64,000 nt of DNA from Microcoleus sp. FACHB-1515 (GTDB taxonomy: Bacteria; Cyanobacteriota; Cyanobacteriia; Elainellales; Elainellaceae), in assembly GCF_014696105.1 (NCBI RefSeq), contig NZ_JACJPO010000038.1:62001-126000 (forward strand). The letters are read 5' to 3'. The notes beneath the pieces were generated by a model that saw nothing but the letters and a program-made list of their open reading frames with translations, was not told the origin of the DNA and made no database searches. Shown piece by piece: positions 1 through 64,000 of the stretch; the first letter of the stretch is position 1; every line of letters starts with the position of its first letter. Both the position numbers and the translations under genes were made by a program.

Positions 1-209
1 CCATCATCCAGCCACAATCGCTCCTCTGTGCTGATCCTCGACGTTCGACATTCAATTTCCATTTCCCCTTTGCAATCGATCGCCCAGGCTTTAATATCTC
101 TGTGATTCGCTGCGGCAAAATTCACCGAAATTGAGTTACGGTTTTGGCAGCGATCGATCGGGTGCAAGTCGCGTATCGTTGAGCGTTCTTTTCTTTGCGT
201 GTGTCAGCA
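1..209. other. Upstream region of yvcK, no gene seen
   Basis: No convincing open reading frame or RNA gene is visible before the first coding region. The stretch contains CGATCG motifs typical of this genome and presumably carries the yvcK promoter, but I could not pick a confident -35/-10 pair. Confidence 0.4.
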
Positions 210-1559
210 ATGTCTAGCATTCTTAAACAAGCGCTTCGCGCGTTAAGGCAATCGCGCGAGTCAAACGGGCGCGTGCAGCGCTGGTTTAAGTGGCTTGCGC
301 CAGGGCTGTCGGTGAAGCGCTGGCTGCTGATGAGCGTGGCGGGCGTGCTGATGGTCGCGTTGGGCGCGGCAATTTGGACGAACCAAACTCCGGTTTTTTA
401 TCTGACGCGGTTCATCGGTCGGCTGCTCAATACAATCACCAATGTGCTGCCCAGCCATGTCAGCGGACCGATCGCGATCGCCATTGGCCTGTTGTTCATC
501 TTCTGGGGACAAACGCGCAGCCTGGGCGCGATTACTGAAGTGCTGATGCCTGAAGGCGATGCAGAACTGATTGATGTGCTGATGACGCATCGCCGCTTGC
601 ATCGCGGTCCCAAGGTCGTCGTGCTGGGCGGCGGAACTGGACTTTCCACCTTGCTGCGCGGGCTGAAGGCTTACAGTGCGAACATTACGGCGATCGTCAC
701 GGTTGCGGATGACGGCGGCTCATCCGGGCGACTGCGGCGCGAAATCGGCGTCTTGCCGCCCGGAGATATTCGCAACTGTCTCGCGGCACTGGCGGACGAG
801 GAAAAATTACTGACTGAACTGTTTCAGTATCGCTTTCAGGCCGGAGACGGGCTGAGCGGGCACAGCTTCGGCAATTTGTTTTTGACCGTGATGAGCGAAG
901 TGACCGGAGATCTGGAGCGGGCGATCGCCGCCATCTCGAAAGTTCTCGCCGTGCGCGGTCAAGTGTTGCCCGCAACGCTGGCCGACGTGCGCCTGTGGGC
1001 AGAATTGACGGATGGCCGCTTGATCGAAGGCGAATCGAACATCACCGAGGCGGGAGGAACGATCGCCCGCTTTGGCTGTACGCCTGCGAATCCGCCTGCC
1101 TTGCCCCGCGCCGTTCAAGCGATCGAAGAAGCGGACTACATCATCATCGGGCCGGGTTCGCTCTACACGAGCGTGTTGCCGAATCTGCTTGTGCCAGAGA
1201 TTACTGAGGCGATCGCCCGTCGCGAGGTGCCGCGTATTTACGTCTGCAACATCATGACGCAGCACGGTGAAACGCAGGGCTACACCGTCTCGGATCACAT
1301 TGCGGCGATCGATCGCACCTGTGGCAAAAAGCTGTTTGATGCCGTTTTGATTCAGAAAAAAACGCCTTCCGCGCAAGCTCTGATTCGCTATGCACAGGAA
1401 AATTCGCATCCGGTTTATTTCGATCGCGAAGCGGTTTTGCAAACCGGACGGCGAATCGTGATTGCCAACGTGATGCAGGAAAACGATCGTACCGGACAGC
1501 TCAGGCACGACAGCGATCGACTGGCAAGAATTTTGCTGCGCTGGTACAGCCGCAGCTAG
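210..1559 (+). CDS. yvcK: YvcK/CofD-like gluconeogenesis factor family protein
   Basis: This 449-residue protein belongs to the YvcK branch of the CofD-like family, known for binding UDP-sugars and for roles in carbon metabolism and cell shape. The glycine-rich loop [12 protein letters not shown] lies at residues 140-151 and [12 protein letters not shown] at about 165-176, both hallmarks of the family. Unlike the soluble Bacillus protein it has an N-terminal extension with two predicted membrane helices, about residues 38-57 and 86-100, which suggests a membrane-anchored form. I chose ATG 210; an in-frame TTG at 195 is less likely. It meets the next gene tail to tail, overlapping by a few bases. 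The family call is firm; the function here is inferred. Confidence 0.9.
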
Positions 1560-2164
1560 CGAAATGGGCGAATTTGGCGGGGCGGGCGACGCGCTCTGCG
1601 GACGGTTTGCGGCAAAACGCCAACCAGCAGGGCAAAGGCTTCGTCGGGAATGCTGGCGATCGTGCCCGCATCGAAATAGTTTTCAAACTGAGTCAAAATC
1701 ATCTGGGCACGCTGGAGCGGCACTGACTGGTCGGTAAACTGCTGCGTCAAGCGAATCCACTGACGGCGAATCAGATAGGCTTTTTGGCGTTCTTCGTGCG
1801 ACTCCGGCGGAACCAGCGATAGATCGCCAACGGCAATCACTTTCTGGCAGTCTTTGTCAAACACACCGCCCACAACGGCTCCTGGCCCTGCAAATTCGGC
1901 GTAGTAGCTTTTATACAAAATCAGCCCGTTGCGGCGGCGACTGTTCACCAGCAGCAACTGACCGCTTTTGATTCGGCTCAAGATGTCTGTCACCTCAACA
2001 CATTCAGCAATCGATGCCTCTTCATCATGACGGTTGGATGCAAATTTGGGGTCGGTTTTTGCTTCGGATTGTGCCACAGCCGTGCGGGAATTAGCACCGC
2101 TATTGGACAAATCGAACGAGGCGGATGGGGGCGTAGTTTGATGCGAAAGAAAAATTTGGGCCAT
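1556..2164 (-). CDS. Conserved hypothetical cyanobacterial protein
   Basis: The product is about 202 residues from ATG 2164; the frame stays open upstream to 2242. I do not recognise a named domain. The first 60 residues are Ser/Ala/Thr-rich and look disordered. The rest (from about residue 60) is a compact region with a beta-rich stretch ([21 protein letters not shown]) and then helices containing [14 protein letters not shown]. The C-terminus is very basic ([14 protein letters not shown]). No signal peptide or membrane helix is seen. It is convergent with yvcK, with the stop codons overlapping. Function unknown. Confidence 0.6.
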
Positions 2165-2550
2165 TGCGGAAGCAGTGAGGTAGCGCTGCTGACTTTCTAG
2201 CTGTCTATTCGCAAATTGCGCTGGGGCAAATCGGCGGCACACAGTGAGTGGGCGTCAACGGAATTAGACAATTTCAGACGGAGCCGAGAATGAACGAGAA
2301 CAACAGCACTGGCTGAAATGATCGAGTGGATTGAACTGGTAGATACAAAACTTGATTTCCGTCCTAATTCCTATTTTATGGAAACAAAATAAAGCTGGAG
2401 CGCAATGACCGTCAAGGAATTTGAAGGCGAGATGAAGAGTCTATAAAATCTTCATCGAGGTGTGTAAAAACTTCTTATGCCGTACTTTGCGGCGGAGCGG
2501 CTTGCGGAATTTACGTGAAACCGCCGCGATCGCCAACCTCGAAAAAATAC
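2165..2550. other. Intergenic region with a hairpin
   Basis: This spacer lies upstream of the hypothetical gene and downstream of the acetyltransferase gene, which both run on the minus strand. No coding region is convincing. The only structure seen is the 8-bp hairpin at 2431-2456. Confidence 0.5.
2431..2456 (-). terminator. Candidate terminator hairpin downstream of the GNAT gene
   Basis: A perfect 8-bp inverted repeat (GATGAAGA at 2431-2438, TCTTCATC at 2449-2456) encloses a 10-nt AT-rich loop. It lies about 95 bp beyond the stop of the minus-strand acetyltransferase gene. There is no strong U-tract, so termination is a guess. Confidence 0.35.
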
Positions 2551-3156
2551 TTAAGAAAACAGCGATCTCGGCAGATGTTTGTGTAGATAAAGCTGACGGG
2601 GTTGACCGAACCAGCTTGCCAGTGCACCATCGGCTCGCAGCAGTTCAAAGCCCGCCTGATCGTAAAGCTGCTGGGCAGCATGGTTGTCTTCCATCACGTG
2701 CAAATACAAATCTGGAATTTTCCAGCGTACCGCAATTCGCTCACAGGCAGCGAGCATCTGCGTGGCGACGCCTTGCCGCCGATAGTCCGCTGCCACTGCC
2801 AAATTTGAGATATACAGCGATCGATCGGGGCGCGAGTGCCACAGCGATCGCCGCTGGGCAATTTCCACGCCGCCTGCCAGCGGCACGGCAGCGTTCGATC
2901 GCTCGATCTGAACGATCGGGGGGACGGCAACGAGAAACACCTGATGCGGGGCAGGCGCAGCAATGCGATTGCGTAAATCTTCGTAAATACCCAGCCGCAG
3001 CAGCGGATAAGTCCAACCCCAAAAGCCATCTTGCGAGTGAAAGCTGCGAGCGAGCAGATCTGTAAGGTTGTGCAGATCTTGCGGACGGGCTGCCCGAATC
3101 AAAAACGCAGGACGATCGGCATTTGCCGCAGAAATATCTTGAGGGGAAATTGCCAT
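2551..3156 (-). CDS. GNAT family N-acetyltransferase (RimI-like)
   Basis: A 201-residue GNAT-fold acetyltransferase that would move an acetyl group from acetyl-CoA to an amine; the substrate is unknown. The acetyl-CoA binding motif A (YISNLAVAADYRRQGVATQML, with R/Q-x-x-G-x-A) sits in the C-terminal half, followed by the motif B signature LHVMEDNHAAQQLYDQAGFEL. The N-terminal half is a variable substrate region. ATG 3156 gives a normal-length protein; the frame remains open further upstream, but that extension looks non-coding. It is a single gene with no obvious operon partner. Confidence 0.85.
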   Translation of the reverse strand: MAISPQDISAANADRPAFLIRAARPQDLHNLTDLLARSFHSQDGFWGWTYPLLRLGIYEDLRNRIAAPAPHQVFLVAVPPIVQIERSNAAVPLAGGVEIAQRRSLWHSRPDRSLYISNLAVAADYRRQGVATQMLAACERIAVRWKIPDLYLHVMEDNHAAQQLYDQAGFELLRADGALASWFGQPRQLYLHKHLPRSLFS

Positions 3157-3693
3157 CGGGGTAAAGTTGCGTTGCTGCCATCCGGAGCAGCGATCGCGAA
3201 AACGGTATGGAGATAGTGATGAACAGAGCAGTGCTTCTTGCTGGCTGAAGCGATCGCCGCCCAGACCGAGCACTTTGATTTCCTAGTGTATCGGCTACCG
3301 ATTGTTTGATCGAGCAATCGGCAGCGAGATTTGTCGATTCTGGTCGTTTTGGCTACAACGAGTTTAGAATCGCTAGCGATCGCTGAATGTTCAACCGAAA
3401 AATTCCTTTTGCGCGATCGCACTGGCAGGTTTGGCAAATCTTTGTGTCTATGATCAGAATGGGTGTAGAACAAAGTTTATCCGACCTGTCACAAGGGCAT
3501 CGGGGTTGATGGGGTGCGCTGCCGATCGTGATCGTCTTGGAACTTCGCTTGAGCCAGCTACCGCTTGCTCAAAAATGGGAAACCTAAGTTTATTAAAGAC
3601 GCTGTGCTTGGCACGATCGATCGATCGGCCTGGGCAACATTCAGTTCGGCGGAAAATCTTATATTCAACTGCCGTCGGGCAGGAGCGCGGTGC
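3157..3693. other. Divergent intergenic region
   Basis: This 537-bp spacer separates the acetyltransferase gene (minus) from the cyaC-like gene (plus) and should hold both promoters. The cyaC frame is open back to 3565, but the upstream part has no domain sequence. I see no RNA gene or repeat apart from scattered CGATCG motifs. Confidence 0.4.
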
Positions 3694-6600
3694 ATGACAT
3701 CCCCAGTTAACAATAAGCCTAAACTTTTGGTTGTTGACGACGAACCCGACAACCTGGATTTGCTCTACCGCACTTTTCACCGTGAGTTCAAAGTGCTGCG
3801 GGCAGAAAGTGGCCCTGCCGCGCTTGAAGTATTAGAGCAAGAAGGCGAAGTCGCGGTCATTATCTCTGACCAGCGGATGCCCTCGATGAGCGGCACAGAA
3901 TTTTTGGGGCTAACGGCCACCAAATATCCCAACATCATCCGCATCATTTTGACGGGCTACACCGACGTTGAAGATTTGGTTGAAGCGATCAACGCCGGAA
4001 AAGTCTTTAAATATGTCACCAAGCCTTGGGATGACGAAGAACTCAAAGCCGTTGTTCGCCAAGCTGCCGCCGCGCACCACGTCCTCAAAACGCAAACGCA
4101 GCAGCTCCGCCGAACGCTGCGTCAAGAATCGCTGCTCAACGACATTACCAGCACGATTCGCAGTGCGCTGAGCTATCGCGAAATTCTGCAAACGATCGCC
4201 ACCACTGTCGGCCAAACGCTCGAAGTCGATTGCTGCGTGCTCAAGCCTGCTCAAGAAGCGAACACCGAGCCAGAATGGTTTGTCTACACTGCGTCAGAAT
4301 CGGCTGAAGCAGCCGCAACGCCTGCCGAAGTGCGATCGACTCAGACGATCGGCACGCTGGCGCACACGATTTGGGAAACGCAAGAAATTCACGTCATCAA
4401 CAACGCCGAGCAGGAATTGGCAAGCGATCCCCAGCAAATCGATCGCATTTCAGCCTATCAAGCTGCCCAGATTCGATCGAGCTTGGTCGTGCCGCTGATT
4501 TGTCAGCAAGAACTGATGGCCGTCATTGCCCTGCATCAATACAGCCTCCGCACCTGGGAATCGCACGACGTGCAGCTTGTCAAACTCGTTGCCGACCAAG
4601 CCGCCCTCGCGCTCTCGCAAGCTCGCACCTATGAGCGCGTTCAAGCTCTGGCAAAGCGAGAAGCCCTTGTCAATACAATCACGACGGCGATTCGATCGAG
4701 CCTTGATCCCCAGCATATTTTCGCTGCCATTACCCAAAAGCTCTGTCAAGCTTTGCACGCAGACGGCTGTGCGCTGTCTTTGTGGACAGAAGACGATGAG
4801 TTTGTGCAGTGCGTCGGCCTATATGACGCCAGCCAAGAACACGACATGCCGATCGAGTGGCACGGCTGGAATTCGGAAACGGGCAGCTACACGCACGACG
4901 ATCAGGCCGCGCAGCGCCCGCAGCAGTTGCCACAGTCGCGAGTGCCGATCGAAGGCAATCCCGTCTCGCAGCAGCTTTTGGCAACGCAGTTTCCCGTCAT
5001 CATTGACGATCTGAGCTTGCACCCAGAAATGAACGTGCAGGATTTACCGCTGCGATCGCCTGCTCGCGCTCTACTGGTCGTGCCGCTGCTTTCGGACGGC
5101 AAAATCATCGGCAGTATTTCGCTGCGCGAAACGCAGCAATCGCGCCACTGGCAGCCGGAAGAAATCGAACTGGCGCAGGCGGTGGCGGCTCAGGCGGCGA
5201 TCGCCGTGCAGCAATCGCGCCTCTACCAAAAAACGCGCCAGCAAGCCGAGCAGCTTTTGGAACTCGATCGCCAAAAGACCGAGTTTTTCCAAAATGTTTC
5301 GCACGAATTTCGCACGCCGCTGACCTTGACGATCGGGCCGCTGGAGTCGGCAGTCGCCCAAGGCCAAGGACTGACCCACGATCAATCTGTCATTGCTCTG
5401 CGAAATTCACGCCGTCTGCTGCGGCTGGTGAATCAGCTTTTGGACTTGCAGCGGCTCGATGCAGGCCGGATGCAGCCAAGTTTTCGCCCAACCAACCTGG
5501 TGGAATTCGTTTCTCAGGTGGTTGATTCGTTCCAGCACTACTGCGAGAAAAAGCAGATCGCGCTCTCAACTGAACTGATTGATGCGCCAACCGTTTACTT
5601 AGACTTGGAAAAGTTCGACAAGGTGATTTACAACCTGCTCTCGAACGCGATGAAGTTTACGCCCGCAGGCGGCAGCATCATCGTAACGGTGCGACCCGCA
5701 GGCGAACACTGCCTGATTCAAGTGAAAGACACGGGAATCGGCATTTTGCCTGACCAGATTCCCTATCTGTTTGAGCGCTTTCGGCAGGCAGATGGCTCGA
5801 CCAATCGCAGCTTTGAAGGCAGCGGCTTGGGACTCGCGCTCGTCAAGGAACTCGTGGAACTGCACGGCGGCAAAGTGTCGGTTGAATCGGCTTACGGCCA
5901 AGGGACAGTTTTCACCGTCTGGCTGCAAACCGGAATCGCCCATTTGCCTGCCGAGCAGGTGATCGAAGTGCCTGCTGAAACTGAACATAGCCGAGCAGCG
6001 ATCGAACTGGCCGACATTGAATTTGAATCTTCTGAGGTCGTGCCCGACAGCGTGCCTGTGATTCTCTCACCTGCAACGCCGCTGAGCCACACCAGCGCCC
6101 AGATTCTCGTTGTCGATGACAATACCGATTTGCGTAACTATGTTGCCAGCATTTTGCAGCAGCAGGGCTATCAGGTCTTGACGGCTCGCAACGGGGCAGA
6201 AGGCTTCAACTGTGCTCAGTCGCAGCGTCCGCAATTGATCATCACCGACCTGATGATGCCGGGAGTGTCGGGCATGGAAATGATCCAAATGTTGCGGCAA
6301 GATGAAACGACGCAGGGCACGCCGATCGTGCTGCTGACGGCTAAAGCTGACGAAGACACGCGACTCGAAGGCGTGGAGCAAGGCGCAGATGCCTATCTGT
6401 CGAAGCCGTTTAACGCTCGCGAACTCTTGGCCGAAGTTCGCAATCTGCTTGCGCTCAAAGCCAACGAACGGCGCGTCGCTGAACTGAATACCTACCTGAC
6501 TGAATCGGTGTTGAAGCGATTCTTGCCGCCCTCGTTGGTGGAAAAAGCCGCCAAGGGCGAACTCGCGCTTGATTTACGCCCGGAGCCGCGCATGGTGACG

Positions 6601-7197
6601 ATTTTGTTTAGCGACATCATCGGCTTCACGCAGCTCTCGAATACTTTGCGATCGCGCCGCGTCGCCGAACTGCTCAACGAATATCTCACCGAAATGACGC
6701 ACGCCATTTTTGAGCAGGGCGGCACGGTCGATAAGTTCATGGGCGACGCAATTTTGGCGATCTTTGGCGCTCCTGAAGAAACCAGCCCCAATGAGCAAGT
6801 TCGCTGTGCCATCGCCGCCGCTCGTCAGATGTATCGCGCCCTCGATCGCCTCAACGACCGCTGGGCAAAGCTGGGCATCGATCGCGTCCAGTTTCGCTGC
6901 GGCATTCATCAGGGAACAGCGGTGGTTGGCATGTTTGGCGGGGCAGAACGTGCCGACTACACGGCGATCGGCCCCAGCGTCAACATTGCGGCTCGCATCC
7001 AAGAAGCGGCTGAACCAAGCTGCATCCTCGTTTCCGCTGCGGTTGCCGACTACCTCGACCAAGACACGATCACCAAGTTCAGCCCGCTTGAACTGAAAGG
7101 CGTGGATGAAACGGTGCTCACCTTTGCAATTCATGTCGATGAAGCCGTTTCTGAAGAGGCCACACCCTCTGAAGCAACGGCCAAAGCCGCATCTTGA
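3694..7197 (+). CDS. cyaC: CyaC-like hybrid sensor kinase / adenylate cyclase
   Basis: A 1167-residue multi-domain protein with the order REC, GAF, GAF, HisKA, HATPase, REC, class III cyclase, matching the cyanobacterial CyaC type. The first receiver has acceptor Asp59 in IISDQRMP. HisKA has NVSHEFRTPLTL with His about 537. The second receiver has acceptor Asp about 852 in IITDLMMPG. The cyclase (from about 966) keeps FSDIIGF (first metal Asp about 974), VDKFMGDA (second Asp plus the adenine-selecting Lys), RADYTAIG (adenine-selecting Asp) and NIAAR (transition-state Asn/Arg), so it should be active on ATP. ATG 3694 precedes the first receiver directly; upstream codons look non-coding. No membrane helices are seen. 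It pairs functionally with the cAMP phosphodiesterase at 58.5 kb. Confidence 0.92.
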   Translation: MTSPVNNKPKLLVVDDEPDNLDLLYRTFHREFKVLRAESGPAALEVLEQEGEVAVIISDQRMPSMSGTEFLGLTATKYPNIIRIILTGYTDVEDLVEAINAGKVFKYVTKPWDDEELKAVVRQAAAAHHVLKTQTQQLRRTLRQESLLNDITSTIRSALSYREILQTIATTVGQTLEVDCCVLKPAQEANTEPEWFVYTASESAEAAATPAEVRSTQTIGTLAHTIWETQEIHVINNAEQELASDPQQIDRISAYQAAQIRSSLVVPLICQQELMAVIALHQYSLRTWESHDVQLVKLVADQAALALSQARTYERVQALAKREALVNTITTAIRSSLDPQHIFAAITQKLCQALHADGCALSLWTEDDEFVQCVGLYDASQEHDMPIEWHGWNSETGSYTHDDQAAQRPQQLPQSRVPIEGNPVSQQLLATQFPVIIDDLSLHPEMNVQDLPLRSPARALLVVPLLSDGKIIGSISLRETQQSRHWQPEEIELAQAVAAQAAIAVQQSRLYQKTRQQAEQLLELDRQKTEFFQNVSHEFRTPLTLTIGPLESAVAQGQGLTHDQSVIALRNSRRLLRLVNQLLDLQRLDAGRMQPSFRPTNLVEFVSQVVDSFQHYCEKKQIALSTELIDAPTVYLDLEKFDKVIYNLLSNAMKFTPAGGSIIVTVRPAGEHCLIQVKDTGIGILPDQIPYLFERFRQADGSTNRSFEGSGLGLALVKELVELHGGKVSVESAYGQGTVFTVWLQTGIAHLPAEQVIEVPAETEHSRAAIELADIEFESSEVVPDSVPVILSPATPLSHTSAQILVVDDNTDLRNYVASILQQQGYQVLTARNGAEGFNCAQSQRPQLIITDLMMPGVSGMEMIQMLRQDETTQGTPIVLLTAKADEDTRLEGVEQGADAYLSKPFNARELLAEVRNLLALKANERRVAELNTYLTESVLKRFLPPSLVEKAAKGELALDLRPEPRMVTILFSDIIGFTQLSNTLRSRRVAELLNEYLTEMTHAIFEQGGTVDKFMGDAILAIFGAPEETSPNEQVRCAIAAARQMYRALDRLNDRWAKLGIDRVQFRCGIHQGTAVVGMFGGAERADYTAIGPSVNIAARIQEAAEPSCILVSAAVADYLDQDTITKFSPLELKGVDETVLTFAIHVDEAVSEEATPSEATAKAAS

Positions 7198-7441
7198 TCT
7201 TGCATCTGAGGCAAAGCCAACTTGCCACTTTGTCTTCGGACACACCACTCTAACGTTCAATCGATACAGTCGATATCCCTTTCAATAGGCAGGTGTGAAA
7301 TTCAGTGATCCCCGTTTATGCTGCAAGGGTCGTCAAGGTGAGTAGACTAAGTATTGGCTGATATCTTACTTCGTCTATGATTTGTATTGACCAATCTAAA
7401 GCCTTGTGGGGCTGAGGTTGGTGCCAGGCCAGCTTGAGGCG

Positions 7442-8902
7442 ATGCCGCTCCGTCAACTTTTAAGCATAAGCATGGATGTTTTGCCCGCTGACGTGATTTC
7501 GCCCAAGAATAGCGCGATTGTGTCTCGATCGATTTCCACTACGCCGCCCGTTGCACTCAGCCCTGCAACGTCCAAAGCCGCTATTCGCACCAGCCTTCGC
7601 GCCTCAACCGCAGACGGCGTGTTTGCCACTATTTTCTCGAACATTGCGGGCGGTGTGCTGCTGAGCAACTTTCTGGTTGAACTGCACGCGACCCCGGTCG
7701 AAATTGGAATGCTCGCGTCGATTCCGATGCTGGCGAATTTGTTGCAGCCGATCGGTGCTTATTTTTCAGAACGCTCTACCAGCCGCCACTATTACTGCCT
7801 GTGGATTTACGGCCCCTCGCGCCTGCTGTGGCTAATTCTGGTCGGGGCGATCGCCCTGTTTAGCTGGGGCAAAGTTGACACGCATCAGCTTGTCAACTGG
7901 ACGCTGGCGATCGTCTTTGTCACTCATTTCCTAGGCGCATTTGGCAGTGCGGCTTGGCTAAGCTGGCTGGCGGTTCTCGTTCCTCGGCGCTTGCGCGGTC
8001 GCTATTTTGGCTTCCGCAACAGTGCGGCCAGTCTCACCAATCTTTTATCCGTGCCGATTTTAGGCTGGCTGGTGTCGGCATGGCGCGGTGGCAGCATTGC
8101 AGGCTACGGAATCATTTTGCTGTTCGGCATCGTGGCGGGAATCGTCAGCTTGAGCTTTCAGTTTTTCATGGTGGATGTCAATCCACAAGTGCAGCATCAA
8201 GTTTCCGCGCAATCAGAACCAGCCGAAACGCTCAATTCCCCGGTCTGGTTCGATGTTGTCAAAGATGCAAACTTCCTCAGATTTTTGCTCTACATCAGCG
8301 TTTGGATGTTTGCGGTGAATCTGAGCGCGCCCTTTTTCAATTTGTACTTGCTTGATAATCTCAGCCTGAATATTCGCTGGGTAACGCTCTACAACAGCCT
8401 TGCCGCAGGCGCAAACATGATCATGCTGGTGGTGTGGGGGCGCATTGCCGATCGCGTCGGCAACCGTCCGCTTTTGCTGCTGAGCGGCATTTTGGTGGCG
8501 ATCACGCCGCTTTTGTGGCTGGGCACGAGTACGAATGCTTGGTCGCTGTGGCTGTGGTTGCCTGCGCTGCATCTGTTCACAGGCGGCACTTGGGCGGCGA
8601 TCGATCTATGCAGCAACAATCTCCAGATTGGCGTGGCTCCGACGCGCAATCAGGCCAGCTTTTTTGCGATCGCCGCAGCAGTGGCAGGCGTGAGCGGAGC
8701 GATCGGCACAACGACTGGCGGCCTACTCACGCAGTTTGCAAATTACGGCGGCTTGCCCGGACTGTTTGCCCTCTCAAGCGTGGTGCGACTGGTTGCCCTA
8801 CTGCCGCTGATTTTTGTGCATGAGCGGCACGGTCAATCGCTGAACCAGGTGATGCAGGTGCTTTTTCCGGGCAAGAAGTTAGAGCGTGTGAACGAAGATT
8901 GA
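7442..8902 (+). CDS. MFS transporter
   Basis: A 486-residue major facilitator superfamily permease with about 12 hydrophobic segments separated by a hydrophilic central loop near the middle (SAQSEPAETLNS). A motif resembling the family loop 2-3 signature is visible as ERSTSRHYYCLW. The second half begins at VKDANFLRFLLYISVWMFAVNL. Start codons are possible at 7406 (GTG), 7442 and 7472 (ATG); the first 50 residues look disordered, so any would give a functional protein. The substrate cannot be inferred and there is no operon partner. Confidence 0.82.
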   Translation: MPLRQLLSISMDVLPADVISPKNSAIVSRSISTTPPVALSPATSKAAIRTSLRASTADGVFATIFSNIAGGVLLSNFLVELHATPVEIGMLASIPMLANLLQPIGAYFSERSTSRHYYCLWIYGPSRLLWLILVGAIALFSWGKVDTHQLVNWTLAIVFVTHFLGAFGSAAWLSWLAVLVPRRLRGRYFGFRNSAASLTNLLSVPILGWLVSAWRGGSIAGYGIILLFGIVAGIVSLSFQFFMVDVNPQVQHQVSAQSEPAETLNSPVWFDVVKDANFLRFLLYISVWMFAVNLSAPFFNLYLLDNLSLNIRWVTLYNSLAAGANMIMLVVWGRIADRVGNRPLLLLSGILVAITPLLWLGTSTNAWSLWLWLPALHLFTGGTWAAIDLCSNNLQIGVAPTRNQASFFAIAAAVAGVSGAIGTTTGGLLTQFANYGGLPGLFALSSVVRLVALLPLIFVHERHGQSLNQVMQVLFPGKKLERVNED

Positions 8903-9155
8903 AAACTAAGGGCAAAGAGCTGAACTTGTCAGGTCGATCGCGATCCTAATTTCGCGATCGGAACCTCCACGTGCTCCAACGGTCGAGATCAGCAGCAGAT
9001 GAATCGGCAGGCGCGGCGCGATTGCACCATTTAAATTCTGCGGAAAGTGACAATTAGAACAAATCGAACCGGAAATGATGCGTCGGGCGGGGTATTAAGT
9101 CTCTAAAATTGAAATGCCTTGGAAAGGGACGCGAGCGAAGTGAGGGAGGTAGAAC

Positions 9156-9872
9156 ATGAATATTACTGAAGCGTTTCAGCGGGGCGGAATTGCCATGTGG
9201 CCGCTGCTGGTGCTGTCGATTTTGACGCTGGGCACGATCATCGAGCGGCTGTGGTTTTGGTGGCGAATTCTCAGCCGCCAGCGGGCGATCGCCGGACGTG
9301 TGATCGACGCTGCCCGCAACGATTGGCAGGCCGCTACCGAAATTTCGCGCAAGTCGAGCGATCAGCCAGTCGGACGTTTCCTCTATTCCGCCCTGGAGCT
9401 AGAAGATCCAGAGCCAGAAGTGTTTCAGCTTGCGCTTGAAGCGAGTGCAGATGAAGAACTGACCGCGATGCACCGAGGCGACAAAGTGCTGGAAACTACG
9501 ATCGCGATCGCGCCGCTGCTTGGCCTGTTGGGAACCGTGCTTGGCCTGATTGCTTCCTTGAGTTCAGTTCGGCTGGGCGACTTGGGAACGTCTTCAACCG
9601 CAGGCGTAACGCTGGGCATTTCGGAAGCGCTGATTAGTACGGCAAGCGGCTTGATTGTGGCGATCGTCACTCTCGCTTTCTACCGCCTGTTTCAAAGCTT
9701 TGTCTACGGTCAGGCCAAAATTTTTCGATCGTCCGGCAACGAGCTAGAACTGCTCTACCGCAACCACTGGGCACGCAGCCACCGCAGACGCGATCGCAAC
9801 TTTGATTCGGGCGATCGCGTCCTTCCCCCCCTCGATCCCGAAACCCGCATTGAAGGCACTGAACCTATCTAA
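9156..9872 (+). CDS. exbB: MotA/TolQ/ExbB proton channel family protein
   Basis: A 238-residue inner-membrane proton-channel subunit of the TolQ/ExbB family, which uses the proton gradient to drive work at the outer membrane together with ExbD/TolR. Membrane helices lie at about residues 14-33, 110-134 and 150-176. The third contains the conserved GISEALISTASGLIVAI region that lines the channel. A good Shine-Dalgarno (GGGAGGT) lies 7-8 bases before ATG 9156. The C-terminal 30 residues are charged and Arg-rich. The exbD-like gene follows after 24 bp, so they form an operon. No TonB or TolA gene is seen nearby. Confidence 0.9.
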   Translation: MNITEAFQRGGIAMWPLLVLSILTLGTIIERLWFWWRILSRQRAIAGRVIDAARNDWQAATEISRKSSDQPVGRFLYSALELEDPEPEVFQLALEASADEELTAMHRGDKVLETTIAIAPLLGLLGTVLGLIASLSSVRLGDLGTSSTAGVTLGISEALISTASGLIVAIVTLAFYRLFQSFVYGQAKIFRSSGNELELLYRNHWARSHRRRDRNFDSGDRVLPPLDPETRIEGTEPI

Positions 9873-9896
9873 GCTGACCCTCGACACCCGATCGCC

Positions 9897-10568
9897 ATGA
9901 AGCTCAAGCAAGACACCTCCGGCCCCGATGTCCGCATCGAAATTGTTCCGCTGATCGATGTGGTTTTCTGCATTTTGACGTTTTTCATTTTGGCTGCGCT
10001 CGGTTTAACGCGCCAGCAGGCAATCAACGTTGATTTGCCCAGAGCTTCGACAGGCGTTGCTCAAATGCGCGATTTATTCATCGTCAGCGTTGACCCGATC
10101 GGCCAAACCTACATTGACCAGCAGCCCGTCACTCGCGACCAGCTTCAGCAAGCGCTGACCGAATATAACCAGCAAAAGCCCGACGGTCTAATTGTGCTGT
10201 ATGCCTCGCAGCAGTCGCAATATAGTGATGTTGTGGGTGTGCTGGATTTGTTGCGATCGGTTGGGGGCGATCGCGTTGCCCTCGCCACGCTGCCCGGCTC
10301 AACGCCGATCGCAACGCCCAACGAGCCACTTCTGCCCACCAATCCGCAAACCGCTCCGGGCGCAGGACTACCGGGATCAAACATTCCAGGGGGAGCGATC
10401 GATCCTTTCGATCCCAATCAAAATTTATTTCCTGGCGCATCTCCGCTTCCGACTCCGGGCAGCGCAACGCCCTCCCCAGTCCCCACGCTTCCTACCGCAC
10501 CCGGAACCGCCACGCCCAGAACCGCCGCACCCGGAGCTTCACCGACCAATCCACTGCCAAAAAATTAG
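9897..10568 (+). CDS. exbD: ExbD/TolR family biopolymer transport protein
   Basis: A 223-residue partner of the preceding ExbB. The single membrane helix (about 16-38, VPLIDVVFCILTFFILA) carries the conserved Asp21 needed for proton transfer. The periplasmic domain runs to about residue 140. The last 80 residues are a low-complexity Pro/Thr/Ala/Gly tail (for example SPVPTLPTAPG), which is longer than in typical ExbD proteins and may span or contact peptidoglycan. It is translated from ATG 9897, 24 bp after exbB. Confidence 0.9.
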   Translation: MKLKQDTSGPDVRIEIVPLIDVVFCILTFFILAALGLTRQQAINVDLPRASTGVAQMRDLFIVSVDPIGQTYIDQQPVTRDQLQQALTEYNQQKPDGLIVLYASQQSQYSDVVGVLDLLRSVGGDRVALATLPGSTPIATPNEPLLPTNPQTAPGAGLPGSNIPGGAIDPFDPNQNLFPGASPLPTPGSATPSPVPTLPTAPGTATPRTAAPGASPTNPLPKN

Positions 10569-10594
10569 TAGGGTCTACTGGGTTCAAAGCGCTC

Positions 10595-11041
10595 CTAGGC
10601 GCTATTGGTCTGCGGCTTTTCGTTGAAGACGATCCAGTGCAGGTTGAGCGTTTTGATGATTTCCACAAGATTGTCGAATGTCGGCGGCTTCACCATGTAG
10701 GCATTGACGCCCAGGTCATAAAGCTGGTTGACATCCGTATATTCTTGCGAGGAAGTGAGTACCACGACGGGCAAGCGTTTAAGTTCTGGCTGTTGGCGCA
10801 GCCACATGAGAACTTCGGCTCCAGAACGGCGTGGCAGCTTGAGATCAAGCAAAATCAAAACGGGCAGCGGGTGAAGGGTGCGATCGCTAAACTGCGATTC
10901 TCCAGCGAGATATTGCACCGCGGCATCGCCATCGTTGACGACCTGCACCGAAGTTGTAATTCCAGCTTTGCGAATGGCTCGCTGAATGAGGAAGACATCT
11001 TTGTGATTGTCTTCGACGAGCAAAATCACCTGATCGGTCAT
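10595..11041 (-). CDS. Rcp1-like single-domain response regulator
   Basis: A 148-residue receiver-only protein of the Rcp1 type, which in cyanobacteria takes phosphate from phytochrome or other histidine kinases. It shows VEDNHKDVFLIQRAI at the start, the acceptor Asp in ILLDLKLPRRSG, the conserved Thr/Ser in VVVLTSSQE and Lys in YMVKPP. The C-terminal NLHWIVFNEKP extension is typical of the Rcp1 group. ATG 11041 is chosen because the upstream 48 codons of open frame do not look like protein. The nearest kinase gene is the MASE1-GAF kinase at 13.5 kb; partnership is only a guess. Confidence 0.88.
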   Translation of the reverse strand: MTDQVILLVEDNHKDVFLIQRAIRKAGITTSVQVVNDGDAAVQYLAGESQFSDRTLHPLPVLILLDLKLPRRSGAEVLMWLRQQPELKRLPVVVLTSSQEYTDVNQLYDLGVNAYMVKPPTFDNLVEIIKTLNLHWIVFNEKPQTNSA

Positions 11042-11193
11042 CGTCGTTCCTTTGTAGTGGGCAGCGCGATCGCAATCTTCTCCAAACGCTATCCCAGATA
11101 GAAATATCTTACTGTTCGCTTGAGGGAATCGAGAAATCACGCGGCTCAAAGGCGATCGCGGCATAATAGAAGCGAATTGCCGCAATCGCCTTC

Positions 11194-13449
11194 ATGTCAA
11201 ATCAACTGCGTCTGCCGCTTTTGGCGCGAATTCAGCAACGGCTCGATCGACCGCCCACTGAAGCGCCCGAAGATTCGATCGCCTTTCGCATCCTGGTTCA
11301 AGCTCTTGTGACGGTTGGCATTATTGCCACTGATGTTGCAGCGGCGGATGCGGTGCAGGCGATCGGCGTGAGCTTTTGGGCAGTGCCGCTGAGCTTTGTC
11401 GGTGCGGCTTGGAGTTGGTCGCGCCGCCGACAGCGCAACATCGCCGTCAAGTTCTGCATTGCGATCGCGATGCTGCTTGCCTTGGCAATTTTTTTGATGC
11501 GAATTGTGGCCGAGCGCAACGACACGCGCATCGCCTTGGCCGAACTGTTGATTCAGCTTCAGGTCTTTCACAGCTTTGATTTGCCGCGCCGCAAAGACTT
11601 GGGCTACTCGATGATCATCGGCTTAATCTTGCTGGGCGTGGCTGCGACCTTAAGTCAAACCTTGGTGTTTGCGCCGCTGCTGCTGCTGTTTCTGGCGATC
11701 GCGCTGCCTGTCTTGATTTTGGATTATCGATCGCGCCTCGGTTTAGCGAGCGGGAGCTGGCAGCAGGTGCGAGTGAATCTTTCGCTGCGCCGCTTAGCCG
11801 CCGTTCTGCTGATGACGATCGCGCTCGGTTTAGTCATCTTTGCAAGCCTGCCGCGCCTACCCGGATATCAAGTCCGCACGTTTCCAATTAGCGCCACCAT
11901 TCCTTTTCAAGGCCGCTTTAATGGTCGCACGGTGATTACGCCGGGTGAAGGGCAGCAGGGACAAACAACCGGAGGGACGAGCGGCACGGCAACCACTGGC
12001 CCTGGTGAAGTAGACGATCGCAACTATTACGGCTTCAACACGCAGATCAATCAAAATTTGCGCGGCAATTTGACGCCTGCTGTTGTGATGCGGGTGCGAT
12101 CGCAGTCTCCGGGATTTTGGCGCGTATTGGCGTTCGATCGCTATACAGGACAAGGCTGGGAAGTGTCGCGCAATGACGATAGCGATTTGAAAACGCTCGA
12201 TCGATCGTCGTGGTCGTTTCGCTTTTCGCTGCCTGTCGAGGTGACGCTGAGCCGCACGCAAGAAGTGATTCAGACCTATACGATCGTGGCCGACATGCCG
12301 AACTTGATCCCCGTTTTGTTTGCGGCTGAAGAACTTTACTTTCCAACTGAACAGGTGGCGATCGATTCCGAAGGCGGTCTGCGATCTCCGGTCGTTCTGG
12401 CCGAAGGCGTCACCTACACGGTCGTCTCGCAAGTGCCCTATCGCGATCGCACTCAGCTTCGCCAGGCAACGCGCAACTATGCACCGTACATTCGCGATGC
12501 TTATCTGAACGTTCCGGCTGAAATTCGCAATCGCGTCCGGCAGCGCACCGAGGAGATTTTAGCGCGATCGCCCAGTCCGCTCACCAACGATTACGAGCGC
12601 GTGCTGTATCTAGCGCAATATCTCAAGCAGAACTATCAGCTTTTGCCAGAACTGCCGTTCTTTGGGGCAGATGAAGATATGGTCGAAGCGTTTTTGTTTC
12701 GCTATGAGGGCGGCTATCCCGACCACTTTTCGACGGTGTTGACGGTGATGTTGCGATCGATCGGGATTGCCAGTCGCCTTGTTGCCGGATTTGCACCCGG
12801 AGAATTCAATCCGTTTACGGGCTACTACGTGGTGCGAAATACCGACGCTTTCGCGATGACGGAAGTGTACTTTCCCAAATACGGCTGGTTTGCGTTCAAC
12901 CCGATTCCTGGGCAGGAAGTGCTGCCGCCTTCGGTTGAAGAAGTTGAAACCTTTGGCGTGTTGCGGCAGGTGTGGAACTGGGTGGCGGGCTGGCTGCCCT
13001 CGCCGATCGCAGGCTGGCTAAACGGCTTGTTTGGCGCGATCGCTCGTTCGATCGGTTCTGTTTTGGGATGGATTGCCGCTCGTTTTGGTCAAGGCTGGGT
13101 CGGCCTGTTGCTGAATTTAGTCGGGCTAATTGTCGTTGCATTTCTCGGTTGGCTGGGCTGGAGCGGTTGGCGACAATGGCGCGATCGCCGCTGGCTAGCT
13201 CGCCTACCAATGGCCGAATCAATCTATGTGCAGATGGTGCGCCGCCTCACCGCGCAGGGCTGGCCGAAACACAACGCCCAAACGCCGATCGAATATGCCC
13301 AATCGATTCAGCCGCACCATCCGCCCCAAAAAGCGGACGCGATCGCGGTGATTACGCAAGCCTATGTAGATTGGCGCTACGGCAAACAGCCGCCCAATCC
13401 AGATGCGTTACTGCAAGCGTTGCAGCAGCTACGGCGGCGTTCCGTCTAA
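11194..13449 (+). CDS. DUF3488/transglutaminase-fold membrane protein lacking the catalytic triad
   Basis: A 751-residue TgpA-like protein. The N-terminal part (about 30-230) has several membrane helices, the middle is a periplasmic transglutaminase-like domain (about 290-600), and the end has another helix (about 648-668) and a cytoplasmic tail. The canonical transglutaminase site has Cys in a GYCEHF-type motif, His in DAHAW and Asp in a W.xFDP motif. Here these read GYPDHF, DAFAM and AFNPIPG, so all three catalytic residues are replaced. The reading frame is intact and well conserved in style, so this is probably a non-catalytic, perhaps protein-binding, member and not a decayed gene. Confidence 0.85.
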   Translation: MSNQLRLPLLARIQQRLDRPPTEAPEDSIAFRILVQALVTVGIIATDVAAADAVQAIGVSFWAVPLSFVGAAWSWSRRRQRNIAVKFCIAIAMLLALAIFLMRIVAERNDTRIALAELLIQLQVFHSFDLPRRKDLGYSMIIGLILLGVAATLSQTLVFAPLLLLFLAIALPVLILDYRSRLGLASGSWQQVRVNLSLRRLAAVLLMTIALGLVIFASLPRLPGYQVRTFPISATIPFQGRFNGRTVITPGEGQQGQTTGGTSGTATTGPGEVDDRNYYGFNTQINQNLRGNLTPAVVMRVRSQSPGFWRVLAFDRYTGQGWEVSRNDDSDLKTLDRSSWSFRFSLPVEVTLSRTQEVIQTYTIVADMPNLIPVLFAAEELYFPTEQVAIDSEGGLRSPVVLAEGVTYTVVSQVPYRDRTQLRQATRNYAPYIRDAYLNVPAEIRNRVRQRTEEILARSPSPLTNDYERVLYLAQYLKQNYQLLPELPFFGADEDMVEAFLFRYEGGYPDHFSTVLTVMLRSIGIASRLVAGFAPGEFNPFTGYYVVRNTDAFAMTEVYFPKYGWFAFNPIPGQEVLPPSVEEVETFGVLRQVWNWVAGWLPSPIAGWLNGLFGAIARSIGSVLGWIAARFGQGWVGLLLNLVGLIVVAFLGWLGWSGWRQWRDRRWLARLPMAESIYVQMVRRLTAQGWPKHNAQTPIEYAQSIQPHHPPQKADAIAVITQAYVDWRYGKQPPNPDALLQALQQLRRRSV

Positions 13450-13543
13450 CCAATTTTAATTGAACTGCGAGCGCGATATCATCGACTGCTAGGCTAGCTA
13501 GGGATGCATGGCCGCTGATTGAGTGCAGCCCAAGAATTTCCTG

Positions 13544-15754
13544 ATGATGACACTGCCGCGATCGCAAACGGAACAGGTGAGGCAGGCGACGCGATCGGCG
13601 TTAATTGTGACGGGCTACACAATTGCTTGGCTGCTGCTCGATCGCGTGACCGACATTTTTGAAACGGCTCCAGAAGTCTCGCTGTTTTATGCAGCTTCGG
13701 CGCTGACTTTTGTGCTGCCGCTGGTCTTTGGCAAAGTCTACGTGCTTGCCATCGGCCTGCCTGTGCTGCTAGACATTGTGGTGATTCCGCCACACCGACT
13801 CTCGCCGCTGGTTGGCTTGGTGTTTGCGCTGCTGACAACGATCGTTTATGGCGGTGCCAGCGTATTGCTGATGCATCTTGGAGTTGAACCAAACCTGCGC
13901 CGATTTCGCGATACGCTTCGGTTTGTGTTTGTGGCAACGCTGCTTGCACCGCTTTTGTTTGCGATTTTGGGCGTGACAACGCTGGCGGTTGCGGGTGCGA
14001 TCGACTGGTCAAGCTGGGGACTGCACATTCTCCATGTTTGGGTGGGAGATAGCATTGGCATCGCCTCAGTTGCGCCGTTTTCACTGGTTTGGATTGCGCC
14101 TGCGATGCGTGCGTGGCAGCGGCACAAGTGGCGACAGTTGCGCGTAGCGGGGTTTGTCCTCTTGCGGCTGCTGATGGAAAGTACCACTTTGCTGATTTGC
14201 CTCTGGCTTGCGTTTGGAGTTCGCATTCAGGGCTATCCGAATTTCTCCTACATCGGATTTTTGCCGATGATCTGGTTGACTGTGCGCTATGGCCTGCCCG
14301 GAGCCACCATCACCACGCTGCTGCTCAATTTGGGAGCGGGCTACATTGAAGCGTTTCAGACCAGACCACCTGAGATTGGATTTGCTCTTGCACAGGTGCA
14401 GTTCTATATGCTGGCGCTGTCACAAACGGCACTGCTGCTGGGATCGACAATTACCCGCCGCTTTCAGGCGTTCCAGCGAATGCAACAGCAGGCAGATCGC
14501 GCCGAACTGCTCAGCCGCATTGGACGATCGCTCAATTCACAGCTTCATCCCAGTTCGGTACTGGCTGAAATTGTTCGCCTGACCGGAGAAGGCTTGCGGG
14601 TCGATCGCGTCGTCATTTGGAATATTTGTGCAGAACAAATACAGGTGATTCAAGAATGGCGATCGAACTTGCGCGTTCCAGAGATGTTGGGCGTTCAGTT
14701 GCCGCTGGCCGCCTGGTTTCGGATCGCCAATCCGGATGCAGAAACTTGGCAGCACAGCAGCCTACAAATTGTTGACCTGCAAGCGCAATCGCTGCCTGAT
14801 GCGGATGTTGAACTGGTGCGGCGATCGCAGATTCGATCGCTGTTGCGCGTGCCGCTGTTTGTCCGCAACGAATTTTTCGGCCACCTTTCTTTGCATACGA
14901 CGAGCGAACCGCGCATTTTTGCCTGCGAGGAAATTGAATTTGTCGAGCAAATTGCAGAACAGGCGGCGATCGCGCTGCACAGCGCCCGCAGCTACGAATA
15001 TTTGGAACGCCTTATTCAAGAGCGCACTCAGGCTTTATCTGAACAGCAGCAGCTTGCGGAAGCTGCCAATCAAGCCAAGAGCGAATTTTTGGCAAATATG
15101 AGTCACGAACTGAGAACGCCACTGACGAGTATTTTGGGCTTTTCAACCGTTTTGGTGCAGCAGCTATTTGGCCCGCTCAATCCCAAGCAGCAGCAGTATA
15201 TTGAAACGATTTTGTCTTCCGGCGAACATCTGCTGGAGCTGATTAACGATGTGCTGGATCTGTCGCGCATTGAAGCAGGCCGCGAAGAGTTAAATTTAGA
15301 AGAAATTTTGGTTTCTGAACTGTGCGAATCCTGCATTGTGCTGCTGCAAGAACGCGCCCGCAATCGCGGACTTGAGTTGGTTTTGAATGTTGCGCCAGAG
15401 GTGACAACCTGCATCGGCGATCGCCGCCGTCTGCGTCAAATTCTCATGAATCTGCTCTCAAACGCCATCAAATTTACCGAGACTGGATCGATCAGGTTGA
15501 ACGTTTCGCGATCGAATCGCGAAACGCAATTCGCCGTCATCGACACTGGAAGCGGCATTTCAAAAGCAGACCAGGCTCGTTTATTTCAACCGTTTGAGCA
15601 AATTGGCAACGCAACGCAGCAGGGCAGCGGCCTTGGCCTTGCGCTCTCGCAGCGACTCGCGCAGATTCACGGCGGTGAAATCACGTTAGAGTCAGCGATC
15701 GACCAGGGAAGCTGCTTCACGCTGCATCTGCCAGATTTGCCTCTGTCTCAGTAG
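13544..15754 (+). CDS. MASE1-GAF sensor histidine kinase
   Basis: A 736-residue membrane sensor kinase. The first 290 residues are a MASE1-type sensor with eight or so helices, including the typical PNFSYIGFLPMIWLTVRYG stretch. A GAF domain follows (about 325-480), then a coiled segment, HisKA with FLANMSHELRTPLTS (phospho-acceptor His about 521), and an ATPase domain with N-box LLSNAIKFTETG, DTGSGI and GSGLGLAL. The ligand is unknown. Starts are possible at GTG 13523 and ATG 13544/13547. No receiver is fused; the single-domain regulator at 10.6-11.0 kb is a possible partner. Confidence 0.9.
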   Translation: MMTLPRSQTEQVRQATRSALIVTGYTIAWLLLDRVTDIFETAPEVSLFYAASALTFVLPLVFGKVYVLAIGLPVLLDIVVIPPHRLSPLVGLVFALLTTIVYGGASVLLMHLGVEPNLRRFRDTLRFVFVATLLAPLLFAILGVTTLAVAGAIDWSSWGLHILHVWVGDSIGIASVAPFSLVWIAPAMRAWQRHKWRQLRVAGFVLLRLLMESTTLLICLWLAFGVRIQGYPNFSYIGFLPMIWLTVRYGLPGATITTLLLNLGAGYIEAFQTRPPEIGFALAQVQFYMLALSQTALLLGSTITRRFQAFQRMQQQADRAELLSRIGRSLNSQLHPSSVLAEIVRLTGEGLRVDRVVIWNICAEQIQVIQEWRSNLRVPEMLGVQLPLAAWFRIANPDAETWQHSSLQIVDLQAQSLPDADVELVRRSQIRSLLRVPLFVRNEFFGHLSLHTTSEPRIFACEEIEFVEQIAEQAAIALHSARSYEYLERLIQERTQALSEQQQLAEAANQAKSEFLANMSHELRTPLTSILGFSTVLVQQLFGPLNPKQQQYIETILSSGEHLLELINDVLDLSRIEAGREELNLEEILVSELCESCIVLLQERARNRGLELVLNVAPEVTTCIGDRRRLRQILMNLLSNAIKFTETGSIRLNVSRSNRETQFAVIDTGSGISKADQARLFQPFEQIGNATQQGSGLGLALSQRLAQIHGGEITLESAIDQGSCFTLHLPDLPLSQ

Positions 15755-15768
15755 CGGATCTGAACGTT

Positions 15769-15787
15769 GCCCGCCGCAACGGGCGGG
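15769..15787 (+). terminator. GC-rich hairpin between convergent genes
   Basis: A 7-bp GC stem (GCCCGCC at 15769-15775, GGGCGGG at 15781-15787) with loop GCAAC starts 14 bp after the histidine-kinase stop. It has no T-run on either strand, so it may act as a weak bidirectional terminator for the two convergent genes. Confidence 0.5.
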
Positions 15788-15816
15788 ACTGAAGAGATCC
15801 GGGTCGCAGCTAGCTT

Positions 15817-16038
15817 CTAGCTGTCTTCTTCCCAAGATTCAACGGCCAGCAAATCACTGACCGGATCTTGCATGGAGAATTCAAATTCGAGCAGTTCGCT
15901 TTTCCAGTACGCCCAGTCGTCTCCGTAGAGCAAAGCAATTTTCCAAATGCTGTCTGTGGGCTTGATCATCTTGGAGTCAACAAGCGATCGCACCTGACGC
16001 TGGAGCTTCACCATTGGGTGAACAACCTGCTGGTTCAT
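15817..16038 (-). CDS. Small DUF4327-like cyanobacterial protein
   Basis: A 73-residue acidic protein. Its pattern (VKLQRQVRSLVDSKMIKP, then W-x-x-WK-x-ELLEFEF, then DPVSDLLAVESWEED) resembles the DUF4327 family of small cyanobacterial proteins of unknown function. I recognised this from memory, so it is tentative. ATG 16038 follows AGAGGT closely; an ATG at 16053 is an alternative. No membrane segment or signal peptide is seen. Confidence 0.6.
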   Translation of the reverse strand: MNQQVVHPMVKLQRQVRSLVDSKMIKPTDSIWKIALLYGDDWAYWKSELLEFEFSMQDPVSDLLAVESWEEDS

Positions 16039-16367
16039 AACACCTCTAGCCATAACGAATTTTTGAAATCCTGAGAAATTCAGTGAGAAAAGTTTGCGCT
16101 GCACTGTCTATGGAGCTTTACCAGTGCCGTCACCTCTTCCGAGTATTCATACTAGCACAGGTTTTTCCGTGTTCTTGCTGTAGACAAAATTGGATGATTC
16201 AGGTTTTCTATCATTTGCGTTTTAACAAATGAGTAAATCTTACTGAACCGCGATCGATTTTCATGAAGCTCCGATTTAGTTTAGCGTAGCAACACGCAAA
16301 CGATCGGCTCCAGTGAGGAAATCCGCACCACTAGCGAAGCGCTGCTTGCAATCGGCAAAATTGCTCC
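16039..16367. other. Intergenic region upstream of rpsD
   Basis: This roughly 330-bp divergent spacer carries the promoter of the small DUF4327-like gene on one side and the strong rpsD promoter on the other. No gene or repeat is visible inside it. Confidence 0.4.
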
Positions 16368-16373
16368 TATAAT
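16346..16373 (+). promoter_or_regulatory. Sigma-70-type promoter of rpsD
   Basis: TTGCAA (16346-16351) and a perfect TATAAT (16368-16373) are separated by 16 bp. Transcription would begin near 16380, giving an rpsD leader of about 30 nt. Confidence 0.65.
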
Positions 16374-16410
16374 TATAGTTTTGGGTCGGTTTTTCGCAAG
16401 AGGAAGCAAG

Positions 16411-17019
16411 ATGTCTCGATATCGAGGGCCACGCCTGCGGGTGGTGCGCCGCTTAGGAGAGTTACCAGGGCTGTCGCGCAAAAGTCCCCGACGTGCCTAT
16501 CCGCCCGGACAGCACGGGCAAGCTCGCAAGAAGCGATCGGAATATGCCGTTCGTCTAGAAGAAAAGCAAAAGCTGCGCTTCAACTATGGGTTGTCAGAGC
16601 GGCAGCTCCTTCGCTATGTCCGCAAGGCGCGTCGTGCCGCAGGTTCCACAGGTCAAGTGCTGCTGCAAATGCTGGAAATGCGCTTGGACAACACCGTGTT
16701 TCGCATGGGCATGGCTCCCACCATTCCCGGTGCGCGTCAACTGGTGAATCACGGTCACGTGCAGGTGAATGGGCGCGTGGTGGATATTGCCAGCTATCAG
16801 TGCAGACCCGGAGACGTGATCAGCATTCGCAACAGCGATCGATCGCGCAAGCTGCTAGAGCAAAACCTTCAGTTTCCCGGTTTGGCTCACCTGCCGAGCC
16901 ATTTAGAGTTTGACAAAAACAAAATGGAAGGCAAGGTCAACAGCGTGATTGAACGCGAATGGGTTGCCCTTCAGGTGAACGAACTGCTCGTCGTAGAATA
17001 CTACTCGCGTCAAGCGTAA
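16411..17019 (+). CDS. rpsD: 30S ribosomal protein S4
   Basis: The 202-residue product is the small-subunit protein S4, a primary 16S rRNA binder. It begins [21 protein letters not shown] and has the S4 RNA-binding domain around residues 92-155 ([35 protein letters not shown]). Length matches cyanobacterial and plastid S4. AGGAAG lies 6 bases before ATG 16411. As in most cyanobacteria, it stands alone and not in the alpha operon. It has its own promoter upstream and a strong terminator downstream. Confidence 0.97.
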
Positions 17020-17082
17020 ATTTGCGTCCGATTCGATTTTGCGCGGCTGCGATCGATTCGGTTCCGCTTCAACCAAGATTTG

Positions 17083-17130
17083 CAAAACAAGCTTCCTGGA
17101 ATCCGTCAGTTCAGGAAGCTTGTTTTGTTT
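17083..17130 (+). terminator. Rho-independent terminator of rpsD
   Basis: A 16-bp perfect stem (17083-17098 with 17112-17127) encloses a 13-nt loop and runs into a T-rich stretch (TTTTGTTT). The other strand is also flanked by A/T, so it may serve the convergent small gene at 17157-17471 as well. Confidence 0.85.
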
Positions 17131-17156
17131 AAAAACCGATTGACTGAGCGAAGCGA

Positions 17157-17471
17157 TCAGGGCAAATCGAAATCGTCGGCCTGAAGCGGAATCCGCTTGG
17201 TCAACATCCGCATAAACTCACCCGGATTTGGCGTCGGAATCAACTGCGTCCACTCGCTGGAGTGGGCGATGTTCGATCGATGCAGCAGCCGCACAAACCG
17301 ATTCACCACAGGCCGCGACCCGACGGCAAGAATACGCAACACTTCTGGGTCATGGACAGGCGGCAGCGCGATCGGGCGCGGCGGTTCGGGTTCAAGCGGT
17401 ACGAGCGGATCGGGGTTAAACGGTTCGATCGCGTCGTAGTCTTCGTATTCCTTGTAATTTCTGTAATTCAT
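17157..17471 (-). CDS. Conserved hypothetical acidic protein
   Basis: A 104-residue protein from ATG 17471. The first half is acidic and Tyr/Pro-rich (MNYRNYKEYEDYDAIEPF, then PLEPEPPRPIALPP). The second half is a compact segment with VLRILAVGSRPVVNRFVRLLHR and GEFMRMLTKRI. I recognise no named domain. It is convergent with rpsD and shares its terminator hairpin region. Cyanobacterial relatives are expected, but I cannot verify that here. Confidence 0.55.
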   Translation of the reverse strand: MNYRNYKEYEDYDAIEPFNPDPLVPLEPEPPRPIALPPVHDPEVLRILAVGSRPVVNRFVRLLHRSNIAHSSEWTQLIPTPNPGEFMRMLTKRIPLQADDFDLP

Positions 17472-17901
17472 GAGCGTTGTATCTGCTGAAAAGTGAGCAC
17501 AGAAGAACGCAGGGGCAGACCGCACCCGCCCGCTGCACCACCGCCTCCATGCACAACAAAGCCGCCTCACTGCAACAGCAAGACGACTAGCAGATACAAT
17601 CGAAGCTAGCCTTCAGGCTGGGAAAGTCAGTTTTGAGGGTTAGTTCCTTGGGTGTGTTGGTACCACTCCCTTGGAACGCTTCGGCGCATCGGAAAAATGG
17701 CGATAACTGAGGCTACAACGGCTAGAAAATTTTTGCAAGCGTGTGGGGCGATCGTGCTTCCCGGAACGGTATCGAACTGGGGCAAAGGCAATTAAGAAAA
17801 GCGAACCTTTCGGTCTAATTGCCAGATTTAGGATGTTATGCAGAATCATTCTGCCTATTCATCCGCTACGGGATTTTATACGGAAAGCATCCGCCTAATA
17901 A
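17472..17901. other. Intergenic junction between the rpsD region and the R-M island
   Basis: No gene is seen. An imperfect inverted repeat (GTTCCTTGGG ... CCCTTGGAAC) lies near 17643-17680, one copy of the 16-bp dispersed repeat is at 17759-17774, and base composition becomes AT-richer from about 17780 onward, marking the approach to the restriction-modification island. Confidence 0.45.
17759..17774 (-). repeat. 16-bp dispersed repeat, copy 1
   Basis: The minus strand reads CGATACCGTTCCGGGA, followed by AGCACGATCGCC. It is the last CGATCG-containing sequence before the restriction-modification island. Confidence 0.7.
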
Positions 17902-17914
17902 CTTGTTAGACGGT
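17902..17914 (-). repeat. Left boundary inverted repeat of the R-M island
   Basis: The minus strand reads CACCGTCTAACAA just after the methyltransferase stop. This matches CACCGTCTAGCAA at 19772-19784 (12 of 13), placed in the mirror orientation just after the endonuclease stop. GTCTAAC fits the integron inverse-core consensus RYYYAAC, and GTTATTAGGC follows directly, as if a full attC hairpin had collapsed to about 20 bp. Confidence 0.55.
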
Positions 17915-17934
17915 GAGTGCCGCAAGTTTTTTCG

Positions 17935-18966
17935 CTACGCTTGATAGCGGCTTGCTTTCTCAAAGAGCCTTAATTGTTTTGAGTTCGGCACAATCTCAAC
18001 CGTTTCACCTGAAGTGATTTCTTCATGTAAGAATTTCATACAATCTTCATCAGTATCTTCTGCCATAAACCTGAAAGATGAAGTTGCAAGATATTGAAGT
18101 TCTTGTTCAAATGCTAGCCAATGACGATTTTCTTGTTCAGCTACAAAGCCAGTTGTATTAGAACCAGCAAAAATGTCAACGATAAGATCACCAGGTTCTG
18201 TTAAAAAACGAATGAAGAACTCTGGTAATTTACTAGGAAAACGGGCAGGATGAGCTTTCAAATCTAAAGCTTTGCATCCTCTAAGATATTGGCTATTAGA
18301 GTCAGAATTGGGTATTTGAAGTAGGTTTGAAGGAATCGCTCCTCCATTATCCTTTCCAAAGCCCTTACTAATATCGTGACCAGATGGACGTTTTTTAGGA
18401 TCATAAAATTTTTCTGGATCTTCCAACAGTTTTTTCATTCTAGAACTGTACTCAGTTAAAACTTTAGTTACATCAGATTTGGGAAACTCAGACTTACTGA
18501 ACCACCAAACTGTATTTACAGAATCTTTTGCTCTAATTTTTTTCTTATTAACCCACTCAATAGGGCTAGGCAATTTTGAAGGGTTAAACCAGTAAAAATC
18601 TTCTGCCAAAAAGAAGCCAATTTCATCACAAAAATGAATTGGAATTCTGAAATTATAAAGGCTCCTTACAGGTTTGCCCTTCTCATAAGCACCACCTAGA
18701 TCAAGGACAAAACTTCCATCATATTTCAGCTTCTGATAAACCAATATGGCAAATTTTGTGAGCCACTCAATATATTCATCTTGGTCTTTGTTTCCATACT
18801 CCTTTTTTCGTTGAAGAGCAAATGGAGGGCTTGTCACAACTAGATTGACGCTTTCATCTGGCAATCTACTAAGTAGCTCTAGCGAATCGCCACAAAACGC
18901 TGCACCCATATCTGTTAGATACGCTGGCGCACATTTAAGAATTTCAATATCTATAGGAAAGTTCAT
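17935..18966 (-). CDS. pvuIIM: PvuII-type site-specific DNA methyltransferase (N4-cytosine)
   Basis: A 343-residue beta-class amino-methyltransferase closely resembling M.PvuII, which methylates the inner C of CAGCTG. Catalytic motif IV is TSPPF at residues 45-49, followed by ALQRKKEYGN, FFLAEDFYWFNPSKLPSP and KAHPARFPSKLPEFF, all of which I recognise from M.PvuII. The SAM-binding motif DIFAGSNTTG lies in the C-terminal half, as expected for the beta arrangement. It is divergent from the controller and endonuclease genes with a 68-bp spacer, the classic PvuII layout. Codon use is AT-rich and there are no CGATCG sites, pointing to horizontal transfer. The specificity is inferred from similarity. 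Confidence 0.93.
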   Translation of the reverse strand: MNFPIDIEILKCAPAYLTDMGAAFCGDSLELLSRLPDESVNLVVTSPPFALQRKKEYGNKDQDEYIEWLTKFAILVYQKLKYDGSFVLDLGGAYEKGKPVRSLYNFRIPIHFCDEIGFFLAEDFYWFNPSKLPSPIEWVNKKKIRAKDSVNTVWWFSKSEFPKSDVTKVLTEYSSRMKKLLEDPEKFYDPKKRPSGHDISKGFGKDNGGAIPSNLLQIPNSDSNSQYLRGCKALDLKAHPARFPSKLPEFFIRFLTEPGDLIVDIFAGSNTTGFVAEQENRHWLAFEQELQYLATSSFRFMAEDTDEDCMKFLHEEITSGETVEIVPNSKQLRLFEKASRYQA

Positions 18967-18997
18967 TAGTTGTAAGGCGGAGCCACTCTGAGACGCT

Positions 18998-19022
18998 ACT
19001 TATAGTCTGTAGACCTATTGTC
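18998..19022 (+). promoter_or_regulatory. C-box: controller protein operator
   Basis: The spacer between M and C holds two adjacent half-palindromic operators, ACTTATAGTC and GACCTATTGTC, separated by TGTA, in the arrangement of PvuII-type C-boxes. A -10-like CATTAT (19025-19030) follows immediately. By analogy, the controller binds here to activate C/R transcription after a delay and to shape the divergent M promoter. Confidence 0.75.
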
Positions 19023-19034
19023 ATCATTATCTCA

Positions 19035-19286
19035 ATGATGGAGATTATGTCAATCACCAAGTCTGTGTCGTCTGATGCTAGAAAAGTTTTTGCTAAGAGG
19101 TTGCGACAACTACGTCAGGTAAGAGGTCTGTCGCAAGAAGCCCTTGCTGATCTTGCAGACTTGCATCGTACATACGTAGGTTCTATTGAGCGATGCGAGC
19201 GGAATGTGTCAATCGATAACATGGAACGTCTCGCTAGAGCTTTAGGGGTTGACATTGTTGAACTTTTAAGGGACGAACCAGAATGA
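19035..19286 (+). CDS. pvuIIC: PvuII-type controller (C) protein, HTH XRE family
   Basis: An 83-residue helix-turn-helix protein. The DNA-binding core [54 protein letters not shown] matches restriction controller proteins such as C.PvuII. It would bind the C-box just upstream and time endonuclease expression after methylation. Alternative starts are ATG 19038 and 19047; a very short or absent leader is likely because the -10 lies only a few bases upstream. Its stop overlaps the endonuclease start by 4 bp (ATGA), coupling translation. Confidence 0.92.
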
Positions 19287-19771
19287 TACCTCATCCAGAC
19301 AAAGCAGTTCTTGATGAGCTGTTTCCCTATATTCAGAGGTATCAAGAGCTTGCAAGCAGACATGGCATCAATGACATCTTCCAGGACAACGGAGGTAAGA
19401 TTCTGCAAGTGCTGCTTGTAACTGGCTTGACTATCCTGCCTGGTAGAGAGGGGAATGATGCAATAGACGAAGAGGGTAATGAGTATGAATTAAAATCGGT
19501 AAATATAGAGCTGACCAAAAGCTTCTCGACCCATCACCATATCAATCCAAGAATTATTCATAAATACAGGCAAGTAAACTGGATTTTTGCCGTTTACAGA
19601 AGCATAAATCTCATTGCGATATATAAGCTTACGCCAACTGATCTTGAATTTTTTTATAGCCAATGGGAAACAACTTGGCATAGCAGAGGTGGAAAAGATA
19701 TCAACAATCCTAAAATTCCGTTGAGGTATGTAATGGAACATGGAGATCTTTTGTATGCAGCCGACAAATAA
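19283..19771 (+). CDS. pvuIIR: PvuII-type restriction endonuclease
   Basis: A 162-residue type IIP endonuclease that I recognise as a close relative of R.PvuII (157 residues, cuts CAG^CTG). The catalytic residues align with an offset of one: Asp59, Glu69 and Lys71 (GREGNDAID ... EYELKS), plus Asp35 in DIFQDNGGK. The recognition histidines HHH (84-86) in STHHHINP are kept. The end PLRYVMEHG also matches. ATG 19283 overlaps the controller stop. The reading frame is complete, so an active enzyme is expected. AT-rich codon use sets it apart from the surrounding genome. Confidence 0.94.
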
Positions 19772-19863
19772 CACCGTCTAGCAATCCCGTTGCACACCGA
19801 CCGTGCAGAGTCTCTTCGTTGAGTCCGAGAAGTTGCCTGCGGCGGGTGAACGGGGTCGTTAAT
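19772..19863 (+). repeat. attC-like imperfect hairpin downstream of the endonuclease gene
   Basis: Immediately after the endonuclease stop, a ~90-bp imperfect palindrome starts with CACCGTCTAGCAA and ends with GGGTCGTTAATT. The outer arms pair (CTAGCAATCCCGTTGCAC against the complement of GTGAACGGGGTCGTTA) with one unpaired base, and the inner arms continue with CACCGACC and GGCGGGTG. Overall shape and terminal motifs resemble integron attC sites, but the core triplets are imperfect (GTCTAGC, GTTAATT). Confidence 0.5.
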
Positions 19864-19905
19864 TTCAGAAGTCCATTGCACGATCGCCCCCTTTTCTAGA
19901 ATCGA

Positions 19906-19941
19906 AAACATCTCCTGAAGCGATCGCCCCAGGAGATGTTT
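19906..19941 (-). terminator. Terminator of sodB
   Basis: A 12-bp perfect stem (19906-19917 with 19930-19941) with a loop containing CGATCG lies 25 bp beyond the sodB stop on the minus strand. A-rich sequence on the plus strand (GAAAA) provides a short U-run for minus-strand transcripts. Confidence 0.7.
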
Positions 19942-19965
19942 CGACCGATAACTTCGTAATCTAAA

Positions 19966-20568
19966 CTAGGCAGCCGCGCTCATTTGTTCAGCCACATAGT
20001 CCCAGTTGATCAAGTTGTCGATGAAAGTTTGTTCGTAGTCAGGCCGACGATTTTGGAAATCCAGATAGTAGGCATGTTCCCAAACATCCATTGTCAGCAG
20101 CGGCACTTGACCGTGCGTTAGCGGATTGTCGGCGTTGGGAGTTTTGGTGACTTTCAGCGTACCGTTGTCGAGAACCAGCCACGCCCAGCCGCTGCCGAAC
20201 TGCGTAGTTCCCGCCGTTTTGAATTCTTCTTTGAACTTGTCAAAGCTGCCGAAATCCTGATTGATTTTGTCGGCCAGTGCGCCTGTTGGTGTGCCGCCGC
20301 CGCTCGGCTTCATGCAGTTCCAGTAAAAAGTGTGGTTCCAAGCTTGGGCGGCGTTGTTGAAAATGCCAGATTTGGAAGCATCGCCTGCGATCGATCGAAT
20401 CACATCTTCGATCGGCATGTCCGCATATTCCGTGCCTTCAACCATTTTGTTGTAGTTGGTGACGTAAGCGGCGTGGTGCTTGTCGTGATGGAACTTGAGC
20501 GTATCAGCAGAAATGTGGGGCGCAAGTGCCTCGTAGTCATAGGGCAAAGGCGCTAGTTCATAAGGCAT
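19966..20568 (-). CDS. sodB: Iron superoxide dismutase
   Basis: A 200-residue cytosolic Fe-superoxide dismutase that converts superoxide to oxygen and peroxide. Metal ligands are visible: His in FHHDKHHAAYV, His in NHTFYW, and Asp plus His in DVWEHAYYLDFQNRR. The outer-sphere Gln in AAQAWNHTF, together with QFGSGWAWLV, marks the iron type over the manganese type. ATG 20568 gives the standard length; the open frame upstream is spurious. It is divergent from the phosphoketolase gene. Confidence 0.95.
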   Translation of the reverse strand: MPYELAPLPYDYEALAPHISADTLKFHHDKHHAAYVTNYNKMVEGTEYADMPIEDVIRSIAGDASKSGIFNNAAQAWNHTFYWNCMKPSGGGTPTGALADKINQDFGSFDKFKEEFKTAGTTQFGSGWAWLVLDNGTLKVTKTPNADNPLTHGQVPLLTMDVWEHAYYLDFQNRRPDYEQTFIDNLINWDYVAEQMSAAA

Positions 20569-20952
20569 AGTGTCCGTCTCTCTTAGGGATACTGCGATAG
20601 GAAGTAACCGCGAGGCAAGGCAGGAGGATATCGGAGCGGGAGATGAAGCCCGATCGCTGTGATATGCCGCTGCGATCGCCTGCTGACGGTAGTTTATAGC
20701 AAGAGGAAGGATGAGGAAAGGCTGAAGTGAGTGTACTGTGGCAGCAACCTTGGACATCCATCAAGTTCCCTCTCAAGTCGATCTATCAAAAGACATAATC
20801 CTCGCCTTGTGTGGTGTGGGCGACGTTCGATCGCGAAGCAGTTGACTAGAATGGTTAGCAATTTGCGATCGGCTCATTGGGAATCGCAAAGATTTCAGCG
20901 ATCGCGATTTGTTCTGGCAGGATCATTTGCCGCCCAATCCGGAGGAAAAACA
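20569..20952. other. Divergent intergenic region sodB / phosphoketolase
   Basis: This 384-bp spacer should contain both promoters. The phosphoketolase frame remains open back to 20731 but lacks family sequence. No RNA gene, repeat or clear -10/-35 pair was identified. Confidence 0.4.
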
Positions 20953-23439
20953 GTGGTAGCCACGCCTGAGAAGCCCTTGCAGGATTCCGCCTCGATCAGT
21001 GCATTTGGTCAGGCGCGATCGACCGTCGAGGAAAGGCCGCTCAGTGCCGAAGCGGTTGACAAAATTCAGCGCTTTTGGGATGCCTGCAACTATCTTGCCG
21101 TTGGCATGATCTATCTGCGCGACAATCCTTTGCTGCGCGAACCGCTCCAGCCGGATCACATCAAGCGGCGGCTCCTCGGTCACTGGGGATCAAGTCCGGG
21201 CTTGAGCTTCATCTGGACACACCTGAATCGCGTCATTCGGCAGCGCGACCTGAACATGATTTACATCGCGGGTCCTGGACATGGCGCACCGGGATTTCTG
21301 GGTCCCTCGTATCTGGAAGGAACTTATTCGGAGTTTTATCCGGACAAAAGCGAAGACATTGAGGGGATGCAGAAGTTTTTCAAGGAATTTTCCTTTCCTG
21401 GTGGAATTGGCAGTCACTGCACACCGGAAACGCCCGGATCGATTCACGAAGGCGGCGAACTTGGCTATGCCCTATCTCACGCATACGGCGCAGCTTATGA
21501 CAATCCCGATTTAATCGTGGCGGCTGTGGTCGGGGATGGCGAGTCGGAAACGGGACCGTTGGCGACTTCTTGGCACTCGAATAAGTTCATCAATCCGATT
21601 CGCGATGGCGCGGTGCTGCCGATTCTGCATCTGAACGGCTACAAGATCAACAATCCGACGATTCCCGCTCGCATTTCGCACGAAGAACTGGAAAGCTTGT
21701 TCGTCGGCTATGGCTACACGCCGTATTTTGTCGAAGGCTCTGACCTCGAATCGATGCATCAGGCGATGGCGGCAACACTCGATCGCTGCATCGACCAGAT
21801 CCAATCGTTTCAGCAGAAAGCTCGTTCAACCGGACAAGCGTTTCGTCCCCGCTGGCCGATGATCGTCCTTCGCACTCCGAAGGGCTGGACGGCTCCGGCT
21901 GAAATTGACGGGCGCAAGATCGAAGGCTCGTGGCGGGCGCATCAGGTGCCGATGGCGGATGTGTTGAAAAATGAAGACCACTTCCGCCTTTTGGAGCAGT
22001 GGATGCGGAGCTATAAGCCAGAGGAACTGTTTGATGAAAACGGCAAACTGATTGCGGAGTTGCGGGAGCTTGCGCCAGTGGGCGATCGCCGGATGAGCGC
22101 GAATCCTCATGCAAACGGTGGCGAACTGCGAAAAGATCTGCGGCTTCCTGACTTTCGCGACTACAAAGTGGACGTGCCGGAACCGGGACAGGTTGAAGTG
22201 GAAAATACTCGTCCGCTCGGCGTATTTTTGCGCGACGTGATGAAGCATAATCCGAACAATTTCCGCGTCTTTAGTCCGGATGAAAACTCCTCGAATAAGC
22301 TTTCGCCCATCTACGAGGAAAGCAAGAAGTTTTGGATCGCAGAATATTTTCCAGAAGATAGCGACGGTGGCGAACTTGCGCCGGATGGCCGCGTTATGGA
22401 AATGCTCAGCGAACATACGTTGGAAGGCTGGTTTGAGGGCTACATTCTGACGGGACGACACGGCTTTTTCTCGACGTATGAATCGTTTGTTCACATCATC
22501 GATTCAATGGTGAATCAGCACTGCAAATGGCTGTCGATTTGCAACAATATCTCTTGGCGGGAAGATATTGCGTCTTTGAATTTGCTGATCACTTCAACGG
22601 TTTGGCGACAGGATCACAACGGTTTCACGCATCAAGATCCGGGCTTTTTGGATGTCGTTGTAAATAAAAGTCCGAGCGTGACGCGGATTTATTTGCCGCC
22701 GGATGTGAATACGCTGCTGTCGGTGGCGAATCACTGTTTACGCAGCACGAACTATGTGAATGTAATCGTTTCAGATAAGCAACTGCATTTGCAGTACATG
22801 GATATGGATGAGGCAGTAATTCACTGCACAAAAGGGCTGGGCATTTGGGATTGGGCAAGCACCGATCGAGGCAGCGAACCAGATGTGGTGATGGCCTGTG
22901 CGGGCGATATTCCCACGCTGGAAGCGTTGGCGGCAACGGTTTTGCTGCGCGAGGAGTTTCCGGATATCAAAATTCGCTTTATCAACATTGTTGATCTGTT
23001 TAAGCTTCAGCCAGATACTGAGCATCCGCATGGTTTGTCCGATCGCGACTTTGATAGTTTGTTCACGGTGGATAAGCCTGTGATTTTTAATTTTCACGGT
23101 TATCCCTGGCTGATTCATCGCCTTGCATATCGTCGGCACAATCACGAAAATATGCATGTGCGGGGATACAAGGAGAAGGGAAATATCAATACGCCGCTGG
23201 AGTTGGCGATTAATAATCAGATCGATCGATTTTCGTTAGCAATGGATGTAATCGATCGGGTTCCTCGGCTTCAGGTGATTGGCGCTCATGCAAAGGAGCG
23301 TTTTCGCAATCAGCAGATTGAGTGTCGGCAGTATGCGTATGAATATGGCGTTGATGCGCCGGGAATTTTGGATTGGAAGTGGCCGTATGCACGGCAGATG
23401 AAAAGTCCGGCTGTGTCAAAGGATGATGCACATGAGTAA
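20953..23439 (+). CDS. xfp: Phosphoketolase (XFP/XPK family)
   Basis: An 828-residue thiamine-diphosphate enzyme that splits xylulose-5-phosphate (and usually fructose-6-phosphate) with phosphate into acetyl-phosphate plus glyceraldehyde-3-phosphate or erythrose-4-phosphate. Family signatures include [42 protein letters not shown], the ThDP motif [10 protein letters not shown] and the C-terminal [19 protein letters not shown] 20953 is chosen because GGAGGA sits 6 bases upstream and the protein then starts [10 protein letters not shown]. It leads a block with polyphosphate kinase, phosphoglucomutase, glycogen phosphorylase and transaldolase. Confidence 0.94.
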
Positions 23440-23504
23440 TCTTTTTCTTTTCTGAAGAGGGGTTCTCATTTGCTGCTTTACTCGTTGACCCGTGAGAGAA
23501 GGGG

Positions 23505-23640
23505 CTAGGGTGTGTTAAAACCTCCTAGTGGTTAGATGTCTCTACTGAGATTCCCCTTAGCAAGGGGACTTTGAGCGGTGGTTCGGCTCCCTCCTTGTGA
23601 TGGGGTGGGGAGGATCATGCGGATTGAAAACACTCTCTAA
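23505..23640. repeat. MITE-like repeat, copy 1
   Basis: About 135 bp bounded by CTAGGGTGTGTTAAAA and an inverted GAAAACACTCTCTA. The interior holds AAGGGGACTTTGAGCGGTGG and GGGGAGGATCAT in the orientation opposite to the copies at 34449-34594 and 40851-40995. No coding capacity. TA at both ends would fit an IS630-type target. Confidence 0.65.
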
Positions 23641-23722
23641 CGCGATCGCTTTTTACAAATCGTATTGCTCAGATTCAGTTTAGCTTTTTAGGCTAGATGT
23701 AAAGCAAACTACATCTACTCAT

Positions 23723-24586
23723 ATGAATCACGATCGCCTCATTGTGAAACCAGGAACGAAGATTTCGCTCAAAGATTTTGATTCGGGCTACACGGATAAA
23801 TACAAAGATAAAGCGGAAGCGGCTGCAAAGCTGAAAGAGGATTTGTCAAGGCTGCAAGAGTATCAAGATGTTTTGTATGCTCAAGACACCTATGCGCTGC
23901 TGTTGATTTTTCAGGCGATGGATGCAGCCGGAAAAGATGGCACAATCAAGCATGTGATGTCGGGCGTTAATCCGCAAGGCTGTCAGGTGTATAGCTTCAA
24001 AGCACCGTCAGCGGAAGATTTGGATCATGATTTTTTGTGGCGGACGAATCGCTGTTTGCCAGAGCGCGGACGAATTGGCATTTTCAATCGATCGTATTAC
24101 GAAGAAGTTCTTGTCGTGCGCGTTCATCCAGAATTGCTGGAGCGTCAGCAACTGCCGAAGTCAACGGTGGATGACAACATTTGGAAACATCGCTTTGAAG
24201 ATATTAACAATTCAGAAAAATATTTGACGCGCAACGGCATTGTGATTCTCAAGTTTTTTCTAAATGTCTCCAAAGCCGAGCAGAAAAAGCGGTTTATGGC
24301 TCGCATTAATGAGCCGGAAAAGAACTGGAAATTTTCGGCCAGCGATGCGAAGGAGCGCTTGCTGTGGGATGACTACATGAAGGCGTATGAGGATATGCTG
24401 TCGCACACGAGTACCGAGGCGGCTCCTTGGCATGTGATTCCGGCTGATCACAAATGGTTTATGCATTTGGCGGTGGCAAATGTCATCTGCACAAAGCTCA
24501 AATCAATGAAATTGACTTATCCGACGCTCAGCGATCGACAGAAAGAGAATTTGATCAAAGCTAAGGAAATGCTTGAGAGTGAGTGA
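23723..24586 (+). CDS. ppk2: Polyphosphate kinase 2 family protein
   Basis: A 287-residue PPK2-type enzyme, which moves phosphate between polyphosphate and nucleoside di- or monophosphates. Walker A is MDAAGKDGT at residues 66-74; the lid module LWRTNRCLPERGRIGIFNRSYYEEVLVVRVHPE follows, then the helical C-terminal part with ILKFFLNVSKAEQKKRFMARI. A single PPK2 domain is present. The start ATG 23723 comes after an AT-rich leader. Whether it uses ADP or AMP cannot be decided by eye. It sits in the glycogen and phosphoketolase gene block, consistent with energy storage metabolism. Confidence 0.9.
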   Translation: MNHDRLIVKPGTKISLKDFDSGYTDKYKDKAEAAAKLKEDLSRLQEYQDVLYAQDTYALLLIFQAMDAAGKDGTIKHVMSGVNPQGCQVYSFKAPSAEDLDHDFLWRTNRCLPERGRIGIFNRSYYEEVLVVRVHPELLERQQLPKSTVDDNIWKHRFEDINNSEKYLTRNGIVILKFFLNVSKAEQKKRFMARINEPEKNWKFSASDAKERLLWDDYMKAYEDMLSHTSTEAAPWHVIPADHKWFMHLAVANVICTKLKSMKLTYPTLSDRQKENLIKAKEMLESE

Positions 24587-24725
24587 TAATTTTCTGACTG
24601 AATCTATTCTTAATCTGAGTGTAATTTTCTAGTAAGTGCTGAAAGTGTACTGGGACTTTCGGTCTGCCCTGCCGTAATGTGGTTTCTGGAGGATTGCTGC
24701 TAGGGCAACTCTATTTTGACCTTGA

Positions 24726-26375
<1,650 letters not shown>

Positions 26376-26382
26376 GGACGTT

Positions 26383-26500
26383 GGAAGCCCCCTAAATCCC
26401 CATTCATGGAGGACTTTGAACTCGTAGGGGTTTCAACTGATGGAACAAACCCTTACGGCACAATGAAGTCCCCCAGTATTGGGGGATTTAGGGGGCAAAA
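26383..26500. repeat. Palindromic intergenic repeat (CCCCCTAAATCC family), copy 1
   Basis: CCCCCTAAATCCCC near 26387 and the mirror-image GGGGGATTTAGGGGG near 26481-26495 enclose the spacer between pgm and glgP; the inner part reads AGTCCCCCAGTATTGGGGGA. This type of large palindrome is common between cyanobacterial genes and could fold in the mRNA. A related short copy is at 29142-29176. Confidence 0.6.
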
Positions 26501-26523
26501 TCGATACTGTTCCGCAAGCTTTG

Positions 26524-26539
26524 CGATACCGTTCCGGGA
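26524..26539 (+). repeat. 16-bp dispersed repeat CGATACCGTTCCGGGA, copy 2
   Basis: An exact match to copies at 17759-17774, 29195-29210 and 31351-31366. A degenerate extra copy (TCGATACTGTTCCG) lies just upstream at 26501-26514. GCGCTAAAGCGATCGC follows, so the element ends in a HIP1 octamer. Confidence 0.7.
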
Positions 26540-26589
26540 GCGCTAAAGCGATCGCACTGTCCGTAGCACACCTTTAACAAAACCATCCA

Positions 26590-29127
26590 ATGCAGACTCA
26601 AGATAATCCGCAAGTCGAAATTCAAGTTGAAGACGATCGCACTGGCCTCAGTGTGGAAACGATCAAACGCGCCTTTGCTGACAACTTGTTTTATACCGTC
26701 GGTCGATTTCCAGTTGCCGCTTCGCAAAATGATTTTTATATGGCGCTGGCTTATACGGTGCGCGATCGCCTCCTTCAGCGGTGGCTCAGCACCATTCAGC
26801 TTTATCGGCAGCAGAATGTGAAAGTTGTGTGCTACCTGTCAGCAGAATTTCTGGTGGGGCCGCATCTGGTGAACAATTTGATCAATCTGGATATCTACGA
26901 TGCGGTGCGGCAGGCGATCGAAGAATCCGGCTTGAACCTGGACGAGCTGATCGAGCAGGAAGAAGAACCGGGATTAGGCAATGGCGGCTTAGGACGGCTG
27001 GCGGCTTGCTACCTCGATTCGCTCTCTAGTTTGGAAGTTCCGGCGATCGGCTACGGCATCCGCTACGAATTCGGCATTTTTGACCAGGAGATCAAAGACG
27101 GCTGGCAGCACGAAATTACCGATCGCTGGCTGCGAAACGGCAACCCCTGGGAAATTGCTCGACCCGATCGAGTCGTGACCGTGCAGTTTGGCGGACATAC
27201 CGAAGCGTACACGGACAAGCAGGGACAGTATAAAGTGCGGTGGGTGAGCGATCGCCAAGTTGAAGGCGTTCCCTACGACACGCCGATCTTGGGCTTCAAA
27301 AAGAACACGGCGAATACGCTGCGCCTGTGGAAAGCCGAAGCTGCCGAATCGTTTGACTTTCAAAAATTCAATACCGGAGATTATTACGGCGCGGTTGAAG
27401 ACAAAACGATTTCCGAAAATATCAGCAAAGTTCTTTATCCAAACGACGAGCCGATTCAAGGGAAAAAACTGCGGCTTCAGCAGCAATATTTCTTCGTTTC
27501 CTGCTCTCTACAAGACATGATTCGGACGCATCTGCACGAAGGCGATTCGCTCGACAATTTCCACGAAAAATTTTCCGCGCAGCTCAACGACACGCACCCG
27601 ACGATCGCGATCGCCGAACTGATGCGCCTGCTGGTGGACGAACACAGCATGGGCTGGGATCAAGCGTGGCATATTACCTCCAACACGTTTGCCTACACCA
27701 ATCACACGCTGCTACCCGAAGCGTTAGAACGCTGGTCAGTCGAAATTTTTGGAAGTTTGCTGCCGCGCCATCTGGAAATTATTTACGAAATCAATCGCCG
27801 CTTTTTGCAGCAGGTGCGCGAGAAATTTCCCAACGACACCGCCCGCCTTGCCCGCATGTCGATTATTGAAGAAGGACGAGAGCGATCGGTGCGAATGGCC
27901 TATCTTGCCTGCGTCGGCAGCCACAAAGTCAACGGCGTCGCCGAACTGCACAGCCAGCTACTTACAGAAATGACCCTGAAAGATTTCTACGAGTGGTTCC
28001 CCGACAAATTCACCAACGTCACAAACGGCGTGACGCCGCGCCGCTGGATGGTGTTGAGCAATCCGCGCTTGAGCTTTTTGATTTCAGAGAAGATTGGCGA
28101 TCGCTGGATCACCCATCTCGACGAACTGCGCCACCTTGAACCGTTCGCCGAAGACCACGAATTTCGCAAACTTTGGCGCAAGACGCAAGAAAGCATCAAA
28201 GCTGACCTCGCAGGCTACATCCGCGATCGCGTTGGCATCGAAGTCGACCCCCACTCGCTTTTCGACGTGCAGGTAAAGCGGCTTCATGAATACAAACGCC
28301 AGCACCTCAACGTTCTGCACATCATCACGCTCTACAACCGAATCAAGCAAAACCCCGACATCGACATTACGCCACGCACCTTTATTTTTGGCGGCAAAGC
28401 GGCTCCGGGCTACTTCATGGCGAAGCTGATTATCAAGCTAATTACGTCCGTTGGCGACGTGGTGAACAACGATCCCGACGTGCGCGATCGCCTCAAAGTC
28501 GTTTTTATTCCAGACTTCAACGTTAAAGTCGGCCAGCGCATTTATCCCGCCGCCGACCTATCCGAGCAAATTTCGACCGCAGGCAAAGAAGCATCCGGCA
28601 CAGGCAACATGAAATTCGCCATGAACGGCAGCTTGACGATCGGCACACTGGACGGCGCAAACATCGAAATTCGCAAAGAAGTCGGCGAAGAAAACTTCTT
28701 CCTCTTCGGACTCGATGCCAAAGAAGTTTCCGACCTCAAAGCCAAAGGCTACAACCCCTGGGACTACTATCACCACAACGAAGAGCTAAAAGCGGTGATT
28801 GACGCGATCGCCAACGGCACATTCTCCCAACGCGATCCCAACCTCTTCAAACCCCTCGTCGATTCCCTCCTCAACCACGACGACTACCTGCTGCTCGCCG
28901 ACTACCAAGCCTACATCGACTGCCAAGACCAAGTTTCCCAAGCGTATCGCGACCTCGATCGCTGGTCACACATGTCGATCCTCAACACCGCCCGCATGGG
29001 CAAGTTTTCCAGCGATCGATCTATTCGCGAATATTGTCAGGAAATCTGGAAAGCCGAACCGATCGCCGTTAAATTGTGCGGCTACGATGGATCGCAGGAA
29101 GGTATCGGCGTTCGGTGTGATTTGTGA
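26590..29127 (+). CDS. glgP: Glycogen phosphorylase
   Basis: An 845-residue PLP enzyme that releases glucose-1-phosphate from glycogen with inorganic phosphate. The PLP lysine lies in EASGTGNMKFAMNG, and SLTIGTLDGANIEIRKEVG follows. Also visible are YLSAEFLVGPHL, GNGGLGRLAACYLDSL, and FNVKVGQRIYPAADLSEQISTAGKE. ATG 26590 gives normal length. No regulatory phosphorylation site of the animal type is evident. It follows phosphoglucomutase and precedes transaldolase, so glycogen carbon can pass to glucose-6-phosphate and the pentose-phosphate or phosphoketolase route. Confidence 0.97.
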   Translation: MQTQDNPQVEIQVEDDRTGLSVETIKRAFADNLFYTVGRFPVAASQNDFYMALAYTVRDRLLQRWLSTIQLYRQQNVKVVCYLSAEFLVGPHLVNNLINLDIYDAVRQAIEESGLNLDELIEQEEEPGLGNGGLGRLAACYLDSLSSLEVPAIGYGIRYEFGIFDQEIKDGWQHEITDRWLRNGNPWEIARPDRVVTVQFGGHTEAYTDKQGQYKVRWVSDRQVEGVPYDTPILGFKKNTANTLRLWKAEAAESFDFQKFNTGDYYGAVEDKTISENISKVLYPNDEPIQGKKLRLQQQYFFVSCSLQDMIRTHLHEGDSLDNFHEKFSAQLNDTHPTIAIAELMRLLVDEHSMGWDQAWHITSNTFAYTNHTLLPEALERWSVEIFGSLLPRHLEIIYEINRRFLQQVREKFPNDTARLARMSIIEEGRERSVRMAYLACVGSHKVNGVAELHSQLLTEMTLKDFYEWFPDKFTNVTNGVTPRRWMVLSNPRLSFLISEKIGDRWITHLDELRHLEPFAEDHEFRKLWRKTQESIKADLAGYIRDRVGIEVDPHSLFDVQVKRLHEYKRQHLNVLHIITLYNRIKQNPDIDITPRTFIFGGKAAPGYFMAKLIIKLITSVGDVVNNDPDVRDRLKVVFIPDFNVKVGQRIYPAADLSEQISTAGKEASGTGNMKFAMNGSLTIGTLDGANIEIRKEVGEENFFLFGLDAKEVSDLKAKGYNPWDYYHHNEELKAVIDAIANGTFSQRDPNLFKPLVDSLLNHDDYLLLADYQAYIDCQDQVSQAYRDLDRWSHMSILNTARMGKFSSDRSIREYCQEIWKAEPIAVKLCGYDGSQEGIGVRCDL

Positions 29128-29141
29128 GAGGCGAGGCTTTT

Positions 29142-29176
29142 TGCCCCCTAAATCCCCCAATATTGGGGGACTTTGA
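29142..29176. repeat. Palindromic intergenic repeat, copy 2
   Basis: GCCCCCTAAATCCCCC followed by AATATTGGGGGACTTTGAG matches the family seen at 26383-26500. CCCCCAATATTGGGGG is a perfect palindrome and could act as a transcription attenuator after glgP. Confidence 0.6.
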
Positions 29177-29194
29177 GGCTCGTGGGAGGGCGAT

Positions 29195-29210
29195 CGATAC
29201 CGTTCCGGGA
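29195..29210 (+). repeat. 16-bp dispersed repeat CGATACCGTTCCGGGA, copy 3
   Basis: Identical to copy 2 and extended by GAGCGCTA-GCGATCGCACT downstream, nearly the same as at 26524. The extension again ends in HIP1. Confidence 0.7.
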
Positions 29211-29370
29211 GCGCTACGCGATCGCACTAGAGCGAAACTTGAGACGCTAGAACAGAGGAAACAACCCAAGTCGCGGCGGGTAAGCAGATGCGTAGCGCCA
29301 CATTGACGCTCACAGGTAAGCCCTTGCGGGAGTCCAGAGGGCAGCCGCCCTTTGGTGGGGTTGGAGGTTT

Positions 29371-29397
29371 GGAGGAGGGGCAACGCCCCTAGCCTCC
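29371..29397 (+). repeat. GC-rich hairpin upstream of the transaldolase gene
   Basis: GGAGGaGGGGC, loop AAC, GCCCCtagCCTCC forms a 10-bp stem with a small asymmetric bulge. It lies 65 bp before the transaldolase start and has no T-run. Confidence 0.5.
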
Positions 29398-29462
29398 AAT
29401 GGCTTGGAAAACCAAAGGCAATCGAAACCAAAAACAATCTTTTTGAAGAAAAGGAAAACCAC

Positions 29463-30638
29463 ATGGCAACACTGCTCGAACAACTCCGCCAAATGACGAT
29501 CGTCGTCGCCGACACCGGAGACATCCAAGCGATCGAAAAATTCACCCCGCGCGACGCCACCACCAACCCCTCCCTGATCACCGCCGCCGCCCAAATGCCC
29601 GAATACCAGCAGATTGTTGACGACACCCTGCTGCAAGCCAAACAAGACGCCGGACAAGGAGCGACGCAAAAAGACATCGCGAATTTAGCCTTCGATCGCC
29701 TCGCGATCGCCTTCGGCAAAAAAATCCTCGAAATCATCCCCAAGCGCGTCTCGACGGAAGTCGATGCCCGCCTGTCCTACGACACCGAAGCCACGATCGC
29801 CAAAGCCCGCTACATCATCGAAGAATACAAAAAAGCAGGCGTCGATCGCGATCGCATCCTGATCAAAATCGCCTCAACTTGGGAAGGCATCAAAGCCGCC
29901 GAAGTCCTCGAAAAAGAAGGCATTCACTGCAACCTCACTTTGCTGTTTGGTTTGCATCAAGCGATCGCCTGCGCCGAAGCCGGAGTCACGTTAATCTCTC
30001 CGTTCGTTGGCCGCATCTTGGACTGGTACAAAAAAGAAACCGGGAAAGACTACACGGGCAGCGAAGATCCGGGCGTCCAATCCGTCACGACGATCTACAA
30101 CTACTACAAAAAATTCGGATACCGTACCGAAGTCATGGGAGCCAGCTTCCGCAACATCGGCGAAATCATCGAACTCGCCGGATGTGACCTGCTGACGATC
30201 TCACCCAAACTGCTCGGTGAATTGGATTCAACTGAAGGCGATCTCCCCCGCAAACTCGATCCCCAAGCCGCAGAATCGATGGAGATCGAAAAGATTTCCA
30301 TTGACAAGGAAACATTCGATCGAATGCACGCCGAAGACCGGATGGCAAAAGACAAACTCGACGAAGGCATCCAAGGCTTCTCCAAAGCGCTCGAAACGCT
30401 GGAAACTCTCTTGGCCGATCGCCTCTCCTTCCTCGAAGGCAAAGACAACAACCACGTGCAAAGCGACCTCTTCCAGGTCTACGACATGAACGGCGACGGC
30501 TACATCACCCGCGATGAATGGCTCGGAACCGATGCCGTATTCGACGCCCTCGACTCCGACCACGACGGCAAAGTTTCGCTCAAAGAAATGGAAGCCGGAC
30601 TCGGAGCGATTTTGCAAGTTGCCGCCAACGAATCATGA
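29463..30638 (+). CDS. tal: Transaldolase with C-terminal EF-hand pair
   Basis: A 391-residue protein: residues 1 to about 325 form a transaldolase barrel that transfers dihydroxyacetone units between sugar phosphates. The Schiff-base lysine is Lys135 in [16 protein letters not shown], and [13 protein letters not shown] marks the start. Two EF-hand loops follow, [12 protein letters not shown] and [12 protein letters not shown], both with intact calcium ligands. This domain pairing is known in cyanobacterial transaldolases. ATG 29463 is supported by GGAAAACC just upstream and by the family start. Its stop overlaps the next gene start (ATGA). Confidence 0.94.
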
Positions 30639-31273
30639 GCCTGAAAGTCTACTTCATCCGGCACGGCGAAACGACGTTCAGCCAAACCGGAGGCTACTGC
30701 GGCGAAATCGATCCCGATCTGACCGAAGCAGGCCACCAAATGGCTCAGGCATTTGCCGACGCCTACAAAAACATCCCTTGGGAAGCGATCTACGTCAGTC
30801 CAATGACGAGGACGATCGCCACTGCCAAACCGCTGTGTGACGCGATCGGGATGGAAATGCAGTTCCGCGACGGCCTCAAAGAAATTCGCTACGGCGAATG
30901 GGAAGGCCAAACGCCCGAATACGTCAAGGAACACTACCCCGAAGAGTACGTGCGCTGGCTGACGGAACCTGCCTGGAACCCTCCCACAGGCGGCGAAACC
31001 TCCGTCCAAATCGCCAGCCGCGCCATGCCCGTGATCGCGGAGATCGAGGAAAAGTACAAAGACGGCAATGTCTTGATCGTCTCGCACAAAGCCACGATCC
31101 GCATCGTTCTGTGCAGCCTGATGGGAATCGACATCGGACGCTATCGCGATCGCATCAACGCCCTCGCCGCCTCGATCAGCATCGTCAAATTTGCTGAACA
31201 TGGGCCATTACTCGAAGTGCTGGGCGATCGATCCCACTTGGGCGTCGAACTGCGTGAACTCCCCGGTACCTAA
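30635..31273 (+). CDS. Histidine phosphatase / phosphoglycerate mutase family protein
   Basis: A 212-residue branch-1 histidine phosphatase. The catalytic RHGE motif is at residues 9-12 ([14 protein letters not shown]), with the second arginine in [13 protein letters not shown] and the second His in VSHKATIRI. The acid/base Glu region [10 protein letters not shown] is present. It could be a phosphoglycerate mutase-like or sugar-phosphate phosphatase; the motif set does not decide. ATG 30635 overlaps the transaldolase stop by 4 bp, so the two genes form an operon and the protein probably acts on sugar phosphates. Confidence 0.88.
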
Positions 31274-31279
31274 ACAAAA

Positions 31280-31308
31280 AAGGGGAGCAGAAATCTTCTG
31301 TTCCCCTT
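31280..31308 (+). terminator. Terminator after the transaldolase operon
   Basis: A 13-bp stem with one mismatch pairs 31280-31292 with 31296-31308 (AAGGGGAGCAGAA against TTCTGTTCCCCTT), with only 3 nt in the loop. It lies 6 bp after the phosphatase stop. Confidence 0.75.
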
Positions 31309-31350
31309 AACTAAACTGAATTTCGATGATTACAGTTGGCGATCGTGGCG

Positions 31351-31366
31351 TCCCGGAACGGTATCG
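31351..31366 (-). repeat. 16-bp dispersed repeat, copy 4
   Basis: The minus strand reads CGATACCGTTCCGGGA exactly, followed by CGCCACGATCGCC, again a HIP1-like end. It lies in the spacer between the convergent phosphatase and response-regulator genes. Confidence 0.7.
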
Positions 31367-31545
31367 CTCCTTCTGAAAATTCATTACAGCGCATCGTATG
31401 AATCGTGAGGATCTGAGCGATCGAGGCACTGCACGGTTAAGCGCTGACAGCTTGCTTGTGACAAATAGCGGCTCAAAATGGCCGATCTCCTGTTTCCCAA
31501 AGCGGCATCCTCTGCATCTTGCAGTAGCGATCGCCGATGAAATTG

Positions 31546-34248
31546 CTATCCGCCCAATGCCTGCCGGATGCGCTGCATAATTACCGAGGGACGAAATGGC
31601 ATCAGCACATAGTCAAACGCACCAATCGACTTGACTGATTCAGCTAGATCCGGGCGATTCAGCAGGGCGATTGCCGAGGTTTGCTTGAGCAGTTTGGCTC
31701 CAAGCCGCTTCAGCACATTCACGCAGTCGCCATCCGCAAGCTGTTCAGCCAGCAGCAGAATTCGCGCTTTCACTTGGGGCGATCGACCTTTAAGCTGATC
31801 CGCCGCAGTTTTGCCGCTTTGCAGCCAGCGCGTTTGATAGCCCCGTGTTTCCAAAGCTTGCAGCAAGGCGCGAGTCGTGTCGTCATCGGGCGCAACCAGC
31901 AGGACATCCACCCAATTTTCACTGACAGGGGACGGATGCCGCTCGACCGAAAGCACCCGATCGCGTCCGGCCAGCTTCGCGCGATACAGTGCGGCATCCG
32001 CCGTGCGATAAAGCATTTGCAGGCTCGTGCCGTCTGTGGGATATTGGGCGATGCCTGCACTGAACGTGACAAACAGCAATTCACCGCTCAGCGTTTCGAG
32101 CGAGAGCGATCGCCACTCTTCCAAAATTTCTGCCAGTCGCTCATGTCCAGCAGCACGCTCGATTCCATACATGCCGACGACAAATTCTTCACCGCCCCAC
32201 CGCGCCACGACATCGCCCGATCGCACCTTCTGCTTGAGAAACTGAGCAAACTGCCGCAAAACGCGATCGCCCTGCAAGTGGCCGTACTTGTCGTTCACCT
32301 GCTTGAAGTGGTCAAGATCAAGCACCGCGAGACACAACGGCTGCTGCGACTGCGGAGCAAGCTGAAGCAGTTGGTTAAACGCCTGCGTCGCCTGCTGGCG
32401 ATTGGCGATGCCCGTCAGCACATCGATTTCGGCCTGCGTCCGCAAGAGCCGACTGCGCTTGAGGCGGTTGAGGACGCGGAGCGAAATTTCGGCAGGATCG
32501 ATCGGCTCAAACAAACAGTCGTCTGCACCCGCTGTAAACACTTGCCGCACCATTGCTGCATCGTTTGTGGCGACGAGAAACACGATCGGCAGCCAGTTCC
32601 ACTGCGAATCTTGCCGCACCGACTGACAAAGTTCAACGCCGCTCACAATGGGTAAAGCCGCATCGAGAATGAGCAAATCCGGCTGAATCGCCTTCAACTG
32701 CTCCCAAAACTGCGTGGCATCTGCGAGGGCGGCCAGTTGCAGCCCGTGCGGTTCCAAGATTGTTTTTAGTCGGGCAAGTTGCTTAGCATCCGCATTAACG
32801 GCAAGAATCGTGGCGATCGGATGCGGCTCAGGCTGAAGCAAATCCATGACCGCCCGCAACACTTGAGCAGGCGGCATCGGCTTTTGCAGAAATAATTTGC
32901 CGCCAAGCTGCACTGCCGCCACGCGATCGATCGATCGATCCTGGGCGGAAAAAATCACCAGGACGGTTTCCATTGCCCGCACTGCATCCAACAGCGTCGC
33001 AAACTGTTCGGCGTTCGATCGCGCCACGATCGGATCGAGCAGGACGACAGCCGGATTCTGCCGCAAATGCGTTTGCGCCATTGCTAAATCGGTGGCAACA
33101 AGCGCGCGAATTTTCCAAATTGCCGCTTCCGTGACCAAGCTTTGCGCCAGCTCCGCCTCAAAATCCACAATCAACAGGAGGGGCTGATCGGTCGATTCTT
33201 CGGGCACAGTGGGCGATCGCTGGCCGCTGAGTTCTTGACTTAAAGCGGTCACAAGCTGTGCGGCGCGGTCTGCCCAACGCCACTGCTGCACCAAATCGTG
33301 CAGTTCCGATTCCAGCAGCACTTCAAGCTGATGGGCAAGCCGCGATCCTTCCTCAAAGCCGAACGTGCCCAGCGATCCGGCCAGCTTGTGCGCGGTTTGA
33401 CTCGCTTTTTGCCGCTGCGCTTCATCCATGCTGCTCGATCGCAACTGCGCGATCGCCTGCTCCAAAAATCGGACACGCTCGAAACTAACGCTTTTGGTGC
33501 GCTGCCAAATTTCAGCAACGGCAACGTCAAGCGTTGGGGCGGGAGCGATCGCAGGTTCCGTCCGCGCCACAGGTTCATCAGCATGGAGGCGATAGCCTTG
33601 TCCGTAGATCGTTTCGATCAAATCGGGAACGCCAGCGGCTTTCAGTTCACGGCGAATATTCTTGATGTGCGATTTGACCGTATCTTCATCCGGCGGATCT
33701 TCGCCCACCGACCAAAGCTGATCGACAATTTCGCGACGGCTAAATACGCGCTGCGGCTGCCGCATAAACAGTTCCAGCAGCAAATATTCCTTGCGGCTAA
33801 ACTGAAGCAGCGATCCGGCATAGCGCACTTCGCGCGTATTGGGATCAAGCCGCAAGTCGCCACAAACCAGCACGGGTGAAACGGACGTGCTGCCCCGTCG
33901 CAACAGGGCGCGAATTCGGGCGGCGAGTTCTTCCACGTTAAACGGCTTGACGACGTAATCATCTGCGCCGCTGTCCAGCCCCATCAGCTTGTCGGTCGTC
34001 GTATCGCGAGCGGTCAGCAGCATCACCAGCACTTGGCTTTTGCGCTGCCGCAGTCGCCGACAAAAGCTGATTCCGTCGATTTTGGGCAGCATCAAATCCA
34101 GCAGCACCAGGTCATACGGATAGCTTTCGACTAGTTCCCAGCCTGCTTCGCCGTCTGTTGCCACATCAACGACATAGTTTTGTTCCACCAAAACGGCGGT
34201 TAAAACCTCAATAATGCTCTGATCATCTTCAACGAGCAGAATCCGCAT
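31546..34248 (-). CDS. Multi-domain response regulator: REC, winged-helix, Hpt, REC, REC, GGDEF, REC-like
   Basis: A 900-residue signalling protein. An OmpR-type start has a receiver (1-115, LVEDDQSIIEV, acceptor Asp in DLVLLDLMLPK) and a winged helix (about 130-222, ending IETIYGQGYRL). A histidine-phosphotransfer domain follows (about 240-335, QTAHKLAGSLGTFG). Two more receivers come next (about 355-470 and 490-605, the second with LLILDAALPIVSG). A diguanylate cyclase domain has RWGGEEFVVGMYG, so c-di-GMP synthesis is likely. A degenerate receiver-like domain ends the protein. It thus couples DNA binding and second-messenger output in one chain. No kinase gene is adjacent; the partner is unknown. 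Confidence 0.9.
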   Translation of the reverse strand: MRILLVEDDQSIIEVLTAVLVEQNYVVDVATDGEAGWELVESYPYDLVLLDLMLPKIDGISFCRRLRQRKSQVLVMLLTARDTTTDKLMGLDSGADDYVVKPFNVEELAARIRALLRRGSTSVSPVLVCGDLRLDPNTREVRYAGSLLQFSRKEYLLLELFMRQPQRVFSRREIVDQLWSVGEDPPDEDTVKSHIKNIRRELKAAGVPDLIETIYGQGYRLHADEPVARTEPAIAPAPTLDVAVAEIWQRTKSVSFERVRFLEQAIAQLRSSSMDEAQRQKASQTAHKLAGSLGTFGFEEGSRLAHQLEVLLESELHDLVQQWRWADRAAQLVTALSQELSGQRSPTVPEESTDQPLLLIVDFEAELAQSLVTEAAIWKIRALVATDLAMAQTHLRQNPAVVLLDPIVARSNAEQFATLLDAVRAMETVLVIFSAQDRSIDRVAAVQLGGKLFLQKPMPPAQVLRAVMDLLQPEPHPIATILAVNADAKQLARLKTILEPHGLQLAALADATQFWEQLKAIQPDLLILDAALPIVSGVELCQSVRQDSQWNWLPIVFLVATNDAAMVRQVFTAGADDCLFEPIDPAEISLRVLNRLKRSRLLRTQAEIDVLTGIANRQQATQAFNQLLQLAPQSQQPLCLAVLDLDHFKQVNDKYGHLQGDRVLRQFAQFLKQKVRSGDVVARWGGEEFVVGMYGIERAAGHERLAEILEEWRSLSLETLSGELLFVTFSAGIAQYPTDGTSLQMLYRTADAALYRAKLAGRDRVLSVERHPSPVSENWVDVLLVAPDDDTTRALLQALETRGYQTRWLQSGKTAADQLKGRSPQVKARILLLAEQLADGDCVNVLKRLGAKLLKQTSAIALLNRPDLAESVKSIGAFDYVLMPFRPSVIMQRIRQALGG

Positions 34249-34448
34249 ACCCTAATTAGAAAGTGCGATCGACATTTCAAGAAATCCAGGACAACAGTTC
34301 GATCGCGCTCAAGCGGTTGTGCATTTTGTTACGAACAAAGAAAAATACTTCGGCCTGATAGTATTCATGCGCCCGTCTCAGGTTGCTGACACTGTCACAA
34401 CAATAGTCCTACCCCACAACAACAGCCCTGTCACTGTGACGGCACAGG

Positions 34449-34594
34449 CTAGGCTGTGTATTAAAACCCTATGATCCTCCCCAACCCTCCTTACCAAGGA
34501 GGGAGTCATCCTCAAAGTCCCCCTTGTTAAAGGGGATTTAGGGGGATCAACAACGGCCATGCGATTCACCAGAAGCTCTTAAAACACACCCTAG
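34449..34594. repeat. MITE-like repeat, copy 2
   Basis: About 146 bp bounded by CTAGGCTGTGTATTAAAAC and the inverted TTAAAACACACCCTAG. The inside holds GATCCTCCCCAACCC, AAGGAGGGA and TCAAAGTCCCCCTTGTTAAAGGGGATTTAGGGGGATC-type palindromes. It has no coding capacity. Confidence 0.7.
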
Positions 34595-34891
34595 CAGCCA
34601 GCACAGGCAAGAACTGCACAATGCGGCAAGCGCAAAGCCTTACGCAGCTAGTTTACTCAATTCCGCCTGGGTCGTTTCAGCTTCACCGATTCTTGATTTC
34701 GATTTAAAGTTGCTGCAATGCTGAAATTTTCTTGCTCCTCATCTATTACAAGCGGGGCGGGACGAAGCGAACTGTATCTGCCAATACAATTTGTGATGTG
34801 CGGAATTAATTCGATCGCCTGCGAACTGTCTCCCCAGGTTTTGCACTTTTGCTCGCTACATTAAAACATAGTTCAAGAGTGACACGGCTGC

Positions 34892-34920
34892 TCCCGCTCC
34901 AAAGGTTCCCAGGAGCGGGA
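34892..34920 (+). repeat. Stable hairpin in a long non-coding stretch
   Basis: TCCCGCTCC (34892-34900) pairs perfectly with GGAGCGGGA (34912-34920) around an 11-nt loop. AGCTTACTTCTCTT follows, so it may terminate a short transcript of either strand. Confidence 0.45.
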
Positions 34921-35119
34921 AGCTTACTTCTCTTAGCGGTCTTGTTTCAAAGCCGTCATGTTCCGGCTACACAAGACAGCCCTCGAACCTCATTTTTCTT
35001 GATTTCATCTGGCCCATCACCGCTGCACGCAGCGCGATCGCGGTATGCTAACGCCACTCATCAGCAGTCAGTTCGTTACCCCGTTTAAGTTTTGGCATGA
35101 AGGCCGCATTCAAACCGGA

Positions 35120-35308
35120 ATGCAGTTTCGCAACGAACTGTTTCAGTCAGTGGCCGAGTTCGCCTTAATTCAGCGACAGAAAGCCTTTGAACTGGCTTGG
35201 CAACTGGCGCAGCAGCACGACGACGAGGCGATCGTGATGACGGCCAGCGCCACCCACTACTGCGTCTGGATGAAAATTCGCAGCCGCGATCGCTGTTTGG
35301 CCTGCTAG
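35120..35308 (+). CDS. Small conserved cyanobacterial hypothetical protein
   Basis: A 62-residue protein starting MQFRNELFQSVAEFALIQRQKAFELAWQL and ending in a beta-rich segment (VMTASATHYCVWMKIRSRDRCLAC). I recall similar small cyanobacterial proteins of this pattern, with an N-terminal helix then ITCS.T.Y.VW-type strands, but no function is known. The frame is open upstream to ATG 35045. It is convergent with the TPR gene, 5 bp apart. Confidence 0.5.
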   Translation: MQFRNELFQSVAEFALIQRQKAFELAWQLAQQHDDEAIVMTASATHYCVWMKIRSRDRCLAC

Positions 35309-35313
35309 CTTGC

Positions 35314-36024
35314 TCAGGGTGCAGCCGCCTGAATTGCCTCGATGAATTCGAGCGTTTGCTCATAGGCCGATCGATCGCCTTGTGCCTCAAACAAACGAGC
35401 CGCCGTTTGCAGATCGCTCAGTGCCAAATCGCGATCGCCCTGCTCGTTTAACAAGAGGCCGCGACTGCCGTAAGCCTCGGCAACTGAATTGTCGATCGCA
35501 ATCACCTGAGAAAAATCTGCGATCGCAGCTTCGGCATTGCCCTGAAGCTGAAACACCATTGCACGATTGTAGTAAGAGTCGATCGTCGTCGGGTCGATGG
35601 CGATCGCTCGGTTAAAATCGGTCAGTGCCGCTTCAAAGTGTCCCTGCTGGGCGGCAACCGTTCCGCGCTTTTCGTAAGCGTCGGCGTGCTGCGGATCAAT
35701 TTGCAAAGCGTCATTCAAGTCTTGCTCGGCGGCAGCAAAGTTGCCCATCATCGCGTAAGCGATGCCGCGATTGCAGTACGCTTCGATCGCGTTCGGATTC
35801 CGTTCCAGTGCTGCGGTGAAATCTTCGATCGCCCCGACAGTATCGCCGCTTTGGATGCGATCGACGCCGCGCTGAAAGAAATCTTCTGCCGTTGACAGCA
35901 CATCTTGCGGATGGTAGGCCGTCATGCCCTGTTCCGTGACGACCGGACGACTCGACAGCGCAGGCGGAGTCAGGCTACCGATGAGCGCGATCGCCGCCAC
36001 TACCGTTGCAAAATTTTGTCTCAT
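35314..36024 (-). CDS. Exported TPR-repeat protein
   Basis: A 236-residue protein with a signal peptide (MRQNFATVVAAIALIGSLTPPALS) and about five tetratricopeptide repeats from residue 45 to the end; examples are AIEAYCNRGIAYAMMGNFAAAEQDL, ADAYEKRGTVAAQQGHFEAALTDF and TIDSYYNRAMVFQLQGNAEAAIADF. It likely scaffolds protein interactions in the periplasm or thylakoid lumen; the partner is unknown. ATG 36024 is chosen because it places the signal peptide at the start. Confidence 0.85.
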   Translation of the reverse strand: MRQNFATVVAAIALIGSLTPPALSSRPVVTEQGMTAYHPQDVLSTAEDFFQRGVDRIQSGDTVGAIEDFTAALERNPNAIEAYCNRGIAYAMMGNFAAAEQDLNDALQIDPQHADAYEKRGTVAAQQGHFEAALTDFNRAIAIDPTTIDSYYNRAMVFQLQGNAEAAIADFSQVIAIDNSVAEAYGSRGLLLNEQGDRDLALSDLQTAARLFEAQGDRSAYEQTLEFIEAIQAAAP

Positions 36025-36131
36025 GCAGTTTTCTCCGCCGCAAAGTGAATCAAAGCCTGTGCCTTTATTCAACCGTAAGCTTCGGCAAAATCCGCTCTAC
36101 CCAAAGTACAGCCTGCGAGAAGTTGCGGATG

Positions 36132-36926
36132 TTATTCAAGAACTTCGATCGCATCTCCAAGCGCGATCGTTCCTTCACTGTCGGGCACGAGATTTTGGCC
36201 GAAGAGAATTTTGCCTTTTCGCAGTCGATAGCTTCCCAGCGTGGCGAGCGGTTCCTGACCGCGATCGCCCGTTGCCTGATCGACAGTGGTAATGACACAG
36301 CGAGAGCAAAGCTTCACCAGATGAAATCCGATCGAACCGATGCGAATTTTGCGCCAGCCATCTTCCGCAAACGGTTCACAGCCGGACACGACAAAATTCG
36401 GTCGAAAGCGATTCATTGGCAGTGGCGTTGCCAGGCGGCTGTTCAAATCTGCCAGCGACGCTTCCGAAATCAGCAGGTAGGGAAAGCCATCCGCAAAGCT
36501 GACGCGATCGCGTTCGTCTACCGCATAGTTGCGATCGACAGGCCGGACGGCATCATCGGGCATGTAGACCAACTGACACGGGCGATCGAGAAATTTCGAC
36601 AGCCAACCGTTGACCACATCATCAGCGGGAATTGCCGAACAGCGATCGCCCCAAACTTCCACTTTCACAGGTGAATTTTCGGTTGGCACAACGGCGATCG
36701 ATTCCATTCCTGCTGCTGAAAGATGCAGTTTTCCCGCCTCGATCTGCGTTTGAATCAGCGCCATGCGCGGAAACTGCCGCTGCGTCATAAACTTTCCCCG
36801 CAAATCGGTGATCATCCAGCGGCGATCGAACTCTAGTCCCCGCAGTTGCGCCTGAGCCGATCGCAAGGCAATCCCCGCCGCCGACTTCACCGGATAAATA
36901 TTTAATTGAGTCAAAGTCAAAGTCAT
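36132..36926 (-). CDS. MOSC domain-containing protein (YcbX-like)
   Basis: A 264-residue protein with an N-terminal MOSC beta-barrel domain (LNIYPVKSAAGIALRSAQAQLRGLEFDRRWMITD) and a C-terminal MOSC domain containing the conserved Cys in LVKLCSRCVITTVDQATG and the end GKILFGQNLVPDSEG. Such proteins bind molybdenum cofactor and reduce N-hydroxylated compounds. The ferredoxin domain of E. coli YcbX is absent. ATG 36926 is chosen. The gene follows the ABC permease by only 7 bp, so they are probably co-transcribed, although the functions look unrelated. moaA lies 8 kb away. Confidence 0.88.
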   Translation of the reverse strand: MTLTLTQLNIYPVKSAAGIALRSAQAQLRGLEFDRRWMITDLRGKFMTQRQFPRMALIQTQIEAGKLHLSAAGMESIAVVPTENSPVKVEVWGDRCSAIPADDVVNGWLSKFLDRPCQLVYMPDDAVRPVDRNYAVDERDRVSFADGFPYLLISEASLADLNSRLATPLPMNRFRPNFVVSGCEPFAEDGWRKIRIGSIGFHLVKLCSRCVITTVDQATGDRGQEPLATLGSYRLRKGKILFGQNLVPDSEGTIALGDAIEVLE

Positions 36927-36933
36927 CGCTCTC

Positions 36934-37731
36934 CTAATTTTTGATTCCCGTCGCCGCAATCCCGCGAATAAACTGTCGCTGTCCAACCAGAAAGAGCAGC
37001 ACAACCGGAACGGTCGCAATCACCACAGCCGCCATCAGCAGCGACCAATCATTTGTGAATTGCTCTTGAAATTCGGCCAGCACAAGCTGAACGGTTCGCA
37101 GTTGGGGGCGGGTGGTGAAAACTAGCGGTTTGAACAAATCATTCCATTCGCCAATGAACGTAAACAGAAACAGCGTCACCAGAGCCGGACGCGCTAGGGG
37201 CAGCATAATTTGCCACAGCGTTTGCAGTCGCGTTGCCCCGTCGAGCGTGGCGGCTTCTTCCAGTTCGATCGGAATCGTCAGGAAAAACTGTCGCATCAGA
37301 AAAATTCCGAATCCACTCGCCGCTGTCGGCAAAATCAACGCGCCATACGTGTTGATCAAATGTCCCCACTTCAGCACGAGAAAGACGGGGATGACGAGAA
37401 ACTGAAACGGAATTACCAAAGTTGCCAGCACGATCAGCAGGATCGATCGCCGTCCCCGAAACTGAAACCGCGCCAAGGCATAGCCCGCCAAAGCAGACGT
37501 GACAATCTGCAACGCCGTCACCGCTAAGGCAACCAAGGCAGAATTGGCAAAGGCCAGCAGAAAATTTCCCTGCGACCAAGCAGCCTCGTAATTCACGATC
37601 GACCATCGCCCAGTTTCGCCCAGTGCGATCGATCCCGGTGGCGCGAAAGAAGCCAGCAGCACGATCCCCAAAGGGAGGAGGACGATCGCCGCGCCAAGCA
37701 GCAGTAAAAGTGAAGTAATCCAGCGAAACAT
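36934..37731 (-). CDS. Carbohydrate-type ABC transporter permease (MalG-like)
   Basis: A 265-residue inner-membrane permease with six helices and the EAA loop EEAATLDGATRLQTLWQIMLPLARPAL, which docks the ATPase. It belongs to the MalG/UgpE group of sugar importers. The second permease, binding protein and ATPase genes are not in this window, so it is orphaned here; cyanobacteria often scatter such genes. The MOSC gene follows after 7 bp. The substrate is unknown. Confidence 0.88.
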   Translation of the reverse strand: MFRWITSLLLLLGAAIVLLPLGIVLLASFAPPGSIALGETGRWSIVNYEAAWSQGNFLLAFANSALVALAVTALQIVTSALAGYALARFQFRGRRSILLIVLATLVIPFQFLVIPVFLVLKWGHLINTYGALILPTAASGFGIFLMRQFFLTIPIELEEAATLDGATRLQTLWQIMLPLARPALVTLFLFTFIGEWNDLFKPLVFTTRPQLRTVQLVLAEFQEQFTNDWSLLMAAVVIATVPVVLLFLVGQRQFIRGIAATGIKN

Positions 37732-37953
37732 AGAGGAAATGCGATCGTAAAGATTGATGATAGAAGGGAACTGCTGACAGACTGATAATCGAACTAATGA
37801 CTTCTCCTCCGCAAGAAGTAATTTTGCTTATTCTACCTGCGGAGTTCTTGTAAATTTAGGGGTGCAAACAGTAGGGTGGAGGTTAGTCGCGTGTTAGCGT
37901 AGAGCTTCCCAAAACCTGCAACGGCTGCGTTCTGATTAGGAGACAACTGACTT

Positions 37954-38649
37954 ATGCCCCAGCTTGAGGCAATTGCCGATCTCGATTTTCAAAGTGAAGA
38001 ATATAAAGACGCCTACAGCCGCATCAATGCGATCGTAATTGAAGGCGAGCAAGAAGCTTTTGCAAACTATCAGCGGCTCGCCGAAATGCTGCCCGACGCG
38101 CAAGCCGACTTGCTGAACTTGGCGAAGATGGAAAACCGCCACAAAAAAGGCTTTCAAGCTTGCGGACGCAACCTCAGCGTCGAGCCAGACATGGAGTTTG
38201 CTCGCGAGTTTTTTGCCGATCTGCACGGCAATTTCCAAAAAGCGGCAGCAGAAGGCAAACTCGTCACCTGCTTGCTGATTCAATCGCTCATCATTGAGTG
38301 CTTTGCAATTTCGGCCTACAACATCTACATTCCCGTTGCGGACGACTTCGCCCGCAAAATCACTGAGGGCGTGGTGAAAGATGAATATCTTCACCTCAAT
38401 TTCGGCGAAGAATGGCTGAAGGCCAACTACGAAACAGCGAAAGCGGAACTCGAAGATGCCAATCGCCAAAACCTGCCCTTGGTCTGGCGGATGCTCAATC
38501 AGGTCGAGCAAGATGCAGCCGTCCTCGGCATGGAAAAAGAAGCCTTGGTGGAAGACTTCATGATCAGCTACGGGGAAGCCCTGAGCAACATCGGCTTCAC
38601 AACTCGCGACATTATGCGGATGTCAGCTTACGGATTGGCTGCCGCATAG
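37954..38649 (+). CDS. ado: Aldehyde-deformylating oxygenase (alkane biosynthesis)
   Basis: A 231-residue ferritin-like di-iron enzyme that converts fatty aldehydes to alkanes plus formate. The metal ligands are visible in the pattern Glu-x-x-His: MENRHKKGF and [13 protein letters not shown], plus Glu in [13 protein letters not shown] and [14 protein letters not shown]. Length and sequence match cyanobacterial ADO closely. Acyl-ACP reductase, which supplies the aldehyde and normally sits right next to ado, is absent: the next gene is an unrelated convergent transporter. A strong terminator closes the transcript. Confidence 0.95.
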
Positions 38650-38676
38650 CACGATCGCTCAATTCACGATCGATTC

Positions 38677-38708
38677 GGGGACGTACACACATACGTCCCC
38701 CGTTTTTT
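38677..38708 (+). terminator. Terminator of ado
   Basis: A 9-bp perfect stem (GGGGACGTA at 38677-38685, TACGTCCCC at 38692-38700) is followed by CGTTTTTTTA, a textbook rho-independent terminator. Confidence 0.9.
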
Positions 38709-39331
38709 TACTGATAGGCCATATCCACGCCAGCCACGATCGCAAATACCAAGAACAACACGCCGCCGATCGCTGTCACCAGCCGCTCGGAGATCCGTCC
38801 GGCCACCAGTCGGCCACCGATCACGGCGATCGCCGCACAGATGGCATGACCTAAAATTGCTCCGGTTGTGACGCCGTAAGCATTGCCCGAAGCGGCCAGC
38901 GCGATCGTGGCGAACTGAGTGCGATCGCCCCATTCGGTCAAAAACGTCATCACAAACGCCTGCGACAAAACGGCCAGCATCGTGCGCTTTTGCAATTTGG
39001 CTTCGCACTCTTCGACTGCTTCTGCGGCTTCTTTTTGCTCGGTCGGGCTACAGTTGCCGCTTGCCATGCAGTAGGCATCGCGCAAAAGCTTAAAGCCAAA
39101 TGCCAGAAACAGCGTAATTTCCAGCCAGTCCACATAGCGCTCTGGCAAAAATCGGAACATCTGCCCCATCATCACCGAAAGGATGGTCATGATCGCCAGC
39201 GCAGCCACAACGCCCGCAAACACAAAGCGGCGACGGTGGCGCATCGACAAAAACATGGCGATGAAAAACGATTTGTCGCCAATTTCGGAAATGGTAATCA
39301 GCAGCAGGCTTGCGGTAAAAGCGGTCAGCAT
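38708..39331 (-). CDS. GDT1/TMEM165 (UPF0016) family transporter, Mnx-like
   Basis: A 207-residue membrane protein with six helices and the two family motifs E-x-G-D-K/R-S/T: SEIGDKSFF near the start and TEWGDRTQF in the second half. The central loop is acidic and has Cys-rich GNCSP. Cyanobacterial members (Mnx, in the thylakoid membrane) export manganese or calcium from the cytosol to support photosystem II and protect cells from Mn excess. ATG 39331. A structured 5' leader upstream (39360-39456) suggests RNA-level control. Confidence 0.92.
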   Translation of the reverse strand: MLTAFTASLLLITISEIGDKSFFIAMFLSMRHRRRFVFAGVVAALAIMTILSVMMGQMFRFLPERYVDWLEITLFLAFGFKLLRDAYCMASGNCSPTEQKEAAEAVEECEAKLQKRTMLAVLSQAFVMTFLTEWGDRTQFATIALAASGNAYGVTTGAILGHAICAAIAVIGGRLVAGRISERLVTAIGGVLFLVFAIVAGVDMAYQ

Positions 39332-39359
39332 CGATCGATGTTCTCCTCAAAATCGCTCA

Positions 39360-39456
39360 GAAAAAGAAAGGAATCTTTCTGAGTGAGCTTGGAGGAAGAA
39401 CCGATCGCACTTCACCAAGCTCACATCAGACGTGAACTCAGTGAAGGTCTCGCTTC
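39360..39456 (-). promoter_or_regulatory. Structured 5' leader of the GDT1-like gene, candidate riboswitch
   Basis: Read on the minus strand, the leader can form two exclusive structures. A 6-bp helix joins 39410-39415 with 39441-39446, enclosing a small TCAC/GTGA hairpin. Alternatively a perfect 10-bp helix joins 39383-39392 with 39415-39424. Nearer the gene, CTCAGAAA pairs with TTTCTGAG, and AGAAAG-ATTC-CTTTCT plus T-run could terminate. This switching layout is typical of riboswitches. The classical yybP-ykoY motif GGGGAGUAG was not found, so the class is unknown. Confidence 0.45.
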
Positions 39457-39695
39457 CAAAAGTTTTAACAAAAGCTAAATCTCTGTCGATCGAACCAGGG
39501 TCATCCCCAGTATGTTGACTCGATCGGGCTGGATGAACCAGCAGCTACTCCCCTTCAGACATAGGCAATAATACAGGTTAAAGGGGACAAAAGCCAAGGG
39601 GTTTCACAAAAGATTTAGAAAATCCTCCTGAATCTGGAAAAACCGCTGCTGAGGCGACATTTTTTCGATCGTGCTACTGTGACGATTGGGCAACT
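39457..39695. other. Divergent spacer upstream of the glycosyltransferase gene
   Basis: The rest of the spacer between the transporter leader and the glycosyltransferase gene should contain promoters for both. No repeat or gene is seen. Confidence 0.35.
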
Positions 39696-39725
39696 GTGAC
39701 GACTGAGCAAAAGCGCGATTCGGAA

Positions 39726-40835
39726 ATGCAATTCACTTCTTTGATGCCGCTGCGCGTCGTTGCTTACACGGATGCCGCTGGCGTTGGCGGTGCTGAAATC
39801 AGTCTGGGTCATTTGGTCGCCGCTGTGGGCGCATCGGTTGAAATCACGGTTGTCGGGGAACATACGGACGTAGTAGACGCGATCGCCTCCCGTCACCCAA
39901 AGGCGCGATCGCAAATCGTCGGCCAAAGCTTTTTCGCTCATCGTCGCATGTTTCAGCAGCTACGCCCGCAGGTGATTCACTGCAATTTGTGTACCCCTTG
40001 GGCAGGCGCGATCGGTCTGGCTGCGGCTCTGAGCCTACCGGATATGCGCGTGGTGCGCGTCGATCAGCTACCGCTACGCACCACAGACGCCGTTCAGCTT
40101 TGGCGGACTCGTGCCCTGTCGCTGCGCGTTGATGCTCATGTTGCCGTCGGACAAGCGAGCGCTCGCCGCATGGAAGATTTCTACGCGCTGGGGCGGCACA
40201 GCGTCCTTTCGATTCCCAACGGTGTGCCCGACGCGATCGCACCCTCACCCCCGATCGCCCAACCGGATCGAATGCTGGTTGTTGGCAGCGTCGGACGGCT
40301 CGATCGGATGAAGGCGCACGATGTTCTGATTCAAGCAATTGCACAGGTGAAAAACCTGCGAGTCGTGATTGTCGGAGAAGGCAGCGAACGATCGGCACTA
40401 GAGCAGCTTGCGAACGATCTGGGCGTGAGCGATCGCGTTGAACTGCGCGGCTGGAGCGACGATCCCCGCAGCCTCTTGGCCGAATTTGACATCTTCACGC
40501 TGCCCTCGCGATCGGAAGGCTTTCCGCTGGCGATCGTCGAAGCAATGCTGGCGGCGCGTCCGGTTGTGGCGACGCGAGTCGGTAGCGTTTCCGAAGCCGT
40601 CACGGACGGCACTGGCCTCTTGGTCGAAAAAGACGACGTAGACGGCTTAGCCGCCGCCCTGCAACAGCTTTGCGATCGCCCCGACCTGCGCCTGCACATG
40701 GGCAACATGGCTCGCCAAATCGCCCAGACCCACTTCACCAGCGATCGGATGGCCGACGCCTATCTGAAGCTGTGGCAAACCATTTGTGCGCGATCGCCCG
40801 CTCCCCGCCTGCGCGTCCCCCGCCCCCGCGACTAA
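39726..40835 (+). CDS. Glycosyltransferase family 4 (GT-B)
   Basis: A 369-residue GT-B enzyme. The N-terminal domain has the glycine-rich GGAEISLGHLV loop for the acceptor side. The C-terminal donor domain has VGSVGRLDRMKAHDVLIQAI, then LPSRSEGFPLAIVEAMLAARPVVATRVG, with the E-x7-E motif of retaining GT4 enzymes. The last 15 residues are basic and Pro-rich. Sugar and acceptor are unknown; lipid or polysaccharide glycosylation is typical. Starts at GTG 39696 or ATG 39726 are possible. No neighbouring polysaccharide genes are seen. Confidence 0.88.
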   Translation: MQFTSLMPLRVVAYTDAAGVGGAEISLGHLVAAVGASVEITVVGEHTDVVDAIASRHPKARSQIVGQSFFAHRRMFQQLRPQVIHCNLCTPWAGAIGLAAALSLPDMRVVRVDQLPLRTTDAVQLWRTRALSLRVDAHVAVGQASARRMEDFYALGRHSVLSIPNGVPDAIAPSPPIAQPDRMLVVGSVGRLDRMKAHDVLIQAIAQVKNLRVVIVGEGSERSALEQLANDLGVSDRVELRGWSDDPRSLLAEFDIFTLPSRSEGFPLAIVEAMLAARPVVATRVGSVSEAVTDGTGLLVEKDDVDGLAAALQQLCDRPDLRLHMGNMARQIAQTHFTSDRMADAYLKLWQTICARSPAPRLRVPRPRD

Positions 40836-40850
40836 CCACGACTCAACACC

Positions 40851-40995
40851 CTAGGGCGTGATGTCAAACCGGATGATCCTCCCCAACCCATAACAAGGAG
40901 GGAACCAAACCACCGCTCAAAGTCCCCTTACCAAGGGGACAGGGGGATCGATCGCAAACAATGCACCCTTCTGGAGCTTTGAAAACACGCCCTAA
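40851..40995. repeat. MITE-like repeat, copy 3
   Basis: About 145 bp bounded by CTAGGGCGTGATGTCAAA and the inverted GAAAACACGCCCTAA. Internal segments GGATGATCCTCCCCAACCC and CTCAAAGTCCCCTTACC match copy 2 in the same orientation. It lies between two plus-strand genes. Confidence 0.7.
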
Positions 40996-41038
40996 TCCCT
41001 CTAGATTCCGCTCAACACTTCAAGATACGATAGTAAGC

Positions 41039-41968
41039 ATGGCTAGAACGGTTGAGATTCGCGGAGTTCCTCACGTCTACGAGTTGACGACTCCGACTGA
41101 TAAAAACTGTGTCTTGGTATTTGTGCATGGCTGGCTGCTGAGCCGTCGCTACTGGCAGCCCGCGATCGATCAGCTTGCCTCGACCTACCAGTGCCTCGCC
41201 TACGATCTGCGCGGCTTTGGCGATTCTCAGCTTCCGACGCGATCGACTGCCGGCAAAATTGCCGCACTGGAGCAGGCGATCGAAGCGGATGCCCAAGGCA
41301 GCGTGGCAACGGCGATCGCCTCAGAATACACGCCCGCTGCTTATGCTCAAGATCTAATCGATTTACTGCGCCAGCTTCACCTCTCGAATGCTTGGCTGGT
41401 CGGTCATTCGCTTGGCGGCAGCATCTCGCTGTGGGCAGCCGATCTCGCACCTGATTTGATTCGCGGCGTGATTTGTGTCAACTCCGGCGGCGGCATTTAC
41501 CTGAAAGAAGAATTCGAGCGGTTTCGCACAGCAGGTCAGCAGCTTGTGCAGATGCGTCCGCGCTGGCTGGGGTCGCTGCCGCTGATCGATTTGCTGATGA
41601 CACGCTTGAATGTGGCACGTCCGATCGCCCGCAGTTGGGGACGGCAACGCCTGCTCGATCTGGTCAACGCTAATCTGGAAGCCGCTTTGGGAACGCTGCT
41701 CGACTCCACGACCGAAACTGAAGTTCACTGTTTGCCGCAGGTGGTTTCGCGCCTGACGCAGCCCGTCTACTTCATTGCGGGTGCAGAAGACACGATCATG
41801 GAGCCGCAGTATGTGCGCCACCTTGCCAGCTTTCATCCGCTGTTTTGCGATCGCGGCGAAAACGTCTATGAAATTTCCGACTGCGGGCATTTGTCGATGG
41901 TGGAACAGCCCGAAGCCGTTGTCGCACAGATGCGATCGATCCTCGCTGCCCATCATGGAACAGCGTAA
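41039..41968 (+). CDS. Alpha/beta hydrolase
   Basis: A 309-residue alpha/beta-hydrolase. The oxyanion region is VFVHGWLLSRRYW, the nucleophile elbow GHSLGGS (Ser in LVGHSLGGSISLW), the acid residue is probably Asp in FIAGAEDTIM, and the catalytic His is in SDCGHLSMVEQPEAV. This arrangement is usual for esterases, haloperoxidase-like and C-C hydrolases; the substrate is unknown. ATG 41039 comes shortly after the MITE-like repeat, which may have contributed to the promoter region. Confidence 0.88.
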   Translation: MARTVEIRGVPHVYELTTPTDKNCVLVFVHGWLLSRRYWQPAIDQLASTYQCLAYDLRGFGDSQLPTRSTAGKIAALEQAIEADAQGSVATAIASEYTPAAYAQDLIDLLRQLHLSNAWLVGHSLGGSISLWAADLAPDLIRGVICVNSGGGIYLKEEFERFRTAGQQLVQMRPRWLGSLPLIDLLMTRLNVARPIARSWGRQRLLDLVNANLEAALGTLLDSTTETEVHCLPQVVSRLTQPVYFIAGAEDTIMEPQYVRHLASFHPLFCDRGENVYEISDCGHLSMVEQPEAVVAQMRSILAAHHGTA

Positions 41969-42001
41969 CGAGATTAGTCCTTGGCACTGCTGAACCACGC
42001 C

Positions 42002-43870
42002 CTACGCATCGCTCACCGCGCTGTCCGCAGATGCGGCATTGAGCGGTTCCATCAGCAAAATGACGCCTTGCGGTTCGCGTTCTGTTCCAAACAGCGGCGA
42101 ACAGGTAACTTTGCATTGAATCGATCTGCCCCGTCGATTCACCGCATCCAGTAAGATTTCCTCCAGTTCTGTTTCTTGAGTTAAACAATTGCGAATAGGC
42201 TGATACAACTGTGCAACGGGCAGGCCAATATCAAGATTGAAAAAATGCTGATCGCGCACTTCATCCGATCGCAACCCCCATAGTTCTTCAGCTTCTTGAT
42301 TCCAAACTTGTACATAAAGATTCGAGTCGATGACAACTACGCCGCTTCGCAAACTGGTGAGAATTGATTCGAGAAATGCATTTAGCTGAATGACTTCAAT
42401 GCTGCGTCTTCGCAGTTCTTCATTAATTGTATATAGCTCTTCATTGGTTGATTGCAGTTCTTCATTCATCGTCTCCAGTTCTTCATTGGTAGACTGCAAT
42501 TCCTCATTTGTTGTTTCTAGTTCTTCAACCGTAGACTGCAATTCTTCATTGGTTGTTTCTAGTTCTTCATTGGTAGACTGCAACTCTTCATAAGCCATCT
42601 CTAGCTCTTGATTAGAGTTTTCCAGGTCGCGCTGAAGCTGCGTGTAGCGACTCATATCGGTAAAGCTTACGCTTGCACCTAACAGCGTTCCGTTTCCATC
42701 CGATAAAGGCGAAATTTGCACTTCAAGATTCATCAGCACAGTGCCGATCGCCCACTCAACATCTCGCAGCACGATCGCTCGTCGTTCGGCATAGACTTGA
42801 CTAATCAGCGCTCGCAATTCGATCGGACGGTAAGATAGTTCTAAATCTTGCAGTGGACGCCCCACATCACGCCGACTCAGGTTAAACAAATTGCGGGCAC
42901 GTTCGTTAATGAGCAAAACGATTCCGTTCACATCCACAACCACTTGTGCGATCGGAACGGCATTAAATCCGGCTTCACGAGTGCGAATTTGGTTTGACAT
43001 AGAATGAACAAGTTCACCATTTTCTCCAGATGACAGCAGCAGGCGATCGCGCGAATTGGGAGAACAAACCTTTGTAAAAATTCGCTGTTTTAGCTCTATT
43101 GAAGCAAAGTTGCTGTTTTGCGAAAGCAGTGTTTCAGCTTTACCTAAAAATAAAACTCCCTCTTCGACTAATGCAAAATGAAACCGATTAATGATTTGAG
43201 CTTGAGTTTCAGCATTGAAATACATTAAAGTGTTGCGGCAGGCCAACAGATCAATGCGAGAAATTGGGGCATCTTGAACTAAATCATGTCGCCCAAAAAC
43301 AATCGATCGCCGCAGATCGCGATGAAACACAAATCGATCGTCAGCCTGCTCAAAATATTTGCTCAAATATTCTTCAGGAATGCTTGCAACTGCACGCTCC
43401 TCATACGTTGCGGTTCTGGCTTGACTTAAAGCGTCTTCATCAATATCAGTTGCGTAAATTTTGACTCGTTCGCGAAACGACTCCACGCCCAAAAGCTCAG
43501 CCAGCAGTATGGCTAGTGTGCAAGGCTCTTCACCAGATGAGCAGCCTGCCGACCACACGCGAATCGGCTCATTTTCCGCTTTACGCAGCAGAATTTGTGG
43601 CAGAACTTGCGTCCGAATGCAGTCCCAAGCAGGGCGATCGCGAAAGAAACTCGTGACATTAATCAGCAGCGTGTTGAACAGGTGCAAAAATTCTTCGGGA
43701 TGCACTTCAAGATAGTCTTGATAGTCACTATACGATTCAATTTCAACCGCTTGCATCCGCTTGTTGACGCGCCGCATTAAGCTCGATCGCTTGTAGCCTG
43801 TAAAGTCAATGCCCCTGGTACGCTTGAGATATTCCAAAAGCGCTTCAAAGGCTGGGTTAATATCACTCAT
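42002..43870 (-). CDS. CheR-type methyltransferase with coiled coil and PAS domains
   Basis: A 622-residue protein. Residues 1-270 form a CheR methyltransferase (N-terminal helical domain, then SAM site VWSAGCSSGEEPCTLAILL and ACRNTLMYF). A PAS domain spans about 295-410. A coiled coil at about 418-480 repeats the heptad pair NEELQST / NEELETT many times. A second PAS domain runs about 490-605. The CheB methylesterase and kinase domains found in related CheB-CheR-PAS fusions are absent. Its methylation target is unknown; no chemoreceptor is nearby. The repeated coding sequence creates near-identical DNA repeats. Confidence 0.9.
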   Translation of the reverse strand: MSDINPAFEALLEYLKRTRGIDFTGYKRSSLMRRVNKRMQAVEIESYSDYQDYLEVHPEEFLHLFNTLLINVTSFFRDRPAWDCIRTQVLPQILLRKAENEPIRVWSAGCSSGEEPCTLAILLAELLGVESFRERVKIYATDIDEDALSQARTATYEERAVASIPEEYLSKYFEQADDRFVFHRDLRRSIVFGRHDLVQDAPISRIDLLACRNTLMYFNAETQAQIINRFHFALVEEGVLFLGKAETLLSQNSNFASIELKQRIFTKVCSPNSRDRLLLSSGENGELVHSMSNQIRTREAGFNAVPIAQVVVDVNGIVLLINERARNLFNLSRRDVGRPLQDLELSYRPIELRALISQVYAERRAIVLRDVEWAIGTVLMNLEVQISPLSDGNGTLLGASVSFTDMSRYTQLQRDLENSNQELEMAYEELQSTNEELETTNEELQSTVEELETTNEELQSTNEELETMNEELQSTNEELYTINEELRRRSIEVIQLNAFLESILTSLRSGVVVIDSNLYVQVWNQEAEELWGLRSDEVRDQHFFNLDIGLPVAQLYQPIRNCLTQETELEEILLDAVNRRGRSIQCKVTCSPLFGTEREPQGVILLMEPLNAASADSAVSDA

Positions 43871-43933
43871 CTCTTGCCAATCTCGAATTTTGGACGACGC
43901 GCTGACCGCAGCCGATCACCACAAAATTTTGTC

Positions 43934-43981
43934 AACCTATAGAATTCTAGAGCGTTTTAACGCTCTAGAATTCTATAGGTT
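43934..43981. repeat. Perfect 23-bp inverted repeat with 2-bp spacer
   Basis: The arms 43934-43956 and 43959-43981 are exact reverse complements around TT. Each arm contains TATAGAATTCTAGAG, itself nearly palindromic. It lies between the divergent CheR gene and tRNA-Ser, so it is not an obvious terminator for either. It could extrude as a cruciform or be the remnant of a mobile element. Confidence 0.85.
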
Positions 43982-44080
43982 TTCTGCCCACTGATAACGT
44001 TTTTGCGTCTGTAGCGATCGAGAAATTGCCAAGTGCTTCGATCGCCGTCGAAAATCTGCTATATTGGTTAGCGGTCATCT

Positions 44081-44172
44081 GGAGAGGTGGCTGAGTGGTC
44101 GAAAGCGGCAGATTGCTAATCTGTTGTACGGCAGGTAACTCCGTACCGAGGGTTCGAATCCCTCCCTCTCCG
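44081..44172 (+). tRNA. trnS-GCU: tRNA-Ser (anticodon GCU)
   Basis: The 92-nt sequence folds as a class II tRNA. The acceptor stem is GGAGAGG/CCTCTCC with discriminator G44172. The anticodon loop reads TTGCTAA, giving GCU, which decodes AGC/AGU. A long variable arm (GTACGGC...CCGTAC) identifies it as serine, and the T-loop is GGTTCGAATCC. CCA is not encoded. Confidence 0.95.
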
Positions 44173-44322
44173 TTCTAAAGTGGGTTTCAGCTTGCAGGCG
44201 AAAATTGGTTTTACGGCTTTTGCCGCTGTCCTGTCGGCTACTCCACAACGCTGAAGCAGAACTGAAATGCGCTGATATGTCCTCACAAGCCATTAGTGCA
44301 GCAACAACTGTTCTAGGCTCGG

Positions 44323-45309
44323 CTAGCCACCAATCTGCGACATCGTGCGGGCATACGCTCCGGTTGTGCCAGATTCGCGCTGCTTGTAGTTAATTTCAGG
44401 CTTCGCGGCAATCAGGTTTTCGACCTGCTGGCGCAGTTCAGACAGCGGCAGGTGCGATCGCAACGCCGTTTTCAAATCAAGCTGTCCGGTTTCGTTCAGC
44501 AGGCAGGGGCGCAGCCAACCATCGGCTGAGAGGCGCATTCGGTTACAGCGATCGCAAAAGCACTCAGACATTTGGCTGATGAAGCCCAGCGTGCCTTTCG
44601 CGCCAGGAATGCGAAACACATCAGCGGGGCCGTTGCCGCGCACCGCACTCGCCTCCAGACCCCAGCGGGCGCGAATTTGCTGCCGCAGTTCTTCCGAGGC
44701 CACCCAGCCGCGATCGCCAAACAATCCGGCATTGCCAATCGGCATAAACTCAATGAATCGGACATGCCAAGCGCGATCGCTGCTCAGAGCAGCGAGATCA
44801 AGAATTTCGTGGTCGTTGACACCGGGAATCACGACAACATTCAGCTTCAGCGGGTCAAATCCAACTTGATGCGCGGCCTGGATGCCCTGCCAAACTTGCT
44901 GCCAGCGCGACCTGCCGCGATTGCCAATGATGCGATCGAACGTTTCCGGCTCTAGCGAATCGAGGCTGATATTGAGACGGCGCAGGCCAGCGTCATACAA
45001 ATCCTGCGCCATGCCCGCCAGCAAAAAGGCGTTTGTGGTCAGCGATAAATCTTGGGTTTGAGGGAAAGCGGCGATCGCCTGCACCAAATTCACCACGCCC
45101 GGACGCAGCAGCGGTTCACCTCCGGTCAACCGAAAGCGCGTGAATCCCGCAGGAATGAACACTTCGCGCAGCAGCAAAATCAATTCGTCCAGCGTCAGGA
45201 CTTCTTGCCGCTGAAGATAGGCAAGCTCTGCACCTTCGGGCATACAGTACTGACACTGAAAATTGCAGCGGTCAATCAGGCTGATCCGCAGATAGTCAAT
45301 TTGATTCAC
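44323..45309 (-). CDS. moaA: GTP 3',8-cyclase (molybdenum cofactor biosynthesis)
   Basis: A 328-residue radical-SAM enzyme that starts molybdenum cofactor synthesis by rearranging GTP. The first cluster motif CNFQCQYC is near residue 14 (C-x3-C-x2-C), and the second cluster cysteines are in [23 protein letters not shown]. The protein ends RTMSQIGG, keeping the C-terminal Gly-Gly that is essential for activity. The MOSC-domain gene at 36-37 kb is the only other molybdenum cofactor-linked gene here. Confidence 0.95.
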
Positions 45310-45367
45310 GCCGCTTGTATCGGTAGGTTATGTCTTGATTCTACCGACTGCGATCGATTGCGGAAGA

Positions 45368-45829
45368 TTAAGCAATCTGGGAGGACGATAGACCAAAGCG
45401 CGGAAAGATAATTTCCCCATCCGGAATCGTTGCCGCCTCGCTCAGCCAGCTAGAGCGATCGCGCAAAAAATCGTCAAATTCCGGTTCCGGCTCTGGCTGC
45501 CAGTTCCCTAAACTTTGACTCCTCAGTTGGTCTTGCTCTTGGGCAAGCAGCAGAGACAGTTGCCGATTCGCACCGTGAAAGACGATCGATTTGCCCAGTC
45601 GAGCGGCCAGATGCAGCGCATTTCTGAAGACAGTAACGGTGCTGGCGTCGATCGCATCAATCCAAATTAAATCCACAATCACAGCCGGAGCTTGATGCAG
45701 CGCTTGATACAAATCGGCCTGTAGCTTGAGCGGCGATCGATCGAGCAGGCGCGGCTGAAGCACAGCGGGATGATGACCGGGCTGAACCGCCGTTGGGGAA
45801 GCAGCGATCGCAACAGAAGGTGAATTCAT
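45368..45829 (-). CDS. STAS-like (anti-sigma factor antagonist type) protein
   Basis: A 153-residue protein whose central part (about 25-105) looks like a STAS fold: hydrophobic strand AVIVDLIWIDAIDASTVTVFRNALHLAARLGKSIVFHGANRQLSLLL. The position normally phosphorylated in SpoIIAA-like proteins is the Ser in DAST. The C-terminal segment (EPEPEFDDFLRDRSSWL...) is an extension. Starts 15 bp from the earliest possible start of the divergent cbiD frame. Assignment rests on pattern only. Confidence 0.6.
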   Translation of the reverse strand: MNSPSVAIAASPTAVQPGHHPAVLQPRLLDRSPLKLQADLYQALHQAPAVIVDLIWIDAIDASTVTVFRNALHLAARLGKSIVFHGANRQLSLLLAQEQDQLRSQSLGNWQPEPEPEFDDFLRDRSSWLSEAATIPDGEIIFPRFGLSSSQIA

Positions 45830-45960
45830 AATTCATCAGGTGAGTGACCAGCAAATGCTCGATCGGCTCGCGATCGATTAGTTTCAAAAATGCAGCAAAT
45901 CTGCTAAAAGCGGGAAGGGGGGCAACACCCCCACGATATGCAGTTTCAGATGGAATCCAC

Positions 45961-47067
45961 TTGATTGATCTCCGTTCCGGATATACGTTGCCTGTTTTTG
46001 CCTGTGCCGCCGCGATCGCCGCTTGGCACTGGCTCAGCCAAGATCTTGTCAAGCTCGAAACCGTTGCGATCGATTTGGTCACGCCAGCCGAAACCGTTGA
46101 AATTGCGATCGAGCAGGTTGCTCATCTCTCGCCCACTTCTGCCCTTGCCATCACTCGCAGCGATCCGGGCGACAATCTTGACCTGACGCGCAACACGCCA
46201 ATTTGGGCGATCGTTTCGATCGCGCCACCCGAACAAACCGAGGCGATCGATCTGCAAGGCGGCGAGGGCATCGGACGCACCGCTGAAGGAAAAGCGGCGA
46301 TCTACGGCTATGCACGGCGGCTTTTTGACGTTAATTTGCGGCCTTTGATCGCGAATAAAAAAATTAGCGTGTCGATCGTGCTGCCCCAAGGTCGATCGCT
46401 GGCCGAACGCACGTCCAACGCCGCTTTTGGCGTGGTCGAAGGCTTGTCGCTGCTGGGAACGTCCGGCATCTCGCAGCCGCTCAGCGCTCCCGGTCAGCTT
46501 GAGGCATTTCGAGCTACTTTGCAGCAGGCGCAATTGGACTGTTTGGTGTTTTGCGTTGGTGAAAATGGCTTGGATTTGGCGGCAAAATTGGGAATTGAGC
46601 GCGATCGCCTGATCAAAACGGCGAACTGGCTGGGGCCAATGCTGGTCGAAGCAGGATTGCAAAAGATTCCGGCAATTTTGCTGTTTGGCTATCACGGCAA
46701 GCTGATTAAGCTGGCGGGCGGCATCTTCCACACGCATCATCATGTCGCGGATGCCCGTCAGGAAATTTTCACGGCCTACTGCGCTCAAGTCGGCGTACCT
46801 GATTTGCCCCAACTTCTTGCCAGTCCCACAGCCGAAGCCGCGCTGGGTCATCTGCGTCAACTCGATCGCACCACAAATTGCGATTGGGTCAATCGAGTTT
46901 ACAGCACGATCGCTGCCCAGATCGATCGCCGCGCCGCCAACTACATCAAAGCGCACAGCGATCGAGTGGTGCGCGTCGGCTGCGTCCTGTTCGATCGCAA
47001 TCGATCGATCATCACCACTAGCGAAATCGGGCGATCGCTGCTTGACCAATGCTTAACTCCGCTTTGA
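45961..47067 (+). CDS. cbiD: Cobalt-precorrin-5B C1-methyltransferase
   Basis: A 368-residue cobalamin-pathway enzyme that methylates C-1 of the corrin ring. The start LIDLRSGYTLPVFACAAAIAAW and the later VSIVLPQGRSLAERTSNAAFGVVEGLSLLGTSG and ILLFGYHGKLIKLAGGIFHTHHHVADAR are typical CbiD signatures. TTG 45961 (preceded by GATGGAA) fits the family start; the frame is open back to GTG 45844, but those 39 codons look non-coding. It overlaps the next gene tail to tail by 15 bp. The cobalamin-dependent ribonucleotide reductase at 59-63 kb is a consumer of the product. Confidence 0.92.
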   Translation: MIDLRSGYTLPVFACAAAIAAWHWLSQDLVKLETVAIDLVTPAETVEIAIEQVAHLSPTSALAITRSDPGDNLDLTRNTPIWAIVSIAPPEQTEAIDLQGGEGIGRTAEGKAAIYGYARRLFDVNLRPLIANKKISVSIVLPQGRSLAERTSNAAFGVVEGLSLLGTSGISQPLSAPGQLEAFRATLQQAQLDCLVFCVGENGLDLAAKLGIERDRLIKTANWLGPMLVEAGLQKIPAILLFGYHGKLIKLAGGIFHTHHHVADARQEIFTAYCAQVGVPDLPQLLASPTAEAALGHLRQLDRTTNCDWVNRVYSTIAAQIDRRAANYIKAHSDRVVRVGCVLFDRNRSIITTSEIGRSLLDQCLTPL

Positions 47068-47358
47068 TTTGCCGCGCCAGCGCAAGCTATTTTGATTCAG
47101 TTCAATTAAGTACTCGTCCGGCTGCGCGATGATGGCTTCGGCGATCGCGATCGCCTGCTCAAGCTGTTCCTCAGTCAACTGCCGATAGGCCGCGCCCTGC
47201 TTGCGATCGAGCCTGTCATACCAGCAGCCACCAAACAAATTATCCAGGATAATCCGCTGAAAGCAGTGATTGAACCGAACCGGAAACCGCCGCTGCTTTG
47301 CCAGATCTGGCAGCGTCTGATTGGTCAGTTCGAGGTAGCGATCGCGCAAATCCGACAT
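47053..47358 (-). CDS. Conserved cyanobacterial hypothetical protein
   Basis: A 101-residue protein starting MSDLRDRYLELTNQTLPDLA. The centre is strongly patterned (KQRRFPVRFNHCFQRIILDNLFGGCWYDRL) and the end is helical (LTEEQLEQAIAIAEAIIAQPDEYLIELNQNSLRWRGKSKRS). I recall similar cyanobacterial proteins, but no function. The conserved His and Cys residues could bind a ligand or metal. ATG 47358 is preferred over the longer open frame. Confidence 0.65.
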   Translation of the reverse strand: MSDLRDRYLELTNQTLPDLAKQRRFPVRFNHCFQRIILDNLFGGCWYDRLDRKQGAAYRQLTEEQLEQAIAIAEAIIAQPDEYLIELNQNSLRWRGKSKRS

Positions 47359-47826
47359 TTCTCGATCGTAGCAATTGGCTACTGGACTGACTCCAGCCCG
47401 ATCGCACAGGCGAGCGATTTGTTGCCTGCCGCTCGGCAAACATCCGCCCGCGAAACAGCAAATCCCGCGAAACAAATCATGCCGACAATCACGATCGCCA
47501 CTAGCGCTTTTTCCGATCCCATTGCTGTAACCAATTGAACTTCGCTTTCGATCGCTATTTAGCTCACAGATTTCAGTGAATCCGTGTATTTCACAGCGAC
47601 ATTAACGATTTCTTCATTCGGCTACAGCCCGCCATAAAAGTTTAATAAATCGCTTTGCAAGCTGCCTCACCAAAACGCCGATCGGCTGACGCTGACCAAG
47701 CGGCAACTCGTCAGGGTGCGTCAGCCGATCGGCAGGATGATCGGAAATGGCGATCGCCCCTTCAGGCTGCTAACCCAAAAAGCCGCCGCAGCGAAACGCA
47801 ATCACCGCAACGCCATTCTTCATCCT
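47359..47826. other. Intergenic region with a large inverted repeat
   Basis: No gene is credible in this 468-bp stretch. Its main feature is the 16-bp perfect inverted repeat at 47677-47733 downstream of nblB. Confidence 0.5.
47677..47733 (-). terminator. Large perfect inverted repeat, possible nblB terminator
   Basis: The arms 47677-47692 and 47718-47733 are exact reverse complements (GCCGATCGGCTGACGC and its complement) around 25 nt. GCCGATCGGC is itself palindromic. It lies 94 bp beyond the nblB stop, without a U-run. Confidence 0.5.
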
Positions 47827-48486
47827 TCACAAATTCTGCTTCGCTTCTTGCGCTACCGATTCCACCGAATCGTTTGCCAGCGTTTGCAGCAGTTCCCGCG
47901 CCTGCGAATTGTTAATGCGGCTGAGTGCCTGCACAACGCGATAGCGAATTTGCCAGTCAGAATTCGTTGCAAACGGTGCAAGTAACGGCACGGCGCGATC
48001 GTCTCCCAGTTCGCCCAGTGAACCGATCGCCGCCGTCTTCACCAGTTCAATGTCGGAATTGAGCGCCGATTGCAGCAGCTCGAAACTGCGGGGATCACCG
48101 AGTTCACCCAGCGCGGCAATGATGCTGAACTGTACCAGCCATTCCGACGTGCTTTCATACAGATGCTTCAGGTCGTCAAAAGCTGCCGTCATCTTCAGCG
48201 CCCCGATCGAATCTGCCGCCGCCGCCTGCACATCCGGTTCAGAATCTTCCAGCAAACAGCGGCGCAGCGTCACCAGTGCGGCCTCACGGTTTTGCTGTCC
48301 TAACGAAGAAAGCTGACTCACAGCCGCATAGCGAACTCTAGCAGAGCGATCGCTCGTAGCCGCATTCGCCAGTTCAAACGCCGCTGCCGGATCTTCAAGC
48401 TGACGAATTTGATTGACGGCGCTCAGCCGCTGCCCAAAATCTTCAGACTGTAAAAGTTCTTTTACCGAATCTGGGGTAATGCTCAT
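47827..48486 (-). CDS. nblB: HEAT-repeat protein, phycobilisome degradation NblB-like
   Basis: A 219-residue all-helical HEAT/armadillo-repeat protein, matching NblB in length and start (MSITPDSVKELLQSEDFGQRLSAVNQIRQL). Repeats include RSARVRYAAVSQLSSLG, EPDVQAAAADSIGAL and DWQIRYRVVQALSRIN. NblB relates to phycobilin lyase subunits and is needed for phycobilisome disassembly during nutrient starvation. A lyase-type role (CpcE/PecE) is a less likely alternative because no phycobilin genes are nearby. ATG 48486. Confidence 0.85.
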   Translation of the reverse strand: MSITPDSVKELLQSEDFGQRLSAVNQIRQLEDPAAAFELANAATSDRSARVRYAAVSQLSSLGQQNREAALVTLRRCLLEDSEPDVQAAAADSIGALKMTAAFDDLKHLYESTSEWLVQFSIIAALGELGDPRSFELLQSALNSDIELVKTAAIGSLGELGDDRAVPLLAPFATNSDWQIRYRVVQALSRINNSQARELLQTLANDSVESVAQEAKQNL

Positions 48487-48532
48487 TTTTGTAATTCCAT
48501 CCGAGGCAACAATTGAAAAATTCAACAAAAAT

Positions 48533-48997
48533 TTAGTCGGGTCGATTTGCCATGAAGCGAATAATGTCACTGCGAGTCAAAATGCCAATGACTTTGCCAC
48601 CTCCATCCACCACAGGTAAACGGCGCACACGGCGATCGTGCATCAGTTGCGCGGCTTCTTTGATTGTGCGATCGCTCGTTGTTGTAATCGCCTCTTTGGT
48701 CATTACTTCTCCGACCGTTTGCCCAAACGCTTTGTGCAATTCTTGCTCATAGCGAGCCGTGTTGCCCAAATAAATTACAGCATCGAGCAGCATGATGTAG
48801 GGCGGCGGCGTTGCTCCGGTTTCCTGCCACATCAAATCGCTTTCGGAAATCACTCCGGCGATCGCCCCGGACGAATCGACAACGGGCAAACCGCCAATGT
48901 TTTTCTCTGCCAAAATCTTTATCACTTCTTTTAACGCAGTTTCCGGCTGCACGACGACCGGATCGCGGGTCATCAGGTCAGCAACAGTTGTAGTCAT
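48533..48997 (-). CDS. CBS-domain pair protein
   Basis: A 154-residue protein made of two CBS motifs (TVADLMTRDPVVVQPETALKEVIKILAEKNIGGLPVVD and VGEVMTKEAITTTSDRTIKEAAQLMHDRRVRRLPVVD), which form a Bateman module that binds adenine nucleotides. The link between them contains YIMLLDAVIYLGNTARYEQELHKAFG. It is probably a stand-alone sensor of energy state. ATG 48997 starts directly with MTTTVADLM. The target is unknown. Confidence 0.9.
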   Translation of the reverse strand: MTTTVADLMTRDPVVVQPETALKEVIKILAEKNIGGLPVVDSSGAIAGVISESDLMWQETGATPPPYIMLLDAVIYLGNTARYEQELHKAFGQTVGEVMTKEAITTTSDRTIKEAAQLMHDRRVRRLPVVDGGGKVIGILTRSDIIRFMANRPD

Positions 48998-49095
48998 AGT
49001 GAAATGAATCCAAATGGACGTAAGGCTCATTTTAGGACGCGGCAGGCAATCCCCGGTCATTACAGGTTGTTACGCCTGCGATCGCTCGTCGCTCA

Positions 49096-50154
49096 TCACT
49101 CGCTCAACTCGCAAAACGCTTTCAAAATCGAGACGCAGTTGGCGATCGCGCCCAAATGCGCGATCTCAAATCCATGCGTGTTTTGCGTCGGAAAGCTCAA
49201 ACAGGCGGCTTTGGGCACATGACCGTTTTTCATTGCGATCGAGCCATCGCTGCCAAATCCGCTAATCGTCGCAATCTGCACGGAAACGTTGACCTGCTCT
49301 GCCGCCTGCTGAAGCTGTTGGGTCAGCGCGTCATCATACAGTCCATAGCCATCTTGCGCTAGTAAAACCGGAGCTGCGCCGTCTGCGATCGGATATTCCG
49401 CTGACAGCGGACAAATTTCCAGCGCGATCAAAGCGTCCAATTGCTGATGCTGCGAGAAATACATTGCCCCAACTGCCCCGACTTCTTCTTTGGAGGAGGC
49501 AACCAGATAAATATCAACGGCGGGATTTTGGAGTTGTTCAGCCAGAGCAAGCAGGATGGCGATCGATGCCTTATTGTCCAGGGTGTAGCTCGCAATGTAG
49601 TCACCCAGGCGAAACGGCGCTTTGCGATGCTTGCCGACGACCATGCGCGTTCCCGGTCGAATTCCTGCTGCTTCCAGTTCTTGCGCCGAACACTTCGTTT
49701 CAATCCAGGCATCTTCCCAGCGCACAGGCTGATCTTCCTGCTGCGCTTTCTGCGGCGATTCGTGCGACACATGGCGCGACCCAAAGCTGAGAATGCCGCT
49801 GATCGTGTGGCGATCGCCCAACAAATCCACCACGCCTTCGCCGTAAACCCAAGGATACGCGCCGCCCAGCCGACGAACTTCGACTTTTCCGGCATCTCCG
49901 ATTCGTTTGACGATCGCGCCGATCTCGTCTTTGTGAGCGGTAATCGCGATCGATCGTGCCGCATTGCGTCCAGGAATTTTCGCAATTAAATTATCGGCAG
50001 CGTCCACCCAGCAGTTGTATTTCAGTTTTTCAATATGTTCTCGTAAGAACATATTGATTTCCGCTTCGGCTCCGCTCGGTGAATGACACATCACCAAAGA
50101 TGCGATCGAGGCAAATAACTGATCAAACTCCACAGCGTTGCTTCCTTTTTTCAT
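49096..50154 (-). CDS. M42 family metallopeptidase (glutamyl aminopeptidase/endoglucanase type)
   Basis: A 352-residue cytosolic dinuclear zinc peptidase of the M42 family. Metal ligands are His in AITAHKDEIGAIV, Asp in YTLDNKASIA, Glu-Glu in ASSKEEVGAVGA, and His near the end in PTQNTHGFEIAH. SIASLVMCHSPSGAEAEI begins the catalytic domain and an inserted domain occupies about 90-190. It probably trims peptides. Start 50154 (ATG) is followed by KKGSNAVEFDQL; later starts are possible. Confidence 0.88.
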   Translation of the reverse strand: MKKGSNAVEFDQLFASIASLVMCHSPSGAEAEINMFLREHIEKLKYNCWVDAADNLIAKIPGRNAARSIAITAHKDEIGAIVKRIGDAGKVEVRRLGGAYPWVYGEGVVDLLGDRHTISGILSFGSRHVSHESPQKAQQEDQPVRWEDAWIETKCSAQELEAAGIRPGTRMVVGKHRKAPFRLGDYIASYTLDNKASIAILLALAEQLQNPAVDIYLVASSKEEVGAVGAMYFSQHQQLDALIALEICPLSAEYPIADGAAPVLLAQDGYGLYDDALTQQLQQAAEQVNVSVQIATISGFGSDGSIAMKNGHVPKAACLSFPTQNTHGFEIAHLGAIANCVSILKAFCELSE

Positions 50155-50184
50155 GAGGATTGTTTTACAGTTTTGCTGATAGCT

Positions 50185-51222
50185 TTAGCGTTGTTTTTTA
50201 GCTCGAATCGCGATGGCGATCGCCACTAAACTGCCCAGCCCCAATACACCTATTCTCAGCAAAGATGGTGCTACTGGACGCTTAAATTCGCCAGGATTTG
50301 AAATTGCAACGCTCAGCGGCAAAGCGGCGGCGCTGATGCGCTCATGGGCGGCACTGGTTGGATGAATGCCATCCCAAAATAGGTACTGGTTTGGATTAGG
50401 ACAGATTGTTCCTCGCTGCGAATCAAGGCAGGCCTCCGTAACGTTGGTGAAATCGAATTCGCCTGCGATCGCCCGCTCAAACAAATCATTCACCTCTAAC
50501 AGTCGTGCTGTCACGCCATCGCGCTGTTCCATTTCCGCCACCAGTGCTGCAACTTGCTGATTGTGGCTGGTCGTCAGTCGATCGAGCACGCCTGCACTGT
50601 CGCGATCGCGGGTCGCCGGAAGTTGACCGAGCGGCGGCAAATTCCCCACGACTAGATGCCGTGCGCCTGCCGCAATTAGCGTTTCGATCGCGCTGCGTAA
50701 ATTCGCGATCGGTTCAGCCGCATCCGTCGATCGACCACTTAAATAATCATTTGCCCCAGCCCACACCAGATAAACAGCGTTCGGATTCGCCGCCCGTCCG
50801 CTTTGCTGCTCGCGAAATAGCGCGACCTGCTGCTGCAATCCCAAGCGATCGCGGGTTTGATCAACTCCGGTCGTTGCGCCGCCAAATGCAAAATTAATGC
50901 TCGCAGCCGTTTCTCCCGCCGCCATTTGAGTCACGGGTGTCAGCGTAAGCTGTAGCTGATTGGCAAGGCGATCGTCCCACAATAACCCGTTAGAAAACCG
51001 ACCATTCACATAAGGGCGCGTCGGCTGTCCAGTCCGGCTAAACAAATTTCCCGTATCCGATAAGCTATCGCCAAATACATAAATACTTTGAGCGGCAGTT
51101 TGACTGTTGGCAATGACTGGAACTAAACAGCACAACATGACCAAAGCAGCCACAGCGCTAAAACGAAGTCGGCTGGCAAAACGAGACCGCAAGCTAGTGA
51201 AATCGCATTGAATTGCTTGCAT
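50185..51222 (-). CDS. Exported SGNH/GDSL hydrolase with C-terminal anchor
   Basis: A 345-residue GDSL esterase/lipase. A signal peptide lies near the start (FSAVAALVMLCCLVPVIANSQTAAQ). Block I is YVFGDSLSDTGN (catalytic Ser), block II has Gly in INFAFGGATT, block III is GANDYL, and the catalytic Asp/His are in WDGIHPTSAAHERI. The end has a hydrophobic helix followed by KKQR (RIGVLGLGSLVAIAIAIRAKKQR), as in exosortase-type sorting tails or a plain membrane anchor; no clear PEP motif precedes it. Substrate unknown. Confidence 0.88.
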   Translation of the reverse strand: MQAIQCDFTSLRSRFASRLRFSAVAALVMLCCLVPVIANSQTAAQSIYVFGDSLSDTGNLFSRTGQPTRPYVNGRFSNGLLWDDRLANQLQLTLTPVTQMAAGETAASINFAFGGATTGVDQTRDRLGLQQQVALFREQQSGRAANPNAVYLVWAGANDYLSGRSTDAAEPIANLRSAIETLIAAGARHLVVGNLPPLGQLPATRDRDSAGVLDRLTTSHNQQVAALVAEMEQRDGVTARLLEVNDLFERAIAGEFDFTNVTEACLDSQRGTICPNPNQYLFWDGIHPTSAAHERISAAALPLSVAISNPGEFKRPVAPSLLRIGVLGLGSLVAIAIAIRAKKQR

Positions 51223-51519
51223 CTGTCTGCTCTGCCGCCTGTGAGCAGTCGATCGACGGAACATTCTTTATAAGGGGTGGCTTCTTTTTCATTCTAGGCG
51301 GGAGATCGCAAATCTCGTTTGCTTTCGATCGCTTGAGCTAAAGCAGAAAAAGTGCTCCAATTCACTCTGCCTTTAGCTAGTCATTTCAGCTTTTTTGAGT
51401 CTACCGATAGAAGAATTATTGAGTTCCATCTCTAGACAGAAGTGCTTTCCTCAAAGCAATTGATATCTTGAAACTGTTAAAAGCAACGCCAACAAAAACT
51501 TGTTAAGGAGAATACAATC

Positions 51520-51789
51520 ATGGGAATTCTTGCTTGGATTATTTTGGGTCTGATTGCTGGTGCACTTGCCAAGTTGATCTACCCTGGCGATCAAGGCGGC
51601 GGCATCTTCGCAACGATTGGTCTTGGTATTTTGGGTGCGCTATTGGGTGGTTGGATCGGTAACAACATCTTAGGGGTCGGAACGGGTGCTGCGGTTGGTG
51701 CACTGAGCATTGGCAGCATTGCAATGGCCGTTGTGGGCGCAATCATCCTCATCTTCCTGTGGGGCTTGTTCACCCGCCGCGCTGCGTAA
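51520..51789 (+). CDS. GlsB/YeaQ/YmgE family membrane protein
   Basis: An 89-residue transglycosylase-associated-type membrane protein with three hydrophobic segments and many glycines: GILAWIILGLIAGALAKLIYPGDQGGGIFATIGLGILGALLGGWIG and then LIFLWGLFTRR. Members are stress-induced small membrane proteins of unknown mechanism. AAGGAG sits 8 bases before ATG 51520. It is a single gene with its own spacer on either side. Confidence 0.9.
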   Translation: MGILAWIILGLIAGALAKLIYPGDQGGGIFATIGLGILGALLGGWIGNNILGVGTGAAVGALSIGSIAMAVVGAIILIFLWGLFTRRAA

Positions 51790-52092
51790 AATTCAGTCTT
51801 TTCTGCACAAATGATTTCAGGTTGAGATAAGTTCGTTTTTGGGGTTTCAAGCGGGTGGCAACATCCGCTTTTTCCATTGAAAAATTCACTCTTTCCAGCC
51901 TGAAGCGATCGCCTCAGCTAATCTCAAGCAAAATTAAACTTTCTACCAAACCGTCTCACCCGAAAATTAGGACATTGCCAGTCAACGGCGATCGACAGCA
52001 AAAAGCAAGGAAAACTATTTCGATTTCCTTGCTTGAACGGAAATTTAGAATTTTAGACTGACGCGACCCACAAAGTCGCTATGATCAGCGAA
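51790..52092. other. Intergenic region, nothing seen
   Basis: Between the convergent GlsB-like gene and the small exported protein gene there is a 68-codon open frame (51855-52061), but it is Lys/Ser-rich and unlike protein. No hairpin or repeat stands out. Confidence 0.4.
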
Positions 52093-52335
52093 TCAATCGT
52101 TATTCTGTCGCAACTGCCATACTGCACCGATCGCTGCACCTGCTCCGGCAACCATGCCCATGCCCATACCTTCAACCGTTTTGGTAGCTGGATCTGCGGT
52201 TAAACAGGCATTCGTGGGAGAATCGCTGCCAAGACACTGCTGCATCTCAGCATGGCTCGCCGTTCCACCGACAACAAGGCCAGTCAAACTGCAAAGCGTC
52301 ACCAGCAAGCAAAAGCGAGTCATTTTTCTATCCAT
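52093..52335 (-). CDS. Small exported hypothetical protein
   Basis: An 80-residue protein with a signal peptide (MTRFCLLVTLCSLTGLVVGGTASHA) and a short mature part with two Cys (QCLGSDSPTNACLTADP) and a Gly/Met-rich hydrophobic segment (GMGMGMVAGAGAAIGAVWQL). It may be membrane-attached at its C-terminus. Start is ATG 52335 or 52323. No known family recognised. Confidence 0.55.
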   Translation of the reverse strand: MDRKMTRFCLLVTLCSLTGLVVGGTASHAEMQQCLGSDSPTNACLTADPATKTVEGMGMGMVAGAGAAIGAVWQLRQNND

Positions 52336-52923
52336 AGATGGATGCGTTGGGTGAGGAACTGTTCTAGCGATCGTCTTGCTCATTCTAAACCAGGATGGGG
52401 AGTCGTGTCTCTGCGATCGCATGAATTTCATGTGCCTTTGTCAGCTTCCGACTGCGGCAGCAATCTCCACAAAATTAATGATTTTTGATAAATCGAGTCA
52501 ACCACCTCGCAAAAATTGAACCCAAACCACGATTCAACAACCGCAACCCTCTGGTCGCCCGATTCATGATAAGGGTGCGATCGGCCAAAAGCGTCGTTTC
52601 AGCGTTGAAAGTCGAGTTCTTACGTCTGCTCGATCGAAGCTGAAACGTCCCGGCTTTATGATCTCAACAAGTTTGCATATTGTTCCGAATTAATCGAAAT
52701 AGTTAGAGCAAATTCAGAAGTTTTGCTTGATTAGCGAAGAATGCGGGTTTTGAGCAATCTATGTGACGATGTCTTTGCCTGAGTTTCGAGATCGCTTAAT
52801 TGCACTCTTACTTGTTGTAACGATCGCTTTCGATCGCAGCCAACTTTGTCAATAATGCAGACATAACCACTTGTGAAGACGCGACCAGCGGCGATCAGCA
52901 ACACTCAACAGGAGACAACCCGC
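52336..52923. other. Long intergenic region upstream of chlL
   Basis: This 588-bp divergent spacer should contain the chlL promoter and that of the small exported protein. A 9-bp perfect inverted repeat (CGTTTCAGC 52595-52603, GCTGAAACG 52639-52647) with 35-nt spacing is the only structure seen. A regulator site or small RNA is possible but not supported further. Confidence 0.45.
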
Positions 52924-53790
52924 GTGAAACTAGCAGTCTATGGAAAAGGCGGGATCGGAAAATCCACCACAAGCTGCAACATCTCAGTCGCTTTAGCCCG
53001 ACGCGGCAAAAAAGTATTGCAAATCGGCTGCGACCCCAAGCACGACAGCACCTTTACCCTGACCGGATTTTTGATTCCCACGATCATCGATACGCTGCAA
53101 GAAAAGGACTATCACTACGAAGACGTTTGGCCGGAAGACGTGATCTATAAAGGCTACGGCGGTGTCGATTGCGTTGAGGCTGGTGGCCCTCCGGCAGGCG
53201 CAGGCTGCGGCGGCTATGTCGTCGGGGAAACGGTCAAGCTGCTCAAAGAACTCAACGCCTTTGACGAATATGACGTGATCCTGTTTGACGTGCTGGGCGA
53301 CGTGGTTTGCGGCGGCTTCGCGGCTCCGCTCAACTACGCCGACTACTGCATGATCGTCACGGATAACGGCTTCGACGCTTTGTTTGCCGCCAACCGGATC
53401 GCCGCCTCCGTCCGCGAAAAAGCCCGCACCCATCCTTTGCGCCTCGCCGGACTGATTGGCAACCGCACCAGCAAGCGCGATCTCATCGATAAATATATCG
53501 ATTCCGTGCCAATGCCCGTTCTGGAAATTTTGCCGCTGATCGAAGACATCCGCGTTTCTCGCGTCAAAGGCAAAACCCTATTTGAAATGGCGGAATCCGA
53601 TCCTTCACTAAACTACGTTTGCGACTACTACCTCAACATTGCCGACCAGATTCTTTCGCGTCCCGAAGGTGTCGTGCCGAACGATGCGCCCGATCGCGAA
53701 CTCTTCTCGCTCCTCTCGGACTTCTACCTCAACCCCACCAAACCGCAAGCCAAAACGGAGGACGAAGAACTCGATCTAATGATGGTATAG
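52924..53790 (+). CDS. chlL: Light-independent protochlorophyllide reductase, iron protein ChlL
   Basis: The 288-residue ATP-dependent electron donor of dark protochlorophyllide reductase, allowing chlorophyll synthesis without light. It resembles nitrogenase NifH: P-loop GKGGIGKS at residues 7-14, and cluster cysteines in [14 protein letters not shown] and [14 protein letters not shown] 52924 gives the canonical start [10 protein letters not shown] and standard length, with GGAGA about 8 bases upstream; the open frame to 52873 is probably not translated. It is followed by a DUF5331 gene and chlN on the same strand; chlB is elsewhere. The enzyme is oxygen-sensitive. Confidence 0.97.
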
Positions 53791-53854
53791 GTGGGTATCG
53801 GGTGTTTGGCATCAAAATCGCTCGCCAACACCCAACACCTAACTTTTGCCCCCA

Positions 53855-54250
53855 ATGAACACTGAAGAACTGCGTCGATCGCTCAAAACTGCGTGGCTCA
53901 CTTACTACCGCGAAAATCGCTCCTGGCTCGTCCGATTGGGCGTTTGGGTGGATTCTGAAGGCCAGCGTCGCCCCTCATCGAGCTTCATCCTGGCGACGCT
54001 CTCGGTTCTGGAACCGCAACTGACGCAGCTACTCCCGCTGATTGTCGATCTCAGCAGCAGCCCCGATCGCATCGTTCGCGCCTTGGGACTCAACTTCAAT
54101 CCCGACAAGGAACTCGATCGACTGCCCGAAGCGGATTCGCCCCTGATGTTGCCGAGCATCCGCGCTGTCACCATTCCCGCCAGTGAATCGATCGACCCTG
54201 AAGACGACTGCCGCCCCTTACGCAAAGACGAACTGCCCCCTCGCGAATAA
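53855..54250 (+). CDS. DUF5331 domain protein in the chlL-chlN operon
   Basis: A 131-residue protein starting [44 protein letters not shown]. In many cyanobacteria a DUF5331 protein is encoded between chlL and chlN, and this fits. The C-terminal 50 residues are acidic and variable. Function is unknown; a role in assembly or regulation of the dark reductase is suggested only by its position. It is 64 bp after chlL and 15 bp before chlN. Confidence 0.8.
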
Positions 54251-55672
<1,422 letters not shown>

Positions 55673-55690
55673 TTTCCAGGCCAAAAATCG

Positions 55691-55728
55691 AAGGCAGAAG
55701 GGTAATAATTCATCCTTCTGCCTTTTGC
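55691..55728. terminator. Bidirectional terminator after chlN
   Basis: An 11-bp perfect stem (AAGGCAGAAGG at 55691-55701, CCTTCTGCCTT at 55714-55724) with T-run on the plus strand (CCTTTTGC) and A-run on the other (CAAAAATCGAA). It separates the convergent chlN and sulfotransferase genes. Confidence 0.85.
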
Positions 55729-55733
55729 TTGAT

Positions 55734-57152
55734 CTAGCCAACCAACGCCGCTAGCGCAGACTGCTTCTTTGTGTAGGGGAACGGCTGATCGATCGCCGGA
55801 GTTCCCAAAAACGCACAAAGTTCTTCCCAACCTTCACCGCCGCAGATATCGAGAACCAGCAGTGAATCAGGCCGATCTTTGAAGTATTCCGTCACGTTTT
55901 TGATGTGCTGATCGAACACGTAAGACATTCGATCGCGATTGAACTCGTAGCAGCCATACACAGTGGCCCGCAGCAACCGCCGAATCTGCATGTGCGTTTC
56001 TTTACCAAATCCATTTTCATCCACATCCGCAAACGCAGGTCTGCCGCTCCAGTGCTGCTCCATCGATTTGAGCCAAGCTTCCTTATCGCGCACCGTCAGG
56101 ATGAATTTGCTGTCAGGAAACAGCTTATCTAGCTGCGGATAAAACACCGAAACGGTGATATCCGTGATGCCATCATATTTTTGCAGCAGCGAGAAATTGT
56201 GGTTGCCCGCAGCCAATTCCCGCAAGGTCGTTTCATCATCCGGATAGTGAACAGCATTCACGCCCAAAGCATACAAGGCGCTGGTTAGGCTTTTCGTTCC
56301 CGTCCGACTGAGGCCAATCCCAAACACTTTGCGACCGTTTTGAACAACAGTGGGCGTCGTGCGATGAAGCTGCCAGTGCCACTGCTTTTCGGCTTTCTGC
56401 TCAACTTCCTCGACGGTCAGCGGAGCTTGAGCAGGCAGGTTGAGCTTGGGAACTTCGATCGCGGCAATTTCCGGCAGTCGGGCAATATAGGCGGCAACTT
56501 CTGCTGGAGTCGCATCTTGAGAAATTGCGGCTTTCGTGTGTTCAACCGCATAGCGAGCCACTTCGTAATCGGGATCGCCCTGCTGCGTCTGCCAGTATTT
56601 TTGTGCCGACTTAAGCTGAACCTTCGTGTGATGCGTGCGGCTTCGCAGTTCGCGCAAGCCAAACTTCACAAAAACATCGTGATACCACTGAAAATGATCG
56701 TGGAAAATGCGGAAATGCTTGAAGTGTTTAGCGGCTTTGAGTTTCGACAGGGCGATCGACCTTAACCGCGACTCAGGCCGCAACACATATTTCATGTCGT
56801 TTTCCGGCACTTCCACCTGCTGCATCTCACGCACCACATCCATCCGCGTAATGTGAACGCCCTGATGAATTTGCCCGCGAAACTTGTCTAAAACATAGCA
56901 ATCCACATAGGGATATTCATTCTGCTCCAGAAATGGCCGCATATCTTCCATGATCAAACAGTCGGCATCCATGAACACGACAAAATCACAGTCGTATTCA
57001 ATCTTGAGCATCTGATCGACCGCTTCCGAAAACGGCTTCACATTCTCAATGACGTGAACATGATCTGGCTGAATATTTTTGATTGCCAAATTCAGCGCAA
57101 TGTCTGATGTTCTTTCACCAACTGTCCGAAAAACCAGGTCAACTTTTTTCAT
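55734..57152 (-). CDS. Fusion of a glycosyltransferase-like and a sulfotransferase domain
   Basis: A 472-residue protein with two parts. Residues 1 to about 175 look like a GT-A nucleotide-sugar domain, with a DxD-type FMDADCLIME and DCYVLDKFRGQIHQGVHI. Residues about 275-460 are a sulfotransferase: PAPS 5'-phosphosulfate loop VFGIGLSRTGTKSLTSAL and 3'-phosphate motif FILTVRDKEAWLKSM. A helical linker joins them. It may add and then sulfate a sugar on a glycan or lipid. It overlaps no gene but starts 6 bp after a second sulfotransferase gene, with which it forms an operon. Confidence 0.82.
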   Translation of the reverse strand: MKKVDLVFRTVGERTSDIALNLAIKNIQPDHVHVIENVKPFSEAVDQMLKIEYDCDFVVFMDADCLIMEDMRPFLEQNEYPYVDCYVLDKFRGQIHQGVHITRMDVVREMQQVEVPENDMKYVLRPESRLRSIALSKLKAAKHFKHFRIFHDHFQWYHDVFVKFGLRELRSRTHHTKVQLKSAQKYWQTQQGDPDYEVARYAVEHTKAAISQDATPAEVAAYIARLPEIAAIEVPKLNLPAQAPLTVEEVEQKAEKQWHWQLHRTTPTVVQNGRKVFGIGLSRTGTKSLTSALYALGVNAVHYPDDETTLRELAAGNHNFSLLQKYDGITDITVSVFYPQLDKLFPDSKFILTVRDKEAWLKSMEQHWSGRPAFADVDENGFGKETHMQIRRLLRATVYGCYEFNRDRMSYVFDQHIKNVTEYFKDRPDSLLVLDICGGEGWEELCAFLGTPAIDQPFPYTKKQSALAALVG

Positions 57153-57158
57153 TTTGCT

Positions 57159-58007
57159 TCACACTTCCCACTTGAGTTCTTGATTAATTCGGCCGGCCAT
57201 CTCTTCAAACAAATTCGCAACAGCCGGATCAAGTTCTTGTTTCCAGCGTAGGTCTAAACTGATGCTGGAACCCAAATTTTGATAGAAAGATTTGCTGCGC
57301 TCTGGAATTTGCACAAACGGATTTTTCAGCTTCTCCGATTGCGCCTGAGCAACCAGAAATTGCGTACCGTTATTGCCACCTAAAACATGATGTTCATGTG
57401 CGCCATAATTCAGCATTTCCGGCTCATAGTCAATTTCCAAAAAGTCGCAGATTTGGTGAGCGATCGCCTCAGCCCTAGTCGCTAATTCCTCATAGCTTAT
57501 CTTCAGCTTCTTGTGGGGAAACGCATCAAACAAAGCGCTCGTAAGCTGAATTTGTTCAGACCAATCTGCAATTAAATCCTTCACATTCTTTTTGGGATAT
57601 TTGCGAATGCGCGAATTAATCACCGCACGGCCATCTCGTCCCAGAAAAATCAGGTAGGACTGAGTGCTAGTAGCTTCGATTGACTGTACCTGCTGTTTAA
57701 TCCAATCCACATTTTTAGAAGAATCAATTATCAGCGGTTTGTTAACCTTGAGTGCAACTTGTTCATAGAGATCAAGGTTTTCAGAAACGTGAAAATCGCC
57801 CCAAATTCGACAGTCTTCGCCACAGAGTTTGCATACTCTTTTAATCAGCTTTTTACTGTCATCTTGCAAATAGCGCGTCTTGGCAGCTTCGCCACAGTAG
57901 AATCCTTGAGAATGACTACCGAGGATGAAGCCTAACAGCGTTGAGCCAGAATGTCCAGCCCCAGCAATAAGACAAACTTTCCTACTGATTCGAGAAGTGT
58001 TTTGCAT
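57159..58007 (-). CDS. Sulfotransferase family protein
   Basis: A 282-residue sulfotransferase. The PAPS loop is VCLIAGAGHSGSTLLGFILG near the N-terminus, and the 3'-phosphate motif is IFLGRDGRAVINSRIRK. A Cys-rich segment (CKLCGEDCRIW) may bind zinc. The first gene of a two-gene operon, with the GT-sulfotransferase fusion 6 bp downstream. The acceptor is unknown; an exopolysaccharide or glycolipid is plausible. ATG 58007 is preferred because it starts just before the fold; upstream codons look non-coding. Confidence 0.85.
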   Translation of the reverse strand: MQNTSRISRKVCLIAGAGHSGSTLLGFILGSHSQGFYCGEAAKTRYLQDDSKKLIKRVCKLCGEDCRIWGDFHVSENLDLYEQVALKVNKPLIIDSSKNVDWIKQQVQSIEATSTQSYLIFLGRDGRAVINSRIRKYPKKNVKDLIADWSEQIQLTSALFDAFPHKKLKISYEELATRAEAIAHQICDFLEIDYEPEMLNYGAHEHHVLGGNNGTQFLVAQAQSEKLKNPFVQIPERSKSFYQNLGSSISLDLRWKQELDPAVANLFEEMAGRINQELKWEV

Positions 58008-58302
58008 GAAATAATTTCGATGTTCAAGCCAAACAATACACGGCTGGAGGCAAACCGTCCGTGAATCGCCTTGCCCTAAAGTGCCCAGCCGGATCAATAG
58101 ATGTAACAAGCAAAAGGGCGAAGTTTTATGAAATTTTGACCCGCTACAGCCTTAACTACACAAATATTTTCGCGCTTCCGCAGTTTAACCTCAACTCGAT
58201 CGCAAACCTAGTCAGTCGTACTGCCAACCTCGATCTGTTCAATTAGTTTGGACAATTGAAACATAAATACAACAATCGATAGCAGAGCCTATAATTTCTC
58301 TG

Positions 58303-58318
58303 TGTGATAAAAATCACA
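58303..58318 (+). promoter_or_regulatory. Perfect CRP (cAMP receptor protein) binding site
   Basis: TGTGA-N6-TCACA is an exact CRP/SyCRP1 consensus palindrome. It directly abuts TATAAT (58319-58324), so a bound CRP would cover the -35 to -10 spacer, a position typical of repression for the plus-strand promoter. Confidence 0.8.
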
Positions 58319-58324
58319 TATAAT
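58319..58324 (+). promoter_or_regulatory. -10 element TATAAT upstream of cpdA
   Basis: A perfect -10 hexamer immediately after the CRP box. The start of transcription would be near 58331, giving a leader of about 130 nt. No good -35 is visible (TTCTCT at the expected place). Confidence 0.55.
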
Positions 58325-58460
58325 GGCTGCGTGCGATCGCTTCAGCCTAAGTGCTCAACTTGGTATTTTGATAAAGCCGCTGCTCTGAATCTAACGAACT
58401 GCGAATCGTCTCCTACGCTACGCTGCTGAATGAGTGTCACCGCCTGATTTGAACCCGAAC

Positions 58461-59261
58461 ATGATGAAAACTTCGCCGCTTGTCGTTGCCCAGCTTTCTG
58501 ATACTCATTTGTTTGCCGATCGCAATCAGACGCTTTTGGGGTTGTCCACTGCGCGATCGCTCGAAGGCGTGTTGCAGCAGATCAAGCAATTGCAGCCGCA
58601 ACCGGATCTGCTGCTGCTGACCGGAGATTTATCGCAAGATGAAACGCCGACCTCCTATGAGCGATTAAGAAAACTGGTTGCCCCGCTTGGACTGCCGACC
58701 TATTGGCTGGCGGGCAATCACGACCAGCTTGCGCTCGTGCAGTGGATACCGGATTTGGCGATCGCTCCGTTTTCTGCCGACAAGCAGTTTTTTCAAGGCG
58801 ATTGGAACTTCTTGCTGCTCAATTCTGCCGCGCTCAACTGCGTACACGGCGAACTGAGCAACGAATCGATCGACTGGCTGGAAACACAGCTTGAAGCAAA
58901 TCCACACCCGACCCTGATTGCGCTACACCATCCGCCACTGCCGATCGCCTCAGAGTGGATGGACAACATCAATCTGAAAAATGCCGCTGCCCTGATTGAT
59001 GCGATCGATCGGCATCCACAGGTAAAAGTGGTGCTGTTCGGCCACATTCACCAAGAATTTGACCAGCAGCGGCGCAATGCTCGCTATCTCGGAGCGCCCT
59101 CAACTTGCGTACAGTTCAAGCCCCGAAGCCGCGATTTTACGGTGGACGAACTCAAGCCAGGATTCCGCTTGCTCTCGCTGTATCCTGATGGTTCGATCGC
59201 CACACAAGTGCAACGCATTCAAGACTGTCCGCCGCTAGATTTGACCGCAACCGGATACTGA
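58461..59261 (+). CDS. cpdA: Cyclic-AMP phosphodiesterase, CpdA-like metallophosphoesterase
   Basis: A 266-residue class III phosphodiesterase that hydrolyses cAMP to AMP. The dinuclear metal motifs are intact: DTHLF (D-x-H), LLTGDLSQD, WLAGNHDQ, IALHHPP and FGHIHQEF. ATG 58461 starts MMKTSPLVVAQLSDTHL; GTG 58434 is an alternative. The perfect CRP box in its promoter supports the cAMP link and indicates feedback on cAMP level. Metallophosphoesterases of this type can act on other phosphodiesters too, so the substrate remains an inference. Confidence 0.85.
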   Translation: MMKTSPLVVAQLSDTHLFADRNQTLLGLSTARSLEGVLQQIKQLQPQPDLLLLTGDLSQDETPTSYERLRKLVAPLGLPTYWLAGNHDQLALVQWIPDLAIAPFSADKQFFQGDWNFLLLNSAALNCVHGELSNESIDWLETQLEANPHPTLIALHHPPLPIASEWMDNINLKNAAALIDAIDRHPQVKVVLFGHIHQEFDQQRRNARYLGAPSTCVQFKPRSRDFTVDELKPGFRLLSLYPDGSIATQVQRIQDCPPLDLTATGY

Positions 59262-59285
59262 ACTGGCAAATCACTGGACAAGCAA

Positions 59286-59310
59286 AAGGGGCGAGATAAG
59301 TACGCCCCTT
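59286..59310 (+). terminator. Terminator of cpdA
   Basis: AAGGGGCG (59286-59293) pairs with CGCCCCTT (59303-59310) around a 9-nt loop, 25 bp after the cpdA stop. TTCTCTG follows. It can also serve the convergent ribonucleotide reductase gene. Confidence 0.7.
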
Positions 59311-59349
59311 CTCTGTCAATTGTTCTGTGATTTGCCCTTTCGCGAATCT

Positions 59350-60414
59350 CTACTCGCCTTTCTTCTCAGGCATCATGCACTTGTCACTGTCGCAGCCCGC
59401 AGGTCCTTCGACAACCGTTTCACCCGAATCGTAGCGGGCTAGAGCCGCATAGAAATTATGGGTCTGCTGGCGCGATCGCACCTCATTTTGCAATCGAACG
59501 AAAGTCGCTCGATCGATTTTCTCAAACGGCAAACGTGGAAACGGCGCATCAAATCGAGCCAGCAATGCTGCACTGATGTAGCCTTCATCCTGCTCGATCG
59601 CTCGATAAATTCGCTCGGCCAGCGCCTCGATTTCGTCTTCGCGCAGTTCGATTGTGGCGCTTGTATTGTGCGTGGTGTAGTGCCGCTGCACCTGCATGTA
59701 GAAGTCCATCTGAGCAAGGGCAGAGAACTGTTCGATCGCAATCTCGTCAGCTCCCGGCAAATTCGCCCAAGGCACTTCAACCGGAATCTCAACCAGCCAC
59801 TCGGTACAGCGCGGATCAAACGGATCGTTCAGTAAGTTGCCCTGCTCGTCTTTATCCGACTGCGAAGGCACGATCGAATAGCCGTAATCGAGGCAGGCCA
59901 AAGCAACCGGATCATTTTTGCGGAACGTGATGCGGCGAATGAAGCGCTGCGCTTTGGGCGGATGCCAGCCCGCCGATGCGCCTGTAAGCAGCGACTTGGT
60001 TCCGGCGGGCTGAACCGTTGTGCAGCGGTTGGGGCGCTTAAGATGATTGCGATCGCAATACTCCCACACCGTCTGATGGACGGTATCTCGCCAAAAACTG
60101 AGGTATTCCTGCTCTTTTTGCTTAAATTCCAAGCCCTGCATCGTATCCGGTCGGCCTTGCTCCCACCAGCGCAGCCACTCGACCCCAAACGCCTGAACAA
60201 AGAAGTCAAACAGTCCGGTGAACGAAACGCCGACGATCGGGTCTAGCTCCCGCGAATACTGATAGCGCGGCTCCTGAAAGCGGTGATGCAGCAGCACAGC
60301 AACCGACAAAGCTCCGGCGCGGAAGGCATCGATTTGGGATTGGCGATCGATCGGATCAAGCTGGTTAAGATGAACCTCCGCTAAATTGCAGTGAAAGTCA
60401 GTGCCGATAATTTC
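59350..60414 (-). CDS. nrdJ: Class II ribonucleotide reductase, C-terminal half, exon 2
   Basis: This exon codes for 354 residues that follow directly on the 26 residues of exon 1 (61580-61657) after removal of the intron. It starts with the Glu of the active-site motif NPCG-E (EIIGTDFHCNLAEVHLNQL). It includes GVSFTGLFDFFVQAFG, TVQPAGTKSLLTGASAG (the phosphate-binding PAGT region) and the C-terminal redox cysteine pair CDSDKC. The protein needs adenosylcobalamin. A TTG at 60417 could start an unspliced product, but this would lack the catalytic cysteine. The N-terminal half is a separate translation unit at 61673-62872. Confidence 0.9.
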   Translation of the reverse strand, partial: EIIGTDFHCNLAEVHLNQLDPIDRQSQIDAFRAGALSVAVLLHHRFQEPRYQYSRELDPIVGVSFTGLFDFFVQAFGVEWLRWWEQGRPDTMQGLEFKQKEQEYLSFWRDTVHQTVWEYCDRNHLKRPNRCTTVQPAGTKSLLTGASAGWHPPKAQRFIRRITFRKNDPVALACLDYGYSIVPSQSDKDEQGNLLNDPFDPRCTEWLVEIPVEVPWANLPGADEIAIEQFSALAQMDFYMQVQRHYTTHNTSATIELREDEIEALAERIYRAIEQDEGYISAALLARFDAPFPRLPFEKIDRATFVRLQNEVRSRQQTHNFYAALARYDSGETVVEGPAGCDSDKCMMPEKKGE

Positions 60415-61579
60415 CAATATATTTTGTTACCCTAGAGGCTTTTTATCCCCTAGCTCTAATGCTTCCGAATTCGCATTAGTTCCGCGTACATTTTCTACGT
60501 AAGTTCTTAGAAAGAAAAGGAGATTTTTTCGACTACAAGGTTTTCCAACTACGGTTTGACAGACTGTACGGATGTCGATGATGCCGTACTGCTGGGCGAT
60601 CGAGTTGTAAAGCGGTTCAAATAAGGGCTTTAGCCTGTTGAGCTTGACGCTGAATATCTTTTCCGAATGGCTAACCGCAAAAGCAAGAACTTGTTCACGA
60701 ATTTCTCGATCGGTTGTCACGGTTTTTCCGTGTTGGGCGTTGACAGAACAGGTATAGGAGTAAAACTGCTTTCCTTTTCTTCGCGCCATTCCTGGCGTTA
60801 CCGAAAATTCTGTTCCACAAAACTTACAAACGAGAGAAACCCGTTCAACTAAAGGACCTGTTTTAATTCCTTTTCGAGACTCGTGATATTGTCGCTTGCG
60901 ATCGCTGTTTATGAACTTTGCTCGAAAGACGGGATCTTGAAATCTGGCTTTCGCCTTTGCTGCAATTTTCGCTCTGGTGCTTTCTGACTGAGTAACGCCA
61001 TACATCGGGTTTCTCTGCCCGGAAGTGTCCATTCCACGAACTTTTGCTTGAGATTTCCATTCTCGCCTAAGCTGTTCAAACACAAACGGAGTTGACTTGA
61101 TCAAGCATCTGAGGTCTTTTTCCTGAATCACGATGACTTCTGCTTTGAATTCGGCTTTGAATTGCTGAATCTTGGGCAGGTCGTGTGCATAGTTGAAAAC
61201 GCCTTTGATTTCAACATATTCACCAGTTTCGAGTAGAAAATCTGGTTTATACCTGACGCCATTGGATAGCGTATAGGTTGCACTTTCGTAAGTCCAGGTA
61301 ATCTCTTTGTAGTCCAAATACCTCGCGTAGATGTATTCCAGACTTGACCTCAAACAATAGCCCTTATAGAACCCTGAGTAGCCGTAAAAGGTACTCGCCA
61401 TACGTAGCTCCGCACTCTTGGAGAGATTATATTCTGATTAAGTACAAATGTACAAATTTTAGGTTCACTCTCTACGCTGTACGGTGGCAGAAGCGCTTTA
61501 GTTCTTCTACTTACCTCGGTATTAGCGATCGCAGCCTTCACCGATTTTGCGGAGTTTTTAACGTGAGGCAAAATTACCT
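60415..61579 (-). mobile_element. Group I intron in nrdJ with homing endonuclease
   Basis: The 1165-nt insertion starts after the codon GGT (61580) and ends with G (60415), as group I introns do. The 5' exon end GTGTGGT (61586-61580) pairs with the guide GCCTCAC (61569-61563), with the hallmark U-G wobble at the splice site. AATTTT just before the guide pairs with the 3' exon start GAAATT, a 6-bp P10. A Q-like element AATACCGAGGTAAG (61523-61510) and its P4 partner ATCGGTGAAGG lie in the 178 nt before the endonuclease gene, so the core precedes the reading frame. P7 and P3 I can place only roughly. Confidence 0.85.
60427..61401 (-). CDS. Intron-encoded homing endonuclease, PD-(D/E)XK type
   Basis: A 324-residue protein inside the intron. 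Near its N-terminus it has RYKPDFLLETGEYVEIKGVF, with Asp54 and Glu64-x-Lys66 as the PD-(D/E)XK catalytic core, in the style of the I-Ssp6803I group known from cyanobacterial group I introns. A NUMOD3-like DNA-binding motif (QRNPMYGVTQSESTRAKIAAKA) is at about 129-150, a zinc-ribbon-like CKFCGTEF follows, and a helical C-terminal domain ends the protein. GGAG lies 6 bases before ATG 61401. The stop is 12 nt before the intron end. It carries GCGATCGC at 60898, so it has probably resided here for long. Confidence 0.9.
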   Translation of the reverse strand: MASTFYGYSGFYKGYCLRSSLEYIYARYLDYKEITWTYESATYTLSNGVRYKPDFLLETGEYVEIKGVFNYAHDLPKIQQFKAEFKAEVIVIQEKDLRCLIKSTPFVFEQLRREWKSQAKVRGMDTSGQRNPMYGVTQSESTRAKIAAKAKARFQDPVFRAKFINSDRKRQYHESRKGIKTGPLVERVSLVCKFCGTEFSVTPGMARRKGKQFYSYTCSVNAQHGKTVTTDREIREQVLAFAVSHSEKIFSVKLNRLKPLFEPLYNSIAQQYGIIDIRTVCQTVVGKPCSRKNLLFFLRTYVENVRGTNANSEALELGDKKPLG

Positions 61580-61657
61580 ACCACACGGATTTAGGCCATA
61601 GCGAGACAGCCGATGTTCTAGCTCTTGTTCGATCGCGTTCATGTCAATTGCAGTCAT
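61580..61657 (-). CDS. nrdJ: Class II ribonucleotide reductase, C-terminal half, exon 1
   Basis: Twenty-six codons (MTAIDMNAIEQELEHRLS, then RYGLNPCG) start the second polypeptide. A near-perfect Shine-Dalgarno AAGGAGG lies 6 bases before ATG 61657. The last codons encode N-P-C-G, including the catalytic thiyl-radical cysteine; the intron splits this motif from the Glu that follows it. Without splicing, translation would stop two codons into the intron (GGT AGG TAA). Confidence 0.85.
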
Positions 61658-61672
61658 TTGATTCCTCCTTGT

Positions 61673-62872
61673 TTAAACTTTGGACTTTTGCTCGATCAGC
61701 AGCGTTCTCAGGAAATCTTTCGCTTGCTCGCGTGACTCCTGATACAGGGAAACGAATGTTTCTTTCTTTTCCGGGGTGTCGAGCAAATCTGCATTGGAGC
61801 GGGCGATCGCTTCTCCTGCCCACTGAATCGCGCCCTCGCCAGAGTAATACTGCTTGCGAACCGCCTCAGTGCATTCCTCCAAGGTTGGCCTGCGGTGAAA
61901 GACGCGAGTGTGATTTGCCATTCGCAACGAGTCGCGATCGGGATCAATCCGCCAGTTTCCTTCAGCGTCTTGCTGCCACAGATTTTCTTTTGCTCCTGCA
62001 AAGGCAGCATCCTCGCTCGATCCCTGCCTCATACCCGCAGATCTGCGGATATTGCCTGCAACAATGGTTACAGCCGCTTCATCGATCAGCAAGCAGCATT
62101 CGACTGAAGTAAGCTGACGCCCGATCGCCCGATTCAAAATCTTTGCACATCGCTCATATAGTCCCGGTAGCCGGACGGGATTGGCAACGCCCCCGAAGCC
62201 GGACAGGGTTTCACCTGCGGGTCGCACGTCCGAGAGATCGATCGCCACTTGCACAGTATCGGTGAAGCGATCGTCGCTCGATAATTCCAGCAAGGTTTGA
62301 TAGGACGACACCCAGCCTTGGCGACTGTCACCGACGAAGATTTCAACTTGATTACCACAGATGTTGACAGTGGTGCGATCGCGCCTTTGCTCTTTCGGAG
62401 TCGTGCCAATTTCGCCGCGCAGAGTGACTTCGAGGCGATTGCGGATGGCGGGAAGTTGAGAAATGTATTTCGGTTCAAGCACTGCGCCCGTGCCGCTGCC
62501 CATCATGGCGAGATCCATCATTAGGCCGAACGATCGCCAGTCGGTGACGTTGGTGCTGGTGCAGTTGTAAGCACCCGAATAATTTTCCGGCTTGCGAATC
62601 CAGTTTGTGCCGCCGACCCACAGCCAGCGACCCGACGTTAAGCTTTTGAGTTCGCGCTGCATCCGCTCGATCAAGCTAACTTCTTCGGGCGTGAGCTTGC
62701 CAAGTTCAATTAAGCCCTCCAGGACGCGATCGCTGACTTCGCCCCAGGTTTCGCGCAGATTTTTGTCCTTAAGACCTCTGCGGCTGTAGGTGCGGTAGAA
62801 GACAGAATTTGCGGCAGGAGCCGAAGTTGGAAACGGACTGGTCGATCGAGTACGTTCAAGGTCGCGAACCAT
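61673..62872 (-). CDS. nrdJ: Class II ribonucleotide reductase, N-terminal half
   Basis: A 399-residue protein corresponding to the first half of adenosylcobalamin-dependent ribonucleotide reductase, which makes deoxyribonucleotides. It contains AVIFYRTYSRR-type start, GRWLWVGGTNW, the redox cysteine in AYNCTSTNVTDWRSFGLMMDLAMMGSGTG, ETLSGFGGVANPVRLP and AGNIRRSAGMRQG. It ends ...REQAKDFLRTLLIEQKSKV at a TAA. The sequence continues in the same frame after 15 nt as a new start with strong Shine-Dalgarno, so the enzyme is encoded as two chains. Starts at ATG 62872. Confidence 0.92.
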   Translation of the reverse strand: MVRDLERTRSTSPFPTSAPAANSVFYRTYSRRGLKDKNLRETWGEVSDRVLEGLIELGKLTPEEVSLIERMQRELKSLTSGRWLWVGGTNWIRKPENYSGAYNCTSTNVTDWRSFGLMMDLAMMGSGTGAVLEPKYISQLPAIRNRLEVTLRGEIGTTPKEQRRDRTTVNICGNQVEIFVGDSRQGWVSSYQTLLELSSDDRFTDTVQVAIDLSDVRPAGETLSGFGGVANPVRLPGLYERCAKILNRAIGRQLTSVECCLLIDEAAVTIVAGNIRRSAGMRQGSSEDAAFAGAKENLWQQDAEGNWRIDPDRDSLRMANHTRVFHRRPTLEECTEAVRKQYYSGEGAIQWAGEAIARSNADLLDTPEKKETFVSLYQESREQAKDFLRTLLIEQKSKV

Positions 62873-63026
62873 AGGTCAAAATCTCACTGGCTGAAAAACA
62901 GATTTAGCGTTACGTCGTTTTGTTTGAACACTATATACGTTAAAACACAGAAAATCTAGCTTTTAATCTGGCAGCGGTTAGATTCCTCTCAGGCAGCACA
63001 ATAGAAGTAGTTTTACCTCAAATTCA

Positions 63027-63608
63027 ATGTCTCTTGCTCCTTGGCGATCGAGCCTTGCCCGCGCCCTGCACCGCAATCGATCGCTCGTTTACGCCCGCTA
63101 CTTGCAGCTCGCCACCGTCCGACCGGATGGACGACCCGCCAATCGCACGATCGTCTTTCGCGGCTTTTTGGAGGACAGCGATCAGCTTGAATTTATTACG
63201 GACGATCGCAGCGAGAAAATTGTTCAAATTCAGCACCAGCCCTGCGGCGAAATTTGCTGGTACTTTCCCATCACGCGAGAGCAATTTCGGATCGCTGGAC
63301 TGCTGAGCCTGATTGCCGCTGATGAACCGAATGAAACGCTACGCAAGGCACGTCAAACGATGTGGCAAAATCTTTCGGATGCAGCGCGGCTTCAGTTTGT
63401 TTGGCCGCCTTCGGGGGAGGTGCGATCGCCCAACGCCAACTTTTCGCCGAATCCGCCGGATGCGATCGAGCCTCCGTGCAACTTCTGCCTGCTGCTGCTT
63501 GATCCCACACAGGTCGATCATCTAGAACTGCGCGGCGATCCTCAAAATCGCTACAAATATGACAAAGCCGAAGATGGCGAGTGGCACAAGATCGAAGTGA
63601 ACCCATGA
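63027..63608 (+). CDS. PPOX-type FMN-binding flavoprotein
   Basis: A 193-residue pyridoxamine-phosphate-oxidase-like protein of the cyanobacterial Alr4036/Npun_F5749 group. The N-terminal PPOX domain shows YLQLATVRPDGRPANRTIVFRGFLEDSDQLEFITDDRSEKIVQI and GEICWYFPITREQFRIAG, typical FMN-contacting strands. The end has the C-terminal VDHLELRGDPQNRYKYDKAEDGEWHKIEVNP. It probably binds FMN in the cytosol; the substrate is unknown and true PdxH activity is doubtful. It is divergent from the ribonucleotide reductase gene. Confidence 0.85.
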   Translation: MSLAPWRSSLARALHRNRSLVYARYLQLATVRPDGRPANRTIVFRGFLEDSDQLEFITDDRSEKIVQIQHQPCGEICWYFPITREQFRIAGLLSLIAADEPNETLRKARQTMWQNLSDAARLQFVWPPSGEVRSPNANFSPNPPDAIEPPCNFCLLLLDPTQVDHLELRGDPQNRYKYDKAEDGEWHKIEVNP

Positions 63609-63659
63609 AAAAGGACAGGAGGCGTTTGCCCCTTGTCCTCACAGATTTTGCTCGTTAAA

Positions 63660-64000
63660 TTAAGCTTTTGCCGTTGTCAGCGGACGCTGCTGTGCCAGTT
63701 CCATCAGGCGACGAATTCGATCGGCGGTCGGCGGATGCGTGCGAAACAGGGTTTGCAAGCCTTCTGCCGAAAGCGGATTGATGATCAGCAGCGGCGACAT
63801 GGCCGGATTGCCGTTCATCGGGATTTGCTGACCGATCGCCTCTAGCTTCTCCAGCGCACTCGCCAGCGCCAAAGGATTTCCGGTGATTTCTGCGGAACCT
63901 TGATCGGCAGCAAATTCGCGAGTGCGGGAAATTGCAAACTGAATCAGCGCGGCAGACAAAGGAGCCAGCACGATCAGGAAAATCAAACCGATCGGATTGG
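63660..64000 (-). CDS. HtpX-like M48 zinc metalloprotease, C-terminal part (runs off window)
   Basis: Only the last 113 codons are inside the window; the frame remains open to position 64000. NPIGLIFLIVLAPLSAALIQFAISRTREFAADQGSAEITGNPLALASALEKLE is typical of HtpX: a membrane helix, then the third zinc ligand Glu in REFAADQGSA, then the helical tail RTHPPTADRIRRLMEL. HtpX degrades damaged membrane proteins. It is convergent with the PPOX gene. Confidence 0.88.
   Translation of the reverse strand, partial: NPIGLIFLIVLAPLSAALIQFAISRTREFAADQGSAEITGNPLALASALEKLEAIGQQIPMNGNPAMSPLLIINPLSAEGLQTLFRTHPPTADRIRRLMELAQQRPLTTAKA

Follow-up and report, generated by a model that had tools for sequence, protein, structure and literature searches.

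A group I intron in the active-site motif of a split class II ribonucleotide reductase gene of Microcoleus sp. FACHB-1515, with signs of spread by homing among cyanobacteria

The divided nrdJ locus

The 64,000-nt stretch of DNA analysed here, referred to as the window, carries nrdJ on its minus strand in three pieces, namely ORF1, the 26-codon start of ORF2 and the rest of ORF2. ORF1 (61673..62872), taken from the ORF list, encodes NrdJ-N with 399 aa, matches positions 19-346 of the profile TIGR02505 and ends in a TAA stop codon at 61673-61675. It is followed by the Shine-Dalgarno sequence AAGGAGG (61664..61670) and by exon 1 of ORF2 (61580..61657), which begins with an ATG at 61655-61657 and has NPCG at the end of its 26 codons. 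The stop codon, the Shine-Dalgarno sequence and the ATG that divide the gene are all located within 61655-61675. Exon 2 (59350..60414), with GAA as its first codon, contributes 354 aa and the stop codon and covers TIGR02505 positions 379-723; NrdJ-C as computed from exon 1 and exon 2 comprises 380 aa.

TIGR02505 is a 724-position NCBIfam model of the adenosylcobalamin-dependent ribonucleoside-triphosphate reductase, and the N half alone scores 326.4 on it, below the whole-protein cut-off of 340.05. Judged by the profile, which spans both halves, and by the presence of the NPCGE loop, the gene is a class II adenosylcobalamin-dependent NrdJ of the RTPR type. Using a profile of ten intact cyanobacterial NrdJ proteins, NPCGE was aligned to chain residues 406-410 of the solved enzyme structure 1l1l, of which Cys408 is taken here to be the radical-carrying residue. 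The interruption falls between the Cys-Gly and the Glu codons. Codon 2 of the intron is an in-frame stop codon in the window copy, and an in-frame stop codon lies inside the first three intron codons in all 23 intron alleles found (see below). Since nrdJ is also split upstream, removal of the intron alone does not yield a single ORF. The initial annotation had correctly recognized a ribonucleotide reductase gene, whereas the assignment to NrdJ of the RTPR type, the upstream split and the stop at intron codon 2 had been missed.

The intron and its endonuclease ORF

The group I intron described here (60415..61579, minus strand) is 1165 nt long, with its first base at 61579 and its last base, a G, at 60415; it is followed by the GAA of exon 2, which begins at 60414. 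This span had been given exactly in the initial annotation, and the exon join NPCG|EIIG was correct as well. The terminal G is present in 23 of the 23 copies checked. According to the alignment of copies, P1 consists of the exon strand CGTGTGGT (61580..61587) and the guide GCCTCACG (61562..61569). The P1 pairing suggested before, exon CGUGUGGU with guide GCCUCACG, could be reproduced for the window with U.G kept at the splice site and one internal U-U mismatch. The same is true for P10, in which the guide AATTTT (61570..61575) faces GAAATT at 60409-60414, AAUUUU pairing with GAAAUU in the RNA, and of which five pairs were counted. P7 was placed by the alignment with its 5′ strand GCGTA at 61473..61477 and its 3′ strand TACGC at 60484-60488. 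The 3′ core (60415..60489) contains the P7 3′ strand, P9, P9.1 and the terminal G and overlaps the end of the endonuclease ORF.

A search with the Rfam model RF00028, which had been proposed as a check, was negative for the window and for the five relatives tested: no match was obtained over the window at the gathering score, in 60380-61700 at E<=10, in four relatives (L012-L015) at E<=10 or in a phage copy at E<=1. As a positive control, the model does recover another intron of the same genome with 64.4 bits (L001, G000:C63:244842-245086). By eye, this intron is located in tRNA-Leu(UAA); ARAGORN gave no gene there. The best Rfam match within the nrdJ intron was SAM_alpha with 21 bits (cut-off 36) over P1 and P3, which was taken as chance. 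Because the Rfam model misses this branch of group I introns, genes of this kind are easily annotated as broken, as had been anticipated. For the same reason, the support for a group I intron comes from comparison among relatives.

For this comparison, a covariance model of the 5′ core, R1, was built from 12 sequences. In its alignment, which also bears on P1 and P4-P6, 99.0% of 312 cells are paired, compared to 90.2% in shuffles and 37-46% in slid controls; as many further pair types as in the alignment were seen in 108 of 500 shuffles. R1 matched in 27 of 388 cyanobacterial genomes, with 23 strong matches (E<1e-13), all 23 of which are located in nrdJ at the same codon; the recurrence at one codon is therefore more than chance.

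Pairing was analyzed in 22 of 24 copies, leaving out G116 (exon 2 not found by pattern) and G008 (core boundary not found). P1, P3, P4, P5, P6, P6a, P7, P7.1, P9, P9.1 and P10 are paired in 95-100% of cells, and P5 and P6 are the only ones among them that lack changes on both sides of a pair. The cells paired amount to 131/132 in P3, 132/132 in P4, 65/66 in P5, 66/66 in P6, 148/151 in P6a, 110/110 in P7 and 99/103 in P7.1, with both-side changes in four pairs of P3, two of P4, six of P6a, one of P7 and four of P7.1. P1, P5 and P6 scarcely vary among these copies. In P1, 154 of 154 cells pair and the single both-side change, G-C to U-A between exon and intron in the phage copy, is weak as covariation since the helix is otherwise nearly invariant. 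In P10, 105 of 110 cells (95%) are paired, a value equalled by the best of 200 shuffles, and A-U is replaced by G-C in four copies along with the Ile codon of the exon. P7.2 as drawn failed (50/103 cells paired) and was either misdrawn or misaligned.

On this comparative evidence the intron is a group I intron, so that the earlier proposal of such an intron with a PD-(D/E)XK and NUMOD3 endonuclease in the nrd active-site motif is supported. Group I introns of subgroup IA have extra helices between P7 5′ and P3 3′; the intron described here is probably IA-like. Two copies are only 288 nt long and keep a remnant of the endonuclease gene, and one of them, with short exon flanks, folds at z = -6.7 compared to 100 shuffles.

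The homing endonuclease ORF (60427..61401, minus strand, 324 aa), to which PD-(D/E)XK and NUMOD3 profile matches were obtained, lies in the P8 region. It begins after P3 3′ and extends beyond P9.1, which means that its final portion runs across part of the intron core. The PD-(D/E)XK nuclease with a NUMOD3-like element named in the initial annotation was found again, with Phage_endo_I (PF05367) at E 6.9e-5, below the Pfam cut-off, and NUMOD3 at 20.9 bits, above the cut-off of 20.4. Further matches were obtained to T7 endonuclease I in the PDB (2pfj, E 0.0028) and to PHROG endonuclease and resolvase families. The residues E22, D54, E64 and K66 fit the pattern E, D, E-x-K, which is assumed here to be the catalytic pattern of the T7 endonuclease I type. 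The AlphaFold model has a mean pLDDT of 67.7, and a fold search with it returned nuclease folds near the top, none of them at E<=0.001. Taken together, the ORF is predicted to encode a T7-endonuclease-I-like PD-(D/E)XK homing endonuclease with NUMOD3, sharing the PF05367 and 2pfj matches and the residue pattern with T7 endonuclease I and PD-(D/E)XK homing endonucleases. Unlike T7 endonuclease I, this predicted nuclease has a NUMOD3 element and a zinc-ribbon-like stretch and sits in an intron.

Relatives of the endonuclease were found by protein search in 14 of 388 genomes of the class, including that of the window, and all 13 with a readable upstream flank are inserted in nrdJ at NPCG|E. Omega ranges from 0.09 to 0.14 in the four of 15 pairs with finite dS, one of the four being near saturation. 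A pattern scan gave no viral relatives, and five weak, partial phage matches were obtained.

With respect to composition, it had been proposed that the intron has adapted to its host. The two HIP1 octamers GCGATCGC on which this was based are present at 60898 and 61525, and their density is about that of the window (121 in 64 kb), which fits the proposal; the G + C content, 43.3% in the intron against 52.8%, does not. The octamer at 61525-61532 lies, by eye, in the P5 loop, where it is unique to the window copy among those aligned and the loop is one base longer.

Distribution of the split and mosaic flanks

A search for the same insertion site, as suggested by the initial annotation, showed that 23 of 388 cyanobacterial genomes, as well as one phage contig, have the intron at this codon. 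In 13 of the 23 genomes nrdJ is split as well, and these belong to five families: f1 (1), f13 (3), f16 (3), f24 (4) and f25 (2). The remaining ten alleles (nine from family f32 and G008 from f9) carry the intron in an unsplit gene. A near full-length endonuclease gene is present in nine of the 13 split alleles, in two of these with one stop codon, and such a copy is absent from all ten unsplit alleles. Conversely, NrdJ-N and NrdJ-C are separate genes in family f17, which does not have this intron: in G049 they lie on different contigs, and in G035 about 720 kb separates them. The N halves of this family end at the same loop, and the start of the C half could be read in G049 and G016. The link between split and intron is thus not obligatory. 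Among the loci with unlinked class II reductase halves (L078-L083, f17), the C parts of G035 and G016 have intein-like insertions.

An intronless split as a general trait was considered and, for the matches listed, rejected, as the two-match pattern of many f13 and f1 genomes mostly goes back to shortened linkers in one ORF or to intein-like large ORFs in the 60 genomes chosen from among these matches. Besides G312, which has intron and split, six of the 60 looked broken. Three of them (G049, G035 and G016) are f17 genomes with the halves apart, G016 being counted without a reading of its N half; G007 has a frameshift, G150 a stop with no new start seen and G233 a break elsewhere. In G045, the halves stand in two frames about 1 kb from each other.

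In the window, the two ORFs share one frame with a single TAA between them, as would be expected if a full-length NrdJ were made by read-through or frameshifting and the split were only apparent. In other alleles, however, the halves stand in either of the other frames or are separated by several stop codons; across the split alleles, all three relative frames are occupied, which argues against read-through as a general rule. Furthermore, ORF2 has its own start preceded by a Shine-Dalgarno-like sequence (by eye), and the f17 halves are unlinked genes. A single full-length product is therefore given very little credence.

The origin of the split alleles was analyzed by comparison with intact relatives. 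G285, of the same genus as the window genome G000, has a single open frame across the junction and a normal 207-nt linker. In a tree built from the distal N half of 45 sequences, G000 groups with G285, G170 falls among g84, G246 among g44, G054 groups with G025 and G250 with G134. The last four of these groupings of split alleles with congeners hold in the C-half tree (61 sequences), for which G285 was too short; there, G293 (f13) groups with an f16 genome. Clean intact congeners were available for four genera, and in these four the DNA identity to the congener is 89-96% over codons 346-360 and drops to 49-61% over codons 361-385. In the 27-residue linker, identity to congeners amounts to 22-30% for six split alleles, and the closest split allele from a different family reaches 59-85% identity for 12 split alleles; intact congeners are 67-96% identical among themselves. 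This comparison included 12 split alleles, with no row for G293 and G288, and the intact set minus G134, G155, G007, G150 and G008. In the window, the foreign tract 5′ of the intron extends over about 61580..61780 and contains the split, its left border being approximate (about codon 365 of ORF1). Downstream, the signal is short and weaker: identity to congeners is 69-78% in exon-2 codons 1-12, where five control pairs show 78-97%, and 79-88% in codons 25-40, where the controls show 75-94%.

These data bear on how the split and the intron came together. Transfer of the whole nrdJ gene with both by ordinary horizontal transfer, without homing, would agree with the presence of the split linker type in f17 and, unsplit, in phage; it is largely refuted, and considered quite improbable, because the distal N and C regions group with congeners and the identity to these is back at 89-96% by codons 346-360 in the four genera. 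Homing of the intron followed by independent splits in each lineage, as a repeated adaptation after its arrival, would explain why leaders and tails differ in length and frame and why, outside f17, the splits of this type found among the matches listed were in intron-bearing genomes. Since the linkers are 59-85% identical across families at best and 22-30% identical to intact congeners, the linker sequence itself is shared, and such independent origins are regarded as unlikely.

The mosaic is best explained by homing in which short flanks were co-converted, and the foreign flanks indirectly support cleavage of the intronless allele near the insertion site; recombination of short tracts without cleavage, a further possibility, looks the same. 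Co-conversion of exon flanks is already known, e.g., from the plant cox1 intron (PMC3192709). The data suggest a spread of the intron between unrelated cyanobacteria in which the gene cut travels with it.

The favoured and quite likely explanation is that a mobile group I intron entered nrdJ through endonuclease-driven homing, co-converting its flanks and carrying the fission along. The P8-region PD-(D/E)XK endonuclease would cut an intronless nrdJ, and repair would copy the intron together with about 200 bp of donor DNA on its upstream side and a few codons on its downstream side, which is supported by the mosaic pattern. The upstream tract would have brought the fission, i.e., the stop codon, the Shine-Dalgarno sequence and the new ATG in a loop 26 codons before the splice site, so that NrdJ-N (399 aa) would be made directly and synthesis of NrdJ-C (380 aa) would require spliced RNA. 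For the latter, the intron RNA would fold into a group I core, guanosine would attack at the U.G pair of P1 and the exons would be joined as NPCG|EIIG; in unspliced RNA, a ribosome on ORF2 would halt at intron codon 2. The two chains would then assemble into an active enzyme without a covalent link.

The omega values of both NrdJ halves against congeners are 0.021-0.096, compared to 0.029-0.101 for intact control pairs, and by this measure both halves are under purifying selection. PF02867, PF00268 and PF13597 gave no match in the genome of the window, which is rated 100% complete, and no second intact nrdJ copy was seen, as judged from the best junction match (5.8e-58) among the matches listed. 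Purifying selection on the halves and the lack of any other detectable reductase point to a functional two-chain reductase. They also argue against a decaying pseudogene with the intron, the stop and the endonuclease as debris, for which some endonuclease copies with stops or reduced to remnants could be cited. With omega this low, the endonuclease ORF of the window open and no other reductase found in the genome rated complete, decay is thought to be extremely improbable.

Phage copy, known systems and related cores

The phage copy is located in the IMG/VR contig 3300018933_000001 (146,537 bp; L122), in which the intron interrupts the contig's own nrdJ at the same codon (R1 134.7 bits). Here, nrdJ adjoins a DNA polymerase gene, and a terminase large subunit was identified (E 6.2e-69). 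Between residues 35 and 324, the endonuclease is 54% identical to that of the window, and its frame changes near residue 35. The linker of the contig is not split; its mean identity is 50% to split-type linkers and 27% to intact host linkers, and the f17 linker of G049 shows 56% versus 32%. Judged by these linkers, the donor may have been a phage or f17-like. Apart from the phage nrdJ itself, no near relative of it was recovered in searches. The DNA of the phage copy matched 20 phage records, 18 of them solely within the intron, in short stretches of the 5′ or 3′ core. In nine cyanophage records the stretch from the linker to NPC is unsplit and the intron is absent; one of the nine has an intein straight after NPC. 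A 15-base motif was found in 44 viral contigs, of which R1 matched one at the nrdJ intron, seven outside nrdJ with 45-76 bits (L107, L112, L119, L120, L128, L132 and L137) and one with 17.8 bits, the remaining 35 giving no match.

A group I intron in the reductase gene of Nostoc punctiforme was already known (Meng 2007, as cited in passages of PMC12702839, PMC1995217 and PMC3984707). Like the present one, it is a group I intron that interrupts a reductase gene of a cyanobacterium, and according to the title of that work it carries an insertion sequence element; the likeness refers to these descriptions. As the short f32 copies without a full endonuclease gene sit at NPCG|E, they and the Nostoc punctiforme intron may be the same intron.

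Divided reductases have also been described. In the Aeromonas phage Aeh1, nrdA likewise consists of two ORFs, its division being linked to the homing endonuclease gene mobE (passage in PMC3653736); there the endonuclease gene itself separates the pieces, whereas the nrdJ fission adjoins the intron and appears to travel with it. The same passage describes two consecutive ORFs, nrdJ-a and nrdJ-b, lying 12 nt apart in the Thermus phage phiYS40; it names no intron, and the likeness refers to the arrangement as two ORFs. The NrdJ of Pseudomonas aeruginosa, a class II reductase of two polypeptides, was described in 2015 as the one split RNR found outside viruses (passage in PMC4520616). According to this source, NrdJa is catalytic and NrdJb is a redox part of 229 residues, whereas the window gene is cut before NPCG, within the catalytic domain. 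A split of the P. aeruginosa type could be ruled out for the window, where the split lies inside the RTPR profile. A literature search that covered few subscription papers returned neither a split cyanobacterial NrdJ nor a fission-carrying intron. The new part is the travelling fission, a group I intron in a cyanobacterial reductase having been known before.

According to the usual description, a mobile intron does not alter the product of the host gene once it has been spliced out. In at least five cyanobacterial families, homing appears to have altered the architecture of an essential enzyme, giving a two-chain reductase cut in its catalytic domain. Cells would thereby have a second type of split reductase, and gene fission by co-conversion becomes amenable to direct testing. 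Furthermore, the alleles offer a natural test of the effect of translation near the 5′ splice site on a bacterial group I intron.

More tentatively, the fission and the intron might form one selected mobile cassette. With a start some 25-29 codons ahead of the 5′ splice site and a stop at intron codon 2 or 3, the folding ribozyme would be shielded from the ribosomes that translate the 400-codon N half, and fission-carrying homing copies would therefore splice better and be tolerated in an essential gene. Cyanophages might serve as the reservoir, because the phage nrdJ has the same intron and the same linker type and is still unsplit. This reading is held to be doubtful.

Besides the nrdJ intron, R1 detected related cores in other contexts. 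In G138, G171, G087 and G212 (L072, L073, L074 and L076), rtcB, encoding an RNA ligase, is interrupted after SLGGG by a related core with 45-55 bits, and none of these four insertions was matched by RF00028. The insertions L072-L074 contain an ORF of 273 aa; RtcB and LAGLIDADG_3 were identified by Pfam in L073 and by eye in the others. G212 has both the rtcB insertion and the nrdJ intron. In G097 and G212 (L095 and L096), an nrdJ intron of 246-247 nt is followed a few codons on by an intein-like insertion after FHC, so that an intron and an intein may coexist in a single gene. A weak R1 match of 37.7 bits in G318 (L075), outside nrdJ and any obvious rtcB, is probably due to chance.
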